Source of the DNA: Natronorubrum halophilum
GTDB taxonomy: Archaea > Halobacteriota > Halobacteria > Halobacteriales > Natrialbaceae
Direction: 5' to 3'
DNA length: 64,000 bases
Assembly: GCF_003670115.1 (NCBI RefSeq)
Contig: NZ_QQTY01000001.1
Location: 558,001 to 622,000, forward strand
Below, piece by piece: positions 1 to 64,000 of the stretch (the stretch's first letter is position 1; the number at the start of each line of letters is the position of its first letter). Below the pieces are notes generated by a model. It did no database searches, was not told where the DNA came from, and saw only the letters and a list, made by a program, of their open reading frames with translations. A program made the position numbers and the translations under genes.

Positions 1-150
1 CTCCTCGCGGTGCTCGGCGAACCCGCTCTTGAGGTCCTCGTTCGAGGAGGTCTGCTCGAGGTCCTCGAGGGCGTCGACGAGGCGCTGTTCGGTGTGATAG
101 GCGTGCTGGAGGCCGGATTCGAAGAGGTCTTCTATTGAGTCGATGGTCAT
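1..150 (-). CDS. DUF892/YciF-type ferritin-like protein, N-terminal part (runs off the left edge)
   Basis: Only the first 50 codons are inside the window. The start codon is the complement of 148-150. The peptide opens MTIDSIEDLFESGLQHAYHT and continues with an acidic helix, which matches the first helix of DUF892 (YciE/YciF) proteins. These are small ferritin-like four-helix proteins linked to stress in bacteria and common in haloarchaea. The metal-ligand helices lie outside the window, so the family call rests on the N-terminus alone and the exact role is unknown. Confidence 0.7.
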   Translation of the reverse strand, partial: MTIDSIEDLFESGLQHAYHTEQRLVDALEDLEQTSSNEDLKSGFAEHREE

Positions 151-241
151 TGGCGATCCGTTTGAACGGACAGCGCTGGCGTCGATAAGCGGCGAGCTTG
201 CAGGTGAGCGGAAATCGGCTCGCGTACGAAGAACGCGACGC

Positions 242-925
242 TCAGGCCGTAAACGTCAGGAAATGCCCGTCCGGGTCCCGAACCACCACCGTCTCGGTCG
301 TCTCTCGCTCGACCGATTGGACACGATCGCGAACCGCCTCGAGCGCCCGTTTCGGCTCCTCGGTTTCGAATCCGAGATCGACGTGGACCCCGCCGCGTGC
401 ATCCGCGATACCCAGATGTGGCTCCCAGAGCTCGAGCGCCATCGGTCCGTTCATGCGGACGCGCTTCCGGCTCTCACCGGTATCGACCGTCTCGAATCCG
501 AGGTCGGCGTAGAACGACGCCGCGCGCTCGAGCGATTCGACCTCGAGCACGACTTCGAAAATGCCGGCGATTCCCGGCCCGTCGACGTCCTGCTGGCCGA
601 GTTCGACGCAGTTGCCGTCCGGATCGTACAGATACAGCGACTTCGAAGGGCCGAACCGAGCTTCCTCGAGGTCGTAGTCGTCGCTCAGCCGGTCCCACCG
701 ATCGTCGTACTCCGCGACCGGGATCGAAAACGCGTAGTGGGTGTGGAGGCCGCCCCGCGGGAAGCCGTCGGGCCGTCGCACCACGAGGTCGGTTTCGCCG
801 GCCGCGAACACGAGTTCGTCGGGTCGCCGCTCGCGAACGGTCATCTCCAGGTGCTCCTCGTAAAACGTCCGCGCGGGCTCGAGATACTTGGCCTCGAGTG
901 CGAGCCAGGACAGCCCAGTGAGCAT
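242..925 (-). CDS. VOC superfamily protein with two glyoxalase/dioxygenase-like domains
   Basis: The product is 227 aa from the ATG at 925. An upstream in-frame ATG at 952 is disfavoured because a TATA-like AGTATATGG lies at 949-957, 27 nt before 925, which fits a leaderless start. Two vicinal-oxygen-chelate modules are visible: residues ~1-115, ending in a YLYDPDGNCVELG strand, and ~120-227, ending in VVVRDPDGHFLTF. The DPDGxxxE/T signature is typical of glyoxalase I, extradiol dioxygenase and fosfomycin-resistance relatives. The last E is replaced by T in the second module, so only one metal site may be complete. The substrate cannot be deduced. Confidence 0.85.
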   Translation of the reverse strand: MLTGLSWLALEAKYLEPARTFYEEHLEMTVRERRPDELVFAAGETDLVVRRPDGFPRGGLHTHYAFSIPVAEYDDRWDRLSDDYDLEEARFGPSKSLYLYDPDGNCVELGQQDVDGPGIAGIFEVVLEVESLERAASFYADLGFETVDTGESRKRVRMNGPMALELWEPHLGIADARGGVHVDLGFETEEPKRALEAVRDRVQSVERETTETVVVRDPDGHFLTFTA

Positions 926-948
926 GCCCGCACATACTCGCGGGAGGG

Positions 949-957
949 CCATATACT
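949..957 (-). promoter_or_regulatory. TATA box of the VOC gene
   Basis: The minus strand reads AGTATATGG here, centred about 27 nt before the ATG at 925. That is the archaeal TBP-site spacing for a leaderless mRNA, and it supports the internal start. Confidence 0.5.
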
Positions 958-1386
958 GTCGGCCGGAGGCTGTCCGTTGGCGTCTCGACCGTCGTCCGGC
1001 GAGTTCGACGCTGTCGACGCCGCCGCGGCGTGATCGGTTGTCATCTCAGCGGTCAGTATAGGCGAAGAACGGTGCACTCACCGCGAGCGAGCAAAGGGAG
1101 CGAACGGGCCGACGACCGACCCGTAGGGGAGGGAGGAGTGCTTTTCATCAACGTTTTGCCGAGCGACCGAGCGCCAGCGAGGGAGCGCAGAGCAAAAGGT
1201 TGGCACGTATAGTGTACAGCGACGTTCAGCAACGCCGTGACCTCACAATCGGTGCCATCCAGCGTAGCAACGCGTCGCCGACAGCACAGCCGGTACAGAC
1301 AGCAGGATCGGGACATCAACGGTGTGCCTCGAGTCGGAGAAATTCCGATCCCACGTTTATGCGTCCCGCGACCGTAGCGTCCCGGT
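953..1386. other. Intergenic spacer, no gene seen
   Basis: About 430 nt between divergent genes. It holds GCGAGCGAGC-type low-complexity sequence (~1080-1200) of the kind that fills haloarchaeal spacers. A TTTAT element at 1353-1361 lies about 27 nt before the ATG at 1387 and probably serves that gene. No credible coding region or RNA gene was recognised. Confidence 0.5.
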
Positions 1387-2070
1387 ATGAACTTTCGCGC
1401 CGACGAATCCGCGACCGACTTCCTCGAGATCGACCGCTTTGACGACGGCGTCGGCTGGATCGCCCATCCGGACGAAGCGATGGAACGGGCGAGTCACGCC
1501 CTCGAGATCGACGGCGAGGTCTGGGTCTTCGACCCCGTCGACGCCGAGGGGATCGACGACCTGTTCGCCGAATTCGGCGACGTGGCCGGCGTCGCCATCC
1601 TGCTCGATCGCCACAAGCGCGACGCCGCCGAGATCGCGAACCGGCACGACGTCCCGGTCTACCTTCCCAGGTGCTTCGAAGGCGTCACCGAGGAGATCGA
1701 TGCCCCGGTCGCCCGCTTTTCGGGCGAGTTGTCGAATACCGGTCTCGAGGCCCACACTGTAGTCGACAACCGCTTCTGGAAGGAAGTCGCCCTCTACGAT
1801 CCCGACGACGGAACGCTCCTCGTTCCCGAGTCGGTCGGGACCACGTCGTACTTTCTGGCCGGGAACGAACGACTCGGCGTCCACCCGATGCGCCGCCCCG
1901 TTCCACCACGGGAGGAGTTGGGCGGGTTCGCCCCGGAGCGCATCCTCGTCGGTCACGGTCCCGGGATCACGACCGACGCCGCGACGGCGCTCGAGGACGC
2001 GCTCGCGAACTCGCGACGCCACACGCCCCGGTTGTACGCGACGATGATCCGGCAATTGCTTCCCGTCTAG
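1387..2070 (+). CDS. Metallo-beta-lactamase-fold-like protein with degenerate metal site (haloarchaeal conserved)
   Basis: 227 aa, leaderless by the TATA-like element at 1353-1361. Spacing of strands and the C-terminal ERILVGHGPGI segment (residues ~190-200) resemble haloarchaeal MBL-fold hydrolases. Where the metal-binding HxHxDH loop should be, after VAGVAIL, it reads LDRHKRDAAEIA. Most ligand histidines are therefore absent, and a structural or non-metal role is likely. The HGP at the C-terminus is the best-preserved motif. The fold call is moderate and the function unknown. The next gene starts 90 nt downstream with its own TATA-like sequence. Confidence 0.7.
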   Translation: MNFRADESATDFLEIDRFDDGVGWIAHPDEAMERASHALEIDGEVWVFDPVDAEGIDDLFAEFGDVAGVAILLDRHKRDAAEIANRHDVPVYLPRCFEGVTEEIDAPVARFSGELSNTGLEAHTVVDNRFWKEVALYDPDDGTLLVPESVGTTSYFLAGNERLGVHPMRRPVPPREELGGFAPERILVGHGPGITTDAATALEDALANSRRHTPRLYATMIRQLLPV

Positions 2071-2133
2071 CGCGATACCGATTTTCGATAGCGCCGCGAC
2101 TATCACGAGGAGGCCGGCGTGGGACACATCTAA

Positions 2134-2150
2134 CTACGATCCTCTCGTAG
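2134..2150. repeat. Short inverted repeat before the 2161 gene
   Basis: CTACGA (2134-2139) and TCGTAG (2145-2150) form a 6-bp inverted repeat with a 5-nt spacer, overlapping the core promoter of the GTG-started gene at 2161. It could be an operator, or chance. Confidence 0.3.
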
Positions 2151-2160
2151 TACGGCTATC

Positions 2161-2586
2161 GTGGTCTACATCACGCAGGCGCTCGTCGACGTCTTACTCG
2201 ACCTGGCCAGCGACGGCGATCCGAATCGCGTGACGACGGGCGTCTCGGTCACCCCGGCGGGCGAACTCGAGGGCTCCGAGATCGGTCTACGACCCGAGAC
2301 GCCGGTGTTCACGGATTTCTTCCTCCCCGATCCCGAAAACCCGGTCAACGCCGTCTTCGGCGTCAATCTCTCGACGCCCGCCCTCCAGACCCAGGGCCAG
2401 TTCGTCTCCCATCCGATCAGGGAACTCGAGGTGACCAGGCGAGACGACCTCGCTGAAGTGATCTTCGTCGCCGTCCCGCCGTGGGAACTCGACGACCGGT
2501 CGTTCGCCGCCTTCGACCGCCGCGGTCAACGCCAGCCGCTCGAAGTTATCGACGCCCAACCGCCGGACCAGTCGCTGTCGGGCTAG
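2161..2586 (+). CDS. Conserved haloarchaeal protein of unknown function
   Basis: 141 aa with a GTG start; ACATCTAAC at ~2126-2134 about 27 nt upstream fits a leaderless transcript. The protein is soluble and acidic. It opens VYITQALVDVLLDLASDGDP and contains the conserved-looking stretches NPVNAVFGVNLSTP and VSHPIRELEVTRRDDLAEV, then a VAVPPWELDD loop. The overall shape resembles small JAB/MPN-like or nucleotide-metabolism accessory proteins of haloarchaea, but no catalytic signature (such as a JAMM motif) is present. I recognise the family only as widespread in haloarchaea and assign no function. Confidence 0.75.
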   Translation: MVYITQALVDVLLDLASDGDPNRVTTGVSVTPAGELEGSEIGLRPETPVFTDFFLPDPENPVNAVFGVNLSTPALQTQGQFVSHPIRELEVTRRDDLAEVIFVAVPPWELDDRSFAAFDRRGQRQPLEVIDAQPPDQSLSG

Positions 2587-2929
2587 ACGCGCGTTCGCCG
2601 ATTGACGGTCACGTAAAACGGGATGGGCGGTCACGAATCACGAAAGAAAGAACGTGCGCGTGAGCGCACCGGAACGGGGAAGACCCGCTCGCGATTCGTT
2701 CAGTTGCCCGGTGTTGCTGGTCCGTTGCCACCGATTATTCGATCGACGATGCTCCCGCGATTCGACTCTCGACCGTCCTCGTCGTCGTCCGTCGGAGACG
2801 GAAAGTCGGGAATGTGTGGCATGCGTCTCGACCTCCATCGTACCCTCGGGCGCTCGAGACGGATACCGACCCACCCTGTCGATGCCGGGGCGAGGTCCGG
2901 AGTCGTCGGTCTCGTTCGGTTCGGATCCG
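2587..2929. other. Spacer between convergent genes
   Basis: About 340 nt with no assured gene. The only candidate is a 40-codon minus-strand reading frame at 2700-2822, listed separately. No hairpin terminator or RNA gene was recognised. Confidence 0.4.
2700..2822 (-). CDS. Possible micro-protein (40 aa), doubtful
   Basis: A 40-codon frame starting MPHIPDFPSPTDDDEDGR and ending GNGPATPGN. The acidic middle is typical of haloarchaeal coding sequence, and the frame follows the RHH gene on the same strand by about 107 nt. No promoter or Shine-Dalgarno stands out, and short acidic frames arise by chance in this GC-rich DNA. It is kept only as a candidate. Confidence 0.25.
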   Translation of the reverse strand: MPHIPDFPSPTDDDEDGRESNRGSIVDRIIGGNGPATPGN

Positions 2930-3139
2930 CTACTCGAGGTAGCCGAGTCCGCGAAGCTGTTCGGTGATCTCCTCGAACTCCGCTTCGGTGAGTTCGCCCT
3001 CCTTCTGGTGTTGGATGACGATACTGCGAAGCAGGAACCGAACGAGATCGCTCGTGCTCTGGAAACTCGTCCCTTCGATCGTCTCCTCGACGCGTTCGGC
3101 GAGGTCCTTCGGGATCGAAACCGTCGTATATTCCGTCAT
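2930..3139 (-). CDS. Ribbon-helix-helix (CopG/Arc-type) DNA-binding protein
   Basis: 69 aa from the ATG at 3139. The N-terminal ribbon EYTTVSIPKDLAERVEETIE (residues ~3-22) and the following helices SDLVRFLLRSIVIQ match RHH/CopG transcription factors. The C-terminal ~20 residues (ELTEAEFEEITEQLRGLGYLE) form an extra acidic helix that may set dimer contacts. A longer frame reaching 3244 is rejected: its extension is Arg-rich and unlike haloarchaeal coding. It is divergent from the DUF5789-like gene 89 nt away and could control that intergenic region. No toxin partner is adjacent. Confidence 0.85.
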   Translation of the reverse strand: MTEYTTVSIPKDLAERVEETIEGTSFQSTSDLVRFLLRSIVIQHQKEGELTEAEFEEITEQLRGLGYLE

Positions 3140-3228
3140 ACACGATACTCTGTCGCCGGCGGGAAATGCGTGTCGGCAGCGAGGACGTCTTCGTAGCGGT
3201 TTTGCTATCGGACGCAGTATCCGTTCCC

Positions 3229-3558
3229 ATGGGAGTCCGACCACCCTCGAGCGGAGACGACGATGAACCCGAGAGTGTCGAGTTCGGTATCGCCGCCGTC
3301 GACGCGCGTCTCAAAGACGCTGATCTCTCGTTCCCAGCGACGAAAGACGACGTCGCGGCCGAACTCGGTCACAAACAGATCCCCTACGACGTCCACGGAA
3401 GCGACGTCGCGCTGGGTGAGATACTCGCGGACGTCGACACCGCGGAGTTCCGGTCCCGACAGGAACTGTTAAACGACCTTCACGGACCCTTCGAGGAGTA
3501 TCGGCGGAATAACTCCGGCGGCGTCTTCCAGCAGGTTCGGTCGATGCTTCCGTTCTGA
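3229..3558 (+). CDS. DUF5789-like small haloarchaeal protein
   Basis: 109 aa from the ATG at 3229. An upstream ATG at 3166 is in frame, but its leader peptide is not haloarchaea-like. The core, VDARLKDADLSFPATKDDVA, then an EIPYD-like QIPYDVHG and a C-terminal ELLNDLHGPFEEYRR, matches the DUF5789 pattern I know from haloarchaea (small proteins with a possible PRC or HTH-like fold). Function is unknown. It is convergent with aglJ, with a 9-nt gap between the two stop codons. Confidence 0.75.
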   Translation: MGVRPPSSGDDDEPESVEFGIAAVDARLKDADLSFPATKDDVAAELGHKQIPYDVHGSDVALGEILADVDTAEFRSRQELLNDLHGPFEEYRRNNSGGVFQQVRSMLPF

Positions 3559-3567
3559 GGACCGTGG

Positions 3568-4605
3568 TTACGGGTCGTCGTCGTCCCGATCCAAGTGATC
3601 CGGCTCTCGAGTCTTTCGCGTGATCTGCTCGAGACGGCGTCGCTGCTCGCGATGCAGCGTGACGAGCATATCGGAGAGCACGCCGAACATGAGCAACTGG
3701 ACGCCGAGTAAGATCGCGGCCGCGGACGCCATGGCCATGATCTCGTGGCCCTGCCCGTACTGGACCCACTGCCAGAGCACGTACGACGCGATGACGCCGC
3801 CGGAAACGATCCCGCCGGCACCGAGGCTGCCGAAGTAAAACAGCGGATTGTTCGTCTTGGCGAGCGAATACAGCGCGAGGATGATCGTCCCGCCGTCTCT
3901 GAGCGGATGGAGGTTCGTCTCCGACTCCTCCGGGCGGGCGCTGTAACTGATCGGGACGACCGTGGTGTCGATCCCGTGTTTGACGCACTCGACCGCGAGT
4001 TCCGTCTCGAGCGTAAACCCGTCCGAATCGAGCGAGAGCCGATCGAACGAGTCGACGGTAAACGCACGGTAGCCCGAGAGGATGTCGTCGTAGTCCGCGC
4101 CGTGAATGAACCGGAACGAGCGGTTGATCACTCGGTTGCCGATGCCGTTTAGCGCGCGCATGGCGTCGTCGTCCATGTCGGCAAATCGGTTGCCGATGAC
4201 GTGTTCGTACCCCCGCGAGAGGGGCTCGATCATCGTGTCCGCGTCGGCCGGTTCGTAGGTCCCGTCGCCGTCGACCATCACCACGTAGGGGACGTCGATA
4301 TACCTGAGCGCCTCGCGGACGGCCTGCCCCTTCCCGTCGCCGGATTGGACGAGCACGTGAGCCCCGCGGTCGCGGGCGATTTCGCGCGTCTCGTCACTCG
4401 AGTCGCCGTCGACGACGAAGACGTTCGTGTACCCCGCCTCGTGAAAGTCGTCGATGACGTCGCCGATCGTGGCCGCCTCGTCGAGCGTCGGAATGAGGAT
4501 ACAGACCTCGTTGGAGGCGATCTCACGCGTCTCACTGGTCATGGTGACTGCTCCACCATCACCGATCGAACTGTCCGAGTTCGCGTGAGCCACGTCATTG
4601 TCCAT
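3568..4605 (-). CDS. aglJ: AglJ: dolichol-phosphate hexosyltransferase starting the S-layer N-glycan
   Basis: 345 aa, GT2 family with a GT-A fold. After an acidic N-terminal tail (~1-32) comes VCILIPTLDEAATIGDVIDD, then a DGD metal/nucleotide motif in MVDGDGTYEPADAD and the acceptor region ILSGYRAFT. Two hydrophobic segments at the C-terminus (~248-275 and ~288-312) anchor it in the membrane. In Haloferax volcanii, AglJ transfers the first hexose to dolichol phosphate for N-glycosylation of the S-layer protein. The start at 4605 is favoured over 4542 because TACGTTTTTG lies ~30 nt upstream. It follows aglM by 75 nt on the same strand. Confidence 0.92.
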   Translation of the reverse strand: MDNDVAHANSDSSIGDGGAVTMTSETREIASNEVCILIPTLDEAATIGDVIDDFHEAGYTNVFVVDGDSSDETREIARDRGAHVLVQSGDGKGQAVREALRYIDVPYVVMVDGDGTYEPADADTMIEPLSRGYEHVIGNRFADMDDDAMRALNGIGNRVINRSFRFIHGADYDDILSGYRAFTVDSFDRLSLDSDGFTLETELAVECVKHGIDTTVVPISYSARPEESETNLHPLRDGGTIILALYSLAKTNNPLFYFGSLGAGGIVSGGVIASYVLWQWVQYGQGHEIMAMASAAAILLGVQLLMFGVLSDMLVTLHREQRRRLEQITRKTREPDHLDRDDDDP

Positions 4606-4680
4606 CGACAGGTATTCTTCTGCCAGAACGCAAAAACGTACTGATTGACCAGTGATCGACCTGCGGAGGATCGATCGTGA

Positions 4681-5970
4681 TTACCAGGTGAGTCCCTCGT
4701 AGACGTCGAGTTCGTCCGTGTCGACGTCGATCCGGCGACCGTCGACGAGGATTCGCCGTGCCATCCCCTCGAAGGAGAGGTCGTCGAACTCGGGCCAGTC
4801 GGTCGCGACGACCGCGCCGTCGGCACCCTCGAGCGCGTCGACAGCCGATTCGGCGTACTCCACGTCGGGATACGCGGGCCGAACGTTCTCGATCGCAACC
4901 GGGTCGTAGGCGACGACCGTCGCGCCGCGATCCTGGAGCGACTCGATCACGTCGAGCGCGCGAGACTTGCGGATATCGTCGGTGCCGGGCTTGAACGACA
5001 GCCCGAGTACGGCGATGCGAGCCCCCTCGAGCGGGACGTGCTCGGCGAGCAGATCGACCAGTCGGCGGGGCTGGGCGTCGTTGACCGCGACGACGGCGTC
5101 GAGCAGTTCGGGGTCGTATCCCTGCGCTCGAGCGCCGGCTCGCAGGGCGTCGACGTCTTTCGGGAAACAGGAGCCGCCCCACCCCAGTCCCGAGCGCATG
5201 AACCGCTCGGAGATGCGGTCGTCGAGACCGACGGCCGCGAGCACTTCGTAGGCGTCCGCGCCGTACTCCGTGGCGATATTGCCGAGTTCGTTCACCAGCG
5301 ACACTTTCGAGGCGAGGAAGGCGTTGTTGGCGTACTTGATGAGTTCCGCCTCGCGGATGTCGGTTTCGACGAGATTCGTCCCCTCGCGCGCGACGATCGG
5401 GGCGTAGAGTTCGCGCAGCGTCGCGGCCGCGCCCTCGCTCGTCGCCCCGACGACGACCTTGTCCGGTTCGAGGAAGTCCTCGACGGCCGTCCCCATCCGG
5501 AGGAACTCGGGGTTCATCGCGAGTTCGAGGCTGTCGCCGATCCGCGTGCCGGATTCGGTCTCGAGGATCGGGCCGACGACGTCCTGGGTGGTGCCCGGAA
5601 GGACCGTGCTCTTGACGACCACGAGGTGGTCGTCGTCCTTCTCGGCGAGCGCGCGACCGAGGGACTCGGAGCCGGCTTGCATGATCGCCAGATCGAGGCT
5701 GCCGTCGTCGGCCTGCGGCGTCGGCAGACAGAGGAAGGTGACGTCGGTCTCGCGAACCGCGGCGTAGTCGGTCGTCGCCCGGAGGTTCGTGCCGGCGTGC
5801 TCGGCGATCCGTTCCTCGAGACCCGACTCGTGGATCGGTGCCTCGCCGGCGTTGATCGTCTCGACGGTCTCTGCGTCGATTTCGACGTTGACCACGTCGT
5901 GTCCGAGATCCGCGAGGCAGGCGGCGACCGTCGTCCCGACGTACCCGCTGCCGACGATAGAAACGTGCAT
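4681..5970 (-). CDS. aglM: UDP-glucose 6-dehydrogenase AglM (nucleotide-sugar dehydrogenase)
   Basis: 429 aa, the usual family length. The Rossmann motif GSGYVGTTVAACLADLGHDV (residues ~7-26) binds NAD. The central domain shows ELIKYANNAFLASKVSLVNE, and the catalytic cysteine sits in GWGGSCFPKD (~res 265). The C-terminal UDP-binding domain begins IAVLGLSFKPGTDDIRKS. The enzyme oxidises UDP-glucose (or a related UDP-hexose) to the uronic acid; in H. volcanii AglM supplies glucuronic acid for the N-glycan. Its place directly before aglJ supports that role rather than exopolysaccharide synthesis alone. Confidence 0.92.
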   Translation of the reverse strand: MHVSIVGSGYVGTTVAACLADLGHDVVNVEIDAETVETINAGEAPIHESGLEERIAEHAGTNLRATTDYAAVRETDVTFLCLPTPQADDGSLDLAIMQAGSESLGRALAEKDDDHLVVVKSTVLPGTTQDVVGPILETESGTRIGDSLELAMNPEFLRMGTAVEDFLEPDKVVVGATSEGAAATLRELYAPIVAREGTNLVETDIREAELIKYANNAFLASKVSLVNELGNIATEYGADAYEVLAAVGLDDRISERFMRSGLGWGGSCFPKDVDALRAGARAQGYDPELLDAVVAVNDAQPRRLVDLLAEHVPLEGARIAVLGLSFKPGTDDIRKSRALDVIESLQDRGATVVAYDPVAIENVRPAYPDVEYAESAVDALEGADGAVVATDWPEFDDLSFEGMARRILVDGRRIDVDTDELDVYEGLTW

Positions 5971-6064
5971 ACCGTCCGTGAGGGGGGTCAGCGGTTAGTC
6001 AGTTTTGGGTTCGCTCGAGCGCGGGGAACGGCGACGGCACCGTTACTCGAGCGCGCCGCAACTA

Positions 6065-7027
6065 CTACTCGAGCGCGCGTCGCAGATCGTCGACGGCTTC
6101 GTCGTAGGCCGCGTGGGCACGGTCGAGGTCCACCGGCTCCGAAATCATCCCGAAAAAGCCGTGGATCATGTCGTCGTAGTTGCGATAGGTGACCGGTACG
6201 CCGGCGGCTTCGAGCCGGTCGGCGTAGGCGGCGCCGTCGTCCCGGAGCGGATCGAAGCCGGCGGTCATGATCGTCGCCGGCGGGAGTGCAGCGAGGTCGT
6301 TCGCGAGCCGCGGCATCGCGTAGACGTTCCCCTCGTCGATCTCGCGCCCGAAGTAGTGCTCGCGGAACCACGCCATCTCGTCAGCCGTCAGGAAGTAGCC
6401 CTCGTCGTTTTCGCGATAGGATTCGGTTTCGTTCGCGGTTCCCGTTACGGGGTAAATCAGCAACTGGTAGGCGACCGCCGGCCCGCCGCGATCGCGAGCG
6501 AGCAGGGCCGTCGCCGCCGCTAGATTACCGCCAGCGCTGTCGCCCGCGAGGACGATTCGATCCGGATCCGCGGCCAGTTCCGAGGCCGCGTCGGCCGCCC
6601 ACTCGAGGGCCGCATAACAGTCCTCGAGCCCCGCGGGAAACGGGTGCTCGGGCGCGAGTCGGTAGTCGACGCTGACGACCGGATAACCGGACTCGGCGGC
6701 GAGTTTTCGACAGGTACCGTCGTGCGTGTCGACGCCCCCGATGACCCAGCCGCCGCCGTGGAAGTAGAGCACCAGCGGGCGATCCTCGCCGGCCGTTCCG
6801 GGCTCGTAGATGCGGACCGGCAGGTCGCCGTCGGGGCCGTCGATTCGCCGGTCCGTGACCGACTCGAGGTCGATCGTCGGCTCACCGCCGAGACCCAGGT
6901 CGTCGAACAGTTGGCGGGCTTCCCGAGCCGACACCTCGTCGAACGACGGCGCGTCGAGCGAGTTGTACCTCTCGAGAAAGACCTTGACGTCGGGATGTGG
7001 TTCGGGTGCGCGAGATGGTGTCATCAC
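6065..7027 (-). CDS. Alpha/beta hydrolase of the hormone-sensitive-lipase (HSL) esterase family
   Basis: 320 aa. The oxyanion-hole motif HGGGW is at residues 90-94, the nucleophile elbow GDSAGG at 162-167 (Ser164), the acid in GFDPLRDDG, and the catalytic His in DDMIHGFFG. This is a complete triad in the HSL (group IV) carboxylesterase arrangement; substrates are probably short acyl esters. GATTTTTGTTG about 26 nt upstream suits a leaderless start at the first of two adjacent ATGs. It is divergent from pyrE. No signal peptide is seen, so it is probably cytoplasmic. Confidence 0.88.
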
Positions 7028-7133
7028 ACGCTACTCTCACCGGAATCAACAAAAATCTACGTTCCCGATGCGCCCGTTCGAAGCACACGGTGGACGATTC
7101 GCGTTCGCGCGCCGCCCCGTACAGTTCCACACC

Positions 7134-7142
7134 GCTTATTTC
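7134..7142 (+). promoter_or_regulatory. TATA box of pyrE
   Basis: CTTATTTCG here is centred about 27 nt before the pyrE ATG at 7166, giving a leaderless transcript. Confidence 0.5.
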
Positions 7143-7165
7143 GGTTCGGTGCGCCCCTTCGAGCA

Positions 7166-7693
7166 ATGACGAATCAGGCACTCATCGATGCCCTTCGCGA
7201 CGCCGAAGCCGTCGAGTTCGGCGAGTTCGAACTCTCCCACGGCGGCACCAGCGAGTACTACGTCGACAAATACCTCTTCGAAACCGATCCGCGCTGTCTC
7301 GAGGCCGTCGCCGACGCCTTCGCCGAGCGCCTGAGCGCGGACGACAAACTCGGCGGCGTCGCCCTCGGCGGCGTACCCCTCGCCGCGGCGACCAGCGTCG
7401 CGGCCGGCGTCCCCTACGTCATCGCGCGCAAGCAGCGAAAGGAGTACGGCACCGGGAACCTGATCGAGGGCCGACTCGAGGAGGGCGAGGAGGTCGTCGT
7501 CGTCGAGGATATCGTGACGACGGGCACCAGTCTCGTAGACGCCATCGAGGCGCTCCGGGAGGCTGGCGCGACCGTCGACCGCGCGCTGGTCGTCGTCGAC
7601 CGCGAGGAGGGCGGCCGCGAGAACGTCGAGGACGCCGGCGTCGAGATGGAGGCGCTCGTGACCGCGAGCGACCTGCTGGCCGACCGAGACTAG
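7166..7693 (+). CDS. pyrE: Orotate phosphoribosyltransferase
   Basis: 175 aa. The start is fixed by the TATA box at 7134-7142 and by homology-like opening residues [20 protein letters not shown]. The catalytic-loop region [16 protein letters not shown] and the PRPP-binding loop [13 protein letters not shown] (~res 111-122) are intact. It converts orotate and PRPP to orotidine monophosphate in pyrimidine synthesis. An upstream in-frame extension exists only because of high GC and is rejected. It is monocistronic; 470 nt of repeat-like spacer follow. Confidence 0.95.
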
Positions 7694-8161
7694 TCTGCGT
7701 TCGCCTGTTGGGCAGTGAACGTCCTCTCACGTCTTGTCGAGAACGGTACTCTGTCCGGGTCGCGCGGCGCGCTGGCGAGGCGTTCGGGTGACCGCGAGAA
7801 CGCCTCGTCGAACCGCGAGGGACGAGTAAGCGACGCGAACGAGTCGGATGGGGAGGACGAGGCGCGAGCGTCGGGAGCGCCTCGAGGAGGCGAACGGGGA
7901 ACGAAGTGACCCGTGAGCGGCGCGGTTGCGGGTGGGACTGAAAGGAGCCGACGAGTTCGAGGAAGGCGGACGACGTCCTCGCAAGCGAAGCGAGCGAGGG
8001 GGCAGCGAGACGTGCAGCGTCTCGCAGAGCAAGCACCGTAGCGAGCGAAGCGAGTGAGGAGCGCAGCGACACCCCCGACTCGATCCCGTCGGGGGCTTTC
8101 GAGGTGGTCGCGATCCCACCCCTCTCCATCTCCGAGACGACAGCTGAACTGAAACTCGAAA
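7694..8161. repeat. Spacer rich in GCGAGC/GAAGCGAGCGAG low-complexity repeats with a GC hairpin
   Basis: Between convergent pyrE and the aldolase gene, 468 nt hold repeated short words such as AAGCGAGCGAG and GCGAGCGAAGCGAG, an ACGTGCAGCGTC direct-repeat-like patch, and near the 3' side a perfect 8-bp stem CCCCCGAC (8072-8079) / GTCGGGGG (8088-8095) with an 8-nt loop. No gene is credible. Such spacers are common in haloarchaea; the hairpin could end transcription from either side. Confidence 0.55.
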
Positions 8162-8800
8162 CTACTGCCCGTACGACTCGAACTTCTCGAGCACCGTCTC
8201 CAACTGCTCGTCGGAGAGCGTCCGCGGTTCGAGCCCCGCAGCCGTCGTCTGCAAGTACAGTCGCGCCAGGCTCTCGACGTGGTGGGTGTTCTCGAGGGCG
8301 GTCTCGAGATCCGACGCAGTAACCACGAGCCCGTGGTTTTCGATGAACGTCGCCGTCGCGTCGGCGTCCATCGCGGCCACGATGTTCTCGGCGAGCGCGT
8401 CGGTCCCGTACGGTGCGTACTCGGCGACTGGCACGCGCTTTCCGACCGCGACGATCATGTAGTGGATCGGCGGCAGCGGTTGGTGGGCGACCGCCATCGT
8501 CGTTGACCACGGCGAGTGGGTGTGGACGATCGCGCCGACGTCCTCGCGCCGGTAGATCGCGGCGTGCATCGGCACCTCGCTGCTCGGGGCCATCTCGCCG
8601 TCGCGTTGCTCGCCGTCCACGCCGACGACGGGGACGTCCGCGGCGTCGAAACTGTCGTACGGGACGCCGGTCGGCGTGACCGCGAAGGCGTCGCCGGTGG
8701 CGCCGTCGCGAACGCTCAGGTTGCCCGTTCGCCCGGGCGTCAACGCGGCGAGTTCCGGCGCGTGCTCGACCACCGCTCGCCGCTGGGTCTCGAGGTTCAC
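8162..8800 (-). CDS. Class II aldolase/adducin family protein (FucA-like)
   Basis: 212 aa. The pattern TGNLSVRDG, the zinc ligands in [12 protein letters not shown] and [13 protein letters not shown], and a third His in ENHGLVV are the class II aldolase signature (L-fuculose-phosphate/ribulose-phosphate type). It should cleave a phosphorylated sugar to dihydroxyacetone phosphate and an aldehyde, but the exact sugar is not readable. Its start overlaps the stop of the upstream HAD gene by 4 nt, so they are co-translated; a sugar-phosphate pathway is suggested by that pairing. Confidence 0.85.
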
Positions 8801-9510
8801 AGTACCACCTCCGTTAGATCGCCGAATGCATCCATCCTGTGGTCGGGCGCTCGGCGGCCTTCGAGGTCCACGTCGGCGCCATCGCCGTCACCGCCGTTGA
8901 ACAACACCGTTTCGAGCCCCGCGGCGTTGCCGCCCACGACGTCCGCCTCGACGTTGTCGCCCACCATGACCGCCTCCGACGGTCGAGACTCGAGGCGCGC
9001 CAGGGGCAGCGCGAACATGACCGAACCCGGTTTCTCTCGGCCCGTCTCCTCGGAGGTCAACAGCAGGTCGATGTACGGCTCGAGTCCGAGCCGATCGATC
9101 TTCTCGAGTTGGATGCGCGTCGTGAGATTCGTGACGATGGCGACGTCGACTCCCGCGTCCTGCAGCGTTTCGAGCGTCTCCTCGACGTTCGGAAAGAGGG
9201 CCATCTCGTCGACGTAGCCCTCCCAGAACGCCTCGCCCAGCGCCAGCGCGTCGCCGGCTCTGGGTTCGCCCGTCCGTTCCTCGAGCGCGCGCTTGAAGTA
9301 CAGAAACCGCTCGTGAGTCGCGGCCGTTCCGACGAGTTCGCGCTTTACCTCCCGACGGCCGGTCCGGTAGAATTCTTCGAACGCCTCCCGGTCGAAATCG
9401 TAGCCCCGGTCGCGGGCGGTCGCTCGAGCCGCGTCCATCCCCGCCTCCTTGCACGGCGGGTACGGATAGAGCGTGTCGTCGAGATCGAACAACACGGTCG
9501 TGATGGTCAT
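8797..9510 (-). CDS. HAD-superfamily phosphatase
   Basis: 237 aa. Motif I is [12 protein letters not shown] with nucleophile Asp9 and acid Asp11; motif II is the VTNLTTR threonine, motif III the lysine in GREKPG, and motif [10 protein letters not shown] helical cap lies between ~20 and 100, so it is a subclass I HAD hydrolase acting on a small phosphorylated metabolite. The start at 9510 is supported by CGTTTTGCG about 27 nt upstream. It is translationally coupled to the class II aldolase gene by a 4-nt overlap. Confidence 0.88.
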
Positions 9511-9745
9511 ACGGTGTGATGCTCGGCGAACCGCAAAACGAGTATCGGTCGCTCGACACCGGCGATTCGGCGCTCGAGGCGTTCGCGATCGACGGGTGGA
9601 TACGCGACGTGCGAGCGGGCTACGGCCGCGCTCGTGACCGTCCAGTATCGTGACAGACGGAAGGTAGATGCTGACTGTGAGCGTACAGTGCGTGACTCCC
9701 TCGGGATCGGAGACACGCTGGTTCTGTCGCGAGTCGGAGCGTACC

Positions 9746-11410
9746 ATGGGAACAGACGAGCGACGGCAAGTGGACGAATCGTTACGGACCGAGGGGCCGA
9801 ACGCGCCGGCGCGGCGCTGGCTGCCGCGGCGACTCCGCAACCGATCGGCGATCACCGAGGAGAACCGAAAGTGGTGGGTGGTCGCCGCGACGGGTCTGGC
9901 AATGGTGCTCGTCACGATCGACTTCAACGGGATCACGGTCGCGCTCCCGACTATCGGCCGAGATCTCGGCACCTCGACGACGGGGTTGCAGTGGACGATC
10001 AACGCCTATCTGCTCTCCTTTGCGGCGTCGATGGTCGCCTTCGGTCGGCTGGCCGACATCTTCGGTCGACGCCGAATACTCCTCGTCGGGATCGGCATCT
10101 TTACCGGCGCGTCCGCGCTGTGCGGCCTCGCCCAGACCGACTGGTGGCTCATCGGTGCGCGCGTCGTTCAGGGAGTCGGTGCCGCTGGATTCTTCGCGGC
10201 CTCGCTGCCGATCGTCAGCAACGCCTTCCCGAAGGAAGAGCGCGGGAAGGGGATCGCGATGTGGGCCGCCGTCAGCGGACTGGGGCTCGCCGTCGGGCCG
10301 CTCGTCGGCGGCTTCCTCACCGAGACCCTCTCGTGGCGGTGGTTTTTCTTTTTCAACGTCCCGGTCGCGGCGATTATGGTCGTCATCACGCTCGCGGTCG
10401 TCCGCGAGTCGCGCGACGAGACCGTCGAGGATCACGTCGATCTCGTCGGTCTGGTCACCGTCACCGCCGCGCTCGTGGCGCTGGTGTTGGGCATTCAACA
10501 GAGCGACACGCTCGGATGGACGTCCCCGTTCGTGATCGGGTCCGTAGCCGGTTCGGTCGTCCTGTTCGCGCTGTTCGCGTTCGTCGAATCGCGCGTCGAC
10601 GATCCGTTGATCGATCTCGGGTTGTTCATCAACCGCAGCTACCTCGGCGCGAACGCGGTCGGGTTCACGTCCAACTTCGGAATCGGGGCGCTGCTGTTCT
10701 TCCTCACGCTGTACCTCCAGAACGTGCTCGGCTACTCGCCGATGCGCACGGGACTCGTGTTCGTCGTGTTCACCGTACCGCTGGTCATCTTCGAAACGAA
10801 ATCGAACGAGATAGCCGACAGGGTCGGCCCGCGGTCGGCGATGGCGGGCGGAATGGCGGTCATGACGGGCGCGTTTCTGCTGTTGACCCTGACGACGCCG
10901 ACGAGCGGACCGCTGCTCATGCTCGTCGCGTTGGCGATCATGGGCGTCGGGCTCGGCGTGGCCTACTCCGTCTCGAGCACGGCGGGCATGGCGGCGGTCG
11001 ACGATTCGAAAGCCGGCGCGGCCTCGGGAATCCTGGGTATGGTCCGGATTCTGGGCGTCGTCTTCGGCATCGCGATCGGCGGTGCGCTGTTCAAGGCGCT
11101 CGAGACGCGGCGGCTCGCGACGCTGCTCGGCAACGCCGGTGCCACGCTCGACGCGGCCGACCGGGCGGAGATCCGCGGGTTGCTCTCGGGCTCGAGCGCC
11201 GCCGAGGCGAAGCTGAGTCGGATCGCGCCCGAAGCCGCCGGGGAGATCCATCGCGTGGTTCGCGAGGCGTTCGTCTACAGCTTCGACGGGGTGATGATTC
11301 TCTGTCTGATCGTCTCGGTCGTCGGGGTGCTCGGCGCGTTACTCGTGTCCGAAACCGCGTCGCAGTCGGACCGGGGCGACGAAGGCGAACCGGAGAACCC
11401 TCGGCAGTAA
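9746..11410 (+). CDS. MFS multidrug exporter, 14-TM DHA2 family
   Basis: 554 aa from the ATG at 9746. An earlier in-frame ATG at 9668 would add a hydrophilic Cys-containing stretch unlike the family. After a basic N-terminal tail the protein shows 14 predicted membrane segments. Motif A, GRLADIFGRRRILLVG, sits between TM2 and TM3, and the DHA2 proton/substrate motif region VSGLGLAVGPLVGGFL is in TM5. It should export lipophilic cations or drugs using the proton or sodium gradient. A large frame on the opposite strand is a shadow of the GC-rich third positions. Confidence 0.9.
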   Translation: MGTDERRQVDESLRTEGPNAPARRWLPRRLRNRSAITEENRKWWVVAATGLAMVLVTIDFNGITVALPTIGRDLGTSTTGLQWTINAYLLSFAASMVAFGRLADIFGRRRILLVGIGIFTGASALCGLAQTDWWLIGARVVQGVGAAGFFAASLPIVSNAFPKEERGKGIAMWAAVSGLGLAVGPLVGGFLTETLSWRWFFFFNVPVAAIMVVITLAVVRESRDETVEDHVDLVGLVTVTAALVALVLGIQQSDTLGWTSPFVIGSVAGSVVLFALFAFVESRVDDPLIDLGLFINRSYLGANAVGFTSNFGIGALLFFLTLYLQNVLGYSPMRTGLVFVVFTVPLVIFETKSNEIADRVGPRSAMAGGMAVMTGAFLLLTLTTPTSGPLLMLVALAIMGVGLGVAYSVSSTAGMAAVDDSKAGAASGILGMVRILGVVFGIAIGGALFKALETRRLATLLGNAGATLDAADRAEIRGLLSGSSAAEAKLSRIAPEAAGEIHRVVREAFVYSFDGVMILCLIVSVVGVLGALLVSETASQSDRGDEGEPENPRQ

Positions 11411-11564
11411 GACAGCGCCGTCCGGAAAGCGCCACGCACGTGATAGGGCGGCCTTTACAAACCGGTTCGTGGTACGTCGTCGAGCCGTTTCGATGAGACC
11501 GACGGTTCGGGACGCGGTCGTGCTCCGGACTCGAGGAGGCCGACGGTACGAGGTGTTCCACAGA

Positions 11565-12017
11565 ATGACGACAGAACCGAAAGCACTGGTGCGACGCGAT
11601 CCGGAGGAGATCTGGACGGCGGGGAATCTCGACGCCATCGACGAACTCTTTGCGGACGGCTTCGTCCTGCACGATCCGTCGACTGACGGCGAATCCCGAG
11701 GACGCGACGATTACAGGGAGTACGTCGAAACGTATCGAGCGGCGTTTCCGGACGTCGAATACGAGGTCGAATCGATCGTCGCCGAGGGCGGTATCGTCGC
11801 GTTGCGATACACTGCCGGCGGCACCCACGAGGGCGAGTTCATGGGAATAGCGCCGACCGGCGAACGCGTCTCGGTGTCGGGGATGGAGCAGTATCGCGTC
11901 GAGGACGGGCGGATCGTCGAGATGTGGACGAGTTACGACGCACTCGGACTGTTTCAGCAACTCGGCGTCGTCCCTCCGCTCGAGGAACTCGGCGACGGCG
12001 CGAGTCCGGAGGCGTGA
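11565..12017 (+). CDS. SnoaL-like ester cyclase family protein
   Basis: 150 aa from the ATG at 11565, chosen over 11469, whose extension is Arg-rich. Residues ~10-130 form the NTF2/SnoaL fold: IWTAGNLDAIDELFADGFVLHDP, then FPDVEYEVESIVAEGG, GEFMGIAPTGERVSVSGMEQYRVEDGRIVEMW. The pattern is that of the ester-cyclase branch, which in streptomycetes cyclises polyketides but in most microbes is of unknown function. It is a single gene with no biosynthetic neighbours. Confidence 0.82.
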   Translation: MTTEPKALVRRDPEEIWTAGNLDAIDELFADGFVLHDPSTDGESRGRDDYREYVETYRAAFPDVEYEVESIVAEGGIVALRYTAGGTHEGEFMGIAPTGERVSVSGMEQYRVEDGRIVEMWTSYDALGLFQQLGVVPPLEELGDGASPEA

Positions 12018-12133
12018 AACGGCGGCCTCGGATCGAAGATTGCGCCACACCGCTTCCGACGAGGGTCTCGACACCGCTCGAGTTCGCACGCGGTTTCCGT
12101 TCGTGGGCGATCGGTGTCGCACACCATCAGAAG

Positions 12134-12142
12134 GTTTTTATC
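12134..12142 (+). promoter_or_regulatory. Putative TATA box of the thrS transcript
   Basis: GTTTTTATC lies about 180 nt before the thrS ATG. With normal spacing the transcript starts near 12165, leaving an untranslated leader of about 150 nt, which is unusual in haloarchaea. Confidence 0.45.
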
Positions 12143-12164
12143 CCGCACGAGACAATTCGAGTTC

Positions 12165-12317
12165 ACGATGGTAGGTGTCCGCTTTACAGGGGCTTTCGCC
12201 CGCTTCTAACCCACACCTACCGCTCGCTGTGTCGGCCGAAATCCACAGCGCAGCGGCACACGCGGACGCCCGGCCGAACTTCTGTGTGAAGTTCACCAAC
12301 CAGCCACAGCACTACCC
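12165..12317 (+). promoter_or_regulatory. Structured 5' leader of thrS
   Basis: Right after the expected start of transcription, GGTAGGTGT (12170-12178) pairs perfectly with ACACCTACC (12213-12221). Inside, GGGC (12190-12193) and GCCC (12198-12201) close a small hairpin, leaving an 11/11-nt internal loop. A 96-nt single-stranded stretch without a Shine-Dalgarno follows before the ATG. The layout suggests leader-mediated control of thrS or a small RNA processed from the leader. It is not a recognised riboswitch or tRNA. Confidence 0.45.
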
Positions 12318-14267
12318 ATGTCAGAATCAGATCCCCAGTCGGAAGAACGGATAGTAGTCGTACTGCCGGACGGGTCCGAACTCGAGGTCCCGTCCGACGC
12401 GACGGTCGAAGACTGCGCCTACGAGATCGGCCCCGGCCTCGGCCGCGACACAGTCGCCGGGAAACTCGACGGCGAACTCGTCGCGAAGGAAGCGCCAGTC
12501 TACGACGGCGTCGACCTCGAGATCGTTACCGATCAGTCCGACGAGTACCTCCGGGTCATGCGTCACTCGGCCTCGCACTGCCTCGCCCAGGCCGTCGAGC
12601 GCCACTACGACGACGTCGACCTCGCCATCGGTCCGCCGACGGACGACGGCTTCTACTACGACTTCGACAACCTCGACATCGACGAGGAAGACCTCGCCGA
12701 CCTCGAGGCCGAAATCGAGGAGATCATCGCCGAGGACTACGAGATCGAGCGCGAGGAGGTCTCGATCGAGGAGGCCGAGGAGCGACTCGCCGACGAGCCC
12801 TACAAGCTCGAACTCCTCGAGGAACTCGCCGAGGAAGGCCAGCAGGTCACCTTCTACAGTCAGGGCGAGTGGGAGGACCTCTGTGCCGGCCCCCACGTCA
12901 CTTCGACGGGCGAAATCGGGGTCGTCGAACTGCTCGAGATCGCGGGTGCCTACTGGCGCGGCGACGAGGAAAACACGATGCAGACGCGGATATACGGCAC
13001 CGCCTTCGAGGACGAGAGCGATCTCGAGGCGTTCCTCGAACGCCAGCAAGAGGCCGAGAAGCGCGACCACCGGAAGATCGGCAACGAGATGAACCTGTTC
13101 TCGATTCAGGACGTCACCGGCCCCGGACTGCCGCTGTATCACCCGCCGGGGAAGACGGTGCTCAAGGAACTCGAGGACTTCGTCGAAGACCTCAATCAGG
13201 ACGCGGGCTACGACTACGTCGAGACGCCCCACGTGTTCAAGACGGACCTCTGGCACCGCTCGGGTCACTACCAGAACTACGCCGACGACATGTTCATCTT
13301 CGACGTCGGCGACGACGAGTTCGGCCTGAAGCCGATGAACTGTCCCGGTCACGCCGCGATCTTCCAGGACCAGTCCTGGAGCTACCGCGACCTCCCCATC
13401 AGGTACGCCGAGAACGGCAAGGTGTATCGGAAGGAACAGCGCGGCGAACTCTCCGGTCTCTCGCGGGTCTGGGCCTTCACGATCGACGACGGCCACCTGT
13501 TCATTCGGCCCGACCAGATCGAGCGCGAGGTCGAGGAGATCATGGACATGATCACGGAGGTCCTAGAGACGTTCGACCTCGAGTACGAGATGGCCCTCGC
13601 GACGCGCCCCGAGAAGTCGGTTGGCAGCGACGAGATCTGGGAGAAGGCGGAGGAGCAACTCGAGAACGTCCTCGAGAAGCGCAACCTCGACTACGAACTC
13701 GAGGAGGGCGACGGCGCGTTCTACGGGCCGAAGATCGACTTCGCGTTCGAGGACGCCATCGGCCGCTCGTGGGACGGTCCGACGGTCCAGTTGGACTTCA
13801 ACATGCCCGACCGGTTCGACCTCTCCTACGTCGGCGAGGACAACGAGGAACACGAGCCGGTGATGATCCACCGCGCGCTCTACGGCAGCTACGAGCGGTT
13901 CTTCATGATGCTCATCGAGCACTACGAGGGTCGCTTCCCGCTGTGGCTCGCCCCCGAGCAGGTCCGCGTGCTCCCCATCTCGGACAACAACCTCGGCTAC
14001 GCATACCGGGTCGCCAACGAGTTCGACGACTTCCGCGTCGAGGTCGACGACCGGGACTCGACGCTCGAGCGCAAGATCCGCGCGGCCCACGACGATCGGG
14101 TGCCCTACCAGATCATCGTCGGCGACAACGAGGAAGACGACGGCAACATCTCGGTGCGCGACCGCTTCGAGGACCAGGAGTACGACGTCGAAATCGAGGA
14201 CTTCAAGGCCCATCTCGAGGCCGAACGCGACGACCAGCGGACGGAACCGGACTTCCTGAAGGACTGA
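12318..14267 (+). CDS. thrS: Threonyl-tRNA synthetase, bacterial type
   Basis: 649 aa, full length. Domains: TGS ~13-72; the editing domain of the bacterial type ~75-240, with HSASH and [11 protein letters not shown] as zinc/editing elements; catalytic class II core ~285-545, including MNCPGH (Zn Cys) and the motif 2 loop [15 protein letters not shown]; anticodon-binding domain ~550-640. The two-part editing domain is the form seen in bacteria and haloarchaea, not the D-aminoacyl-deacylase-like domain of most archaea. It charges tRNA-Thr. Leader structure upstream is described separately. Confidence 0.96.
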
Positions 14268-14343
14268 GCACGGCTTCGACACGGTTTTCTTTTCTGTCAA
14301 CGCAGGTGACAACGTATTTATCAGACTGGTTGCAACTTGGGGT

Positions 14344-15000
14344 ATGTCCGCCCTCCACATCTCGCGACGCGGGCTGCTCAGGATGGGCGCCGTCTCGGCC
14401 GGAATCGCCGTCGCGGGCTGTGCCGACGACTCGAGCGACGACTCCGAGTCCGAAACGTCGACGGAACGGTTTTCGGACCTCGAAACCGCGTCGATTCGTG
14501 GGGACCCGGACGCGCCGCTCGTTCGACTGCCGCCCGATAGCGACGATAGTGACGGCGACGGTGACGATCCGGACGCGGAACCCGAATCCCTGCTCGTACT
14601 GACCGAATCGACAGCGGTCGACGCCCTCGAGTACGACCGCGAAGGAAGAAGCGACGACGTCCGCGAGTTGCTCGCGGCGACGACCTTCGAAGCGGAGTCG
14701 GCGCTCGTCTATCAAGCGCGCGTCAGCGAGTGCTACGAACGACGCCTCGAATACGTCGACGCCGGAACGGACCGGTTCGACCTCCAGTTCTGTCGGGTCG
14801 AGCGAGACGCGTCGGTCGCCTGTGAGATCGACCGCGAGCAACTGCAAGCGACGTTCGTCAGAGTGCCGGTCGCGTACGAGGACGATCCGTCCGAATGGAG
14901 CGTCGGTAGCAGTTCGTCGTGCAGAACGAACGTTACGAGTGACGACGGAGACGAAAGCGAAGACGAAGGCGGAGCCGCGAGTGCGGAGGACGACGAATGA
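14344..15000 (+). CDS. Tat-exported lipoprotein-like protein, unknown function (first of a pair)
   Basis: 218 aa. The N-terminus carries a twin-arginine motif SRRGLLRMG followed by a hydrophobic stretch and a lipobox VAGC, so it is expected at the outer face of the membrane by Tat export and lipid anchoring. The mature part starts with a Ser/Asp/Glu-rich linker; a folded region (~85-180) contains two Cys (SECYERRLEYV and LQFCRVERDASVAC), and the tail is again acidic. No family recognised. It overlaps the next lipoprotein gene by 4 nt. AACGTATTTATC ~27-36 nt upstream is a likely TATA box. Confidence 0.78.
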   Translation: MSALHISRRGLLRMGAVSAGIAVAGCADDSSDDSESETSTERFSDLETASIRGDPDAPLVRLPPDSDDSDGDGDDPDAEPESLLVLTESTAVDALEYDREGRSDDVRELLAATTFEAESALVYQARVSECYERRLEYVDAGTDRFDLQFCRVERDASVACEIDREQLQATFVRVPVAYEDDPSEWSVGSSSSCRTNVTSDDGDESEDEGGAASAEDDE

Positions 15001-16307
15001 CGCGACTCGAGCGACGAACGCTGCTCGGGGCAGTCGGGACAAGTGCCATCGGCGCGACTGCGGGTTGTCTGGACTTCGCGTTCCTCGAGTCTGACGAACC
15101 CCGTCGACGGTTCGACGCCGACGAACTCGAGCCGATTCTCGCGACGGACGCGCCGGACGTCGTCCGGCCGGCGCCGGTCCAGCCGAGCCAGACGGCCGTC
15201 GAGGACGCCGTCGACCGCCTCGAAACGCTGATCGACGCCGTTCCCGACCCGCTCGGGATCGACGACGTCCCGAACGGGGCCGTGCGAAACGACATCATCC
15301 GAACCTGCGGGGCCGCCCGGAACAGACGCGAGGCGCTCGAGGAGTCGCCGGATCGGTTTCGGACGCTTCACGAGTGCATATCCGCCCGCTGGTACGCCGG
15401 CGAGGCGGCGACCGCGCTCGAAGCGGTCGCAGGCGAACGGTCCCGCGCGGACGTCGAATCCGAGCGGGACGAGATCCGAACGCAACTCGAGCGACGGCGA
15501 CGCGCCACCGATCACGTCGGCGACCGGATTCAGCGAACGCTGCTGCTCGAGTACCGACTCGAGCACGAGCTATCCCTGTCGAAGGATCGACTCGACGACG
15601 GTCCGTCCAACGGCACGACTGGTGCCCTCGCCGTCGGGGAGATCGGCGGCGCCGTCGAGCGAGCGCGAACGGCGGTCTCGTTCGGCGAGGAACTCGAGCG
15701 CCGACACGAGGAACGGCTCGAGGACGAGCGGTCGTTCGCCGATCGGTTCGAGATCGCACTCGAGCGATGCCTCGAATCGATCGACGCGGCGGATCTCCCG
15801 GACGAATCGACCGAGCCGGCGGATCTCGTCGAAGCCGACATCTCGGACACGATCGCCGAAAAGATAGCGCTCGAGGAAGCAGGCTCGTTCGTGAACGCCG
15901 CCGAGTGGACGATCGAGGCCGCATCGAACGGGGAGACGGCAATGGCCCTCCGGAACGCCTGCGCGTTCGAACGCGACCGACGCGCGTTCGAGACGATACG
16001 CGATCGGATCGAGGACGGCGCCCACCGATCCCTCGAGTCGGTCGAGGACGTCCGCGACGTTCGCGAATCCGCGCTCGAGTCCGGGGCCGACGTTCCGTTC
16101 GAACCGGAAACACCCTCGCTCGGCGGCGACTTCCTCGCGCACGAGTACGAACGGCTCGGACACGTCGACGCCCGGATTCGGGAGGTGATCGACGACGACT
16201 GGCACACTGGGCTGTCCAGCGAGTACGTGGATTACGTCGTGATCGGCGCCCAGTTCGAGGCGTTACCCGAGGCCGTCGCCGTTCTCGAGGATCGACTCGG
16301 CGAGTAG
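14997..16307 (+). CDS. Tat-exported lipoprotein-like protein, helical, unknown function (second of a pair)
   Basis: 436 aa. It begins with a twin-arginine ERRTLLGAVG and a lipobox TAGC. The mature domain is long, acidic and almost entirely alpha-helical, with heptad-like stretches such as RRRRATDHVGDRIQRTLLLE and SFGEELERRHEERLEDERSF, suggesting a coiled bundle. Only a few cysteines occur after the lipobox (TCGAARN, LHECIS, ERCLES, NACAFE). The start codon overlaps the stop of the upstream lipoprotein gene (ATGA), so the two are probably made together. Function unknown. Confidence 0.78.
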   Translation: MTRLERRTLLGAVGTSAIGATAGCLDFAFLESDEPRRRFDADELEPILATDAPDVVRPAPVQPSQTAVEDAVDRLETLIDAVPDPLGIDDVPNGAVRNDIIRTCGAARNRREALEESPDRFRTLHECISARWYAGEAATALEAVAGERSRADVESERDEIRTQLERRRRATDHVGDRIQRTLLLEYRLEHELSLSKDRLDDGPSNGTTGALAVGEIGGAVERARTAVSFGEELERRHEERLEDERSFADRFEIALERCLESIDAADLPDESTEPADLVEADISDTIAEKIALEEAGSFVNAAEWTIEAASNGETAMALRNACAFERDRRAFETIRDRIEDGAHRSLESVEDVRDVRESALESGADVPFEPETPSLGGDFLAHEYERLGHVDARIREVIDDDWHTGLSSEYVDYVVIGAQFEALPEAVAVLEDRLGE

Positions 16308-16328
16308 TCGGTGGTCGATGATCGATCG

Positions 16329-16937
16329 TCAGCTCGACGCACTCGTCGCGTCGCGATCGGCAAGCGCGTGGACCGTCTTCCTCCCGACGAATCGGGGTAC
16401 CCGCTCGGCGTAGCGCTGGTAGCCCTCGCCGTACTCCTCGCACAGCCAGGGTTCCTCGGCGAACGGTAGCGCGAGCCACCAGCCCAGGTAGACCGTACAG
16501 ACGACGGCCACGAGCGTCGAGTTCGCCAGCAGGGCGAAGCCGGTCGTCGCGACGACGTAACCGACGTACTGCGGATTTCTCGAGTACCGATACCAGCCGC
16601 CGGTTCGCAATTCGCCTGACAGCCCCTTCGTCTCCTCGACGCCGAGGTCCAGTCCGGCCGCGATGGCGACGGCGTAGCCGGCGACGAACAGCACCGCGCC
16701 GGCGGCGAGCAAGGGACCTCTCGGCAGGCCGAGGCTGTTCCAGTCCAGATAGACGAGGGCGAGCACGACGACGTTGAGCGCGTGCGACAGCCCCCAGTGG
16801 GCGTAGTACCGCCAGTCCCGCTCGCCCGGCGGCCAGTAGTCCGCGAATCCGAGCGCGCTGGCGACGACGCCCGCGAGGTTCGTCAGTGCGATACCGACGC
16901 CGGCGACGAACGTCGCCGCCGTCAATGCGTCGCTCAC
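16329..16937 (-). CDS. PEMT/isoprenylcysteine methyltransferase-like membrane protein
   Basis: 202 aa with about five membrane segments. The C-terminal signature GWYRYSRNPQYVGYV followed by EEPWLCEEYGEGYQRYAERVPRFV is that of the PEMT/ICMT/NnrU methyltransferase superfamily, whose members methylate small or lipid substrates in the membrane with S-adenosylmethionine. The substrate is not predictable. It is convergent with the lipoprotein pair; no operon partners on its strand. Confidence 0.82.
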   Translation of the reverse strand: MSDALTAATFVAGVGIALTNLAGVVASALGFADYWPPGERDWRYYAHWGLSHALNVVVLALVYLDWNSLGLPRGPLLAAGAVLFVAGYAVAIAAGLDLGVEETKGLSGELRTGGWYRYSRNPQYVGYVVATTGFALLANSTLVAVVCTVYLGWWLALPFAEEPWLCEEYGEGYQRYAERVPRFVGRKTVHALADRDATSASS

Positions 16938-17074
16938 GCGTCCACCACCGCCGACGGAGTCGGCATCCGAACGGATATCGACATACGTCTCCGTCGACGG
17001 CCGACCACCCTGTCGATTCCCGCGGACACACTAGACGCTTTATAGGCCGGGGCGTCTCGTCGTCGAACGATCCG

Positions 17075-17782
17075 ATGAAGTACCTCGACGTCCGCCTCTA
17101 CCAGCCCGATCGAATGCTTCACCCGATGCAGCGGTTCATCCGCGAGGAGGATGCGGTCCGCTACGAGGAACTCCGAACCTGGAACATCGCCGGCCGCGAG
17201 GACGGCCTCGAGTACGAACTGTTCTACGCGGAAGCCGACCGCGAACCATACGAGACGGCGATCGAGGCCGTCGACTCGGTCCGCTGGTACGACCTGACGC
17301 CGATCGACGACGAGTCGTTTTACGTCTACATCTGCCAGGAGACGCGCGAAGCGGACGTCCGCTGGCGCGAGGCGTTCGCTGCACTCGATCTCGTCGTGGT
17401 TCCACCGGTGATCTACGACGCCGAGGCCGCGTTCTACATGACCGTCGTCGGCGCCGGCGAGGACCTGCGGGCGATGCTCGAGGGATTGCCCGACGAGATC
17501 GACGTCACCGTCCGGGCGATCGGCGAGTACGACCGCCGCCACGCGGCGCTCGGTGGCGATCTGACGGAGCGACAACTCGAGGCCGTCGAAACCGCGGCCG
17601 ACGTCGGCTACTACGAGGTGCCCCGCGAGGCGGGCGTCGACGCGGTCGCCGAGCGACTGGACTGCGCCTCGAGTACGGCCGCGACGCTCCTCCAGAAGGC
17701 CCAATCCCGCGTGATGGGGCGTCTCGTCCGTCGGCGCGGTCGCGGAGCGTTCGGAACGGAGACGGGAGCGGACGACGACTAA
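17075..17782 (+). CDS. HTH_10 (bat-type) transcriptional regulator
   Basis: 235 aa from the ATG at 17075; CTTTATAGG at 17037-17045 is its likely TATA box. The N-terminal ~150 residues form a bacterioopsin-activator-type sensory module without a recognised ligand motif. The C-terminal ~55 residues, LTERQLEAVETAADVGYYEVPREA, then a second helix pair AERLDCASSTAATLLQKAQ, are the HTH_10 DNA-binding domain. Such regulators are abundant in haloarchaea; targets are often nearby, but none is obvious here. Confidence 0.9.
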   Translation: MKYLDVRLYQPDRMLHPMQRFIREEDAVRYEELRTWNIAGREDGLEYELFYAEADREPYETAIEAVDSVRWYDLTPIDDESFYVYICQETREADVRWREAFAALDLVVVPPVIYDAEAAFYMTVVGAGEDLRAMLEGLPDEIDVTVRAIGEYDRRHAALGGDLTERQLEAVETAADVGYYEVPREAGVDAVAERLDCASSTAATLLQKAQSRVMGRLVRRRGRGAFGTETGADDD

Positions 17783-17883
17783 CGGCCGGAGAGACCGCTC
17801 GATCCGAACCGACCACGTTCGTGGGCATCTATCGCACGTAGCGCGATCGAAATACCCATACTTGCAGGATCGTGCATATCCGT

Positions 17884-18594
17884 ATGAACAGAGCCGAGAA
17901 GGCGGCCCTCCAGTTGCGGGCCGTCGACGTGTTGCGGATGTTAAAGGAGACGCGAACCTACGACGAACTCGCCGAGACGACGGGCCTACCGGCGGGCGAT
18001 CTCAACCGGTACGTCAACGGACACGTCCTCCCGGGCACCGAACGCGCCCGCGAAGTCGTCGAGGAGCTGGGTCGGGCGGCGCTGAGCGAGGAACTCGAGG
18101 CCCGCATCCGAGTCGACGACGAGGGCTACGTCGACAACAGCGCGGCCGTCTTCGACCAGCCGTTTCTCGACCTCGTCGCGCCCGTCGTGGCTAACGGGTT
18201 CGACTTCGACCGCCCCGACGTGGTGCTGACCGCCGCAACCGACGGGATCACGCTCGCCGCTTCGCTCGCGAGCTACTACGGGACTCGGTGTGCCTACGCG
18301 AAAAAGCGCAAGGAAACCGCCGTCGAGGAGTTCATCGAAGCGCGCGAACGCCTCCAGTCGGGGATCGAACTCACCTACTACCTCCCCGAGTCGGCCATCG
18401 ACGAGGGAGAATCGGTGCTCGTCGTCGACGACCTCATTCGCTCGGGCGAGACCCAGGAACTCTTGCTCGATATCGTCGGGACCGCGGACGCCGACGTCGC
18501 CGGCGTCTTCGCACTCATCGCGGCCGGCGAAGACGGTATTCGGCGCGCGCGAGAGCGAACCGACGCACCGATCGGCGCGCTCACGACCGTCTGA
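17884..18594 (+). CDS. gfcR: GfcR-like regulator (PyrE-fold transcriptional activator of sugar catabolism)
   Basis: 236 aa from the ATG at 17884. Residues ~1-70 are a helix-turn-helix (TYDELAETTGLPAGDLNRYV); ~85-225 are a phosphoribosyltransferase domain with a PRPP-type loop VLVVDDLIRSGETQELL. This HTH plus PRTase architecture is that of GfcR, which activates glucose and fructose degradation genes in Haloferax volcanii. The effector is thought to be a sugar-derived metabolite. No sugar genes adjoin it here. Confidence 0.85.
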   Translation: MNRAEKAALQLRAVDVLRMLKETRTYDELAETTGLPAGDLNRYVNGHVLPGTERAREVVEELGRAALSEELEARIRVDDEGYVDNSAAVFDQPFLDLVAPVVANGFDFDRPDVVLTAATDGITLAASLASYYGTRCAYAKKRKETAVEEFIEARERLQSGIELTYYLPESAIDEGESVLVVDDLIRSGETQELLLDIVGTADADVAGVFALIAAGEDGIRRARERTDAPIGALTTV

Positions 18595-18795
18595 TCGTCG
18601 CCCCACTACGAACGCGACCGGAGACTCGTCTCGAGCCGAATGCCGGAGCCACGCCTCGAGTCAGACGAAAAAGGCCGTGGCCGATAGCGACCCGCGAGCG
18701 CCACCGCCGATCGCACGAGGGAGACCGTGTGAATGCGTGCCACATTATTAATCATTAGGTTTATGGTGCTCCCTCCGGTTGGTGGTGGTACGAAC

Positions 18796-19245
18796 ATGAC
18801 GAACACAGTCATCCTCGGCGTGATCGGTTCCGACGCGCACGTCGTCGGAATTACCATCCTGGAACAGGCGCTGGAGGCCGCCGGCTTCGACGTCGTCAAC
18901 CTGGGAGTGCAAAGCTCTCAGCCGGAATTCGTTGACGCCGCAACGGCTCACGACGCCGAAGCCGTACTCGTTTCCTCGCTCTACGGCCACGCCGAGCAGG
19001 ACTGTGAGGGACTCCACGAGGAGATGGCGGACGCCGACCTCGAGGACGTCACGACGTACATCGGCGGCAACCTCGCCGTCGGACAGGACGACTTCGACGA
19101 GACCCGCAAACTGTTCCGTGAGATGGGCTTCGACCGGGTCTTCGACTCCAAAACCGATCCCGAAGACGCGATCGAAGCGCTTCGAGCCGATCTGGACATT
19201 CACTCCACGGAAACCGACCGGGAGAGCCAGACCGTCTCGGCGTAA
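18796..19245 (+). CDS. glmS: Methylaspartate (glutamate) mutase subunit S, B12-binding
   Basis: 149 aa from the ATG at 18796, shortly after GGTGGTGGT. The cobalamin-binding signature GSDAHVVG gives D13-x-H15-x-x-G18, with SSLYGH and YIGGNL as the second and third B12 contacts. The S subunit pairs with a large E subunit to interconvert glutamate and 3-methylaspartate, the carbon rearrangement of the haloarchaeal methylaspartate cycle for acetyl-CoA assimilation. The E subunit and methylaspartate ammonia-lyase, normally adjacent, are absent: the next gene is convergent. TTATTAATCATTA at ~18743-18755 is a likely promoter. Confidence 0.88.
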   Translation: MTNTVILGVIGSDAHVVGITILEQALEAAGFDVVNLGVQSSQPEFVDAATAHDAEAVLVSSLYGHAEQDCEGLHEEMADADLEDVTTYIGGNLAVGQDDFDETRKLFREMGFDRVFDSKTDPEDAIEALRADLDIHSTETDRESQTVSA

Positions 19246-19343
19246 CCGTTGAGAGCGTTCGTCAGCGGTTTTTCGCGTCGCTAGCCGGATAGCAACCGCG
19301 CTGTACGGCCCGGTTGCACACTCGAGAACGGCGGCCGCGGCTC

Positions 19344-19425
19344 ATACGGTCTGCTGAAAGTCATTTCCGGCGCAGCCGGGACCCGTCCTGCGGTTGCACC
19401 GGTAAATCGTTACAGTAGACCGTAT
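19344..19425. repeat. 82-bp near-palindromic element (MITE-like or bidirectional terminator)
   Basis: ATACGGTCTGCTG (19344-19356) is the inverted copy of CAGTAGACCGTAT (19413-19425) with one mismatch. The interior repeats the symmetry: ATTTCCGGCGCAGCCG pairs, with compensating and wobble changes, with CGGTTGCACCGGTAAAT, so almost the whole element folds on itself. It sits between convergent genes and overlaps the stop codon of the minus-strand gene. Sequence covariation inside the arms favours selection for structure or descent of a small mobile palindrome. Confidence 0.6.
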
Positions 19426-19853
19426 CAACCGTCTCGCGCTGCTTCGATTTCGTCGAACAGCGCGCCGACGCGCGCCTTCACGTCCTCGCGAATCTCGTGG
19501 ACGGTCTCGAGGTCCTGGCCGTGTGGATCCGGCAAATCCCAGTCGCGGACGTCGGTGTCCGCCTCGAGGTCGAGCGTCGAACAGCCCATCGTCGCGACGT
19601 AGTCACAGGACTCGAGGGTGTCCTCGGAGATTTCCTGCGGAAGGCGATCGGAGAGATCGATATCGACGTCCGCCATCGCCTCGCGGACGACGTCGTGGAC
19701 GGCGTCGGCGGGGTGCGTACCGCCGGAGTGAATCACCACGTCGTCGGTCAGCCCGCGCGCTTCGCGTTCGCGTTCGGCGTAGGCCGTCGCCATCTGGCTT
19801 CGACCGGCGTTCTGGACACAGACGAGTGCGACGTGCGTCTCGGTGTCGGTCAT
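19425..19853 (-). CDS. Low-molecular-weight phosphatase / ArsC-type arsenate reductase family
   Basis: 142 codons from the ATG at 19853. The P-loop CVQNAGRS (C12 to S19) fits CX5R(S), and the acid loop DLPDPHGQD supplies the general-acid Asp. Several further cysteines (SCDYVATMGCS) could act as resolving thiols, favouring the thioredoxin-type ArsC branch over protein-tyrosine phosphatase. No ars regulator or efflux pump is adjacent. A longer frame back to 19919 lacks support. The stop codon lies inside the 82-bp palindrome. Confidence 0.83.
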   Translation of the reverse strand: MTDTETHVALVCVQNAGRSQMATAYAEREREARGLTDDVVIHSGGTHPADAVHDVVREAMADVDIDLSDRLPQEISEDTLESCDYVATMGCSTLDLEADTDVRDWDLPDPHGQDLETVHEIREDVKARVGALFDEIEAARDG

Positions 19854-19965
19854 ATCCGACCGCAGGAATCGATCCGCCCTAACCGTTCGTATGTGGTTTT
19901 CTGTGAGGAACGGAGACACGGGTAGCCGTCCCGAAATCGAATCGCAGTCGACGCTCCCGTCGAGT

Positions 19966-20400
19966 TCACCGAACGATCGTCACCGGAACCGGGGAGCGCC
20001 GAGCGACCGTCTCTGCCACGCTACCGAGTAGAATTCGACTCGCACCCGTCCGGCCGTGGCTACCGATCGCGATGTGGTCGACATCGTGATCCTCGGCGTA
20101 GTCGACGATCGACCGCGAGATACCGCCGACGACGTGGTCCGTTTCGATCTCGACACCGTGCTCGGCGGCCTGTTCGCGCGCCCGCTCGAGGAGTTCCTCC
20201 GATCGGGTCTCGTGGTGCTTTTGAATTTCGTCGTAGTTGGCCATCACGCCGCCTTCGATCCCCGTCGCGGCGTAGAAGTCGCCCGGATCGAGGACGTGCA
20301 GCGCCGTAATTCGGGCGTCCGGATACTCCGTACAGGCGAACTCGATCGCCTGCATCGATCGGTCCGAGTCGTCGACTGGAACGAGAACGTGCGTTACCAT
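19966..20400 (-). CDS. Universal stress protein (UspA domain)
   Basis: 144 aa from the ATG at 20400. It opens THVLVPVDDSDRSMQAIEFA, and the ATP-binding motif GSHGRTGASRILLGSVAE (~res 115-132) is complete, so this is the nucleotide-binding class of USP. A single-domain cytoplasmic protein; the role is usually stress or metabolic adaptation. It lies 64 nt from the E1 fusion gene on the same strand but likely has its own promoter. Confidence 0.93.
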   Translation of the reverse strand: MVTHVLVPVDDSDRSMQAIEFACTEYPDARITALHVLDPGDFYAATGIEGGVMANYDEIQKHHETRSEELLERAREQAAEHGVEIETDHVVGGISRSIVDYAEDHDVDHIAIGSHGRTGASRILLGSVAETVARRSPVPVTIVR

Positions 20401-20464
20401 GTGTGCTCCACGTAGGCGGGCCGAGGAAATAAGCCTCCGCCCGCGACCGTGTCGAAACCGGTAC

Positions 20465-22579
20465 TTACGCTGACTCGACCCGCTCGATGGCCGCTCGAAT
20501 TCGGTCCTCGTCGGGTCGGTACGCGTCCTCTCGACCGAAGAGGGGAACCGGGACATCGTAGCCGCCGACGCGCTCGATCGGTGCCTCGAGCGACCAGATC
20601 GCCTCGTCGGCGATCCGAGCCGCGATCTCGGCGCCGAAGCCGCCCGTTCGCGGGGCCTCGTGAACGATCACGCAGCGACCGGTCTTCCGAACCGACTCGA
20701 GAACGGTTTCGGTGTCCAGCGGGCTGATCGTCCGGAGATCGATCACCTCGACGGAGGCGTCGACGTTGGCGGCCGCGCCGTCGACGTCGCGGACCATCGC
20801 ACCCCACGTGACGACGGTGATGTCGGTCCCCTCCTCGACGACGCGTGCCTCGCCGAGAGGAGTGACGTGGTCCCCGGGAATCGGCCGACGAGCGGCCCGG
20901 TACAGCGGCATCGGCTCGAAGAACAACACGGGGTCCGGATCCCGTATCGCGGCCCGGAGCAGTCCGGCCGCGTCTCGGGCGGTCGACGGAATCGCAACCT
21001 TGAGTCCGGGAATGTGGGCGTATCCGGCCTCGTAACTCTCGGAGTGGTGCTCCAGCGCCTTCACACCCAGCCCGTAGGGCGCACGGACGACCATCGGGCA
21101 CGTGAGTTTTCCGCGCGAACGACTCCGGATCCGCGAGACGTGCTGGTGTATCTGGGAAAACGCCTGAAAGGCAAAGCCGGCGAACTGGATCTCGGCGACC
21201 GGCCGGTAGCCCGCCGCCGCGAGGCCGACGCCCAGACCGACGATCCCCGCTTCCGCGACCGGCGCGTCGTAGACGCGTCCGGGGAACGTATCGAGCAACC
21301 CCTGCGTCGCCCGGAAGACGCCGCCGTCGACGCCGACGTCCTGTCCGTAGACGAGGACGTCTTCGTCGCGCTCGAGTTCCGCCCGCAACGTCTCGCGGAT
21401 CGCCTCGACCATGTTCAATCGGTCGACCCCCTCGGCGGGTTCCGACGCGGCCGTCGACGACCCGCCATCGCCGCGCTGACGGTCCGTTTCCGTCGCGGGT
21501 GCAACCTCGAGACCCGACCCCTCGACGAACGCCTCGCGCTGGCGCTCGAGGTACGCCGGCGGGTCGCCGTACGCGGTGTCGAACATATCCGCGGGATCGG
21601 CGTTTTCGGCGGTTTCTCGGGCTGCCTCGAGCGCTTCCTCGAGGCCCCGCTCGATCTCGGCTTCGATCTCCGCGACCGCTTCGTCGTCGAGGATGCCGCG
21701 GTCGCGGAGGTAGCGCTCGAATCGCAGGATCGGATCGAGCGGCTCCCACTCTTCTTCCTCCTCGACGGTGCGGTAGACGGACGGATCGTCCGCGGTGGTG
21801 TGCATCTCTCGGCGATAGGTCGTCGCCTCGATCAGCGTCGGAACGCCGCGTCGAGCGCGCTCGAGCGCCTTCTGCGTGACCGCGTAGACGCCCAGAATAT
21901 CGTTGCCGTCGACCTGAATCGGTTCGATACCCGCGGCGATGGCCTTCTGAGCGAGCGTCGCGGCCCGCGTCTGTTTCGACAGCGGGGTCGAGATCGCGTA
22001 CTGGTTGTTCTGACAGAAAAAGACCGTCTGGGACTCGTAGACGCCCGCCAGGTTCATCGCCTCGTACACCTCGCCCTCGCTGGTCGCTCCGTCTCCGAAG
22101 TACGTCAGCGCGACCGACTCGCTCTCGTTCATCGCTTCGGCCCAGCCGATTCCCGCGGCGTGTAACGGCTGCGTGCCGACGGCGATCGACGGCGGCATGA
22201 TCGGCACGTCGTCCGGCGGTTCGCCGCCCTCCTCGAGCCCCATCGCGTACTCGAAGATGCCCTGTTCGGAGAGCCCGCGGGCGAGCGCGGATGGGTGTTC
22301 GCGGAACGCGGGGACCGTCCAGTCGTCCGCCGAGAGAGCCGCGGTGCTCCCCACCTGCGCGGCTTCCTGGCCCGTCGCGGGGGCGTACGTCCCCAGTTCG
22401 CCCCGCCGCTGGAGGGCGATCACCCGTCGATCTAGGCGTCGGGAGCGTTTCATCGTCCGGTACCACTCGAGCAGCCGGTCGTCGTCGATATCGGGCTCGA
22501 GCGACTCGTCGACGCGACCCTCCTGATCGAGAATCTGGACGCGATCGACCGAGAACGCGGCGACCTGCGATCGTGGCAT
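20465..22579 (-). CDS. Fused E1 alpha-beta subunits of a 2-oxoacid dehydrogenase
   Basis: 704 aa. Residues ~1-345 are the E1 alpha domain with the TPP motif GDGATSEGEVYEAMNLAG...NN (GDG to NNQYAIS) and the phosphorylation-loop region YRREMHTTADDPS. A Glu/Asp/Ser-rich linker (~350-385) leads to the E1 beta domain (~387-704), starting LNMVEAIRETLRAELERDEDV, with FGREDAYRP near the end. The two subunits are normally separate genes. It should decarboxylate pyruvate or a branched-chain 2-oxoacid onto lipoyl-E2. No E2 or E3 gene lies beside it. Confidence 0.9.
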   Translation of the reverse strand: MPRSQVAAFSVDRVQILDQEGRVDESLEPDIDDDRLLEWYRTMKRSRRLDRRVIALQRRGELGTYAPATGQEAAQVGSTAALSADDWTVPAFREHPSALARGLSEQGIFEYAMGLEEGGEPPDDVPIMPPSIAVGTQPLHAAGIGWAEAMNESESVALTYFGDGATSEGEVYEAMNLAGVYESQTVFFCQNNQYAISTPLSKQTRAATLAQKAIAAGIEPIQVDGNDILGVYAVTQKALERARRGVPTLIEATTYRREMHTTADDPSVYRTVEEEEEWEPLDPILRFERYLRDRGILDDEAVAEIEAEIERGLEEALEAARETAENADPADMFDTAYGDPPAYLERQREAFVEGSGLEVAPATETDRQRGDGGSSTAASEPAEGVDRLNMVEAIRETLRAELERDEDVLVYGQDVGVDGGVFRATQGLLDTFPGRVYDAPVAEAGIVGLGVGLAAAGYRPVAEIQFAGFAFQAFSQIHQHVSRIRSRSRGKLTCPMVVRAPYGLGVKALEHHSESYEAGYAHIPGLKVAIPSTARDAAGLLRAAIRDPDPVLFFEPMPLYRAARRPIPGDHVTPLGEARVVEEGTDITVVTWGAMVRDVDGAAANVDASVEVIDLRTISPLDTETVLESVRKTGRCVIVHEAPRTGGFGAEIAARIADEAIWSLEAPIERVGGYDVPVPLFGREDAYRPDEDRIRAAIERVESA

Positions 22580-22724
22580 ACCGGGGCTACCACGGACGGC
22601 TACTTAGTGTCCGTCTCGGCACCCGCGCGTCTTCGGGGCGTGATAGCCCGGTTACGACGCTCGCAACGCGGTCGCTCTCGGCTCGAGGTGCAGAAAAATC
22701 GGTTGCGTAATCGACTGCGGAACG

Positions 22725-23315
22725 TTACTTGGCGCGGCCCTTGCCGCCGTTGTTGGACGGCCGGACCTTCTCCGCACCCTTGCCACGGTTGTTGAGACCG
22801 CGGTTAGCCTTGCCCGCGTTGGTCAGGCCGCGGAACGCGCGGTTCTGGTGGGCGCTGTCGCAGATCCAGTTGAGATCGTCGTCGTTCTGGATGGCCGGGT
22901 GGTTCGGATCGACGAGGATCACTTCGAACCACTTCTGCGAGCCGTCTTCACCGACCCAGTAACTGTTGAGCACCCGCAGGTTCGGGTACTTCCGGGAGAC
23001 GCGCTCCTCGCCGATGCGCTGGATGTTCTTGCGCCGCCCGATGCGGTTGACACCCTGGCGCTTCGAGCGCCGACCGGCTTTGTGTCGCTGCTTCCGGGCG
23101 GTCCCCTTCCGGACCGAAACCCGGGTCACGATGATGCCCTGTTTGGCCTTGTAGCCGAGTTCGCGCGCCTTGTCGAGACGGGTGGGGCGCTCGATGCGTT
23201 CGATCGCGCCCTCTTTCCGCCATTCCTGTTTGCGTTGCCACTGCAGCTCCCCGAGCTTGCCGTCGTCGGGGTCCTTCCATGCCTCCTTGATATGGGAGTA
23301 GAAGCTTTGTGCCAT
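22725..23315 (-). CDS. rpl15e: Ribosomal protein L15e
   Basis: 196 aa, basic and full length, opening MAQSFYSHIKEAWKDPDDGK. Regions such as RPTRLDKARELGYKAKQG and SVRKGTARKQRHKAGRRSKR are typical of eukaryotic/archaeal L15e, an exit-tunnel and 23S-binding protein of the large subunit. It is a single gene here. A GGAG Shine-Dalgarno lies 7 nt before the ATG, unlike most leaderless haloarchaeal genes, and the leader can fold (described separately). Confidence 0.97.
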   Translation of the reverse strand: MAQSFYSHIKEAWKDPDDGKLGELQWQRKQEWRKEGAIERIERPTRLDKARELGYKAKQGIIVTRVSVRKGTARKQRHKAGRRSKRQGVNRIGRRKNIQRIGEERVSRKYPNLRVLNSYWVGEDGSQKWFEVILVDPNHPAIQNDDDLNWICDSAHQNRAFRGLTNAGKANRGLNNRGKGAEKVRPSNNGGKGRAK

Positions 23316-23375
23316 TGTGTATCTCCGCGGGCGTTTCCTGGTTCAATCCCGACCGGGGCCAAGCCCCGCGGATCA
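23316..23375 (-). promoter_or_regulatory. Foldable 5' leader of rpl15e with exclusive hairpins
   Basis: Reading on the minus strand toward the ATG at 23315: a local hairpin GGGGC-TTG-GCCCC (23367-23355) competes with a long-range pairing of CCGCGGG (23371-23365) with CCCGCGG (23331-23325). The latter takes up the GG of the Shine-Dalgarno GGAG (23326-23323). Sharing of the same bases makes the two structures mutually exclusive, a pattern seen in autoregulated ribosomal-protein mRNAs. Confidence 0.4.
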
Positions 23376-23755
23376 CATCCCGACCTGTGGCGGCTCGAGT
23401 GCCGAACAGGTGCCCGCTGGAGCCCGCGACCCAGCGAGTCTACGACAATCTATCCAACTCTCGAGTATAAGGGCTTCGAACTCCGGGGGAACTCGATCGC
23501 CGGTCACGACGAGCCGCAGACGGGTCCACCGCCGAACTCGATTCGAGACCAAGATCCGACGAGTTCTCGATCCGTTCGCCGCGATCGGATCGGAGCGGCT
23601 AAGTCGAGACTTGAGTCGCGGTCCAAGCACCGATTACGGGAGAACGATTTACACCAGCGATCGAGACGAACGATTTGACACGTTTGTCACAACATTTTTT
23701 CAGTCGTTCGTGGTTGAAAGTGTCAGGCAGTGACTCGTCACTACCTGAGAAGATC
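23376..23755. other. Spacer between rpl15e and the subtilase region
   Basis: No gene seen. It carries an AT-rich patch (CAACATTTTTTCAG, ~23690-23703) that may be promoter sequence for the genes to the right, and the palindrome at 23723-23748. Confidence 0.45.
23723..23748. repeat. 26-bp palindrome, candidate operator of the protease gene
   Basis: TCAGGCAGTGAC (23723-23734), TC, GTCACTACCTGA (23737-23748): a 12-bp inverted repeat with one mismatch. It lies 8 nt before the small frame and about 200 nt before the subtilase, just downstream of the AT-rich patch. Confidence 0.4.
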
Positions 23756-23956
23756 ATGAACGGCCAGATTCAACGGCACCCACCCAGCGGTCGATTCGAC
23801 GATGCACCGTTCGATAGGTACGACCTCGCCCGTCGCCGTGTTGCGATCGACAGCGCGGATCCGCTGTCGGGCGCCGACACCGCCGACTTCGAGGATTCGA
23901 CGACGACTGACAGCGAAACAATAGTTCTCGCGACGGCCCACCGATACGAACGATGA
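23756..23956 (+). CDS. Possible small protein (66 aa) coupled to the subtilase gene
   Basis: Opens MNGQIQRHPPSGRFDDAPFD and has an acidic C-terminal half (DSADPLSGADTADFEDSTTT). Its stop overlaps the subtilase start by 4 nt (ATGA), and GAGAAG lies about 6 nt before its ATG. It could be a leader or regulatory peptide for the protease, or a chance frame. No relatives are recognised. Confidence 0.4.
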   Translation: MNGQIQRHPPSGRFDDAPFDRYDLARRRVAIDSADPLSGADTADFEDSTTTDSETIVLATAHRYER

Positions 23957-25488
23957 CTGACAAGGATACTACCGACCGACGGACTCGACGCACAGTACTC
24001 AAAGGAGTCGGCACCGGCGTTACAGGGAGCGTCGCGCTCTCCGGCACGAGCGCAGCGCTCGACCTCGGCAGCGTCCTCGACGGACTCACCACAGTCGGTG
24101 ACACCCTCGTGGACGACGCGCTCGATCTCACGAGCGAGGCGCTCCAGGAGGTGTTAGTCGTCTTCGAAACGAACCAAGATGTCGTCCGCCTCGAAACACT
24201 CGGCGTCGAGACCGCGATCGGTTTCGACGTCCTTCCGATCGGCTACGCCGAACTCCCGGGTCCGCTCATCGAGACCGTCGCCGGCTGGGACGCGGTTCGA
24301 TACGTTTCGTCGAACTACGAACTCGAGTACCACAACGACGACGCCCGCGAGGACACAAACGCGGGCACCGTGCAGGCCGGATCTGGACTCGAGGCACCGT
24401 ATACCGGCGAAAACGCCCACGTCGCCGTCATCGACTCGGGAATCGACGGCGGCCATTCGGATCTTGAAGCGAATCTCGAGGCGAACTACCAGTACGTGGG
24501 TATTCCGGAGGTACAGAGCGAACCGCTCTGGTGGCAAGACGTCGGCTCGATCGATACCGACGGGAGTGGTCACGGCACCCACTGTTCCGGCAGCGTCGGC
24601 GGGACGGGCGAGGAGAGCGACGGCGAGTACACTGGGATGGCTCCCGACGCCGACCTGACGGTGTACTCCGCGGGCGTCGGCGGGTTGTTAATCGTCTACA
24701 TCGTCTCGGCGTACGACGACCTCCTTCGCCGTCAACGTGAGGGTGACCACGACGTGCACGTCGTCTCGAACTCCTACGGACCGACAGAAGACGATCAGCC
24801 GTTCGTCCCCGATGACCCGGTGAACGTCGCCACCTGGCACGCTCACGAGGAGGGCATCCTCCCGGCGTTCTCGGCGGGCAACGACGGCCCCGAAATGGGC
24901 ACCCTGAACCAGTATGCGAAGGCGCCGCACGTCCTGGGCGTCGCGGCGACCGACGGCGAGGGAGCCGTGGCCGAATTTTCCTCGCGCGGGCGCTCTCAGG
25001 GCGGCTCGTACGATGCGGACAACTACGACCGGCGAGTCGCCTACGAGAACCTCACCGAGTTCCACGAGGACGGCTCCGAGGACGAGGTCGACGGACCGCT
25101 CGGTCTCTACCGCAACGGCGTTGCCGCGAAAGGCGAAGCCGTGATGAGCACGCTCAATCCGGCCGACCCGTTGAACCTCATCGAACCCGACGACGAACTG
25201 TATTACGGACTCATGTCCGGCACCAGCATGTCCTGTCCCGTTACGGCCGGCTGCGCCGCGCTGGTCTACGACGCCGCTATTGAACAGCGTGACAACGACG
25301 GCGTGCCCGAACCGATGGACGTCCTCGTGACGCTCGAGGCGACCGCGGGCGAGTCTCGTCACGACGCGTACACTGCAGCGTCCGTCGGCGCGGGATACGT
25401 CGACGCCCTCGCAGCAGTCGAGCGCGCCGAAGCCGGCGACCTCGCAACGTTCGACGAGATCGACATCGCCTCGCGTAGCGGCGACTGA
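23953..25488 (+). CDS. Secreted subtilisin-like serine protease (halolysin-type), Tat signal
   Basis: 511 aa. The N-terminus has RRTRRTVLKG followed by a small-residue hydrophobic stretch, a Tat signal. A propeptide-like region runs to ~150. The S8 catalytic triad is Asp161 in VIDSGID, His207 in GHGTHCSG and Ser425 in SGTSMSCP, with oxyanion Asn310 (SAGND). The C-terminus lacks the extra PPC-type domain of classical halolysins. It is expected to digest extracellular protein. Cysteines near the active His and Ser are unusual but could form a disulfide. Confidence 0.92.
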   Translation: MTDKDTTDRRTRRTVLKGVGTGVTGSVALSGTSAALDLGSVLDGLTTVGDTLVDDALDLTSEALQEVLVVFETNQDVVRLETLGVETAIGFDVLPIGYAELPGPLIETVAGWDAVRYVSSNYELEYHNDDAREDTNAGTVQAGSGLEAPYTGENAHVAVIDSGIDGGHSDLEANLEANYQYVGIPEVQSEPLWWQDVGSIDTDGSGHGTHCSGSVGGTGEESDGEYTGMAPDADLTVYSAGVGGLLIVYIVSAYDDLLRRQREGDHDVHVVSNSYGPTEDDQPFVPDDPVNVATWHAHEEGILPAFSAGNDGPEMGTLNQYAKAPHVLGVAATDGEGAVAEFSSRGRSQGGSYDADNYDRRVAYENLTEFHEDGSEDEVDGPLGLYRNGVAAKGEAVMSTLNPADPLNLIEPDDELYYGLMSGTSMSCPVTAGCAALVYDAAIEQRDNDGVPEPMDVLVTLEATAGESRHDAYTAASVGAGYVDALAAVERAEAGDLATFDEIDIASRSGD

Positions 25489-25659
25489 GGGGCGCTCGAG
25501 ACGTTCCCGGATCACCGTTCGTGACCCTTCGAACGGCATTTTATATTTCCGTAATCGGTTTATATTCGATCTCGACCGACGATATTGACGATTCGGTCCG
25601 GGGCTTTCAGATCGTCTCGCCGGTGCGATCGTCAGATTTATCGACACACATAATTAGTG

Positions 25660-25669
25660 TTACATATAT
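25660..25669 (+). promoter_or_regulatory. TATA box of the membrane protein gene at 25694
   Basis: GTTACATATATC-type sequence centred ~27 nt before the ATG, in an AT-rich stretch (25530-25690) that contrasts with the GC-rich surroundings. Confidence 0.5.
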
Positions 25670-25693
25670 CTACTCAGAGCGCATAGTACACCC

Positions 25694-26425
25694 ATGGTCT
25701 TCAACATCATTGACGCAATGACTGATGGCTTCGACCGCGCTCGAGCGCGAAACGGGCTGCTCTTCGTGGCCGTGTTCGCCGTGCTGGCGATAGCGAACGC
25801 GCTGATCACACCCGCGAATTTCGGCCCGTCCGCGGGGACGACACCGTCGTTCGGGGCGCTCGGCATCGCCGCCGGTCTCCTCTCGTTCGTGCTCACGATC
25901 GCGACGCTGGTTACCGCGATCGTCGCACTACGAACGTTCACGTCCGACGAGACGGAGACCATCCCGCGTGAGTTCCTGCGACGCAACATCGGCATGGCCA
26001 CGCTCAACGCCATCGTCGGCGGCATCATCTTCGCCGCCCTCGTCGCCGTTGGGGGCGTCCTCTTGCTCATTCCGGGCCTGTTCGTCCTCGTCACCCTCTA
26101 CTACTGGAGCGTGTTCGTCGCCGTCGAGGATCAGAACTTCGTCCAGGCCTTCCGCAGTAGCTGGGCGCTGACCGACGGCAGCCGGCTCCGCCTGTTCGGA
26201 CTCGGCGTGGCCGTCATCGCCCTCGCTCTGGCCGTCAACGCCGTCGTCTGGCTCCCGGCGTTCCTCGTCGGCGGGGTCGTCGCCCTCGCGCTCACGCAGA
26301 TCGGCAGCGCGATCGTCACGGTCTACACCCTCGCGACGACCGCCCGCGCGTACGAACAGCTCACCACGCTCGAGCACCCGCCCGAACCGGAACCACAACC
26401 GGGTTCGGCCGGGATGCCAGCCTGA
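25694..26425 (+). CDS. Multi-spanning membrane protein of unknown function
   Basis: 243 aa with about five or six hydrophobic segments. The central YYWSVFVAVEDQNFVQAFRSSW motif resembles the glycerophosphoryl-diester/DUF-type membrane proteins of haloarchaea in which an amphipathic 'EDQNFVQAFRSSW' helix recurs. The tail is short and Pro/Glu-rich. Leaderless transcription is expected. No enzymatic signature; function unknown. Confidence 0.75.
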   Translation: MVFNIIDAMTDGFDRARARNGLLFVAVFAVLAIANALITPANFGPSAGTTPSFGALGIAAGLLSFVLTIATLVTAIVALRTFTSDETETIPREFLRRNIGMATLNAIVGGIIFAALVAVGGVLLLIPGLFVLVTLYYWSVFVAVEDQNFVQAFRSSWALTDGSRLRLFGLGVAVIALALAVNAVVWLPAFLVGGVVALALTQIGSAIVTVYTLATTARAYEQLTTLEHPPEPEPQPGSAGMPA

Positions 26426-26479
26426 ACCGATCCCAGACGTTCGATTTTGTCCCCGCCGATTTTCCGCACCGAACCTCGC

Positions 26480-27391
26480 CTACGAGCCGATCTCGGTCAC
26501 CGTTTCGAACGAGTGGTCGGTGATCGACTCGGCTATCTTGTCGCTCTCGAGGTCGTCCGGAACGTGCTGGGGATACTTTCGGCGGAAATAGCCCACGAGA
26601 TTCGTCAGATCGCGCCGGAGGAACTCGGCCGCGTTCTCGTGTCCCGTCGGCACGGCCTGTGGCCAGTCGAAGATTTTCACGCCCTCCTCGCTGACGAAGA
26701 CGTTGTACTCGCTCATGTCCGCGTGCACGTACCCGTTCTCGTACGCGCGTGCGACCTCGGACACGAGCAGGTCGAGGACCCCCAGCACCTGCTCGTCCTC
26801 GAGTTTCGTCTGCGAGAGCTCGACGCCGTCCATCTTCTCCATGACGATGGCGTGGCGGTTCTGGCCGATCGGGCGCGGGACCGAGACGTCCGGATACAGC
26901 TCCTCGAGGATCTCGTGCTCCCGCTCGGCGGCCTTCCGGGCGGTGTACATCCAGGAGACGTGATCGTTGTCCGACGTGTAATCGCGCTCTTTGTGGACCT
27001 CGCGAAAGTTCGTGTACCCCTCGCGGTGGTACTTCAACGCGAGCGGCTTGTATGATCGAACTTCGTAGACGTCGCTTTCCTTACCGACGCCCAGCGGCGA
27101 GCCGAACTCGCTGATCGTATCCTGCTCGACGAGCGCTCGCAGGGCGAGAATATCGTAGCCTTCGAACTGGAGGGTGTAGCCTTCGTACTGGATCGTCTTC
27201 TTCTCGACCAGACCCCGCTTGAGACAGCGCTCGAGACGGTAGTCGACCTCCTCCGCGGTCAAACTGGAGAATTTCGGGAGCTTCTCCCGTTGAACCCACT
27301 CTGAAAAGCGCATCCCCTGTTCGACCCCCGAAAGGAGATAGAAGTCCTCTTCGTCGAGTTCCGGTAGAAGACCGGCAACATTCCGGACCAT
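26480..27391 (-). CDS. rio2: RIO2-type serine/threonine protein kinase
   Basis: 303 aa from the ATG at 27391, fixed by CGTAAAAACG 27 nt upstream. Residues ~1-90 are the winged-helix domain specific to RIO2. The kinase domain shows GVGKESDVYEV (nucleotide loop), ALKYHREGYTNF, the catalytic loop HADMSEYNVF and the metal-binding KIFDWPQAV. RIO2 acts in late small-subunit ribosome maturation in archaea and eukaryotes. The longer frame to 27520 is rejected because it would start upstream of the TATA box. Confidence 0.94.
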   Translation of the reverse strand: MVRNVAGLLPELDEEDFYLLSGVEQGMRFSEWVQREKLPKFSSLTAEEVDYRLERCLKRGLVEKKTIQYEGYTLQFEGYDILALRALVEQDTISEFGSPLGVGKESDVYEVRSYKPLALKYHREGYTNFREVHKERDYTSDNDHVSWMYTARKAAEREHEILEELYPDVSVPRPIGQNRHAIVMEKMDGVELSQTKLEDEQVLGVLDLLVSEVARAYENGYVHADMSEYNVFVSEEGVKIFDWPQAVPTGHENAAEFLRRDLTNLVGYFRRKYPQHVPDDLESDKIAESITDHSFETVTEIGS

Positions 27392-27413
27392 AGCGGGCGA
27401 TAGCCGGCGTGTA

Positions 27414-27423
27414 CGTAAAAACG
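27414..27423 (-). promoter_or_regulatory. TATA box of rio2
   Basis: CGTTTTTACG on the minus strand, centred 27 nt before the rio2 ATG. Confidence 0.5.
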
Positions 27424-27518
27424 TCGTGACGCGCGAATCGCGACGGTTCACACCGTCGCAAACTGATGGATCGCCAGTCCGGGGGCTCCACGCAGCGATC
27501 GTGCGCCGGATAAATGAC

Positions 27519-27741
27519 ATGGCACAATATCAAATTCCGGTGCCGGCGAAATCGGCGGGTGCAACGCACCATCGGCGCGGGGACGTCACGGAACCGACTC
27601 GAGAGCGACGAGGCTCGAGCGCTGTTCGATCGGAACGATCTCTTCCCCGAAGACGCGTGGCGGCGTCAGTACGACCGCGTCCAGAAAACGGGAGAGATTA
27701 CCGAGGTCGAAGAGATGCCTCGTCCGGACCCGTCGCACTGA
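27519..27741 (+). pseudogene. Small haloarchaeal gene apparently broken by a one-base frameshift
   Basis: The ATG at 27519 opens MAQYQIPVPAKSAGATHHRR, and around 27600 the sensible reading moves to the next frame, which continues SDEARALFDRNDLFPEDAWR and ends TGEITEVEEMPRPDPSH before a stop at 27741. A one-base insertion near CGACTCGAGAGCGACGAG would join them into one ~74-aa acidic protein. The C-terminal half has the composition of a real haloarchaeal protein. It may be a true pseudogene, a sequencing error, or an independently started short gene. Confidence 0.35.
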
Positions 27742-27872
27742 TCGAGATCCTGGCGGACGGCAGTTACGACCCGACCACACGGTAGCAGTAGTCACCTTCA
27801 CGGGCGGCCGAGGCACGAACGCCACAACTCACCGTCGCAATCCCTAACTCGGTGGCCGGCGAGCGAACGAAT

Positions 27873-28709
27873 ATGAGCGATCTCGCCGATCGGGACTGGC
27901 GGCTGATTCGGGACGATCCCCGCGAAGGGAAGTTGCAGATGGCTATCGAGGAGGTGGCCGCGCGGACGGCGCTCGAGGACGACCTGCGAACGGTCCGCGT
28001 CTACTCGTGGGAACCGAGCACGCTCTCGCTTGGCTACCGACAGGATGCGGACACGGTCGACTGGGGGTACTGCGAGCGAGAGGGTATCGACGTCACCCGT
28101 CGCCAGACCGGCGGCGGCGGGATCTATCACGATCGCGACGCCGACATCTCCTACACGATCGTCGCGCCGGCCGAGGAAGTCCCCGGCGACCTGATGGACT
28201 GCTATGCGCTGTTCTGTGAGCCGATCCTCGAGGGGTTACGACGCATGGGCGTCGACGCCGACTTCGCCGCCGTCGAGCAGTCGTCGATCTACTACCCCTC
28301 GTGTTACCTGCGGGACATCAACCCGGCCCACGACGTCGTCGCACCCGCGAGCGCGGGCGAGAATGCGAAGAAAATCAGCGGAAACGCGCAGTATCGACAG
28401 CGAGACGTCGTTATCCAACACGGCTCGATCAGTTACGATCGCAGACCGGACCACCATCTCGGCGTCTTCGACACGGATCTCGAGCGCGCGACGTTCACCG
28501 ACCGGGTGACGAGCATCCGTGATGAGGCGGGAATCGACCGCGGGGAAGCCGTCGATACGCTCGCGACATCGCTGGGAGAGTGGTGCGACGGCGACGAGTC
28601 GACCTGGCGCGAAGGCGAACTCGAGGCGGCTCACGCCCTCGCCGACCGAAAGTTCGGTGCCGACGCGTGGGTTCGGAATCGAGAGGTGCTCGAAGCGAGC
28701 GAGCAATGA
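27873..28709 (+). CDS. lplA: Lipoate-protein ligase A family protein (biotin/lipoate ligase fold)
   Basis: 278 aa from the ATG at 27873. The ligase core has RRQTGGGGIYHD (the RRxxGGGxxxHD motif) and the catalytic lysine in NAKKISGNAQ. The C-terminal ~60 residues could be the small accessory lobe. It should activate and attach lipoate to E2 or GcvH proteins; octanoyl-transferase is the alternative. The fused E1 gene lies 5 kb away on the other strand, consistent with a 2-oxoacid dehydrogenase system in this genome. Confidence 0.87.
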   Translation: MSDLADRDWRLIRDDPREGKLQMAIEEVAARTALEDDLRTVRVYSWEPSTLSLGYRQDADTVDWGYCEREGIDVTRRQTGGGGIYHDRDADISYTIVAPAEEVPGDLMDCYALFCEPILEGLRRMGVDADFAAVEQSSIYYPSCYLRDINPAHDVVAPASAGENAKKISGNAQYRQRDVVIQHGSISYDRRPDHHLGVFDTDLERATFTDRVTSIRDEAGIDRGEAVDTLATSLGEWCDGDESTWREGELEAAHALADRKFGADAWVRNREVLEASEQ

Positions 28710-28820
28710 CTCGGCGGACGAGCCATAGCCGTAATCCGGAATCTGCAAAAGAGCGCTCGCCTCGAGCCGTCTCGCGGCGCGGACCGACGGCGGTGCAATC
28801 ATCCGTCTCTCGCTGCTCGC

Positions 28821-29099
28821 TTAACTGAGAATCGCTCTCCAGCTCCAGCCGCCGAGGATGATCACGAGGAGCGCGAGCACGAAGAACACGCCCCACTGCT
28901 GGCCTTCGGTATCCGCGATCGGTGAGAGGACGTTGATGACGCCGGTAAACTGCATCGCCGCGATCACGAGCAACAGCAACGACAGGATCGAGACGACGGC
29001 GATCCCGATCCAGTTACGGGTCATCCACTGTACGTCCTCCTCCGCCTCCTCCTTGGAGGTCGTCGGCGTTTCCGTCGGCTCTCGGTCCGGTTCTGACAT
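28821..29099 (-). CDS. Small membrane protein with two TM segments
   Basis: 92 aa. An acidic N-terminal 25 residues (EPTETPTTSKEEAEED) precede a first TM at ~29-50 and a second at ~68-88. No motif. Its neighbours do not suggest a role. The start matches a clear ATG, and the composition is typical of haloarchaeal membrane proteins. Confidence 0.7.
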   Translation of the reverse strand: MSEPDREPTETPTTSKEEAEEDVQWMTRNWIGIAVVSILSLLLLVIAAMQFTGVINVLSPIADTEGQQWGVFFVLALLVIILGGWSWRAILS

Positions 29100-29246
29100 A
29101 CGGTATCGTACGATCGACCCTCGGGAAACGGTTCCACCTGCAGGATCCGGGTTCGGCGGATCGTCGCGAGAAAACGTCCAGGTTCTCGCGATCGAGATCA
29201 GTCCCGCGACGGCAACGGAGTACGCTTCGTAGCTTCCCGAACCAGA

Positions 29247-29924
29247 TCACGGGTCGAGAATCATGTCCCGTCGGCGTCGCAGCCTGCCGCGAACGACCGG
29301 CGACGCCGGAAAAACGCCGATCTCGAGGCGATCGATCTCCTCGACCGCGAGCGCCTCGTGGCCGACGAACTGCGGAACCGTCTCGCGGGTGAGCTGACAG
29401 CCACCGGCCGCACGCTTCCAGACGGGGTTGAGCAGGTCCTGACCGGTCCCGCGCCAGCCGTCGGCGTGAACGTGCTCGAGAAACCGGACCTCCCCGCCCG
29501 GCTTCAGCACCCGGACGACCTCCTCGAGGGCGGCGTCGGGGTCCTGAACGGTACAGAAGACGAGTCCCGAAATGACGACGTCGAAGCTGTCGTCGGGATA
29601 GGGCAACGATTCCGCCCGAGCATCTCGGAGGTCGACCTCGAGCCCCGCCTCTCGGGCGGTACGCGCCGCCCGCTTGCGCATGTGCGGATCGGGTTCGATC
29701 GCGTGATACTCGAGGTCCCCGCTGGCCCCGTCGACGACGAACGGGAACATGTCGCCGGTGCCACAGCCGAGTTCGAGAACGCGCCCCGAGAGCTCCCGCG
29801 TGAGAGACTCCCGATGGGGGGCGAGCAGGGACGACTGCGGAACCAGATCGTAGAGCGCGGCGAAGACGGGATGGGAGATCCCGTGGTTCTCCTCGGTCGT
29901 GGTCTGGGCGTTTGGCTCGGACAT
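29247..29924 (-). CDS. Class I SAM-dependent methyltransferase (UbiE/Coq5-like)
   Basis: 225 aa. Motif I VLELGCGTGDMFPFV (res ~49-63) and the acidic motif post-I YHAIEPDPHM bind S-adenosylmethionine; motif II is FDVVISGLVFCTVQD and motif III VLKPGGEVRFLEH. The overall layout is that of the methyltransferase-11/UbiE branch, acting on quinones, lipids or small molecules. The C-terminal third is not diagnostic. Monocistronic. Confidence 0.88.
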   Translation of the reverse strand: MSEPNAQTTTEENHGISHPVFAALYDLVPQSSLLAPHRESLTRELSGRVLELGCGTGDMFPFVVDGASGDLEYHAIEPDPHMRKRAARTAREAGLEVDLRDARAESLPYPDDSFDVVISGLVFCTVQDPDAALEEVVRVLKPGGEVRFLEHVHADGWRGTGQDLLNPVWKRAAGGCQLTRETVPQFVGHEALAVEEIDRLEIGVFPASPVVRGRLRRRRDMILDP

Positions 29925-29986
29925 CTCACTGAAACACGGTACAGCGACTGGTAATCGTTTCCCCGGCGACGTCGGCTCGATGAGCG

Positions 29987-30763
29987 CTATCGGATCGTAT
30001 CCGGGATTCGTTCGATCACGTCGGTCGCGAGGACCCCCGGGCCGTACTCGGCGGTCGCTAGTTCACCGCTCTTGCCGATGATCCACGTCCCCAGTTCCGC
30101 CGCCTCGGTGCGATCCATTCCCTGGCCGAGCAGGGAGGCGATTATTCCGGCCAGCGTATCCCCCGTCCCGGCGACCGACAGCGCCGACGTTCCCGTCTCG
30201 TTTTGCACGCGCTCGCCGGCGGCGACGATTTCGTCGACGTCCCCGGTCAGCGTAACGACCCCACCCGTCTCCTCGGAGAACGCCTCGAGCGAGCCGTAAT
30301 GGTCGCGTATCGCATCGTCCTCCGACCCGCTCGGCGTGAGGATCGTGTTCGAGAGATCGGCCTCGAGCGCGGGTTCGATCGCGAGCGCGTCGACGACGGT
30401 CGGGACGTCGATCGTATCGATCGCCTCGTGGACGGCGTTGCGGTCCGCGTCGACGAGTCCCGGACCGATCACGAGCGCGTCGGCCCACTCGCTCATCTCG
30501 CGGGTCCGTTTGACCGCGCTCTCCTCGAACTGTTCGCCCGCGTAGCGGTCCACGAGCAGGTTCGGCTCGTGGCCCGCGACGATTTCGTAGAGCGGGTCCG
30601 GGACGAACGCCCGGACGTGATCGGAGCCGGTCCGGAGCGCCGCTCGACCGACGAGGGCGGGCTGATTCGGATACTCGATGGCTCCGGCGACGATGCCGAC
30701 GCGACCGTTGTCCAGACCGGTCTCCTCGGAGACGTTCGAGAGCGTTCGCTGGAGGCGTCCCAT
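29987..30763 (-). CDS. NAD(P)H-hydrate dehydratase-like (NnrD) protein, stand-alone and divergent
   Basis: 258 aa, ribokinase-like fold. GRVGIVAGAIEYPNQPALVGRAALR opens like the C-terminal NnrD domain of YjeF, and the ADP-binding GTGDTLAGIIASLLGQG with its catalytic Asp is kept. However, the usual LTPHPGE loop reads ILTPSGSEDDAIRDH, and the N-terminal epimerase (NnrE) domain is missing. It may repair hydrated NAD(P)H together with a separate epimerase, or act on another substrate. Confidence 0.75.
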   Translation of the reverse strand: MGRLQRTLSNVSEETGLDNGRVGIVAGAIEYPNQPALVGRAALRTGSDHVRAFVPDPLYEIVAGHEPNLLVDRYAGEQFEESAVKRTREMSEWADALVIGPGLVDADRNAVHEAIDTIDVPTVVDALAIEPALEADLSNTILTPSGSEDDAIRDHYGSLEAFSEETGGVVTLTGDVDEIVAAGERVQNETGTSALSVAGTGDTLAGIIASLLGQGMDRTEAAELGTWIIGKSGELATAEYGPGVLATDVIERIPDTIR

Positions 30764-30889
30764 GAGTTATCTCCCGGATCGTAACGGGTAGCCGTTCGGC
30801 AGGCGTGTTCCGGTCGCATTCGAACGCGGGGGTCGGGACCCGTCGTGTGCCGCACCAAAGCATAGGTCGTGGCCATCGTAGCAAGAGCC

Positions 30890-31525
30890 ATGTTCGACGA
30901 CAGAACCGACGCCGGCGAACGGCTCGCGGCGGAACTCGAGTCCCGCGGTCTCGAGGCCGATATCGTCCTCGGGATTCCCCGCGGTGCCTTACCCGTCGCC
31001 CGGCCGGTCGCCGACGCGCTGGACGCCGACCTGGACGTGGTCGTCGCCCGAAAGATGGGGGCACCGAAGAACCCCGAACTGGCGCTCGGTGCGGTCGCGA
31101 GCGACGGCAGCGTCTGGTACAACGAGGACCTCATCGATCGACTCGGCGTCTCGGACGAGTACTTAGAGGAGATCCGGGGGGAAGAGGCGAACAACGCCCG
31201 CGAGAAGGCCGATCGGTATCGTGAGACGGTCGGCCTACCGGATCTCCAGGGCAAACGCGTGATCGTCGTCGACGACGGCGTTGCAACCGGCGCGACCGCG
31301 ATGGCCTGCCTGCGACAGATCCGGAATAGCGGTGCCGCGTTCGTCGCGCTCGCGGTTCCGGTCGGCTCGCCGCGAGGGATCGGCGACCTCGAGACGGAGG
31401 CCGACGAGATAATCGCCCTCCGGACGCCCCAGTCGTTCCGCGCGGTCGGCCAGTTCTACCGAACGTTCGGACAGGTGAGCGACGAGGAGGCGGTCGGGTA
31501 CCTCGAACGGGAAAGGACGGAGTAG
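30890..31525 (+). CDS. Phosphoribosyltransferase-family protein
   Basis: 211 aa from the ATG at 30890. The PRPP loop VIVVDDGVATGATAMACL is complete, preceded by VLGIPRGALPVARPVADALD and ARKMGAPKNPELALGAV, a pattern found in the type I PRTases often called 'putative phosphoribosyl transferase' beside esterases in bacteria. The acceptor base is not predictable. Monocistronic and divergent from the NnrD-like gene. Confidence 0.87.
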   Translation: MFDDRTDAGERLAAELESRGLEADIVLGIPRGALPVARPVADALDADLDVVVARKMGAPKNPELALGAVASDGSVWYNEDLIDRLGVSDEYLEEIRGEEANNAREKADRYRETVGLPDLQGKRVIVVDDGVATGATAMACLRQIRNSGAAFVALAVPVGSPRGIGDLETEADEIIALRTPQSFRAVGQFYRTFGQVSDEEAVGYLERERTE

Positions 31526-31564
31526 CGCGTCCGATTCCGAACCGGCGTTTCTCGGACGGTCCCG

Positions 31565-32878
31565 TCAGGGCCAGAGCCCGCGTACCTCGTGGGCCTCGCC
31601 GACTCGCGACAGCGCGACGATGTATGCGGCGTCGCGCCAGCTCACGCCCCGTCGCTCCACCTCCTCGCGCAGGTGCGACCACGCGTCGATCATCTCGGCT
31701 TCGAGTTCCTCGTGGACGCGCTCGAGCGTCCACTGGCGGCGGTTGATGTCTTGGAGCCACTCGAAGTAGCTCACCGTCACCCCGCCGGCGTTCGCGAGGA
31801 TGTCGGGGACGACGTGGACGCCGCGCTCGTCGAGAATCGTGTCCGCGGCGAACGTGGTCGGCCCGTTCGCACCCTCGACGACGATGTCGGCCGCCACGGC
31901 CTCGGCGTTGTCCGCGGTGATGACGTTGCCGATGGCGGCCGGGACGAGGACGTCGACGTCCAACTCGAGGAGTTCAGCGTTCGAGAGCCGCGTGACGTCG
32001 GTCGCGGCGGCGTAGCTGGTGACCGCCTCCGGCTCTTCGTCGTGGGACGGGATCGCAGCGACGTCGATCCCGGCAGGGTCGTAGACCGCGCCGTTGACGT
32101 CGCTGACGGCGACGACGGTTGCGCCCCACTCCTCGAGCAGGCGGGCGGCGCTGGCTCCGACGCTGCCAAAGCCCTGGACGGCGACGGTCGTCTCCTCGAG
32201 CGGATAGTCGTAGTACTCACAGGTTTCGCGCGTAACGATGGCGACGCTCCGGCCGGGTGCCTCCTCGCGGCCGTAGGAGCCGCCGACGACGGGCGGTTTG
32301 CCGGTGACGACGCCGGGGATGGTCTCGCCTTCCTGCATGCTGTAAGCGTCCATCAACCAGGCCATCGTCGCCGGGTCGGTTCCCATATCGGGCGCGGGAA
32401 TGTCCTTCGTCGGACCGATCACGTCGCGGATCTCGTGGGTGAACCGACGGGTGAGTCGCTCCTTCTCGTCGTCGGTGAGCGATTTCGGATCGACGATGAT
32501 ACCGCCCTTCGCGCCGCCGAAGGGCAGGTCCATGACGGCACACTTCCAGGTCATCCACATCGAGAGGCCGACGCACTCGTCGCGCGTCACCTCCGGGTGG
32601 TAGCGGAGACCGCCCTTGTACGGACCGCGGACGCTGTCGTGTTGGGCTCGGTAGCCGGTGAAGACCTCGACCGAACCGTCCTCGCGCTCGAGCGGAACGG
32701 TCACTTCGTGGACCTTCGCCGGGTGTTTGAGCCGCTCGAGGGCGGCGGCGTCGATCTCGATGTGAGACGCCGCGCGGCCGAGCTGTCGACGCGCGGTCTC
32801 GAGTGCCGTTTCGGGCGTCGTTTCGTCGGCCGGTCCCCGGTCTACCGAGGGGATTGACGACTGTTGGTTAGATGCCAT
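31565..32878 (-). CDS. gdhB: Glutamate dehydrogenase (Glu/Leu/Phe/Val family)
   Basis: 437 aa. The catalytic lysine region is in [16 protein letters not shown], preceded by GLRYHPEV; the dinucleotide-binding motif is [22 protein letters not shown]. Length and motifs match hexameric glutamate dehydrogenase, which links 2-oxoglutarate and ammonium to glutamate. Haloarchaea keep several paralogs; NAD or NADP preference is not decided here. It lies beside a rubrerythrin-like micro-protein on the same strand, 10 nt upstream of it, but each looks separately promoted. Confidence 0.93.
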
Positions 32879-32888
32879 GGCGCTTCGA

Positions 32889-33029
32889 TTATTCGATCGG
32901 TGTCTGCCGGTTTCGCATGTCAGCGCCGCAGTCGGGACAGGACACCGGTGCCGTCGCCCGAACGACGGTTCCGCAGTCGAAACACTCGTAGTTCGATTCT
33001 TCGCCGGGGTTGAGATAGACGTCTTTCAC
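32889..33029 (-). CDS. Rubrerythrin-like rubredoxin-type zinc/iron micro-protein (46 aa)
   Basis: Starts at a GTG (33029), below the length of most automatic gene calls. Two knuckles CFDC and CPDCG form a rubredoxin/zinc-ribbon-like site in a 46-residue protein (opening [15 protein letters not shown]). CTATTATTCC about 26 nt upstream fits a leaderless GTG start. Such rubrerythrin-like mini-proteins are common in haloarchaea; redox or nucleic-acid roles are both possible. Confidence 0.78.
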
Positions 33030-33114
33030 AGGAGTCGTCACACTAAGGAATAATAGGGATATTAGGATAGGGATGATTGTTGGATAGCTAGCTACGCGGA
33101 CGTGCGATGGTTCA

Positions 33115-36081
33115 CTATTCAACCCCTCTCGCAGTATTCGCCGGAACACCGATCTCGTCGAACAGGATGGTGAAGAGTTTTCGCTGCACGATCCGGATAT
33201 GGCGGTAGAACGCGGCCGACGAGATGCCGAGCGTGTCCGCGACCGCTTCGCCCGACCGCTCCCGCGGTGACTCGAAGTAGCCGCCGTAGTACGCCAGTTG
33301 TACGACCTCGAGTTGCCGATCGGTGAGTCGCTCGAGGAGCGCGGCCCGAAGATCACGCGCGGTCGTCCGGTCGATGGTCCGCTTGGCGTGCAGTTCGACG
33401 TCCGAGAAACCGTTCGAGACGACGTCGATGCTCCCTTTGGCATCGACCGTTGGCGGGACGTCGACGACGACGCGCGTCCGCTCCGGCGTCGCCTCGACGC
33501 TGTGTAGAACCACGCCGTGATCCGCGAGTTGGAGGGCCAGAAACGGCGAGGAGAGTTCGAGGAGGACCGTCCCGCCCTCGTCACCGTTCGTGTCGCTCTC
33601 GCCGTCGCTGATCACCTGCGCATCCTCGACGGCGACGAGATCGGTGGCTGCGTCCACAACGGCACTCGGCGGGGCGTCCTCGACAGTTGCGAATACCGCG
33701 GCCCCGTCCTCGTGTAGACGGATACCGCCGTCGAAGGAGAGCACACAGTCGGCCGCCCGAGCCAGCCGAGAGAACACGAAGCCGTCGTCGTACACGTCGA
33801 ACTCGAGGCGGGTACGGGAGTCCGTCAACAGCGCCTGTTTGCGCTCGACGGCGGCGATGGCGGACGCGATCGTCTCGCCGAGTTCCGCGAGAACGGTCTG
33901 CGTGACCTCGTCGAACGCGTCGGGCTGGTCGGCGTAGACGGTCAGTACGCCGTACGTGAATTCGTCGTATCCCAGCGGAACGCTGGTAACCGACTGGTAC
34001 TCTCGAGAGAGCGCCTCCGAGCGCCACGGTTCGTCGCGGAGTCGGTCAACGACGTTCGAGACGACGGTCACCTCGCGGTCGGCCGCCGTACGGGCCGCGG
34101 GCTCGCTCCCATCCGCCAGCGAGAGCGAAACGCTGTCGAGGTAGTCTTGGCCGCGACCCGTTCCGCCGTGCGTGTTCGGCTCGAGGCGGTTATCCGCGGC
34201 GTCCATCGTCCCGATCCAGGCGAACGAAAACCGGTCGGCCGACGTGAGCCGTCCGCAGACGGCCGTCTCGATCTCCGCGCGGGTTTCGGCCTGCACCAGC
34301 GCCGCGTCGATCTCACGAATGATCTCGTTGACCTGGTTGAGCCGCGTGAGCTGTCGGTTCTGCTGTTTGAGTTCCCGATCGCGCTCACGAAGCGTTCGAT
34401 CCCGTTCGACTCGGTCGAGCGCCGCTTCGGCCGTCGCGGCCAGCAGGGCGGCCAGTTCTCGAGCGACGTCGTCGAACGCGTCGACTTCGGACGATCCCAC
34501 GAGGAAGACGCCGTGATCGCCCAGTGGAACGAATCCCCCGCTCCTGATAGCCGTCGTCGGACTCGAGAGCGCGTCCGCCTCGCGGATATCCGCGAAGAAT
34601 CGGGGCTCGCCCTCGACGAAAACGCGCCCCGAAATGCTGTCGTCGGTCGCGAGGTGCTCCGAGAGGGGACCGTGAAGGCGTTTCAGTCCCGGCGACGACG
34701 CGACCGGTCGGAGCACGTTCTCGTCGGTGTCGAACAGGTAGGCGCCGCTTCCCTCGAGATCGAGAACGTCCGCTGCGTCTCCCACGACGATATCGGCGAT
34801 TTCGCGCTCCGTTTCCGCGTAGAGCAGTTCCCGCGTCGTTCGGTGGAGCGCCGTCAGCGCTTCCTCGCGGCGCTTTCGTTTCGTGATGTCGCGACAGCTA
34901 TAGAGGAGCGTTCCGTCCTGAATCGAGACCTCGCGGACGTTGACCAACAGCGTGTGTTCGCGTCCCGCGTTATCCGTCGCCGTACATTCGATATTGGTCA
35001 ACACGCCCGCATCCTCGAGTTCGTCGCGATCGAAGAGTTCCGGGCCGAGTAGCTCCTCGATCGACCCCATCTCGTGGATCTCGTCGTCGGAGTAGCCGAA
35101 GATGAAGTGGACGTTCGGGCAGACGTAGGTGAACTCGCCCGCGTCGTTCGTGATGAGGACGGTGTCGGTCATGTTGTTGAGCGTCACCCGATGGAGCGCT
35201 TCGGACTCGCGCAACTCCCGCTCGAGTCGTGCCCGTTCGGTAACGTCGATCGCCCGCACGAGCAGGGAGACGACGGTCCCCGAATCGTCGGAGACCGGAC
35301 GGATCGTCACCTCGAGCGTGTGCGGGTCGCTCACTTCGTCGCCGTTGTCGTCGCCGTCGAACCGGGGCTGCGTCACCTCTCGCCGTACGACCTCGCCGGT
35401 CGCCGCCTGTTCGACCGCGTCCCGGAGTACTTCGCGACCGTCTCCGGTGCGCTCCCACCACGGTGACGCCGAGAGCGGACGATCTGTGACGTCGTCCACG
35501 GTCGCGTCGATCGCTTCGAGAGCGCTTTCGCTCGCCCGACGGACGCGTCCGTCGGGCGCGGTCACCCAGGAGTACGCCTCCGGATCGTCGAATATCGCGT
35601 CAAACTGATGGGCCCGTTCCCGTCGGTCTCGCCGCTCCCGCCCCGTTTCGATCGCCCGCTCGAGCGCTGCCGCGAGATCCTCGTCGCGTCGGTCTCGAGG
35701 GACGTACTCCGTGACGCCGGCCGCGATCGCCTCGCTCGCGAGCCGTTCGTCGCCGTCTTCGGGCGCGAGCACGACCGGACAGTCCGGTTCCCGATCGCGA
35801 ATTCGCTCGAGGAGCTCCAGACCGCTCGCGTCCGAGAGCAGTTGCGGCGTCAGGACGCAGCCGACGGGGTTCGCCTCGAGCGCCTCGAGGGCCGCGTCTG
35901 CAGTCGATGCCGTGATCGCGCCGACCCCGTCGCCGAGTCCGCTTTCGAGGACGTTCGAGAGCGACTCCGCGTCGGCGGGTGTCGCGCTCTCATCGGGAGT
36001 GACGACGAGGAGACTTGCGTCGTCGACGGTCCGTTCGGAAACCATTCGTCGCCCGTAGGTGCCCACGGTGATAGAATCCAT
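33115..36081 (-). CDS. Large bat-type sensor/regulator (REC-like, PAS, GAF, HTH_10)
   Basis: 988 aa. Order: receiver-like domain ~20-150 (LLVVTPDESATPAD, without a clear phospho-Asp pocket), PAS ~160-280, PAS ~295-400 (TLNNMTDTVLITNDAGEFTY), GAF ~410-560, GAF ~600-745, a bacterioopsin-activator-associated module ~755-900, and HTH_10 ~925-980 (LTDRQLEVVQLAYYGGYFESP). It senses one or more signals, probably redox, light or small ligands, and binds DNA directly. Convergence of many sensor domains on one HTH is typical of haloarchaeal bat proteins. Targets are unknown. Confidence 0.92.
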   Translation of the reverse strand: MDSITVGTYGRRMVSERTVDDASLLVVTPDESATPADAESLSNVLESGLGDGVGAITASTADAALEALEANPVGCVLTPQLLSDASGLELLERIRDREPDCPVVLAPEDGDERLASEAIAAGVTEYVPRDRRDEDLAAALERAIETGRERRDRRERAHQFDAIFDDPEAYSWVTAPDGRVRRASESALEAIDATVDDVTDRPLSASPWWERTGDGREVLRDAVEQAATGEVVRREVTQPRFDGDDNGDEVSDPHTLEVTIRPVSDDSGTVVSLLVRAIDVTERARLERELRESEALHRVTLNNMTDTVLITNDAGEFTYVCPNVHFIFGYSDDEIHEMGSIEELLGPELFDRDELEDAGVLTNIECTATDNAGREHTLLVNVREVSIQDGTLLYSCRDITKRKRREEALTALHRTTRELLYAETEREIADIVVGDAADVLDLEGSGAYLFDTDENVLRPVASSPGLKRLHGPLSEHLATDDSISGRVFVEGEPRFFADIREADALSSPTTAIRSGGFVPLGDHGVFLVGSSEVDAFDDVARELAALLAATAEAALDRVERDRTLRERDRELKQQNRQLTRLNQVNEIIREIDAALVQAETRAEIETAVCGRLTSADRFSFAWIGTMDAADNRLEPNTHGGTGRGQDYLDSVSLSLADGSEPAARTAADREVTVVSNVVDRLRDEPWRSEALSREYQSVTSVPLGYDEFTYGVLTVYADQPDAFDEVTQTVLAELGETIASAIAAVERKQALLTDSRTRLEFDVYDDGFVFSRLARAADCVLSFDGGIRLHEDGAAVFATVEDAPPSAVVDAATDLVAVEDAQVISDGESDTNGDEGGTVLLELSSPFLALQLADHGVVLHSVEATPERTRVVVDVPPTVDAKGSIDVVSNGFSDVELHAKRTIDRTTARDLRAALLERLTDRQLEVVQLAYYGGYFESPRERSGEAVADTLGISSAAFYRHIRIVQRKLFTILFDEIGVPANTARGVE

Positions 36082-36185
36082 CGCTTTTCCTCACCGTACG
36101 GAAACCGATCGGGACGGTACCGCGGGTCGCTCCGGATCCGAATCGGATCGATGCGTGTTCCCGTCTCGAGGCGCTACAAACCGAT

Positions 36186-36866
36186 ATGCGCGTTGCCGTC
36201 ACCGTCGACGATCGGGAACCGACGGGAGTCGTCGATGCCGTTCGCGGCCATCCCGATGTAACGGAGATCATCGTTGACCGGCTACCAGCCGGCGACCTTG
36301 CGATCGATTCGGTCGGCTTCGAACGCAAAACGCTCAGAGACTACGTCAACAGCACGATGAGCCGGTCGGGTTCCGATCTGACCGATCAGGTCGAACGGAT
36401 GACCGCCGCTTACGACCACTCCTACGTCCTGCTCGAGGGAGACTTCGACGACCTCGCGTCGCTGCGAACGGCCGTCTCCCCCGAATCGGTTCGCGGCTCG
36501 ATGGCCTCGATCACGGCTCGCCACGAGGTTCCGGTCATCCCGTGTACGAATCGGACGCACCTGGTCGATTACGCGATCCGACTGGGCCGAAAGCACCTCG
36601 AGGAGCCCTCGAACCGCCAGTTAGCGGTCGGATCCGTCGCGAGTCGGCACGAACCCACGGCGAAGCGGATGTACGGCTGTATCGATGGAATCGGGCCCGG
36701 GCTCGCCACGACGCTGTACGAGCGATATCCCAGTATCCAAGCGTTGCTCGAGGCGAGCCTCGAGGATCTCGTGCGAATCGAAGGGATCGGCGAGACGCGA
36801 GCGCAGACGATCTATGCCGCGTTTCGCGAGGGTGACGGGAGAGTGAGCAGGACGGATCAGAACTAA
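36186..36866 (+). CDS. ERCC4-domain nuclease with tandem helix-hairpin-helix (XPF-like, no helicase)
   Basis: 226 aa. Residues 1-130 form the ERCC4 nuclease: VDDREP and the metal motif E46-R47-K48-x3-D52 within GFERKTLRDYVN. Residues ~165-215 form a (HhH)2 DNA-binding module (IDGIGPGLATTLYERYPS and IEGIGETRAQTIYAAF). There is no helicase domain, unlike Hef. It should cut branched or flap DNA at repair or replication forks, probably as a dimer. Confidence 0.9.
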   Translation: MRVAVTVDDREPTGVVDAVRGHPDVTEIIVDRLPAGDLAIDSVGFERKTLRDYVNSTMSRSGSDLTDQVERMTAAYDHSYVLLEGDFDDLASLRTAVSPESVRGSMASITARHEVPVIPCTNRTHLVDYAIRLGRKHLEEPSNRQLAVGSVASRHEPTAKRMYGCIDGIGPGLATTLYERYPSIQALLEASLEDLVRIEGIGETRAQTIYAAFREGDGRVSRTDQN

Positions 36867-36924
36867 CGCACAGCCGCTGGAGCGCGGTTTCAGCCCGTGT
36901 GGCAGGCTTTTTCAGTACCGTTCG

Positions 36925-37779
36925 TTAGGCGTACTTCTTCCACACCTCGCTCATCGGCACCCACCCCTCCTCGGGATCGACGCGGCCCGCGAGGACGGCG
37001 TTGAGGACGGCACCCAAGAGGAGACAGAGGCCGCCGAGGTAGACCCAGGTGAGGACGAGCAAGATGGCACCGGCGATACCGAACAGCGCGACGCTCCCGG
37101 AAGTCGCGACGTAGATTCGGAAGCCGACCGCCAGAACGGTCCAGGAGAGGGCGGCGAACGCCGTTCCCGGCAGTACTTCGCCCACCGAGACGTCGAGTTG
37201 GGGAAAGAGGTAGTACATCGGGAGAAAGACGGCCAGCAGCAGGCCAGCGAGCAGCGCTGTACTGGCGGTAGTCGCCCAGATTCCGCCGACGAGCACCGAG
37301 AGGCTAATACCGACGACGCTGACCAGTGCGACGCCCGCTGTGAGCGTCAGCGTTACGAGCACGACATTGAGCGCCGTTACGAGCGTCACCGTCGCGGCCG
37401 TGTTCATGTACGACTCGCTCTTTCTCGAGCCGTAGACGTCCGTAAACGCGCTGTTTACGGCCTGGAACAGACGGACCGCGCTCCAGAGTAAGATGACCAG
37501 TGCGAGCAGCGCCGCCCGTAACCGGTTAGCACCGGTCCCGACGGCCCCCTCGAGTCCGCCGTCGGTTACCGTCCCCTCGAGACCGGTCGCCGTCTCGAGG
37601 GTCTCGATCAGTGGCTCGAGCGAGTCGACGAGCGTGATCCCGACGAGCGCGAGGATGACCAGCGGGACGAGGGTGTTGAACGCGTGGTAGGCCAGCCCAG
37701 CGGATTTGACGCTGATCTGGCGTTCGCGAGCGACTGCGGCGACGTCACGAACGAGTGAGCGGGGACTCGAGTCGGCCAT
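36925..37779 (-). CDS. YihY/BrkB-family membrane protein
   Basis: 284 aa with six hydrophobic segments, starting with a cytoplasmic stretch SVKSAGLAYHAFNTLVPLVIL that matches the YihY/virulence-factor-BrkB family (uncertain transporter or envelope role; formerly misnamed ribonuclease BN). The conserved LLWSAVRLFQAVNSAFTDVYGS loop is present. The C-terminus is short. Monocistronic. Confidence 0.88.
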   Translation of the reverse strand: MADSSPRSLVRDVAAVARERQISVKSAGLAYHAFNTLVPLVILALVGITLVDSLEPLIETLETATGLEGTVTDGGLEGAVGTGANRLRAALLALVILLWSAVRLFQAVNSAFTDVYGSRKSESYMNTAATVTLVTALNVVLVTLTLTAGVALVSVVGISLSVLVGGIWATTASTALLAGLLLAVFLPMYYLFPQLDVSVGEVLPGTAFAALSWTVLAVGFRIYVATSGSVALFGIAGAILLVLTWVYLGGLCLLLGAVLNAVLAGRVDPEEGWVPMSEVWKKYA

Positions 37780-37880
37780 GTTTCCATATCGACGGAGGCC
37801 CGGAAATTGCTTTGGCCGGCACGGAGCGTACTACGGCGGAACGGCTCGCAGCAAAAACGGTGGCCGGTGCGCGGGAAGCG

Positions 37881-38087
37881 CTATTCGTCGTGGACGACCG
37901 ACTGCACGTGGCCGACTACGCCGTTTTTCAGTTCGACCGTCGGTCCTTCAGGGTCGTCTTCGTAGATCGTCGCGACCTCGCCGATGATCGGCTCCTGATC
38001 CTCGGATCGAACGTCCTGGTCCCCCTGAACGATCTCGACGGTGAGTCCCTGTCGCAGGTCCTCGGCGGTTGGTCGTTCGTTGGACAT
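37881..38087 (-). CDS. YwbE/DUF2196-like small protein
   Basis: 68 aa from the ATG at 38087. LRQGLTVEIVQGDQDVRSED, then GEVATIYEDDPEGPTVELKNGVVGHVQ: the pattern of the YwbE family (DUF2196), a small beta-rich protein of unknown function, here with an acidic haloarchaeal surface. A longer frame to 38153 is possible but less likely. Confidence 0.75.
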   Translation of the reverse strand: MSNERPTAEDLRQGLTVEIVQGDQDVRSEDQEPIIGEVATIYEDDPEGPTVELKNGVVGHVQSVVHDE

Positions 38088-38188
38088 GGCAAAATGTGGG
38101 TCGGTTGCGTCGAAAAGGATAATGCCTGCATTCGCCTCGGATATGACCTCCACTCGCGGCGGACGGCGACGCTGTCCTCGGCTCGTGA

Positions 38189-38620
38189 CTACTCGTCGTC
38201 GAACTCGAGAGCCACCGAGTTGATGCAGTAGCGCTTTCCGGTGGGTTCGGGGCCGTCGTCGAAAACGTGGCCGAGGTGACCGCCGCAGTTCGCACAGACG
38301 ACCTCCGTGCGTCGCATCCCGTGGCTGGTATCCCGACGAGTCTCGACGTGGCCGTCGTCGACATCGTAGAAGCTGGGCCAGCCGCAGCCGGATTCGAACT
38401 TCGTCTCGGAGTCGAACAGTTCGGCTCCACAGCCGGCACAGACGTAACTTCCGTCGGCCTTGTGATCGACGTACTCTCCGCTGAATGGGGCTTCAGTCCC
38501 GGCTTCCCGAAGGATTCGATACTCCTCCTCGCTCAGTTCGGATCGCCACTCGGCATCCGACGTGGGGCGATCGCTGCTGGAGGCACTCTCTTGGGAATGT
38601 TCGTTCGTTTCGTGTTCCAT
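38189..38620 (-). CDS. msrB: Peptide-methionine (R)-S-oxide reductase MsrB
   Basis: 143 aa from the ATG at 38620. Zinc knuckles CAGC and CANC, the substrate loop GCGWPSF and the catalytic cysteine in [11 protein letters not shown] are all present. It reduces methionine-R-sulfoxide in proteins. The N-terminal ~25 residues ([15 protein letters not shown]) are a hydrophilic tail without a signal peptide, so it is cytoplasmic. Confidence 0.94.
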
Positions 38621-38674
38621 GCACTGAACTAGACGCGTGAGCCCCAAGAGTCTGTCTGCGTTTCGGCGACAGAT

Positions 38675-38836
38675 TTACCGACTCGTGATTACGTCCGTGC
38701 TCAGACAGTCGGGACACTGTGTCATCCGACCCAGTTTCGGGACGTCGATGCGCTGCCACGCGTCGTCTCCGCCGGGGGCTTCGAATCCACAGTTTCGACA
38801 CCGCGACTGGCCGATACTGGCTGATTCGCTCACCAT
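38675..38836 (-). CDS. Zinc-finger micro-protein (53 aa)
   Basis: From the ATG at 38836: CRNCG and CPDC knuckles separated by ~27 residues (RCRNCGFEAPGGDDAWQR, then MTQCPDCLSTDVITS), a zinc-ribbon layout. Haloarchaeal genomes encode many such CPxCG-type micro-proteins, some shown to affect motility or stress. No function can be given for this one. Confidence 0.7.
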   Translation of the reverse strand: MVSESASIGQSRCRNCGFEAPGGDDAWQRIDVPKLGRMTQCPDCLSTDVITSR

Positions 38837-38929
38837 ACGCGATACTATGGTACCCTCTCGCATAGGCATTGTTCACGCTATTCCAGAACGTCCGAAGAAC
38901 TGACCGGTTCTCGGATCGATCGATACCCG

Positions 38930-39502
38930 TCAGTCGGAGTGCGACGAAAACGGTTCGATTCGGCTCTGTCCGTAAGTCGTCGTTCCGCCGGATGACTGAT
39001 CGGTACCCTCGTCAGTACATCCATCGCCGCCCACGGACGACATCCGCTCCTCGTCATCAACGAGCGCGTCGATCCGGTCGACGACGTCGACCGTCCGCTC
39101 GCCGTCGCGACAGGGGGCGACGTGGAGGAGATCGCCATCGTCGTCGAACTCCGCGAGTGCGACCGTCGGCAGTTTCCAGACGTCGTGACACTCGCTCGTG
39201 ATCGTCGATTCGATATGCGTCTCTCGAAAGAACGGCTCGAGTCGTCGACCGGTACGAGCGGCCCACGACTCGAACGCCTGAAGTCGCGTTTCGATCCGCC
39301 GAAGGTGCGGGATCCGTTCGGTGTGTCGGGTTTGCCCGACTTCCTTCCCCCAGACACGGACCTCGACCGACTCGATCGACTCGCAGGCCTCGAGTTCGTC
39401 GAGTCCATCGAGGGCGCGTTCCGTAAGTGGGCTCGCGCTCGCGGGTGCAAACGATCGGATCCACAACTCGACCGTCTTCGGCGTAGTACTGTGTTCGGAC
39501 AC
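38930..39502 (-). CDS. Conserved haloarchaeal protein, 'HTH domain' annotated family
   Basis: 190 aa. It opens with a strand TVELWIRSFAP, continues with SIESVEVRVWGKEVG and CHDVWKLPTVALAEFDDDGDLLHVAPC, then an acidic Gly/Ser/Thr tail. The pattern matches a family of ~180-200 aa haloarchaeal proteins often labelled as HTH-containing, although no classical HTH is visible by eye. Function unknown; isolated gene. Confidence 0.68.
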   Translation of the reverse strand: MSEHSTTPKTVELWIRSFAPASASPLTERALDGLDELEACESIESVEVRVWGKEVGQTRHTERIPHLRRIETRLQAFESWAARTGRRLEPFFRETHIESTITSECHDVWKLPTVALAEFDDDGDLLHVAPCRDGERTVDVVDRIDALVDDEERMSSVGGDGCTDEGTDQSSGGTTTYGQSRIEPFSSHSD

Positions 39503-39661
39503 GCGTTATCTGACGTGGCTGTCCACGGATGTCTACAAAAGTGTTGACGTAGCCATCATTTCTCCAGACCTATCGTCTCGAGCGACTCGTAGCGAGTGGC
39601 CGGTCGGCGGGTCGGTCCACAACGCACACATTCACGGTCCTCGGTCGCCAACCCCCTCTCA

Positions 39662-40936
39662 ATGACAGTTTCGCGAACCGTCGAACTCGAGGGCCACATC
39701 ATCGACTCGGGGACGATGGGCATGTGTTTCGGGGTCGTGATGGATATGGGCGGCGAGTTCGAAGTCGAAGAGTTCGAAGTCGGTCGCCACAAACACGCCG
39801 AGACGTACTGCCGAATGCGCGTGCTGGCCGACTCTCAGGAGAACCTGCGGGCCATTCTCCACGAACTCAACCAGCAGGGCGCGACGGTCGCCGATCCACG
39901 GGATGCGACGCTCGAGGCGGCCCCGGAAGACGGGGTCGTTCCGGTCGATTTCTATTCGACGACGAACCACCCGACGTTCGTTCGCGTCGACGGCAAGTGG
40001 GTGAAGGTCGAGGACATCGAGATGGATTGCGCCCTGATCGTTGAGCGGTCCGCCACCGCGGATCCGCGGACCGCCGATGATACCGACGGAGGCCGCGATA
40101 GCGACAGTCCGCGCGTCTACACGAAAGTCCTCAACGCCGTCGACGAGGGCGACCTCGTCGTCACCGGCGAGACTGGAATCCGTGTCGAACCGCCCGAACG
40201 CCCCCGAAACGGCGGCGGCTCCTTTGGTTTCATGCAAGGTGGCGTCTCGAGCGAGCGACCCTCCGCGTCGCTGATCGAGGATATCGCCAATGAGATCCGT
40301 GAGGTCAACGCCAACGGCGGAAACGTACTCGTCGTCTGCGGCCCGGCGATCGTCCACTCCGGCGGTCGAGACGCGCTCGCGGATCTCGTCCGTGCAGGAC
40401 ATATCGACGGACTGAGCGCCGGCAACGGGTTCGCCGTCCACGACTTGGAGCGGGACCTCTATGGAACCTCGTTAGGAGTTGATACGGAAAGTCTCGAGCA
40501 CCCGCGAAAAGGGCACAAACACCACATCTACACGATCAGCGAGATCGCCCGCCTCGGCGGGATCGAGGCCGCAGTTGACGAGGGGATCGTCGACGAGGGA
40601 GTGATGTACGAGTGCATCGAAAACGACGTCCCGTACGTTCTCGCAGGCTCTATCCGCGACGACGGCCCGCTTCCAGACACGATCACCGACTCGATCGAGG
40701 CCCAGGACGCGATCCGCGAGCAGGCTCAGCGGGCAGATCTCGTGCTCATGCTCTCGACGTTGCTCCACTCCGTCGCCGTCGGCAACTGCCTTCCCTCGAC
40801 CACCAAAACCGTCTGTGTCGACATCAATCCCGCAACGGTTACGCAGTTGCTCGATCGCGGCAGCGCACAGGCCATCGGTATGGTCACCGATATCGGGACG
40901 TTCATTCCGATGCTTCGCGACGAGTTGCTCGAATAG
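39662..40936 (+). CDS. Archaeal-type ornithine cyclodeaminase (LOR/SDH bifunctional family)
   Basis: 424 aa from the ATG at 39662. The N-terminal half (TVELEGHIIDSGTMGMCFGV) is the LOR/SDH conserved domain, and the C-terminal Rossmann-like half contains NVLVVCGPAIVHSGG and TKTVCVDINPATVTQL. This TIGR00300-type protein in methanogens is ornithine cyclodeaminase, converting ornithine to proline and ammonia with NAD; nickel-pincer or lysine-oxoglutarate-reductase roles have been proposed for relatives. An earlier frame start at 39596 is rejected. Confidence 0.85.
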   Translation: MTVSRTVELEGHIIDSGTMGMCFGVVMDMGGEFEVEEFEVGRHKHAETYCRMRVLADSQENLRAILHELNQQGATVADPRDATLEAAPEDGVVPVDFYSTTNHPTFVRVDGKWVKVEDIEMDCALIVERSATADPRTADDTDGGRDSDSPRVYTKVLNAVDEGDLVVTGETGIRVEPPERPRNGGGSFGFMQGGVSSERPSASLIEDIANEIREVNANGGNVLVVCGPAIVHSGGRDALADLVRAGHIDGLSAGNGFAVHDLERDLYGTSLGVDTESLEHPRKGHKHHIYTISEIARLGGIEAAVDEGIVDEGVMYECIENDVPYVLAGSIRDDGPLPDTITDSIEAQDAIREQAQRADLVLMLSTLLHSVAVGNCLPSTTKTVCVDINPATVTQLLDRGSAQAIGMVTDIGTFIPMLRDELLE

Positions 40937-40986
40937 CGACCGTTCCGGCAACCAGATAGTAGTACTATCCGAACAGTATCTTTCGG

Positions 40987-40996
40987 TAATTTAATA
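40987..40996 (+). promoter_or_regulatory. TATA-like element of the beta-propeller lipoprotein gene
   Basis: TAATTTAATA centred about 24-27 nt before the ATG at 41015, allowing a leaderless start. Confidence 0.4.
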
Positions 40997-41014
40997 GTTG
41001 CCCTTGGTTATATC

Positions 41015-42307
41015 ATGGAGAGACGTTCGAACCGAACGCGCCGGCAGTGGCTCGTCGCTTGTGGTGGTGCAACCGCAGGCCTGACGGCGCTCGCCGGGTG
41101 TACAGATAGTGACGACGAAGACGATTCGGGTAACGGAGACGACGAAGACGGCGACGGAGAGCAAACCGTCGACGGAGATTCCGATGAAGCGGCCAGTGGT
41201 ACGTGGCCCATGTCCCGGTTTACCGCGGACAATCGGATGGTAGCCGAAGACCGGAGCGGACCAGACGGCCCGCTCGAGGAGCGCTGGACGATCGAAATGG
41301 ACGAGGTGAATTTCTCGGGTCCCGTTGTCGGTAATGGTCTCGTATACGTCGCCGACGATCGGTCGACACTCCACGCGATCGAGCTGGCAAGCAGTGAGAC
41401 CGAGTGGGAATTCGACGACGCGGAGGCGTCACCGACGACACCAGCAGTTACCAATGATGCCATCTATTTTCTAACGGATACACTCTATGCGATCGATCCT
41501 GAGAAGGGTGATGAACTGTGGTCGATCGAATTGGGATCGAGTGGTTCTGGCGACATTCGGGTTTTTGAGGATATCGTGTACGTCCACAACGACGGAGAGT
41601 TGTACGCGATCGATGTCAGTAACGAAGCGATCATTTGGGAAGGAGAGGCCGGCGAGACGCAGGATATCGCAGTTGGAGACGACGGAACGTTCTACGTGAT
41701 TCGACGCACGAAAAATGGTCACGACTACGAAACGATAGCCTTCAATATTGGAGAAGATGATAACCAGTGGACATATTCGCCTTCAGGCAACGTTAGCTCT
41801 GGATTTGGATTACTAATTCGAGACGGAACTATCTATATTAACGAGATGGATACAGTTATAGCGATCGATGGGAAAACAGGCGAAGCCAAAGATATCATCG
41901 AATACGAACAAACTAGCGAGACTGTCCCGACCACTGGTAGTGCACCAACAATCGTGAATGGAACCCTCTATTCGGCAGCCCCAACCGGATATTCTGCAGT
42001 ACATGCAGCAGAGTTAGAGAACGGTGAAGAGCCTACTGCATGGCATTCAGATGCACTCGAGTCCGGACCAACTGGACACCAACCATTTGTCACTGATGAC
42101 ACGCTCTATATCTGGCGTGACTTTGGGTACGTACACTTGGACGCGCTAAATCCAGAAACCGGCGAGCAGCAGTGGACAACCCACACGACAGATCACCTCA
42201 ACCTAATTGGTGGTACCATCAAAGGATACGCGATACTCGAGGAGTCCGTACTATTCACGTATAGTGCTGGTTCCGGAAGCGCGATTGGCGCACTCGAGGC
42301 AGAATAG
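41015..42307 (+). CDS. Tat lipoprotein with a PQQ-type beta-propeller
   Basis: 430 aa. Tat motif TRRQWLVACGG with a lipobox LAGC (Cys29), then an acidic Asp/Glu linker. From ~75 on, repeated blades such as VVGNGLVYVADDRSTLHAIE, TNDAIYFLTDTLYAIDPEKG and DIVYVHNDGELYAIDVSN form a PQQ-like propeller (binding-site residues not certain; it may be a scaffold). The last ~600 nt are clearly AT-richer and use different codons than the first part, as if acquired from another source. Extracytoplasmic; substrate unknown. Confidence 0.85.
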   Translation: MERRSNRTRRQWLVACGGATAGLTALAGCTDSDDEDDSGNGDDEDGDGEQTVDGDSDEAASGTWPMSRFTADNRMVAEDRSGPDGPLEERWTIEMDEVNFSGPVVGNGLVYVADDRSTLHAIELASSETEWEFDDAEASPTTPAVTNDAIYFLTDTLYAIDPEKGDELWSIELGSSGSGDIRVFEDIVYVHNDGELYAIDVSNEAIIWEGEAGETQDIAVGDDGTFYVIRRTKNGHDYETIAFNIGEDDNQWTYSPSGNVSSGFGLLIRDGTIYINEMDTVIAIDGKTGEAKDIIEYEQTSETVPTTGSAPTIVNGTLYSAAPTGYSAVHAAELENGEEPTAWHSDALESGPTGHQPFVTDDTLYIWRDFGYVHLDALNPETGEQQWTTHTTDHLNLIGGTIKGYAILEESVLFTYSAGSGSAIGALEAE

Positions 42308-42429
42308 CCACTGACGACACTGCAGTCTGTTTTCATCACACAACAAATAGCAGCAACGGAAGTGTTATTTTAAACTGTTAACTCATTTGCTGCTGGGTTA
42401 CAGAGAGATGAAACCGGTCGAATCAGTAT

Positions 42430-45400
42430 CTAATCTTCATCGTCAGGATTCTGGGGTCCGATGTCGGCATACTCATCACTCTCTACGGGTTCTTCCATTG
42501 CGACTGTCTCCCCATCGAGAGCATTTAACAGTGTACTGAATCCAATATCTTCACCGAACGCCGGGTCACCGGTGTTCGGCGGTGCACCTGTCTGCATCGG
42601 TATGAGTCCGGGCATAACGATCACGATCTCGAGGGAGGTATCGAACTCGATCGGTTCTACCTCGCCGATCTTTCGTTCAACACCGTCGCCGAAGTCAACG
42701 TCGACATCCATCCGATCGCGGACGTACGTCGTACTCTCACCGCCGGTTGGATCGCCCGCCGTCGCACTGATCTCGAAGCGGGAGTATTCACCGTTGATAT
42801 CGACGTTGTAGCTGTTCGCCTGTAAGACGTACAGCGCCGGTGGCCACGGAATGAGTGGTATTCCAGGTGTCGGGAGGCGCTGGGTGTATCTGGCTCCGAG
42901 CGTCGCGTGTTCTCCGTCGATGTCGTTGTCCATGACCGTAGAGTTCGGCGGACGAACCGACGCGACTTCGTCACCGCTGACCGTCTCAAGATCCATGTAC
43001 GTCGGCGAGCCGGAGACTTCGAACTGCATCTCCTCCATGAGATCCGATCCCTCGAGATTACCGCTCCGCTCCTCGACATCACCGGTGAAGATATCCTGAA
43101 TGAACCCGAGGGAGTCGTCGAGTGTGCTATCGCCACTGGACATCGCGCCGCCGACGTCGTCAACCGTCCCCTCGTGGAACTCGGTCAGTGCTTCGATTCG
43201 ATCGGTAAGAACGTCGAAGTATGCCCGTCGGACCTCCATCCGAATCAAGTCCGGAACGTTCTCGTACGACCCCGTCGCCATAACATCGTCCTCGACGCTC
43301 ACGACCTCGTCTTCGAGTTCGTTGAAGGGAGAATCGCCACTCAGGAACTCGAGCCGTTCGGCCGTAACTGGGTCCGTTTCTCTCTTGACGAGTGCGTTTA
43401 TCTCGTAGAGGTCGTCTCGTAGCCACGTCTCGAGTTCGCCCTCGTCGAGATCCGATCCGCTCTCGAGATCACTGAAGTCGTAGCTCGTCGAACTGGCTCC
43501 GTTGATCGAGTTTTCGATCGTGCTCTCGACCTCGTCCTCGGGGCTCTCGTTAGCGTCCGGAATATCGATGGTCGGTATCGAGTCGGTGATTCTGGCTTCG
43601 ATCTGGTCTTCGAGACTGTCAGCCGGATCGAGCGAGCCTATATCGAGCAACGTTTCGAGTGAATCGACGACGACGGGTTCGAAGTTATCGGGATCCGGGA
43701 GCCCCGCGATATCGCCACGCTCGTCGTACCCCTCCCCGCCCTCGAAATCGTCGTGAATTCTGCTCTCGGGGACCTCGAGATCGTCTACGAGATCGGCGTC
43801 GATATCAACCTCGGTGGAAACGGTTTGTGTTTCTGGAGATCGAACCTCGGTTTTCGTGTCGCTCCCGTTTTCCGTGGTGTTTTCGAAGAACGAGGTCTCC
43901 TGATACTCGAACTCGACGTCGATGCCGAGACTGTGGACGTCACGGTCGGAGTAGTCGCCCTGGGTGGTTTGCCAGTCTTGCGACAGCGAAACATCGACAT
44001 CCTCGAGAGTCTCGTACCTGTACTCCGAATACTCGTACGAATAGTTCTCCGGAGAATCGCTCCGATCTGTCGGGAGCGACCAGAACGACGTACTCGTCGT
44101 TCGATCGACGTCGATATCGTATACTCTATCGATGTACTCGTCTTCCATGGAACTACCGGCGAAACCCTCGTCGTAACCGATCGGTGACGCACTGCCATCG
44201 ATCTCGTCGGGATTCATCTCGCCGGGCAGCTCTTGCAGTTCGTCGGATAACGAGCCGACTCCGATCAGTTCGTAGTACGCGATATCCGCCATATCGTTCG
44301 GCGTAACCTCCTCTTTCGTCGTCAGTGGATCCATGTCGCCGAACATGCCGTCGATGATCTCGGCTAACGACGGTGCGTCGGGGAAGTCGCCGTCTTTGTC
44401 ACCGAAGATATACTCGCGAAAGTCGTTACAGACCGTCTCCTGGAGGTCCGGGTCATCGAAGTAATCGAACACCCCTGCATCCGCTTCGAGCTCTTCAAGC
44501 GCCGCGTCGTCTTCCGGCGTGAGAACAGCGGCGTGTGACTGGTCGACCGCAACCGTCTCCGAGTAATCCTCGTAGCCCTCGGTGAAGATTTCGAGCGTGA
44601 ACTCCGTCTGATCGTCCTCGAGATCGATCGATCCGTCGACGCTTTCTTCGTAGACGAGTCCGTCGTTCGTCCAGATGTGGACGTCTGCGCCTTCGATCGG
44701 CTCTCCGGACGAATCGTAGATGTCGATCGATCGATCCGTCGATGAAACGAGGCTGACCGTGAGACGGTCGTTCGTCTCGTCGAACTCGATACGCTGCTCG
44801 AATCGCTCGTGATCGTCTTTCACGACCACGACGTCGTACGTTCCCGGCTTGTCCAGTTCGAACGAGACGTCACCAGAGGCGTCCGTCTCCCCCCGACGTT
44901 CTCCGCCGACGGATACGGTTGCACCGCCTCCCTCCCCGACTGAGACCGTCGCCTCAAACGTATCCTCCCCGTCATCGTCACCACCGCCAGCCATTTCGTC
45001 GATCATATCCGCGGTGAGACACGCCCACGCTGGACGCATCACGCGGTCGGCGTACGGATCGACAGTACCGTCACCGAATACTTCCTTCTGGACACCGAAG
45101 ATTGCGTCATTCGCCATTACCTCCGTGTGATTGTGTTTAAGAATTTCGTCGAACGTCCATTCTTGCTGTTCTGTACCTCTCCCTGAATCCATTCGATTAA
45201 TGAACGATTTGAAGTACGCCATCGGATAGAGGCGCGCGGCCGTCTTGTGTGCCAAATTATCGAGATTGGACGGCTCACCTTCGAAGAAGCCTTCATTGAG
45301 ACTCTCGTTGAACTCCTGAGTCTTCTCCTGCAACTCGAGAATCGGCGTGCCGACGGTGACGGTGAGATCCTCGAACGTCCGCTCGCTGATGACCCGATCG

Positions 45401-45918
45401 TCGTTCTCAAGCGTGATCGTTACGTCCTCGAGAGAGACCTGGATCATGCCGTCGTCGGGGTGATCGATGTCGATCTCGTCGTCTGCATCGCCGACCGCGG
45501 TGGCGGGATCGCTGGAGAGACCGTCGACGGATACCGTCGTTTCGGCATCGCCGATCTCCTGCCCGGCGTTCGGCAGCGCTTCCTCCGCTTCCAGGTAGAT
45601 CAGGAGTTTGAGATACGTCTTGAATACCTCGTCGGGATCGCCATCGAGGGTATCCAGATCGGAGGTCATCAGGGGTTGTGCTGCGGCCTGGTGGGTCGCG
45701 GCGACGACGGCACCGCGGAGTTCGTTCTGGGCGGCCGACTCCGTCCGGTCCATCGCGAGCGTCTGATCGACGGAAGTCTCGGGCGTATCGCGTGACTCGA
45801 GCACACCGACGATCATAACGCTGCTAACCAGTAGCAATACGCCGATGATCGCGAAGGGAACTCGAGCGCGGTCGTCGATCGAAATCGTTTGTGGACGAGA
45901 TCCTGTCATGGGTTCCAC
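42430..45918 (-). CDS. Very large surface protein of the pilin-associated operon (DUF7286-like) with Ig-like inserts
   Basis: 1162 aa. One N-terminal TM (~20-42) tethers a giant acidic exterior part. Residues ~312-395 and ~396-470 are two Ig-like/carboxypeptidase-regulatory-like modules (RRGETDASGDVSFELDKPGT; SSGEPIEGADVHIWTNDG), flanked by single cysteines at ~300 and ~497. The rest is Asp/Glu-rich with repeated tyrosines. It resembles the DUF7286 family that accompanies haloarchaeal type IV-like pilus gene sets (number from memory). Last gene of the operon; its start overlaps the upstream stop by 13 nt. Confidence 0.72.
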   Translation of the reverse strand: MEPMTGSRPQTISIDDRARVPFAIIGVLLLVSSVMIVGVLESRDTPETSVDQTLAMDRTESAAQNELRGAVVAATHQAAAQPLMTSDLDTLDGDPDEVFKTYLKLLIYLEAEEALPNAGQEIGDAETTVSVDGLSSDPATAVGDADDEIDIDHPDDGMIQVSLEDVTITLENDDRVISERTFEDLTVTVGTPILELQEKTQEFNESLNEGFFEGEPSNLDNLAHKTAARLYPMAYFKSFINRMDSGRGTEQQEWTFDEILKHNHTEVMANDAIFGVQKEVFGDGTVDPYADRVMRPAWACLTADMIDEMAGGGDDDGEDTFEATVSVGEGGGATVSVGGERRGETDASGDVSFELDKPGTYDVVVVKDDHERFEQRIEFDETNDRLTVSLVSSTDRSIDIYDSSGEPIEGADVHIWTNDGLVYEESVDGSIDLEDDQTEFTLEIFTEGYEDYSETVAVDQSHAAVLTPEDDAALEELEADAGVFDYFDDPDLQETVCNDFREYIFGDKDGDFPDAPSLAEIIDGMFGDMDPLTTKEEVTPNDMADIAYYELIGVGSLSDELQELPGEMNPDEIDGSASPIGYDEGFAGSSMEDEYIDRVYDIDVDRTTSTSFWSLPTDRSDSPENYSYEYSEYRYETLEDVDVSLSQDWQTTQGDYSDRDVHSLGIDVEFEYQETSFFENTTENGSDTKTEVRSPETQTVSTEVDIDADLVDDLEVPESRIHDDFEGGEGYDERGDIAGLPDPDNFEPVVVDSLETLLDIGSLDPADSLEDQIEARITDSIPTIDIPDANESPEDEVESTIENSINGASSTSYDFSDLESGSDLDEGELETWLRDDLYEINALVKRETDPVTAERLEFLSGDSPFNELEDEVVSVEDDVMATGSYENVPDLIRMEVRRAYFDVLTDRIEALTEFHEGTVDDVGGAMSSGDSTLDDSLGFIQDIFTGDVEERSGNLEGSDLMEEMQFEVSGSPTYMDLETVSGDEVASVRPPNSTVMDNDIDGEHATLGARYTQRLPTPGIPLIPWPPALYVLQANSYNVDINGEYSRFEISATAGDPTGGESTTYVRDRMDVDVDFGDGVERKIGEVEPIEFDTSLEIVIVMPGLIPMQTGAPPNTGDPAFGEDIGFSTLLNALDGETVAMEEPVESDEYADIGPQNPDDED

Positions 45919-46868
45919 GTGTAAACCGTGATGTCGACATCGTCCGGCGAAACGGTCTTCTCGAAGTATGCTTCCAGTTCGTCCTCGTCGTCGCCGATTT
46001 CGTCGAGATCGTCGCCAATCCGGCCCGATTCGAGATCATCGCTGATCAGTTCACTGAGGCCGTCGACCAGAACGTCGTTTGCGTCGTCGGCCCGGGAATC
46101 GGTCCGCGCCAGCGGGGCTTCGTCTCGCTCGAGTTCGCTATCTTGACCGACGAGTTCGGCCATCTTCAGGTAGTGAGTCGTTTTGATGGCACGATCGAGT
46201 CGCTGTCTCTCGAGCGCCAGTTGCGACCGTTCGACCGGGAAGTACCCACGGACGATCGACCGAGCAATCGGTTCGGCGAGATCGTCGAGTTCCTCATCTT
46301 CAGCGTAGGCTTCGGCCAAATCCGAATCGTCGACGGCGGGCATTCCGCTCGAGGCGGTCATCGTGACAGCGTTCGTGTCCTCGGTCACCGGCGGCAGTCG
46401 ACCAACGGTGGCGTTTCCGCGGATCGACGAATCCACGTAGGGCCGCCAACTGGCGGTGATGTAGACGTGATGGTTCGAACCGACGAATTGGCCCTCAACG
46501 GTGGCGGCGACACTGTCGGCGAACGAATCGGCGTACGGGACCAGCCGTTCATCTTCGACCGTGGCATTGACGACCGCCGCTTCCGCGATCGTTCCGGCAG
46601 CGGGGCCGTACGTCGTCCGTTCGTAGCTCACGACGCCGTCCGGCTCTTCGTAGTGATCGCTCTCCGTGAGTGCCTCGAGATCGTACCCAACCGAGACCGT
46701 CGTGGCGCTGAGTGTTTCGGCGGTTCGATCCGCCTGATTGACCTCGAGGCCTTCTTCGGAGCTGCTGAGGTAGAAACCGATCACGAGTATGCTCGCGCTG
46801 ACCAATAGCAGCGCCAGCGTGATGTCGAGGACGGTGCTGACGCCCCGGTCCGATCTCACGGAGACCAC
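45906..46868 (-). CDS. Pilin-like protein (DUF7284-like)
   Basis: 320 aa. The N-terminus DRGVSTVLDITLALLLVSA is a class III (PibD-type) pilin signal: a charged leader, a G/V processing site and a hydrophobic alpha1 segment. The mature part is acidic, mostly helical in its second half. It would be extracted and assembled like an archaeal pilin or minor pilin. Overlaps both neighbours by 13 nt. Family match to DUF7284 is from memory. Confidence 0.75.
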   Translation of the reverse strand: MVSVRSDRGVSTVLDITLALLLVSASILVIGFYLSSSEEGLEVNQADRTAETLSATTVSVGYDLEALTESDHYEEPDGVVSYERTTYGPAAGTIAEAAVVNATVEDERLVPYADSFADSVAATVEGQFVGSNHHVYITASWRPYVDSSIRGNATVGRLPPVTEDTNAVTMTASSGMPAVDDSDLAEAYAEDEELDDLAEPIARSIVRGYFPVERSQLALERQRLDRAIKTTHYLKMAELVGQDSELERDEAPLARTDSRADDANDVLVDGLSELISDDLESGRIGDDLDEIGDDEDELEAYFEKTVSPDDVDITVYTWNP

Positions 46869-47332
46869 ACCTCCACGCGGAGAGTTCCACCGTGAACGTC
46901 ACCAGGGAGGTCGTCCTCGACGGGAACGGGGCGTTCTGCAACACCGGTTTCGATACCGGACCCACCTTCGGGAGGGCCTTCCTGTCCGGTCGCTCGAGTG
47001 CCGTCTGCCCCGAACTGTACTGCGGCGACGACCTCGACCTCACCATCGTCGTCGACCGTAGTGACCTCGACGTAGACGTTCTGTCCGTCCGGCAACGAGT
47101 CGCGTTCGATGTCATCCAGTCCGGTGTCTCGTTGGGTCGAAAAGACACCGTCGTGGGAAACGTCCTCCCAGATACGATCGATCGCGACGCCCTCCGGCGA
47201 GCGTCCGGAACGATCCGTGAGGACGTCGGTGAGGACTCCGCTGTAGAGACCGAGTGCGATCGCCATGACGATGACCGCGACGAGTGCCGCGATCGGTTCC
47301 GTCTGGGCCTTAGACGACGACCAGCGTGACAT
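46856..47332 (-). CDS. Pilin-like small protein (DUF7285-like)
   Basis: 158 aa from the ATG at 47332. The N-terminal KAQTEPIAALVAVIVMAIAL with upstream basic residues is pilin-like; the following 110 residues are a small acidic domain (DVYSGV-type strands not certain). It sits between the DUF7283-like and DUF7284-like genes with 23- and 13-nt overlaps, so translation is coupled. A longer frame to 47350 also exists. Confidence 0.72.
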   Translation of the reverse strand: MSRWSSSKAQTEPIAALVAVIVMAIALGLYSGVLTDVLTDRSGRSPEGVAIDRIWEDVSHDGVFSTQRDTGLDDIERDSLPDGQNVYVEVTTVDDDGEVEVVAAVQFGADGTRATGQEGPPEGGSGIETGVAERPVPVEDDLPGDVHGGTLRVEVWSP

Positions 47333-48377
47333 GGTATCTCCCCGTTTCATCGTTCAGTTCGATCCAGCCCAGTTCGTCTACGCGGTCGTCAGAAGCCGTA
47401 CCGCGTGGACAGAGTTCGTCCTCGTCGCCGGAGTAGTGAAGCGTCCCCTCACACGTGTGACCATCGAACTCAGCGGTTACGTCGAGCGGATAATCGCCGG
47501 CCCAGACGGGGTCATCCGTACCGCCGGAGATGTGTGATTGCATCGAGATCTCCCTGGTACCGGATCCGTGGTGCAACATCGGATCCCAACCGTCGGTGTC
47601 CACCGCGTGCGTTGGCTGGGTTTCGTCTTCTGGATCCCCCTCGTCGTCGCAGTCCGAAAGCCAGCAATCGGCTGCTTCGACCCAATCCGAAAACGTGTCT
47701 TCGACCTGTTCCCAGAACGAATCGGCGTCCTCGTACTCGTCCTCGATAACGGAATCACCCTCGACCGTATACTCAACGGCAGTATGTTCGTCAAAACCCT
47801 CATACTGGATGTGGATCGATTGCGGAACGGAGTGGGTATCGACAATGAGATCGACGGTTTCGTGAGATCCGCCCTCCGTACGAATACTCGTCATTTCGTC
47901 GGGTTCGACTGTAACTCGTCGAACTGTCAGATCGTCGGTTACCGGTAGCCATTCGTCGGCATTGGTCTCCTCGGCGTTTGCGACACGATCCATGAATACC
48001 GTCACCGCATCCTCGTGTGGATCGTCGATCTCTGATTCGAACTCCGTCTCGAAATCGCTGCCGTAGACGAGACGTTCGAGACGATCGTCGCCGTTGACGA
48101 CCACTACCTGGCCGTATCTGATGCTCGAGCGATCGGTTCCGTGTTCGTTGCGCATTTCGATCGTCTTCCCGTCGATTTTGATCGCCTCGGCATCGTGTCC
48201 GTAAGTCGAGGCCGCTTCGTAGGAGCTTCCGGATGTCCCTTCGACCGCGTTCGCCGCTCGATCAGCATCGGGCGGCGGCCCCGTCGGAAGCCCGAGAACG
48301 ACACCGACCATTGCGAGACTGATGATGCTGACTGCGAACCACACGTACCAGGCGTCAGCGGGGGCCTCCCAATCCAT
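47310..48377 (-). CDS. Single-TM acidic surface protein (DUF7283-like), first gene of the pilin-like operon
   Basis: 355 aa. It opens MDWEAPADAWYVWFAVSIIS with one TM at ~10-32 and no pilin-type processing site. The exterior region is rich in Asp/Glu and beta-strands, with two cysteine pairs (CWLSDC near ~240; CEG...CPRG near ~320) that could form disulfides. It is the promoter-proximal gene; a TATA box at 48400-48408 sits 27 nt upstream. Resembles DUF7283 (from memory). Confidence 0.72.
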   Translation of the reverse strand: MDWEAPADAWYVWFAVSIISLAMVGVVLGLPTGPPPDADRAANAVEGTSGSSYEAASTYGHDAEAIKIDGKTIEMRNEHGTDRSSIRYGQVVVVNGDDRLERLVYGSDFETEFESEIDDPHEDAVTVFMDRVANAEETNADEWLPVTDDLTVRRVTVEPDEMTSIRTEGGSHETVDLIVDTHSVPQSIHIQYEGFDEHTAVEYTVEGDSVIEDEYEDADSFWEQVEDTFSDWVEAADCWLSDCDDEGDPEDETQPTHAVDTDGWDPMLHHGSGTREISMQSHISGGTDDPVWAGDYPLDVTAEFDGHTCEGTLHYSGDEDELCPRGTASDDRVDELGWIELNDETGRYHVTLVVV

Positions 48378-48399
48378 ACCGAACGCTGCTGCGGGATCG

Positions 48400-48408
48400 T
48401 ATTTAAAC
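48400..48408 (-). promoter_or_regulatory. TATA box of the pilin-like operon
   Basis: The minus strand reads TTTAAATAC, centred about 27 nt before the ATG at 48377, giving a leaderless four-gene transcript. Confidence 0.55.
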
Positions 48409-48506
48409 TACAGCGTGGTTCTGAGAGGCGTGTTCGTCCGGAAGTACCGATCGTCAACGGGCAACGATCTACCGTCGGATGGCACTATCCAGACTAGCGG
48501 AGATAC

Positions 48507-48520
48507 CTCCACGAGTGGAG
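48507..48520. repeat. 14-bp palindrome in the divergent pilin-operon/crtB intergenic region
   Basis: CTCCAC-GA-GTGGAG, about 35-50 nt before the crtB TATA box. A second inverted pair, CACCC (48534-48538) and GGGTG (48550-48554), abuts that TATA box. Possible operators for one or both promoters. Confidence 0.4.
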
Positions 48521-48554
48521 ATCCTTCACGAACCACCCTACTAGTGAGGGGGTG

Positions 48555-48564
48555 CTATTTTATG
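48555..48564 (+). promoter_or_regulatory. TATA box of crtB
   Basis: CTATTTTATG, predicting a transcript start near 48586 and a leader of about 33 nt to the ATG at 48619, which is preceded by a GAGG Shine-Dalgarno at 48609-48612. Confidence 0.5.
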
Positions 48565-48618
48565 TGCATCTGTCGTACGAAATACATCCCAGAGTGTCAG
48601 CAGGGCACGAGGAAAAGA

Positions 48619-49569
48619 ATGCAACAGGAACAGATAAACGCGGGCAAAGCGATCCAGAAGCGAACCGGAAAGACGTTTTATCTCGCGACGAGGTTCCTTC
48701 CGGAACGCGTTCGCCACGCCACGCACGTTCTCTATGCGTTCTTCCGAATCGCCGACGAGATCGTCGACGACGCCGACGGTATTCCCCCGGACGAACAGCG
48801 GGCCGAACTCGAGGCGCTTCGGACCCAGGCTATCGGCGAAACCGATCCCGATGGTCCCGTTCTCGAGGCGTTCAACGAACTCCGACGGGAGTACGACATC
48901 ACTGACGAAGAGATCAACACGTTCGTCGCCGCGATGCGGTCGGATATCGACACCGACCGCTACGAGACCTACGACGACCTCGAGTCGTACATGCGCGGCT
49001 CGGCGGCCGCCGTCGGCGTGATGATGACCGCCATTATGGATCCCGAGGACCGGGCGGCAGCGCTCCCTCACGCCATCAAACTCGGCGAAGCGTTCCAGAT
49101 GACGAACTTCCTTCGAGACGTCCGCGAAGACGTTATCGAGCGCGACCGGATCTATCTGCCACAGAAGACGCTCAACGCACATGGCGTCTCGACCGCACAG
49201 ATCGAACGCCTCGAGTATTCGGAATCGTTCGCAGCGGCGATGAGCGCGGAACTCAAACGAACGGAAGCTCTCTATCGGGAGGGCGTCGCCGGCATTCGCT
49301 ATCTTCCCGAGGATTGTCAGCTTCCCGTACTGCTTGCGAGTGTTCTCTATGCGGAACACCACACGGTGATTCGGAGCCGGGAGTACGACGTCCTCAGCCG
49401 TGAGCCGACCCTCTCGACGGCCCGAAAACTGTGGTGTCTCGCAAAAACTCGCTGGCACTGGCACTGGAACCGGGATCCCGAAGCCGTCTTCCGTCGCGTC
49501 TCCGCGGTGCCCGCGCTCGAGAGGGACCGGCACGGACCCGGACACGGCGGTCGCGTGCCGACGCAGTGA
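48619..49569 (+). CDS. crtB: Phytoene/squalene synthase CrtB
   Basis: 316 aa from the ATG at 48619, chosen for the GAGG ribosome-binding site (48609-48612) and family N-termini. Two Asp-rich diphosphate-binding motifs are present: RIADEIVDDADG and LRDVREDVIERDR. It condenses two geranylgeranyl diphosphates to phytoene, the first committed step to carotenoids; squalene synthase activity is the alternative. A further upstream ATG at 48561 would be too close to the TATA box. The crtD-lyeJ-cruF genes lie opposite, close by. Confidence 0.9.
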   Translation: MQQEQINAGKAIQKRTGKTFYLATRFLPERVRHATHVLYAFFRIADEIVDDADGIPPDEQRAELEALRTQAIGETDPDGPVLEAFNELRREYDITDEEINTFVAAMRSDIDTDRYETYDDLESYMRGSAAAVGVMMTAIMDPEDRAAALPHAIKLGEAFQMTNFLRDVREDVIERDRIYLPQKTLNAHGVSTAQIERLEYSESFAAAMSAELKRTEALYREGVAGIRYLPEDCQLPVLLASVLYAEHHTVIRSREYDVLSREPTLSTARKLWCLAKTRWHWHWNRDPEAVFRRVSAVPALERDRHGPGHGGRVPTQ

Positions 49570-49600
49570 CCAGGACTCGAGCCGAGACGGAGGACCGACG

Positions 49601-49762
49601 TCACTCCGAGACGTCTTCTTCGCTCAGCATGTCGGTTTCGGTAACGACGAACTTCGCTAACGTTTGTTTGGTGTGCATCGCGACGAGGTGGTTCTCGAGG
49701 GTCTGGCCGCCTTTGATGTCCACGTGACAAAGCGGACATTCGACCGGGATTCTGGTCGCCAT
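49601..49762 (-). CDS. C2H2-like zinc-finger micro-protein (53 aa)
   Basis: From the ATG at 49762. CPLCHVDIKGGQTLENHLVAMH fits C-x2-C-x12-H-x4-H, one C2H2-like finger, in a 53-residue protein ending in an acidic tail. It lies in the gap between convergent crtB and the carotenoid operon, downstream of cruF by 94 nt. Function unknown; possibly regulatory. Confidence 0.75.
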   Translation of the reverse strand: MATRIPVECPLCHVDIKGGQTLENHLVAMHTKQTLAKFVVTETDMLSEEDVSE

Positions 49763-49856
49763 GCTCCCAACAGAATGCACACGAGCAAAAGATTGCAGCA
49801 AGCATGTTCGTCCCGCTATCGAGAGTCGTTCGCGGGTCCTGGAGCCCTTTCACCGT

Positions 49857-50741
49857 TCAGGAGTCACGACCGCCGATTCCGCTCGAGGGGAGGACTCGGC
49901 GGACCATCTCTCGGTCGTAGCGGTCGGTCCGGAACAGGCCGAGACAGAACAGGACGGCGACGCCGGCAGCCAGCCAGTTGCCGTAGAGGACGTTGATGGT
50001 CCCCCAGAGTAGGAGGAAGCTCACCAGATCGTCGAGGATAAACTCGCAGGTTCGAACGCGCTCGAGCAGCGACTCGCGGTCGAATGCGAGGTCGACGAAC
50101 ACGACGGCAACGGTGCCCGAAATGAGCCAGCCGACGTAGTTCGAGAGCGGGACGCCGTAGTAGCCGCCCGCGGGGACGAACGCCCAGAAGCCGATGGCGA
50201 CCGCGGCGGGATCGAGCACGAGGTCGATCGCAACGACGGCCCCGATCGCGGTGAGAACCCTTCGGAGAGTGCTTTCGCTCCGATTCTCGAGGACGAGCAA
50301 CGTGAACAGGTAGGCGTTCATCACCAGCGGGATGAAAAACAGCGGAAGGGCCAGCGGAACCGCACCGAACAGCATCGGTCCGAGCTGGATGGCGTACTCG
50401 AAGGTACCGTACGGCCAGCCCGTTCGAACGCCGACGACTTCGATCGCGTAGGTGTACGCCGTCAGCGCGCCCAGACAGCCGAGCGCCCGCCAGCCGATTC
50501 GCGGGAGCACCCCGACGAGCAACGGCGAGCGCATCACCACCGTGCCGAAGAGAACGAACAGCGGGTTGTACGCCAGCGGATCGGGCAAAAGCCCCTCCGC
50601 GCTCGCGACCAGCGTCACCGCGCCGACGAACGGAAAGACGACCGCGATCGTGAACCGATTCTCGCGAATGACCGCCTCGAGGCGTCGCTGGACGGCCGCT
50701 CGCGTCGTGACGGCGCTCGGTGGGGAATGTCGGTTATCCAT
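49857..50741 (-). CDS. cruF: CruF-type carotenoid hydratase (bisanhydrobacterioruberin hydratase)
   Basis: 294 aa with about seven or eight TM segments. WPYGTFEYAIQLGPMLFGAVPLALPLFF and LVLDPAAVAIGFWAFVPAGGYYGVP are the conserved stretches of the CruF family, which in Haloarcula adds water to the C50 end groups as the last step to bacterioruberin. It follows lyeJ with an 8-nt overlap in the crtD-lyeJ-cruF order. Confidence 0.9.
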   Translation of the reverse strand: MDNRHSPPSAVTTRAAVQRRLEAVIRENRFTIAVVFPFVGAVTLVASAEGLLPDPLAYNPLFVLFGTVVMRSPLLVGVLPRIGWRALGCLGALTAYTYAIEVVGVRTGWPYGTFEYAIQLGPMLFGAVPLALPLFFIPLVMNAYLFTLLVLENRSESTLRRVLTAIGAVVAIDLVLDPAAVAIGFWAFVPAGGYYGVPLSNYVGWLISGTVAVVFVDLAFDRESLLERVRTCEFILDDLVSFLLLWGTINVLYGNWLAAGVAVLFCLGLFRTDRYDREMVRRVLPSSGIGGRDS

Positions 50742-51606
50742 GGATCAGTCTCCAGAGCCCGCCCATCGTCAGGACCGCCCCGACGAGCGTGTTGATCGCC
50801 GGGAACCACCAGTACGCGCGGTCGACGGCGACGCTCGAGGTGACGATTGCCGCGACGAGTCCGGGATAGACGAGCATAAGCGCGCCGAGTCGAGGATCGA
50901 GCACGCCGAACGCGACGACGCTCGCGAGCCAGCAGCCGCCGCAGTAGGCGTACGTTCGACGCTCGCCGAGCGTCGTCGCGGTCGTTTCGATCCCCGTTTC
51001 TCGGTCGGGTTCGATGTCGGGGATCGCCGAAAAGGTGTGCATGCCCATCGCCCAGAGCCAGCCGCCGAGGACGGCGATCAGGGGCGTCTGGCTTCCGGCA
51101 ACGGCGGCGTAGGCTGCCCCGGCCGGCGTGATGTAGAGACCGTTCGAGATCGAGTCCAACAGCGGCGTGGTCTTGAATCTGATCGGCGGCGCGCTGTAGG
51201 CTGCCCCGAGGAGGAGAAACGCGGCGATCCAGGGCCACGCCGCCGTCGGAACGAACGGGACCAACACGAGCGGGAGGAGCGCACAGATCGTCACGGCGAC
51301 CGGAACGACGGACTGTCCGCCATAGCGGGCCTCCTTCGCGTCCTTCTTCGGGTTCGCGGCGTCTATCTCGCGGTCGTAGACGTCGTTGATGCCGTAGAGG
51401 AAGACGTTCGCCGGCACGAGGAAGTAGCCGAACAGGAGTATCGCCGCGGGGGCGAACAGTTCGCTCACGGTGTCGGCGGCGTAGGCGACGCCGACGAGAA
51501 CCGGACCCGCCAGATAGAACCAGAACCGCGGCCGCGAGAGCGTCAGCAGGTACGAGAGCTGTTCGCCGAGGCTCTCGTCGTCCGTCGGTGTTGGACTCGC
51601 ACTCAT
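50734..51606 (-). CDS. lyeJ: LyeJ: lycopene elongase/hydratase (UbiA prenyltransferase)
   Basis: 290 aa with about eight TM segments. The UbiA-family Asp-rich motifs NDVYDREID (res 74-82) and DIEPDRETG (~res 185) bind the prenyl diphosphate and Mg. In haloarchaea LyeJ adds C5 isoprene units and water to lycopene ends toward C50 carotenoids. Order crtD-lyeJ-cruF with a 19-nt gap to crtD supports this over a menaquinone-type UbiA. Confidence 0.92.
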   Translation of the reverse strand: MSASPTPTDDESLGEQLSYLLTLSRPRFWFYLAGPVLVGVAYAADTVSELFAPAAILLFGYFLVPANVFLYGINDVYDREIDAANPKKDAKEARYGGQSVVPVAVTICALLPLVLVPFVPTAAWPWIAAFLLLGAAYSAPPIRFKTTPLLDSISNGLYITPAGAAYAAVAGSQTPLIAVLGGWLWAMGMHTFSAIPDIEPDRETGIETTATTLGERRTYAYCGGCWLASVVAFGVLDPRLGALMLVYPGLVAAIVTSSVAVDRAYWWFPAINTLVGAVLTMGGLWRLIHG

Positions 51607-51625
51607 CGTTGTGAGCTGTCGGCGG

Positions 51626-53122
51626 TCACGGCTCCGGGGACCGTCCGTAATCCTCGAGGACCTTTTCGGCGGTCAGTTCACCGCTGATGAGACACATCGG
51701 GACGCCGATACCGGGCGTGGTGTCGCCACCGACGAAGTAGAGGCCGTCGTCTTCCCTCGAGCGGTGGGGCGGCCGGAAGAGCGACGTCTGGCGGAGCGTG
51801 TGAGCCAGTCCGAGCGCCGTTCCCTCGTAGCTGTTGTACCGGTCGGCGAAGTCCTCGATACAGAATCGCTCCTCGAGGACGATCCGGTCGCGGAGATCGG
51901 TACCGGTGTTGGCGGCGATGTCTTCGAGGATCTGGTCGCGGTATTCTTCGCGGATTTCGGGGGTATCCTTGAGTCCGGGGGCGACGGGGACGAGGACGAA
52001 CAGCGCACTGTGTCCCGCTGGCGCGACGTCCTCGTCCGTCCTGGAGGGCACACAGAGGTAGTATGCGGGCTCGTCGGGCCACTGTGGATCCTCGAAGATC
52101 TGCTCGAAGTGGGTCTCCCAGTTGGTCGGGAGGACGAGCGAGTGGTGGGCCAGTTCGTCAACCGTGCCCTCGACGCCGAGGTACAGCAAGAACGCGGAGG
52201 GCGCGTACGTCCGCTCGTCCCAGTAGGCGGCGTCGTAGCCGCGCCGTTCGGGCGGGAGCAGGTCCTGTTCAGTGTGGGCGTAATCGGCGTTGCTGACCAC
52301 GAGATCCGGTCGAAGGGGACCAGTCGACGTTTCGACGAGGAACGCACCCTCGCGGCCCTTGATCGCCGTCGCTGGACGATCGGTGTCGTACTCGACGCCC
52401 AGTTCGCGACCGAGTTCCTCGAACGCGTCGATGACGGCACCGATTCCGCCTTCGGGGTACCAGACGCCGAGGTTGAAATCGACGTGGCTCATCAGGTTGT
52501 ACAGCGCCGGCGTGTTCGTCGGCGAACCGCCCAGAAAGACCAGCGTGTACTGCATGATCTGCTGGAGTTTCGGGTGGTCGAAGTAGTTCTCGACGTGCCC
52601 TTGCATCGACCCCAGCAGGGAGAGGCCGCGAGCCTGGCGGGCCACGTCCAGATCGATGTAGTCCCGCAGTCGGGTGCGGTCCTCGTAGACGAAGTGTTCC
52701 ATCCCAACCTCGTAGTTCTCGCGTGACTTCTCGAGGTAGCGCTCGAGGGCGTCGCCGGCACCGGTTTCGTACTCCTCGAAGACGGCCTTCGTTCGCTCGA
52801 GATCGGGCGTCACATCGACCCGATCTCCGTCCTTGAAGAACAGTCGGTAGTGCGGATCGAGATGCGTCAGTTCGTAGTAGTCGGTTGGCGTCCGGTCGAA
52901 ATCGGCGAAAAATCGCTCGAAGACATCGGGCATGAGGTACCACGACGGCCCCATGTCGAACCGGAAGCCGTCTTTCTCGAGGCGACTCGCTCGGCCGCCG
53001 AGTTGTTCGTTCTGCTCGATAACTCGAACGTCGGCGCCCGCGTCGGCGAGGTAACAGGCCGTCGAGAGGCCGCCGACGCCGGCACCGATCACGACGACGG
53101 ACTCACCGGCCAGCGATTGCAT
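51626..53122 (-). CDS. crtD: Carotenoid 3,4-desaturase CrtD (phytoene-desaturase family)
   Basis: 498 aa. The FAD-binding GAGVGGLSTACYLADAGADV (~res 13-32) is followed by the GGRA region (LGGRASRLEKDGFRFDMGPS), and the C-terminal GGDTTPGIGVPMCLISGE is the second FAD signature. In the bacterioruberin path CrtD introduces the 3,4 double bonds. TATA-like CTGTTAAAC at 53146-53154 starts a leaderless crtD-lyeJ-cruF transcript. Confidence 0.9.
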   Translation of the reverse strand: MQSLAGESVVVIGAGVGGLSTACYLADAGADVRVIEQNEQLGGRASRLEKDGFRFDMGPSWYLMPDVFERFFADFDRTPTDYYELTHLDPHYRLFFKDGDRVDVTPDLERTKAVFEEYETGAGDALERYLEKSRENYEVGMEHFVYEDRTRLRDYIDLDVARQARGLSLLGSMQGHVENYFDHPKLQQIMQYTLVFLGGSPTNTPALYNLMSHVDFNLGVWYPEGGIGAVIDAFEELGRELGVEYDTDRPATAIKGREGAFLVETSTGPLRPDLVVSNADYAHTEQDLLPPERRGYDAAYWDERTYAPSAFLLYLGVEGTVDELAHHSLVLPTNWETHFEQIFEDPQWPDEPAYYLCVPSRTDEDVAPAGHSALFVLVPVAPGLKDTPEIREEYRDQILEDIAANTGTDLRDRIVLEERFCIEDFADRYNSYEGTALGLAHTLRQTSLFRPPHRSREDDGLYFVGGDTTPGIGVPMCLISGELTAEKVLEDYGRSPEP

Positions 53123-53145
53123 ATCTTACTCTCAGTGCAGGTGTA

Positions 53146-53154
53146 CTGTTAAAC
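53146..53154 (-). promoter_or_regulatory. TATA box of crtD-lyeJ-cruF
   Basis: GTTTAACAG on the minus strand, about 28 nt before the crtD ATG. Confidence 0.5.
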
Positions 53155-53311
53155 GTACGTCATGCCTACGTAGGGTTCCGGCACTCCGGGCGCGGTGCGG
53201 TGATACGACGGGATCCGGACGCACCGACCGACGAGGGATGACAAGCGATCGCAATCGTCTCGTCGCCTTCAAAGCCAAACGCTTAGTTCGTCTGCCGATT
53301 CTGACCACCCA

Positions 53312-55192
53312 ATGAGCGATTCTGACAGTCCCGAACGCGGTGACGGGGGTGGCCCGTCTCAAGGGACGACGGTCCCGCCGGACCAATCGGAGCCGGAGGC
53401 GACGACGGAGACGGTCCGCGATGCGGTCGAACGATCCAGACACGGCGCTCCCGCGGTCGGTTCGGTCGTTCGCGATCGGTTCTCGTCCGACGAGGTCTTC
53501 CAGCGGATCATCGCGGACGCCGACGAAGAGATCACATCGGGAAACCGTGAACTGTTCTTCAGTGGGCTCGCCGCCGGTTTCGCGATCACGATCACGTTTC
53601 TGTTGTACGCCTCGATGTACGCCTCGACGGACGGCCATCCGGTGTTGAGTGCGCTACTGTACCCGCTCGGATTTATCTACATCATCATCGGCGGCTACCA
53701 GCTATATACCGAAAACACGCTCCCGCCAGTCGCGCTGACCCTCGAGCGACTGGCCAGCCTGCCGGCCCTGCTTCGACACTGGACGATCGTCCTCGCGGGG
53801 AACTTCGTTGGCGGTGCGTTCGGCGCAGCGGCACTCACATGGGGTGGTGTGTTCTCACCTGAAGCGGCGACCGAAGCGATGAATATCGCACACCACGGCG
53901 TCGAGACGGCGTGGTGGGACCTGTTCTCCAAAGCGGCCTTCGCCGGTCTGATCGTCGCCGGCGTCGTCTGGGTCACGTTCGCCTCACGCGATACGATCTC
54001 TCGACTCGTCGTCGTCTATCTCGCCTTTCTTGCGATCCCGCTGGGAAACCTGTTTCACGTCGTCGTCTCCTTCACCGAGATGCTCTATCTGGTCTTCGCC
54101 GGTGAACTCGGGATCATCGTCGGGATGACCGAATTCGTCCTGCCCGTACTTCTCGGAAACACCCTCGGCGGCATCCTGCTCGTCACCGTCGTCAACTACT
54201 ACCAGACGAGCGAGAAGCGCCTCGAGTCCGCCCGGTTCGAGGGCATCGAGCGGCGACTCTCCGTTCGCGAGTGGCTCTTCGGGAGCCTCGTCGGTCGGTC
54301 GTACGTGCCGCTGATCGACACGTCCGAGACCGGGATAGCCGACGACGACGAGACGTACCGGATACTGGTCCCGATCGCGAACCCGCGCACCGAATCGCGA
54401 CTCGTCGAACTCGCCACGACCCTCGCGAGCGCTCGCGAATCCGCAATCGTCCACGTCGTCCACATCGTCCAGACGCCCGACCGACCGGCGGCGGCTGGAA
54501 ACGAGACACAGCGCGCCCGGATCATCGATGAATCCGAGGCGCTGCTCGAGAATCTCAACGAATCCGTCGGCCTCGACACCGTCGAGTACGAGACGTCAAC
54601 GATCGTCACCCACCGCTCGTTCGAGGAACTCTTCGACACCGCAGAGCGCCAGCACGCCGACCTCGTGATGATGGGGTGGGCCGGCAACAACCTGTGGGAT
54701 GCCGCGCGCGCCGAACGGCCGCTCAACGAGTTGACCAGCCAGCTTCCGTGCGATTTCCTCGTGTTCAAGGACCGCGGTCTGGACACCTCGCGAATCCTCC
54801 TGCCGACGGCCGGCGGCCCGGATTCGGACCTGAGCGCGGAGGTCGCGACGACGCTCGACACGACCGTCGGCGCCGACGTGTCCCTGCTCCACATCGTCGA
54901 CAATCCCGACGAACGCGAGGCCGGCGAACAATTCCTCTCCGAGTGGGCGGTCGACCACGATTTGCACGACGCCGAAATCATCGTCGACGACTCCGGCGAC
55001 GTCGAGCGGGCGATCTGCCGCGCGGCCGACGACCACACGATGGTGCTGATCGGCGCGACGGAACGCGGATTGCTCTCTCGGCTCGTGACCGGTTCGCTGC
55101 ACCTCGACGTCGTCAACGACGTCGACTGTTCGGTGTTGCTCGCCGAACGCCCGGATCAGCGGTCGCTCTTCAAACGATTGTTCGGCCGGTAG
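53312..55192 (+). CDS. Formate/nitrite transporter-family channel fused to two USP domains
   Basis: 626 aa. After a disordered acidic head (~1-45) come six TM segments (~65-310) with the FNT-type NFVGGAFGAAAL and GNTLGGILLVTVVNYY motifs near pore repeats. Two universal-stress modules follow, ~345-480 and ~490-620 (IGATERGLLSRLVTGSLHLD). The pore should conduct small monovalent anions (formate, nitrite, acetate or hydrosulfide). The C-terminal USPs may gate or sense energy state; their ATP-binding glycine motifs are partly degenerate. Leaderless from CGCTTAGTTCG. Confidence 0.88.
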   Translation: MSDSDSPERGDGGGPSQGTTVPPDQSEPEATTETVRDAVERSRHGAPAVGSVVRDRFSSDEVFQRIIADADEEITSGNRELFFSGLAAGFAITITFLLYASMYASTDGHPVLSALLYPLGFIYIIIGGYQLYTENTLPPVALTLERLASLPALLRHWTIVLAGNFVGGAFGAAALTWGGVFSPEAATEAMNIAHHGVETAWWDLFSKAAFAGLIVAGVVWVTFASRDTISRLVVVYLAFLAIPLGNLFHVVVSFTEMLYLVFAGELGIIVGMTEFVLPVLLGNTLGGILLVTVVNYYQTSEKRLESARFEGIERRLSVREWLFGSLVGRSYVPLIDTSETGIADDDETYRILVPIANPRTESRLVELATTLASARESAIVHVVHIVQTPDRPAAAGNETQRARIIDESEALLENLNESVGLDTVEYETSTIVTHRSFEELFDTAERQHADLVMMGWAGNNLWDAARAERPLNELTSQLPCDFLVFKDRGLDTSRILLPTAGGPDSDLSAEVATTLDTTVGADVSLLHIVDNPDEREAGEQFLSEWAVDHDLHDAEIIVDDSGDVERAICRAADDHTMVLIGATERGLLSRLVTGSLHLDVVNDVDCSVLLAERPDQRSLFKRLFGR

Positions 55193-55274
55193 GCGCGACG
55201 GCTACGGCTCGCTCGAGCGGACGGGCCTCAACCGCGTCCGATGGATTCCTGTTATCGGCGCACGTACGTGACCC

Positions 55275-55985
55275 ATGACTGGGACGACAGCCGTCGTAAC
55301 CGGCGGCACTCGCGGGATCGGACGAGCCGTCGCCGAGGCCTTCGTCGACAATGGAACGACGGTCGTGATCGGCGCTCGAGACGGCGATGCGGTGGCAGAA
55401 ACCGTCGGGGCACTCGAGGAACGACTCGAACCATCCAGGGCGACTGTCGCGGGCGTTCGTACCGACGTGCGCGACGAGTTCGACCTCGAGCGACTGCTCG
55501 AGACCGCCTCGCGAACCGGCGATTCGGGCGGTATCGATCTCGTCGTCCCCGCAGCGGGAGTCTATCACGGCGAGTCGGGCGCAACGCCGACGGATCGCGA
55601 CTCGTACTCGGCGTTCGACGATCACTGGCGGATCAACGCTCGCGGCGTCTTCGCGACGATTCTCGAGTCGCTTCCGCACCTGAACGACGGCGCTCGCGTG
55701 CTCGTTCCGACGGGATCGATCGCTCGCGAGGCGAAACCGGGCTACGGCTCCTACGCGGTCTCGAAGGCGACCGCGGAGGCGGTCGCTCGAGGGTTCGCCG
55801 CCGATACCGCATACACCGTCGGCTGTCTCGATCCGGGGCAGGTCGCGACCGAGCTGTCGGGTGGGACGGGGCGCGATCCGGAATCCGTCGCCGGGCTGTT
55901 CGTCTGGGCGGCGCTCGAGGCCGAACCCGACGAGATCGACGGGAGCGTGGTCGGGTTGAAGGAGTGGAAGCAGGCGACGCGGTGA
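55275..55985 (+). CDS. Short-chain dehydrogenase/reductase
   Basis: 236 aa, classical SDR: NAD(P)-binding TGGTRGIG at residues 9-16, VPAAG for the NNAG position, a catalytic Ser in PTGSIAR and YxxxK in YAVSK. Arg in the first turn after the motif (GARDGD) favours NADP. Substrate unknown. Monocistronic; a TTCCTGTTATCGG about 25 nt upstream may be its promoter. Confidence 0.92.
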   Translation: MTGTTAVVTGGTRGIGRAVAEAFVDNGTTVVIGARDGDAVAETVGALEERLEPSRATVAGVRTDVRDEFDLERLLETASRTGDSGGIDLVVPAAGVYHGESGATPTDRDSYSAFDDHWRINARGVFATILESLPHLNDGARVLVPTGSIAREAKPGYGSYAVSKATAEAVARGFAADTAYTVGCLDPGQVATELSGGTGRDPESVAGLFVWAALEAEPDEIDGSVVGLKEWKQATR

Positions 55986-56166
55986 ATTGCTATCGCGGCA
56001 AGTGGTTTATCCGGTCATTTCGAGGAGATCCCGTGACCGATAGCGGGAGAGCGCACTCGAACCCGGTAGACGCCGTGGTAGTAGCTCGATCCGCGACGCT
56101 GCCGTCGCTCGTCGAGTCGGTATCAGCTCCGCGGAGAAATCTAGTTCGAAGGTCGAAACCGAGGGT

Positions 56167-56451
56167 TCAATCGATGTGGCCTTCGCGACGCAGTTGATCT
56201 GCGTCCTGGCCAGTGTAGCGCCATTCGATCGTTGCCTTCTCATCCTGCCAGTCCCACGGCTCGGCGACGACGATGTCGTCTTGCTCGATCCAGGTGCGGT
56301 ATTTCATCCGCCCGGGAATGCGGCCGAGACGTTCCTCACCGTCTTCACAACGGAGTTGGACGTGGTTGCCACCAAGATGTTCGGTTACGACGGCGAATAC
56401 TTCATCGCTGTTGGGCATACGGAGGTTCCGTCGCCCGGAGTCTTCTGTCAC
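56167..56451 (-). CDS. eif1A: Translation initiation factor aIF1A
   Basis: 94 aa from a GTG at 56451. An in-frame ATG at 56475 exists but sits inside the TATA box, so the GTG, about 27 nt downstream of it, is the likely leaderless start; the protein then begins at the family's usual [12 protein letters not shown]. The OB-fold residues [28 protein letters not shown] and a C-terminal helix are complete. It promotes ribosome subunit joining and start-site selection. Confidence 0.9.
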
Positions 56452-56473
56452 AACCTGACTACGTGGGGAAGAC

Positions 56474-56482
56474 ATTTAAAAC
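56474..56482 (-). promoter_or_regulatory. TATA box of the aIF1A gene
   Basis: GTTTTAAAT on the minus strand. Its 3' end is the in-frame ATG at 56475, showing that the ATG is promoter DNA and the GTG at 56451 the true start. Confidence 0.55.
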
Positions 56483-56573
56483 ATAGGAGAGACGTGGTAG
56501 CGTCCCACTAACGGCGGTTGGGTTGTCGTTCGAGGGATCATCGATCAGTTCGCCACCGGCCGGATTCGAGACG

Positions 56574-57086
56574 CTACAGTTCGCGTTCCGAATCCGGGTT
56601 CTCGAGGTCCCAGAGAACCTCCGGCAGAAACGCCTCAAGGTTGTCGATCACCGATCGGTCGCTGACGTCGAGCCCCTCGCAGTGTTCGTGGGCCGAGTCC
56701 CGGATGTCGACGTGGAGGTCGCCGTCCTCGAGCCAGACGCCGAGCGGGAAGACCGAACACCGCGTGGGCTTCCAGTCCTCCTCGAGGTGCAGCGAGCAGA
56801 GGCCGTCCTCCCGCAAGAACGCACAGGCACAGCCGTCCTCGTCGACGTGATCGTCCCGGTCTTTCTCCTCGCGCGTGACGAACTTCTCGCCCCGAAACTC
56901 GGTCGTCGTCTCCGCGAGATTCGCCCGTTGAGCCAACTCGAGGAGATCCCTGTCGTAGAGCAAGACGCCGTGCTGGCAACACCAGGTACAGTCCTCGACG
57001 CACTCGAACGTGAGGTCGGGATCGAACTCGACGACGACCTCGCGGTCGGGATAGACTTCGACGCGTCGCGTAGCGTCAGCGCTCAC
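56574..57086 (-). CDS. YkgJ-family Cys-cluster (zinc/iron-chelating) protein
   Basis: 170 aa. CVEDCTWCCQHG (~res 29-40) with DGCACAFLREDGLCSLH and CSVF supplies the eight-cysteine pattern of the YkgJ family, predicted to bind iron or zinc. Relatives accompany redox or maturation functions in many archaea, but the role is unknown. Divergent partners do not help; it follows aIF1A's region on the same strand but separately. Confidence 0.87.
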   Translation of the reverse strand: MSADATRRVEVYPDREVVVEFDPDLTFECVEDCTWCCQHGVLLYDRDLLELAQRANLAETTTEFRGEKFVTREEKDRDDHVDEDGCACAFLREDGLCSLHLEEDWKPTRCSVFPLGVWLEDGDLHVDIRDSAHEHCEGLDVSDRSVIDNLEAFLPEVLWDLENPDSEREL

Positions 57087-57150
57087 GTGATGGGGGATGG
57101 TGGGCGGCCTGAAGTGCCTTTCTACCGATCGTCGTCGCGCGAAACGCGTC

Positions 57151-57894
57151 TTACTCGAGCGGGAGGTGCTCCCGTTCGCTCGAGTCGACGACCGTGTTTC
57201 GGAGCGTGCCGACGCCCTCGTAGGTGATCTCGACGGTGTCGCCGGGTTCGACCAGTCCGGGGTTGGCGGGGCTACCGAAGGCGACGACGTCGCCGGGCCG
57301 GAAGGTGAACCGTCGGGAGAGAACGGAGATGATCTCGTACGGATCGAACAGCATCAGTTCGGTGGTCGCCTCCTGACGGCGCTCGCCGGCGACGTCGGTC
57401 CACATATCGATCGCAGTTGGATCGACGTCGGTCTCGATCCACGGCCCCAGCGGACCGGAGCCGTCGAACGCCTTCCGGGCCGTACGTCCCTGCTGATCGA
57501 GCGCGTCCACGTCGTTCATGACGGTGTAGCCCCGAACGACGTCGGATACGTCGTCTACCGAGAGATTTCGACAGGGCTCGTCGATGACGGCCGCGAGTTC
57601 GCCCGCATAAGTAAGTTCGTCGGTGAACTCGGGATAGGGAATCGGATCCCGGTGGCCGAGCAGCGACGCCGGCGGCTTGATGAAGAAGTCGGGTTCGTCG
57701 GGACGGTCGTACGACATCTGGTCGAGCGTCGCCGCGTAGTTGCGACCGACGCAGTACAGCGTCGAGGGTTCGCAAGGCGGAAGGAGCCTTCCGTCGACAC
57801 CCACCTCGTAAACGCCGTCGTCGCCGCGTACGACGCCGTCATCGTACCGTCCGGTAACCGGACCATCGTCGGTCGCGATCCGCGCGAGTTTCAT
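57151..57894 (-). CDS. Fumarylacetoacetate hydrolase (FAH) family protein
   Basis: 247 aa from the ATG at 57894. The FAH core is clear: YCVGRNYAATLDQM, FIKPPASLLGH, ELTYAGELAAVID with metal-binding acidic residues, VMNDVDALDQQGRTARKAFDGSGPLGPWIE and VVAFGSPANPGLVEPGDTVEI. Members hydrolyse or decarboxylate 2-oxo/acyl-pyruvate compounds (fumarylpyruvate, oxaloacetate). The N-terminal extension to 58221 is rejected. No pathway neighbours. Confidence 0.9.
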   Translation of the reverse strand: MKLARIATDDGPVTGRYDDGVVRGDDGVYEVGVDGRLLPPCEPSTLYCVGRNYAATLDQMSYDRPDEPDFFIKPPASLLGHRDPIPYPEFTDELTYAGELAAVIDEPCRNLSVDDVSDVVRGYTVMNDVDALDQQGRTARKAFDGSGPLGPWIETDVDPTAIDMWTDVAGERRQEATTELMLFDPYEIISVLSRRFTFRPGDVVAFGSPANPGLVEPGDTVEITYEGVGTLRNTVVDSSEREHLPLE

Positions 57895-58084
57895 GATCGG
57901 CGGTCTCGCTTCGCGAACAGTAGTGGTATCGATTTGCCCGCGACATCCGTTCGCGTCGGTGGTCGTACTCGAGTTCGACCCTGTTCCGTGGGGATCGCCC
58001 CTCATCTGACGTCGTGGTTCTCGCCCGACGAGACCGGCATATGGAGGCCCGACGTATTCCCCACCGTACGGACAACGCACGTCC

Positions 58085-58333
58085 ATGTGCGCTACCCTTA
58101 CGGTGGACGACGAAGAGAAGCGGGTCGTCAATACGAACGGGGAGGAGATCGGCACCATCGACGAGGTCGGTACGGGAGTCGCGTACGTCGAACCCGGGCC
58201 GGAGATGGCGGAGTCAATCAAATCGCGGCTTCGTCGAGACCGGGACGTCGCCGGCGGGATGGAGCGCTATCACCTCGACGAGGATCACATCGAGGAGATC
58301 ACCGGAGACGAAGTCCGGCTACAGCAGTTCTAA
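58085..58333 (+). CDS. Small PRC-barrel-like protein
   Basis: 82 aa opening MCATLTVDDEEKRVVNTNGEEI. The alternation V-N-x-x-G-E-x-I-G-T-I-D-E-V-x-x-G-x-A-Y-V matches the PRC-barrel pattern seen in small haloarchaeal proteins thought to bind RNA or other proteins. Fold call by eye only; function unknown. Confidence 0.65.
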   Translation: MCATLTVDDEEKRVVNTNGEEIGTIDEVGTGVAYVEPGPEMAESIKSRLRRDRDVAGGMERYHLDEDHIEEITGDEVRLQQF

Positions 58334-58487
58334 CCGGCTGAGAGCGGTTTCGTCGACTGTGGCCGGGGCGGGAGATCGAATCGGACGCCACACCACTCTA
58401 TCCGACAGGCGTGACATTCGGCTCCGAGAGCCAGCCCGGTTCCGCTCCCTCGAAGACCTGAACGCCCGAGCGACCGCTCCGTCGCGG

Positions 58488-58703
58488 TCACTCCTCGAGG
58501 ACGAGGTACGTGCGCGAACCGCGGTGCTCGAGCGAGACCTCGTCCGTGTCGACGTTCGATTCGACGAACGCCTCGATACCATCGGCGTGCAGGTCGGTGA
58601 CATCGATTCGGCGTCGCTCCGGTTCCAGTTCGAGTGTGGCCGGACCTTCGCGGCCGTCGGTGTGCTCGCTGCGGTCGTCAGTGCTGTCGACGATCAGTGC
58701 CAT
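58488..58703 (-). CDS. Small haloarchaeal protein of unknown function
   Basis: 71 aa from the ATG at 58703 (an ATG at 58742 is also in frame). Acidic, with TLELEPERRRIDVTDLHADG and a C-terminal SNVDTDEVSLEHRGSRTYLVLEE. It follows the 140-aa gene of the cobalamin region by 125 nt on the same strand. No family recognised; coding is likely from composition only. Confidence 0.5.
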   Translation of the reverse strand: MALIVDSTDDRSEHTDGREGPATLELEPERRRIDVTDLHADGIEAFVESNVDTDEVSLEHRGSRTYLVLEE

Positions 58704-58828
58704 ACTGGACGATAACCCGGAAGGTACGTCAATGCGATCCACCCGGAGTGAAAGTGAAAGTGCAGGAGAGCGGCGGTGTCCCGGAGAATCTCCGTCGCCG
58801 CCGATCGCGGCGGCCGTTCACAACCTGG

Positions 58829-59251
58829 CTAGCCTAACTGTTTGATTTCGACCAGATGTGGCCCCTCGTCGGTCTCGAGTGCGACCGTCTCGACGATCGC
58901 GTTTCGCGCTCGAGTCTGCCACGCGTCGACCGCCTCTGCATGACGCTTGCGGAGTCGTTCGGTCTCCGCTACGTCCGCGCCCTCGAGTTCCGTCTCGAGG
59001 GCGGGGTACTCCTCGACGACGTCGGCTTCGATGACGGCGGCTGGCGAAACGTGTACGGCACCGGTTAGTTCGGTGTCGTCGCGCCGGTAGACGTGAAGGC
59101 GGCCCCGCATCCGACCGTGAAACGGCGGCGTCACTCGGAGCACCGCCTCGCCGGGGTTCTCCCGCGTGTACGCGTAGGCGTTGGCGGCGTCCTCCGGCGA
59201 GAGCGCGAGCGAACGGACGGCTGTCGGATCGTCGTCATCGTCTCCGACCAT
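58829..59251 (-). CDS. Conserved haloarchaeal protein downstream of cbiZ, unknown function
   Basis: 140 aa. It begins MVGDDDDDPTAVRSLALSPEDAANAYAYTRENPGEAVLRV and has VTPPFHGRMRGRLHVYR and HAEAVDAWQTRARNAIVETV. A small alpha/beta protein with no catalytic signature. Only 26 nt separate it from cbiZ, so it is probably the last part of the cobalamin transcript and may be linked to B12 chemistry or simply ride along. Confidence 0.72.
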   Translation of the reverse strand: MVGDDDDDPTAVRSLALSPEDAANAYAYTRENPGEAVLRVTPPFHGRMRGRLHVYRRDDTELTGAVHVSPAAVIEADVVEEYPALETELEGADVAETERLRKRHAEAVDAWQTRARNAIVETVALETDEGPHLVEIKQLG

Positions 59252-59277
59252 TGCTCGATCGTTGGACTCGAAGCAGG

Positions 59278-60111
59278 TTAACGTTGCGAGGCGGCGTCAG
59301 AATCCGCCTCGAGCGGCGGTCGAAAGACGTCCGCCCGAACGTCCGTCGAGACGCCGTAGATCGCGTCGGCGACCGACTTCGGGAGTTCCCGGTCGTCGCG
59401 TTCGTAGTGGGCGCGAAGCGAGGCGCGAACGGCCTCCCGAACGCAGGCTCGAGTCGCCGCGCCGACGTCGGTCCCGCTCCCCGAAAATTCGGCCGGCTCG
59501 CCCGTCGGATCGTGTCCGACGACGACCGCGTCCGTCGTCGTCCCCGGAACGCCGGCTTCCGCGAGCAGCGTCGCCGCCTTCGCCTCCGCGGCGACGGCGA
59601 TCAGGTTCGCCAGCGCGCCGGGAGCGAGCGCCCGCGTCGTGCCGAGGATTACGTTGACCGTCCCTCGACCCGGCGTCGCGTTCGCGTCATCGGATCCGGA
59701 CGTCGCAGACGGCGACTCGCCGGACGGGGATATCGGCAGCGCGGCCGGGTTCGAGATTCCGGCGGTCGCGTAGGCCGTCACCGAGCCACAGCACGCGCCG
59801 CGGGCCTCCGTCTGTTCGACGCCGGTGAGCAGAGTCGGCCCGGGACCGGTCCGCTCCCGCCGGCTCTCGCTGCGTTTCTCGCGGTCGCGTTCGGAGCCGT
59901 CGTCGGCGAACCCCGCCCGCTCGAGGCGCTCGTCCACGTACGGTCCGAGGTCGGTCCGGTCCCAGCCCTCGGGAACCGTGATATTGTACGCACGGTCGGC
60001 CGTCCGGCGGCCGCCGTTCCACCCGGTCGAGAGCCACTCGGTACCGGGCCGAGCGACCCGGAGGACGCCCGTCCGACGGATCGCATCGTACGGTTGATCA
60101 ACCTCGGTCAT
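59278..60111 (-). CDS. cbiZ: Adenosylcobinamide amidohydrolase CbiZ
   Basis: 277 aa. The core region ARGACCGSVTAYATAGISNPAAL and the later GTVNVILGTTRALAPGALANLIAVAAEAKAATL match CbiZ, which removes the aminopropanol tail of salvaged adenosylcobinamide to give adenosylcobyric acid for re-entry. A low-complexity Ser/Gly/Asp linker (~130-150) interrupts the fold, common in haloarchaeal versions. It overlaps cobD by 4 nt. Confidence 0.9.
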   Translation of the reverse strand: MTEVDQPYDAIRRTGVLRVARPGTEWLSTGWNGGRRTADRAYNITVPEGWDRTDLGPYVDERLERAGFADDGSERDREKRSESRRERTGPGPTLLTGVEQTEARGACCGSVTAYATAGISNPAALPISPSGESPSATSGSDDANATPGRGTVNVILGTTRALAPGALANLIAVAAEAKAATLLAEAGVPGTTTDAVVVGHDPTGEPAEFSGSGTDVGAATRACVREAVRASLRAHYERDDRELPKSVADAIYGVSTDVRADVFRPPLEADSDAASQR

Positions 60112-61181
60112 TCGTGGGACTCGCCGCTGGTGTGCTCACAGCAGTCAGACTCGAGAACGCCGAGCGCCGCGAGCAGCCGATCGTTCGCGTCGCAGTCCTT
60201 GACGGCGACGCGGACGTGCGACTCGAGGCCGCGAAAGGTCCTCGCGTCTCGGATCGCGACGCCGCTCTCACGGGCCGAGGCGATCACCGCGTCGACGTCG
60301 CGGTCGCCGACGTCACACAGCAGGTACGGCGCGTCCGACGGATCGACGTCGAACCGCTCCTCGAGTGCGTCGCGCATCCGATCGCGTTCGCTCGCGACGC
60401 GCTCGCGCGTGTCTCGCACGAACGCGTCCTGATCCAGACAGTGAGCGCCGACGCGGGCGGCGGGGGTTCCGAGCGACCACGCGCGACGGGCCGTCTCGAG
60501 GGACTCCCACCGCCGGCCGGTCGCAACCGCGAACCCGGCGCGCAGCCCCGGAAGACCGAACAGTTTGGTGAGCGAGCGAGCGACGATCACGTGCTCGAGG
60601 CCGAACCCGGCGGCCGACGGCAGGTCGGTAAACCCGAGAAACGCCTCGTCGACCAGGAGCGTCGTTCCGGCCCCTTCACAGCGGGCCGCAAACGCCGCCA
60701 GTTCGTCGGGATCGGCCGCCTCGCCGGTCGGATTGTTCGGCGTACAGACGACCGCGAGCGCGCACTCCTCGAGGACGTCGCCCTCGACTGCCAGAATCTC
60801 GTCGTGCGGAACGAACCGCGGCGACGCCCCCTGCAACTGGACTTCGCGGGCGTACTCGCCAAAACTCGGATAGGGTACGAGGGCGTCGTCGCCGGGCTCG
60901 AGCGCGATCTCCATCGCCGATCGGATCGCGGCCAGCCCGCCGGGCGTCGGGATCACCCGTGCCGGATCGCAGCCGACGAACTCGGCCGCGGCGGCCCGGA
61001 ACGCCGGGTAGTCGTCGTCGGGATACCTGCGGGACTCCTCGAGGGCGCGTTCGTACACCGTCGTCACCCCGTCGGGCGTAGACGGGTTGGTATTGGCCGA
61101 GAAGTCGAGGATCTCGCGATCGGAGTCGCCGCCGTGAGGGACCCGTTCCCCGGTGCGAACCGATTCAGGGTCCACGATCAC
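60108..61181 (-). CDS. cobD: L-threonine-O-3-phosphate decarboxylase CobD (PLP aminotransferase fold)
   Basis: 357 aa. The PLP-fold type I core has NPTGEAADPDEL, a catalytic lysine in ARSLTKLFGLPGLRAG, and an aspartate in LLVDEAFLGFTD. Histidinol-phosphate aminotransferase is the close relative, but its place between cobT and cbiZ (17- and 4-nt overlaps) makes CobD, making (R)-1-amino-2-propanol phosphate for the nucleotide loop, the better call. Confidence 0.9.
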   Translation of the reverse strand: MIVDPESVRTGERVPHGGDSDREILDFSANTNPSTPDGVTTVYERALEESRRYPDDDYPAFRAAAAEFVGCDPARVIPTPGGLAAIRSAMEIALEPGDDALVPYPSFGEYAREVQLQGASPRFVPHDEILAVEGDVLEECALAVVCTPNNPTGEAADPDELAAFAARCEGAGTTLLVDEAFLGFTDLPSAAGFGLEHVIVARSLTKLFGLPGLRAGFAVATGRRWESLETARRAWSLGTPAARVGAHCLDQDAFVRDTRERVASERDRMRDALEERFDVDPSDAPYLLCDVGDRDVDAVIASARESGVAIRDARTFRGLESHVRVAVKDCDANDRLLAALGVLESDCCEHTSGESHE

Positions 61182-62217
61182 CCTCCGGCGCGGCGTCGGT
61201 TCCGGTCGCCCCGACCGGTTCGGTTTCGTCCGCGGCTTCGATACCGAGGCGAGCGCACACGGCCTCGAACCGGTCTAACACCGCCGGCATCCGTCCGTCG
61301 GGAACGAGCGAGAGCGCACCGCCCATCGCGACGCCTTCTTTCGCCACGCCGGCGCAGTAGCGCTCCATGGAGACGTGCTCGCGCTCGTCGAAACCGGGAT
61401 CGGTCACGGTCAGTTCGCAGTTCAGGCGGTAACAGGCCTCCCCGAGTTCGTCGCCCTGCTCGTCCGCGACGAACGAGGTGGTCGCGATCGAGAGGGGAGC
61501 GTCGACGCCGGCGTGGCGAAGGACGCTCGCGACGGCCACCATCTGGGTCCCGCCGGCGAGCGTGACGTCGGTATCCGCCTCGAGCGCGCCGGCAGCGATC
61601 CCCGCCGCGGTCGCCTGTACCGGATCGCCGACGGCGCGGATCGACTCGAGCGGCCGCCCGTCACAGCTCCCGGGGGCGAGGTCGCTGGCCTCGAGCGCCT
61701 CGTCGACGACCCGCCGTTTGGTTTCGATGGGGTTCGTCGGCAGCGACGAGGAGACGCCGGCCGGCTCGCCGAGTGCGGTGAGCACGCCGAGTGCGGTCGT
61801 CGTGCCGCCGGGAACCGTCTCGCCGATCACGAGTTCGTCGTCGGGGAGGCTCGCCCCGTACGTGTGCGCGCGATCGAAAATCGCATCCGCGTCGGGGACG
61901 GCCTCCGGGTCGCGAATATCGGCTCCGGGACCGATCCCGAGGTCGACGGCCGGCGCGGCGGTCGGCTGGGCGAGCCCCGCGTCGACGACCGACACGTCGA
62001 AGTCGACGACCTCGCGCACGGCTCTCGTCACCGCAGCAGGCGTCGGACAGCCGCCCGGGCTCACCGGCGTCACGGGGGCGAGGGTCGGCTCCCCGTACTC
62101 GAGGATTTCGACGTCCGCAGAGGGCGTGTGTTCCATCAGCTCCGGCGCGGCCCCGGCAGCGCTGATGCCGTCGATCAGCGCCGTCTCGGTCGTCCCCGCG
62201 GGAAGGACTACGCGCAT
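61165..62217 (-). CDS. cobT: CobT: nicotinate-nucleotide-dimethylbenzimidazole phosphoribosyltransferase, archaeal type
   Basis: 350 aa. It has VPGGTTTALGVLTALGEPAGVSSSLPTNPIETKRR and the later GGTQMVAVASVLRHAGVDAPLSI, matching the archaeal CobT family (TIGR00303). It activates the lower-ligand base as alpha-ribazole phosphate for cobalamin assembly. Two nt separate it from cobY, and it overlaps cobD by 17 nt. Confidence 0.9.
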   Translation of the reverse strand: MRVVLPAGTTETALIDGISAAGAAPELMEHTPSADVEILEYGEPTLAPVTPVSPGGCPTPAAVTRAVREVVDFDVSVVDAGLAQPTAAPAVDLGIGPGADIRDPEAVPDADAIFDRAHTYGASLPDDELVIGETVPGGTTTALGVLTALGEPAGVSSSLPTNPIETKRRVVDEALEASDLAPGSCDGRPLESIRAVGDPVQATAAGIAAGALEADTDVTLAGGTQMVAVASVLRHAGVDAPLSIATTSFVADEQGDELGEACYRLNCELTVTDPGFDEREHVSMERYCAGVAKEGVAMGGALSLVPDGRMPAVLDRFEAVCARLGIEAADETEPVGATGTDAAPEGDRGP

Positions 62218-62219
62218 CG

Positions 62220-62807
62220 TTAGTGACCCCCTCCGGAGAGCCAGTCGGCCGCGGTACGGGCGTCTTCGCGTCGGTTCACGTTGATCGCGAGTCGTGGATC
62301 GTAGCTTTCGTGTATCATGGATTCTGCGGCTGCCGAATCGCCGACGACGTTGACCCCGGTCGGCGCGAGGTGGGCGTCCGGGTCGAGCGTCGCGTCGACG
62401 CTCGCGCCGAGTCGGCGCTTGAGCGCGACCGGAACGCAGACGGTCCGCGAGGCGTCGCGCTCGCCGTGGACCGCGAGCACTCGATCGATCACCGGTCCCT
62501 CGAGCAGCGGCACGTCGGCCGCGACGGTGAGAATCGGCGTCGCGATTCCGGGCCGCTCGAGGAGCGCCAGCAGATCGGTCACGTAGCCCTCGCCGGCCGT
62601 TTCGATGGTAGTCACGCCGTCAGCGAGGTGGGTCCGGGTCTCCGGTGCGTTCGGCGAGACGGCGGCGTACGTCGTTTCGACGGCACTGGCCTCGAGCGCC
62701 GCCAGAACGCGATCGACCATCGCCACGCCGGCGATCGGATGGAGCGGTTTTTCGTGGGGGCTCTCGAGGCGAGTCCCCTTCCCGCCGCACATCACAACAG
62801 CGTCCAC
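62220..62807 (-). CDS. cobY: CobY: GTP:adenosylcobinamide-phosphate guanylyltransferase
   Basis: 195 aa. The nucleotidyltransferase signature MCGGKGTRLESPHEKPL (res ~6-22) and ADVPLL for metal binding define the MobA-like fold; length and context specify CobY, the archaeal replacement of CobU. It makes GDP-cobinamide. It overlaps cobS by 16 nt. Confidence 0.92.
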   Translation of the reverse strand: MDAVVMCGGKGTRLESPHEKPLHPIAGVAMVDRVLAALEASAVETTYAAVSPNAPETRTHLADGVTTIETAGEGYVTDLLALLERPGIATPILTVAADVPLLEGPVIDRVLAVHGERDASRTVCVPVALKRRLGASVDATLDPDAHLAPTGVNVVGDSAAAESMIHESYDPRLAINVNRREDARTAADWLSGGGH

Positions 62808-63550
62808 GCGATCACCCCCGTGTGGACGCCGACGATGCGGCCGATTTCGTTGGCCGCGCCGAAGACGTCACCGTTGATGCCGCCGAGAGATCGGTTCGCC
62901 CAGTACCAGGGAAGGGCGATCCCCCCGACGGCACCGAGGAGGGCGATCGCGGCGATCGGGGTGGGCCACGTAAGTGCGACTGCAGGGAGGGCGACGATGG
63001 CGGGTGCGACGAACGACGCGGGTGCGGACGCGCCGGTGAACTGTCGCCCCACCCCCTCGTGGCTCGCGCGACCGAAACAGGCCATCGCGGCCAGCCCGAG
63101 TTTCGTCCCGACTTCGGCGGCGACCGCGACCGCGACCGCCGCGAGCGCGGGCAGTCCGGCGAGTCCGAGACCGGCGAGGGCGAGCGAGACGACGGTGAGC
63201 GAGACCGCGAGCAGCGCTCCGACGCCGGTCGTCGTGTCTTTGAGAACCTCGCGTCGTCGCTCGAGGTCGCCGTGAACGACGAGCGCGTCGCCGAGATCCG
63301 CAACTCCGTCGAGGTGGTGGATCCCGACCACGGCGTAGACGGCGAGCACGTACCCCAGGGCGACGGTCGGTGTCGGGAGCGTCTCCGTCGCGAGCAGCGG
63401 CAGCGCCGCCAGCGCGCCTGCAACGTAGCCGACGATCGGGAACGCCGTCGGCCTCGAGCGAAGCGCCTCCCAGTCGCCGTCGCGGTAGCTGACGGGAATA
63501 CGCGTCAAGAACCCGATCGCACCGCGGACGGCGCCGACCCAGCCGGCCAT
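62792..63550 (-). CDS. cobS: Cobalamin synthase CobS
   Basis: 252 aa from the ATG at 63550. The family signature GAIGFLTRIPVSYRD, then PIVGYVAGA, IHHLDGVADLGDALVVHGDLERR (acidic catalytic loop) and multiple TM segments are all present. It joins GDP-cobinamide to alpha-ribazole phosphate at the membrane. Its start overlaps the cbiB stop by one base (TAATG). Confidence 0.93.
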   Translation of the reverse strand: MAGWVGAVRGAIGFLTRIPVSYRDGDWEALRSRPTAFPIVGYVAGALAALPLLATETLPTPTVALGYVLAVYAVVGIHHLDGVADLGDALVVHGDLERRREVLKDTTTGVGALLAVSLTVVSLALAGLGLAGLPALAAVAVAVAAEVGTKLGLAAMACFGRASHEGVGRQFTGASAPASFVAPAIVALPAVALTWPTPIAAIALLGAVGGIALPWYWANRSLGGINGDVFGAANEIGRIVGVHTGVIAWTLL

Positions 63551-64000
63551 TACGAGGCCACCTCCGCCGGCCGCCACGCGACCCGCTCGAGGACGGGTTC
63601 CGCAAACGCACCGAACGCCGGGACGACGGCTTCCAGGAGCGCTGCGGTTCCCTCGAGCGCCCTCGCGATCGCCGTCGAACCGGTTGCGAGAACGACGGCG
63701 ACGATGACGGCGACGACCGCGGCCTGTCCGACGACGGTGACGGCTCGCTCGCCGTCCGCGACCGTCGGCAGTTCGGCGTCGACGTTCAGGTCGTAGACGC
63801 CCGGTTTCGTGAGCCGAACCGAGAGCACGCAGGCGAGCGTCGCCATGGGCCATCCGGAGTTGGGCGACGGCGGCTCGCGCGCCCAGGCGTTCGCCCGCTC
63901 GAGTGCGAACGGATCGACTCGGGCGACGGCGATCGCGACCGCCGTAATACGGGCCGGAAGCCACATCACGAGATCGTCGAGGCGCGCGCTCGCGGTCCCG
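63550..64000 (-). CDS. cbiB: CbiB: adenosylcobinamide-phosphate synthase, C-terminal part (runs off the right edge)
   Basis: The last ~150 codons. VMWLPARITAVAIAVARVD, GWPMATLACVLSVRLTKPGVYDLNVDAELP and hydrophobic segments match the C-terminal half of CbiB, which attaches aminopropanol phosphate to adenosylcobyric acid at the membrane. The coding frame is open through the right edge, so the N-terminal half lies outside the window. It is the most upstream visible gene of the B12 operon. Confidence 0.85.
   Translation of the reverse strand, partial: GTASARLDDLVMWLPARITAVAIAVARVDPFALERANAWAREPPSPNSGWPMATLACVLSVRLTKPGVYDLNVDAELPTVADGERAVTVVGQAAVVAVIVAVVLATGSTAIARALEGTAALLEAVVPAFGAFAEPVLERVAWRPAEVAS

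Follow-up and report, generated by a model that had tools for sequence, protein, structure and literature searches.

Four overlapping genes of Natronorubrum halophilum encode pilin-like and large surface proteins with no secretion motor beside them, which raises the question of which machine, if any, assembles their products. The stretch of DNA analysed (64,000 nt, C1:558001-622000; the window) was described in an earlier note, from the letters alone, as carrying relatives of DUF7283 to DUF7286 under one promoter. Pfam assigns these four families no function, and their names were not found in the open-access papers that were searched.

The operon, its products and its setting

All four open reading frames are intact on the minus strand and are transcribed in the order DUF7283 (47310..48377, 355 aa), DUF7285 (46856..47332, 158 aa), DUF7284 (45906..46868, 320 aa) and DUF7286 (42430..45909, 1159 aa). 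In a Pfam profile search each protein scored well over the cut-off of its own family (PF23954 with 168 bits, PF23956 with 100 bits, PF23955 with 268 bits and PF23957 with 378 bits, respectively), which confirms the family identities proposed before. The four overlapping genes lie where the earlier note had placed them, with overlaps of 23, 13 and 13 nt if DUF7286 is started at GTG 45918. The ATG at 45909 is the more likely start because relatives begin there, and it would leave a 4-nt ATGA overlap with DUF7284. The giant last protein was correctly recognised as having a single transmembrane segment, and its length is probably 1159 aa instead of the 1162 aa given.

The one TATA box that had been claimed (TTTAAATA, 48400..48407, minus strand, read as 48407-48400) is found about 30 nt ahead of the DUF7283 ATG, a spacing that would fit a leaderless transcript. 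It is kept in two relatives, N. texcoconense (L089) and Haloterrigena salina (L090), where AGTTTAAATAC is identical to the window and the remaining upstream DNA has diverged.

Each of the four proteins has one hydrophobic segment close to the N-terminus. The two class III pilin-like N-termini of the earlier note were recovered in DUF7285 (SKA|QTEP) and DUF7284 (RG|VST); the motifs were judged by eye and are conserved in alignments of relatives, from which the DUF7285 start was also taken. DUF7285 is a candidate small pilin. The standard class-III motif was not found, again by eye, in the N-termini of DUF7283 or DUF7286. DUF7283 has a single N-terminal transmembrane segment, is the only copy in the genome and adjoins TadC in relatives. 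DUF7286, also encoded by a single-copy gene, is acidic (25% D+E), with the N-terminal transmembrane segment followed by a large acidic portion that is predicted to lie outside the cell. Profile comparisons gave no ground for paralogy within the cassette (DUF7284/DUF7285, DUF7285/DUF7283 and DUF7286/DUF7284, all <8% probability), and a Pfam search admitting E values up to 1 gave no TadE match for the subunits tested, which may still be distantly related to TadE.

Structural models were of unequal quality. The AlphaFold2 model of DUF7284 (pLDDT 90) has an alpha/beta fold unlike the usual pilin head and had no Foldseek match in the PDB at E 0.001 or better; its likeness to ribosomal protein S3 (best alignments, Z about 6) looks like a common arrangement and was set aside. 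The DUF7286 model is moderate (pLDDT 69). Between two conserved cysteines DUF7286 carries an insert of ~145 aa (44538..44973, minus strand, approximate limits), modelled as two small beta-sandwiches of PEGA/CarboxypepD_reg-like type, with a Pfam PEGA match of 28.3 bits (cut-off 20.8). Within the model, residues 316-457 gave alignments with Ig-like and prealbumin-like domains at Z 5-7, from which an adhesive role of DUF7286 may be guessed. The insert, with its PEGA/CarboxypepD_reg matches, is present in three of 40 members, all of the subfamily formed by the window, L089 and L090. Solved structures gave no convincing match, by sequence or by fold, to DUF7284, nor to DUF7286 outside the insert.

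N. texcoconense (L089) and H. salina (L090) share the gene order of the window locus. One flank of the operon holds an ArgZ-like enzyme and a PQQ-repeat protein in all three, and the other a squalene/phytoene synthase, a carotenoid biosynthesis protein, a UbiA prenyltransferase and an amine-oxidase-family enzyme that is likely a phytoene desaturase. In the window this carotenoid cluster (48322-53122; the carotenoid biosynthesis protein matches Caroten_synth) lies immediately upstream of the operon. With a window protein as query, no relative was found in viral contigs, and a viral origin was rejected. Two other genomes (G012, G067) retain only the C-terminus of DUF7286, as would be expected if the cassette were the decaying relic of a lost system. 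This is very improbable for the window because all four genes are conserved intact; the TATA box is conserved too, gene order is kept over the whole locus in two genera, whose proteins are about 50-78% identical, and an intact motor is encoded elsewhere in the genome, as described below.

Motor genes: beside the cassette in relatives, on contig C4 in the window genome

Forty haloarchaeal DUF7286 loci were inspected, each over up to 20 kb. In 26 of them the cassette has genes for a PilB/TadA-like ATPase and for a TadC-like platform as neighbours, which bears out the neighbourhood that had been described as normal for these genes. The usual order, mostly in a single operon, is TadA-TadC-DUF7283-DUF7285-DUF7284-DUF7286; in many loci it comes after a HerA-like gene, and in Natrinema a MinD-DUF7125 gene follows. 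A cetZ gene is placed divergently beside the ATPase in many loci; the three ORFs that were scanned matched CetZ_C and Tubulin, which confirms the assignment. In L066, L069, L070, L108 and L110, which have no motor near, cetZ adjoins the DUF cassette, and in L160, L161, L164 and L165 it adjoins the motor instead.

A pilB2/C2 regulon adjacent to cetZ2 has been published in haloarchaea, with the remark that Natrialbales typically have a pilB2 'not contained within a regulon', or no pilB2, and that the cetZ association is absent there (PMC9856176). The full operon fits this PilB2-C2 regulon, on the basis of the cetZ adjacency and the remark on Natrialbales, and the earlier suggestion of an undescribed surface complex is not supported.

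In a genome-wide PF00437 search no PilB-like ATPase was found within hundreds of kb of the cassette. The absence of a motor beside it, as first reported, holds, and extends to the DNA just outside the window, where a motor ATPase and platform gene in the same operon had been named as the finding that would speak against the earlier reading. The search gave four hits (C1:1108560, C1:1212079, C2:381939 and C4:164299), which comprise an archaellum-type ATPase (NF058587, 881 bits), a PilB3-type ATPase on C2 with a platform gene, the C4 gene, and a weaker, distant gene on C1.

The C4 ATPase, which matches PF00437, and its platform neighbour (about 163465-167088, L010) belong to the family that adjoins the cassette in other species, so that the distant motor supposed by the earlier note has a matching pair on another contig. 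The genome has one TadC of this cognate family. T2SSF was matched by 10 of 22 members of the platform family, the C4 member on its own giving no match, and comparison with a PilC3/ArlJ profile, of two sequences only, revealed no direct link. The platform assignment draws on the T2SSF matches. The order at C4 is HerA-TadA-TadC, a gap of 76 bp, and then MinD. Because Natrinema relatives hold the four genes between TadC and MinD, the cassette is missing from this place on C4 and stands in the window instead. A prepilin peptidase (PF06847, 39.4 bits, cut-off 29.9) is encoded at C4:424504; together with the class-III prepilin signal peptides recognised by eye, it gives the genome two features of archaeal type IV pili. 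A plasmid-borne motor, suggested by a 77% match to a Haloterrigena plasmid, was not adopted for contig C4.

Two accompanying genes were also observed. The MinD-like gene (L010:11165-12556; likewise L107:14322-15740) encodes a ParA/MinD domain fused to DUF7125 (KaiC-like) and might serve to position the pilus machinery. A small HerA-like ATPase (L010:5171-6229) lies just upstream of the pilus ATPase, as in many relatives.

Joint retention, splitting and exchange

The TadC platform and DUF7286 were sought in 194 genomes of the class. Both are present in 146 and neither in 42, as raw counts with kinship ignored. DUF7286 without TadC occurs in five: C-terminal remnants (G012, G067), a fragment with a stop codon (G056), a weak match (G125) and one clean exception (G045). 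TadC without DUF7286 occurs in one, where the match is weak. Genera g2, g3, g5 and g11 each mix members having both halves with members having neither.

The operon is interrupted at different points, namely after TadC (the window genome and several siblings), after DUF7283 (L153, L155, L156) and after DUF7285 (L157, L158). In 16 split cases the halves lie on separate contigs or 174-2024 kb apart; these cases were picked for having both halves, so what carries weight is how few genomes have a single half. On the TadC tree seven changes are needed to account for the split state, and well-supported branches force at least three of these. The operon has repeatedly come apart, with both halves usually kept, and as far as these genome sequences indicate, the cassette is tied to one specific motor by co-retention despite the broken operon.

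The clean exception, G045 (97% complete), keeps DUF7285-7284-7286 (C1:1485838-1489014; L066, L179) and has no TadC of the cognate family. Only three PF00437 ATPases were found in it, none near the cassette within the 20 kb read. This genome offers a natural test of whether the cassette can do without its motor.

Outside the haloarchaea, DUF7286 is also matched in families of the phylum that are probably methanogenic, and DUF7285- and DUF7284-like genes lie nearby in several of them. Their PF00437 genes are mostly distant: G216 and G396 have them about 20-25 kb away, and in the remaining cases that can be judged on one contig the distance is >80 kb. The window is therefore not alone in having a cassette with no motor next to it. 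In loci L170-L177, all with distant DUF7284/7285/7286 relatives from probable methanogens, no PilB was found in the 20 kb read, and in L170 these relatives adjoin a second cluster of pilin-like genes. Because of G045 and the methanogen relatives far from PilB, the cassette may sometimes dispense with its cognate motor, and the C4-type motor may not be needed in every case.

Two alternatives draw on these exceptions. The general adhesion-pilus motor PilB3-C3, and not the C4 pair, might power the cassette: a pair of this type is present on C2 of the window genome and could serve instead, which counts against C4 as the only motor; in Haloferax, PilB3-C3 rescues in trans the defect in adhesion that is caused by deleting pilB1-C1 (PMC6491452); and G045 combines the cassette with a long PilB3-type ATPase (1226-aa frame). 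We regard this as unlikely, since the cassette is kept together with the cognate TadC in 146 of the 194 genomes and missing together with it in 42, and since the TadA4-TadC4 pair is its neighbour in intact operons. Alternatively, the four proteins might form a surface membrane complex that is independent of any motor and needs no filament assembly, as the position of the methanogen DUF7285-7284-7286 relatives far from PilB in most genomes checked, the missing standard motif in DUF7286 and DUF7283 and the alpha/beta fold of the DUF7284 model could suggest. The prepilin N-termini on two of the four proteins and the retention of the motor genes in the same genomes after the operon break make such a complex improbable.

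Motor and cassette differ in their histories. The C4 platform protein groups with those of Natronorubrum siblings (85% identity to N. texcoconense), and the window DUF7286 falls in a clade with those of a Haloterrigena-like genome and of set L089 in N. texcoconense, separate from the set that other Natronorubrum genomes have. N. texcoconense has two cassettes (L089, L111) and one TadC of the cognate family. These trees are compatible with cassette exchange, or with duplication followed by differential loss. It is possible, and we propose it tentatively, that one PilB2-C2 motor serves exchangeable cassettes, the motor being inherited with the lineage and the cassettes swapped or doubled. If so, the surface structure could change without a change of machine, and strains with one motor and two cassettes would allow a direct test of the pilin-set exchange proposed from comparative genomics.

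Proposed assembly and comparison with known systems

The sequences directly support the identity of the genes, their usual operon in relatives, the presence of one cognate motor and one cassette in the genome, and the co-retention of split halves. From these we consider it quite probable that the window genes are the pilin and surface cassette of a PilB2-C2 type IV pilus-like system that has been split, and that the C4 motor assembles this cassette in trans; trans assembly, filament formation and adhesion are what we infer. DUF7285 and DUF7284 would be prepilin-like subunits processed by the prepilin peptidase, DUF7283 a small membrane-anchored component, and DUF7286 a giant membrane-anchored surface protein, probably the exposed adhesive part. 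After prepilin processing, the C4 TadA/PilB2-like ATPase and TadC/PilC2-like platform would assemble the cassette in trans. The minor-pilin tip and the surface sensor of the earlier note are candidate roles.

A paper on archaeal type IV pili has already made the case for motors working on pilins that are encoded in trans (PMC4858521), and the new points are modest: the repeated splitting, one motor with two cassettes, and the Ig-like insert in DUF7286. The co-retention links four Pfam families without assigned function to one specific motor, and a cassette elsewhere in the genome offers an explanation for the PilB2 often lying outside a regulon in Natrialbales.

Among the closest known systems is the PilB2-C2 regulon by cetZ2 of Haloferax volcanii (PMC9856176), which likewise has an ATPase and a TadC-like platform together with a number of pilin-like genes and a single predicted surface protein, and whose cetZ divergently adjoins the operon in many relatives' loci. 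The DUF families occur in H. volcanii as well. The window genome shares the DUF gene order and has the cognate ATPase and platform, but its genes do not form a single operon (window on C1, motor on C4); the cassette is split from ATPase and platform and stands beside carotenoid genes, and no cetZ was found beside it or anywhere in the window. We therefore speak of a split variant rather than a standard member, because motor and cassette are on different contigs. The pil-2 locus of Halobacterium salinarum (OE1347R-OE1332R) is a haloarchaea-only pilB2-pilC2 transcript of seven ORFs with three prepilin genes, its pilC2 carrying an in-frame stop (PMC4292770). Gene count and order fit the usual operon, and membership is judged from these, not from sequence; it is one continuous transcript there, in contrast to the two loci of the window genome.

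The bacterial Tad pilus resembles the system in its TadA-like ATPase, T2SSF-type platform, nearby MinD/TadZ-like ATPase and pilin-like subunits, but the window genome has one platform gene, followed after 76 bp by MinD, and not TadB plus TadC. A link to Haloferax pilB1-C1 (hvo_0620) was rejected: in two Haloferax-like genomes (G076, G189) about 107-122 kb separate the published primer site from the platform gene linked to DUF7286, so that the site marks a different locus. The PilB3-C3/PilA adhesion pili of Haloferax are alike in that motor and pilins are encoded in trans, and differ in using other ATPase and platform families and other pilins (PilA).
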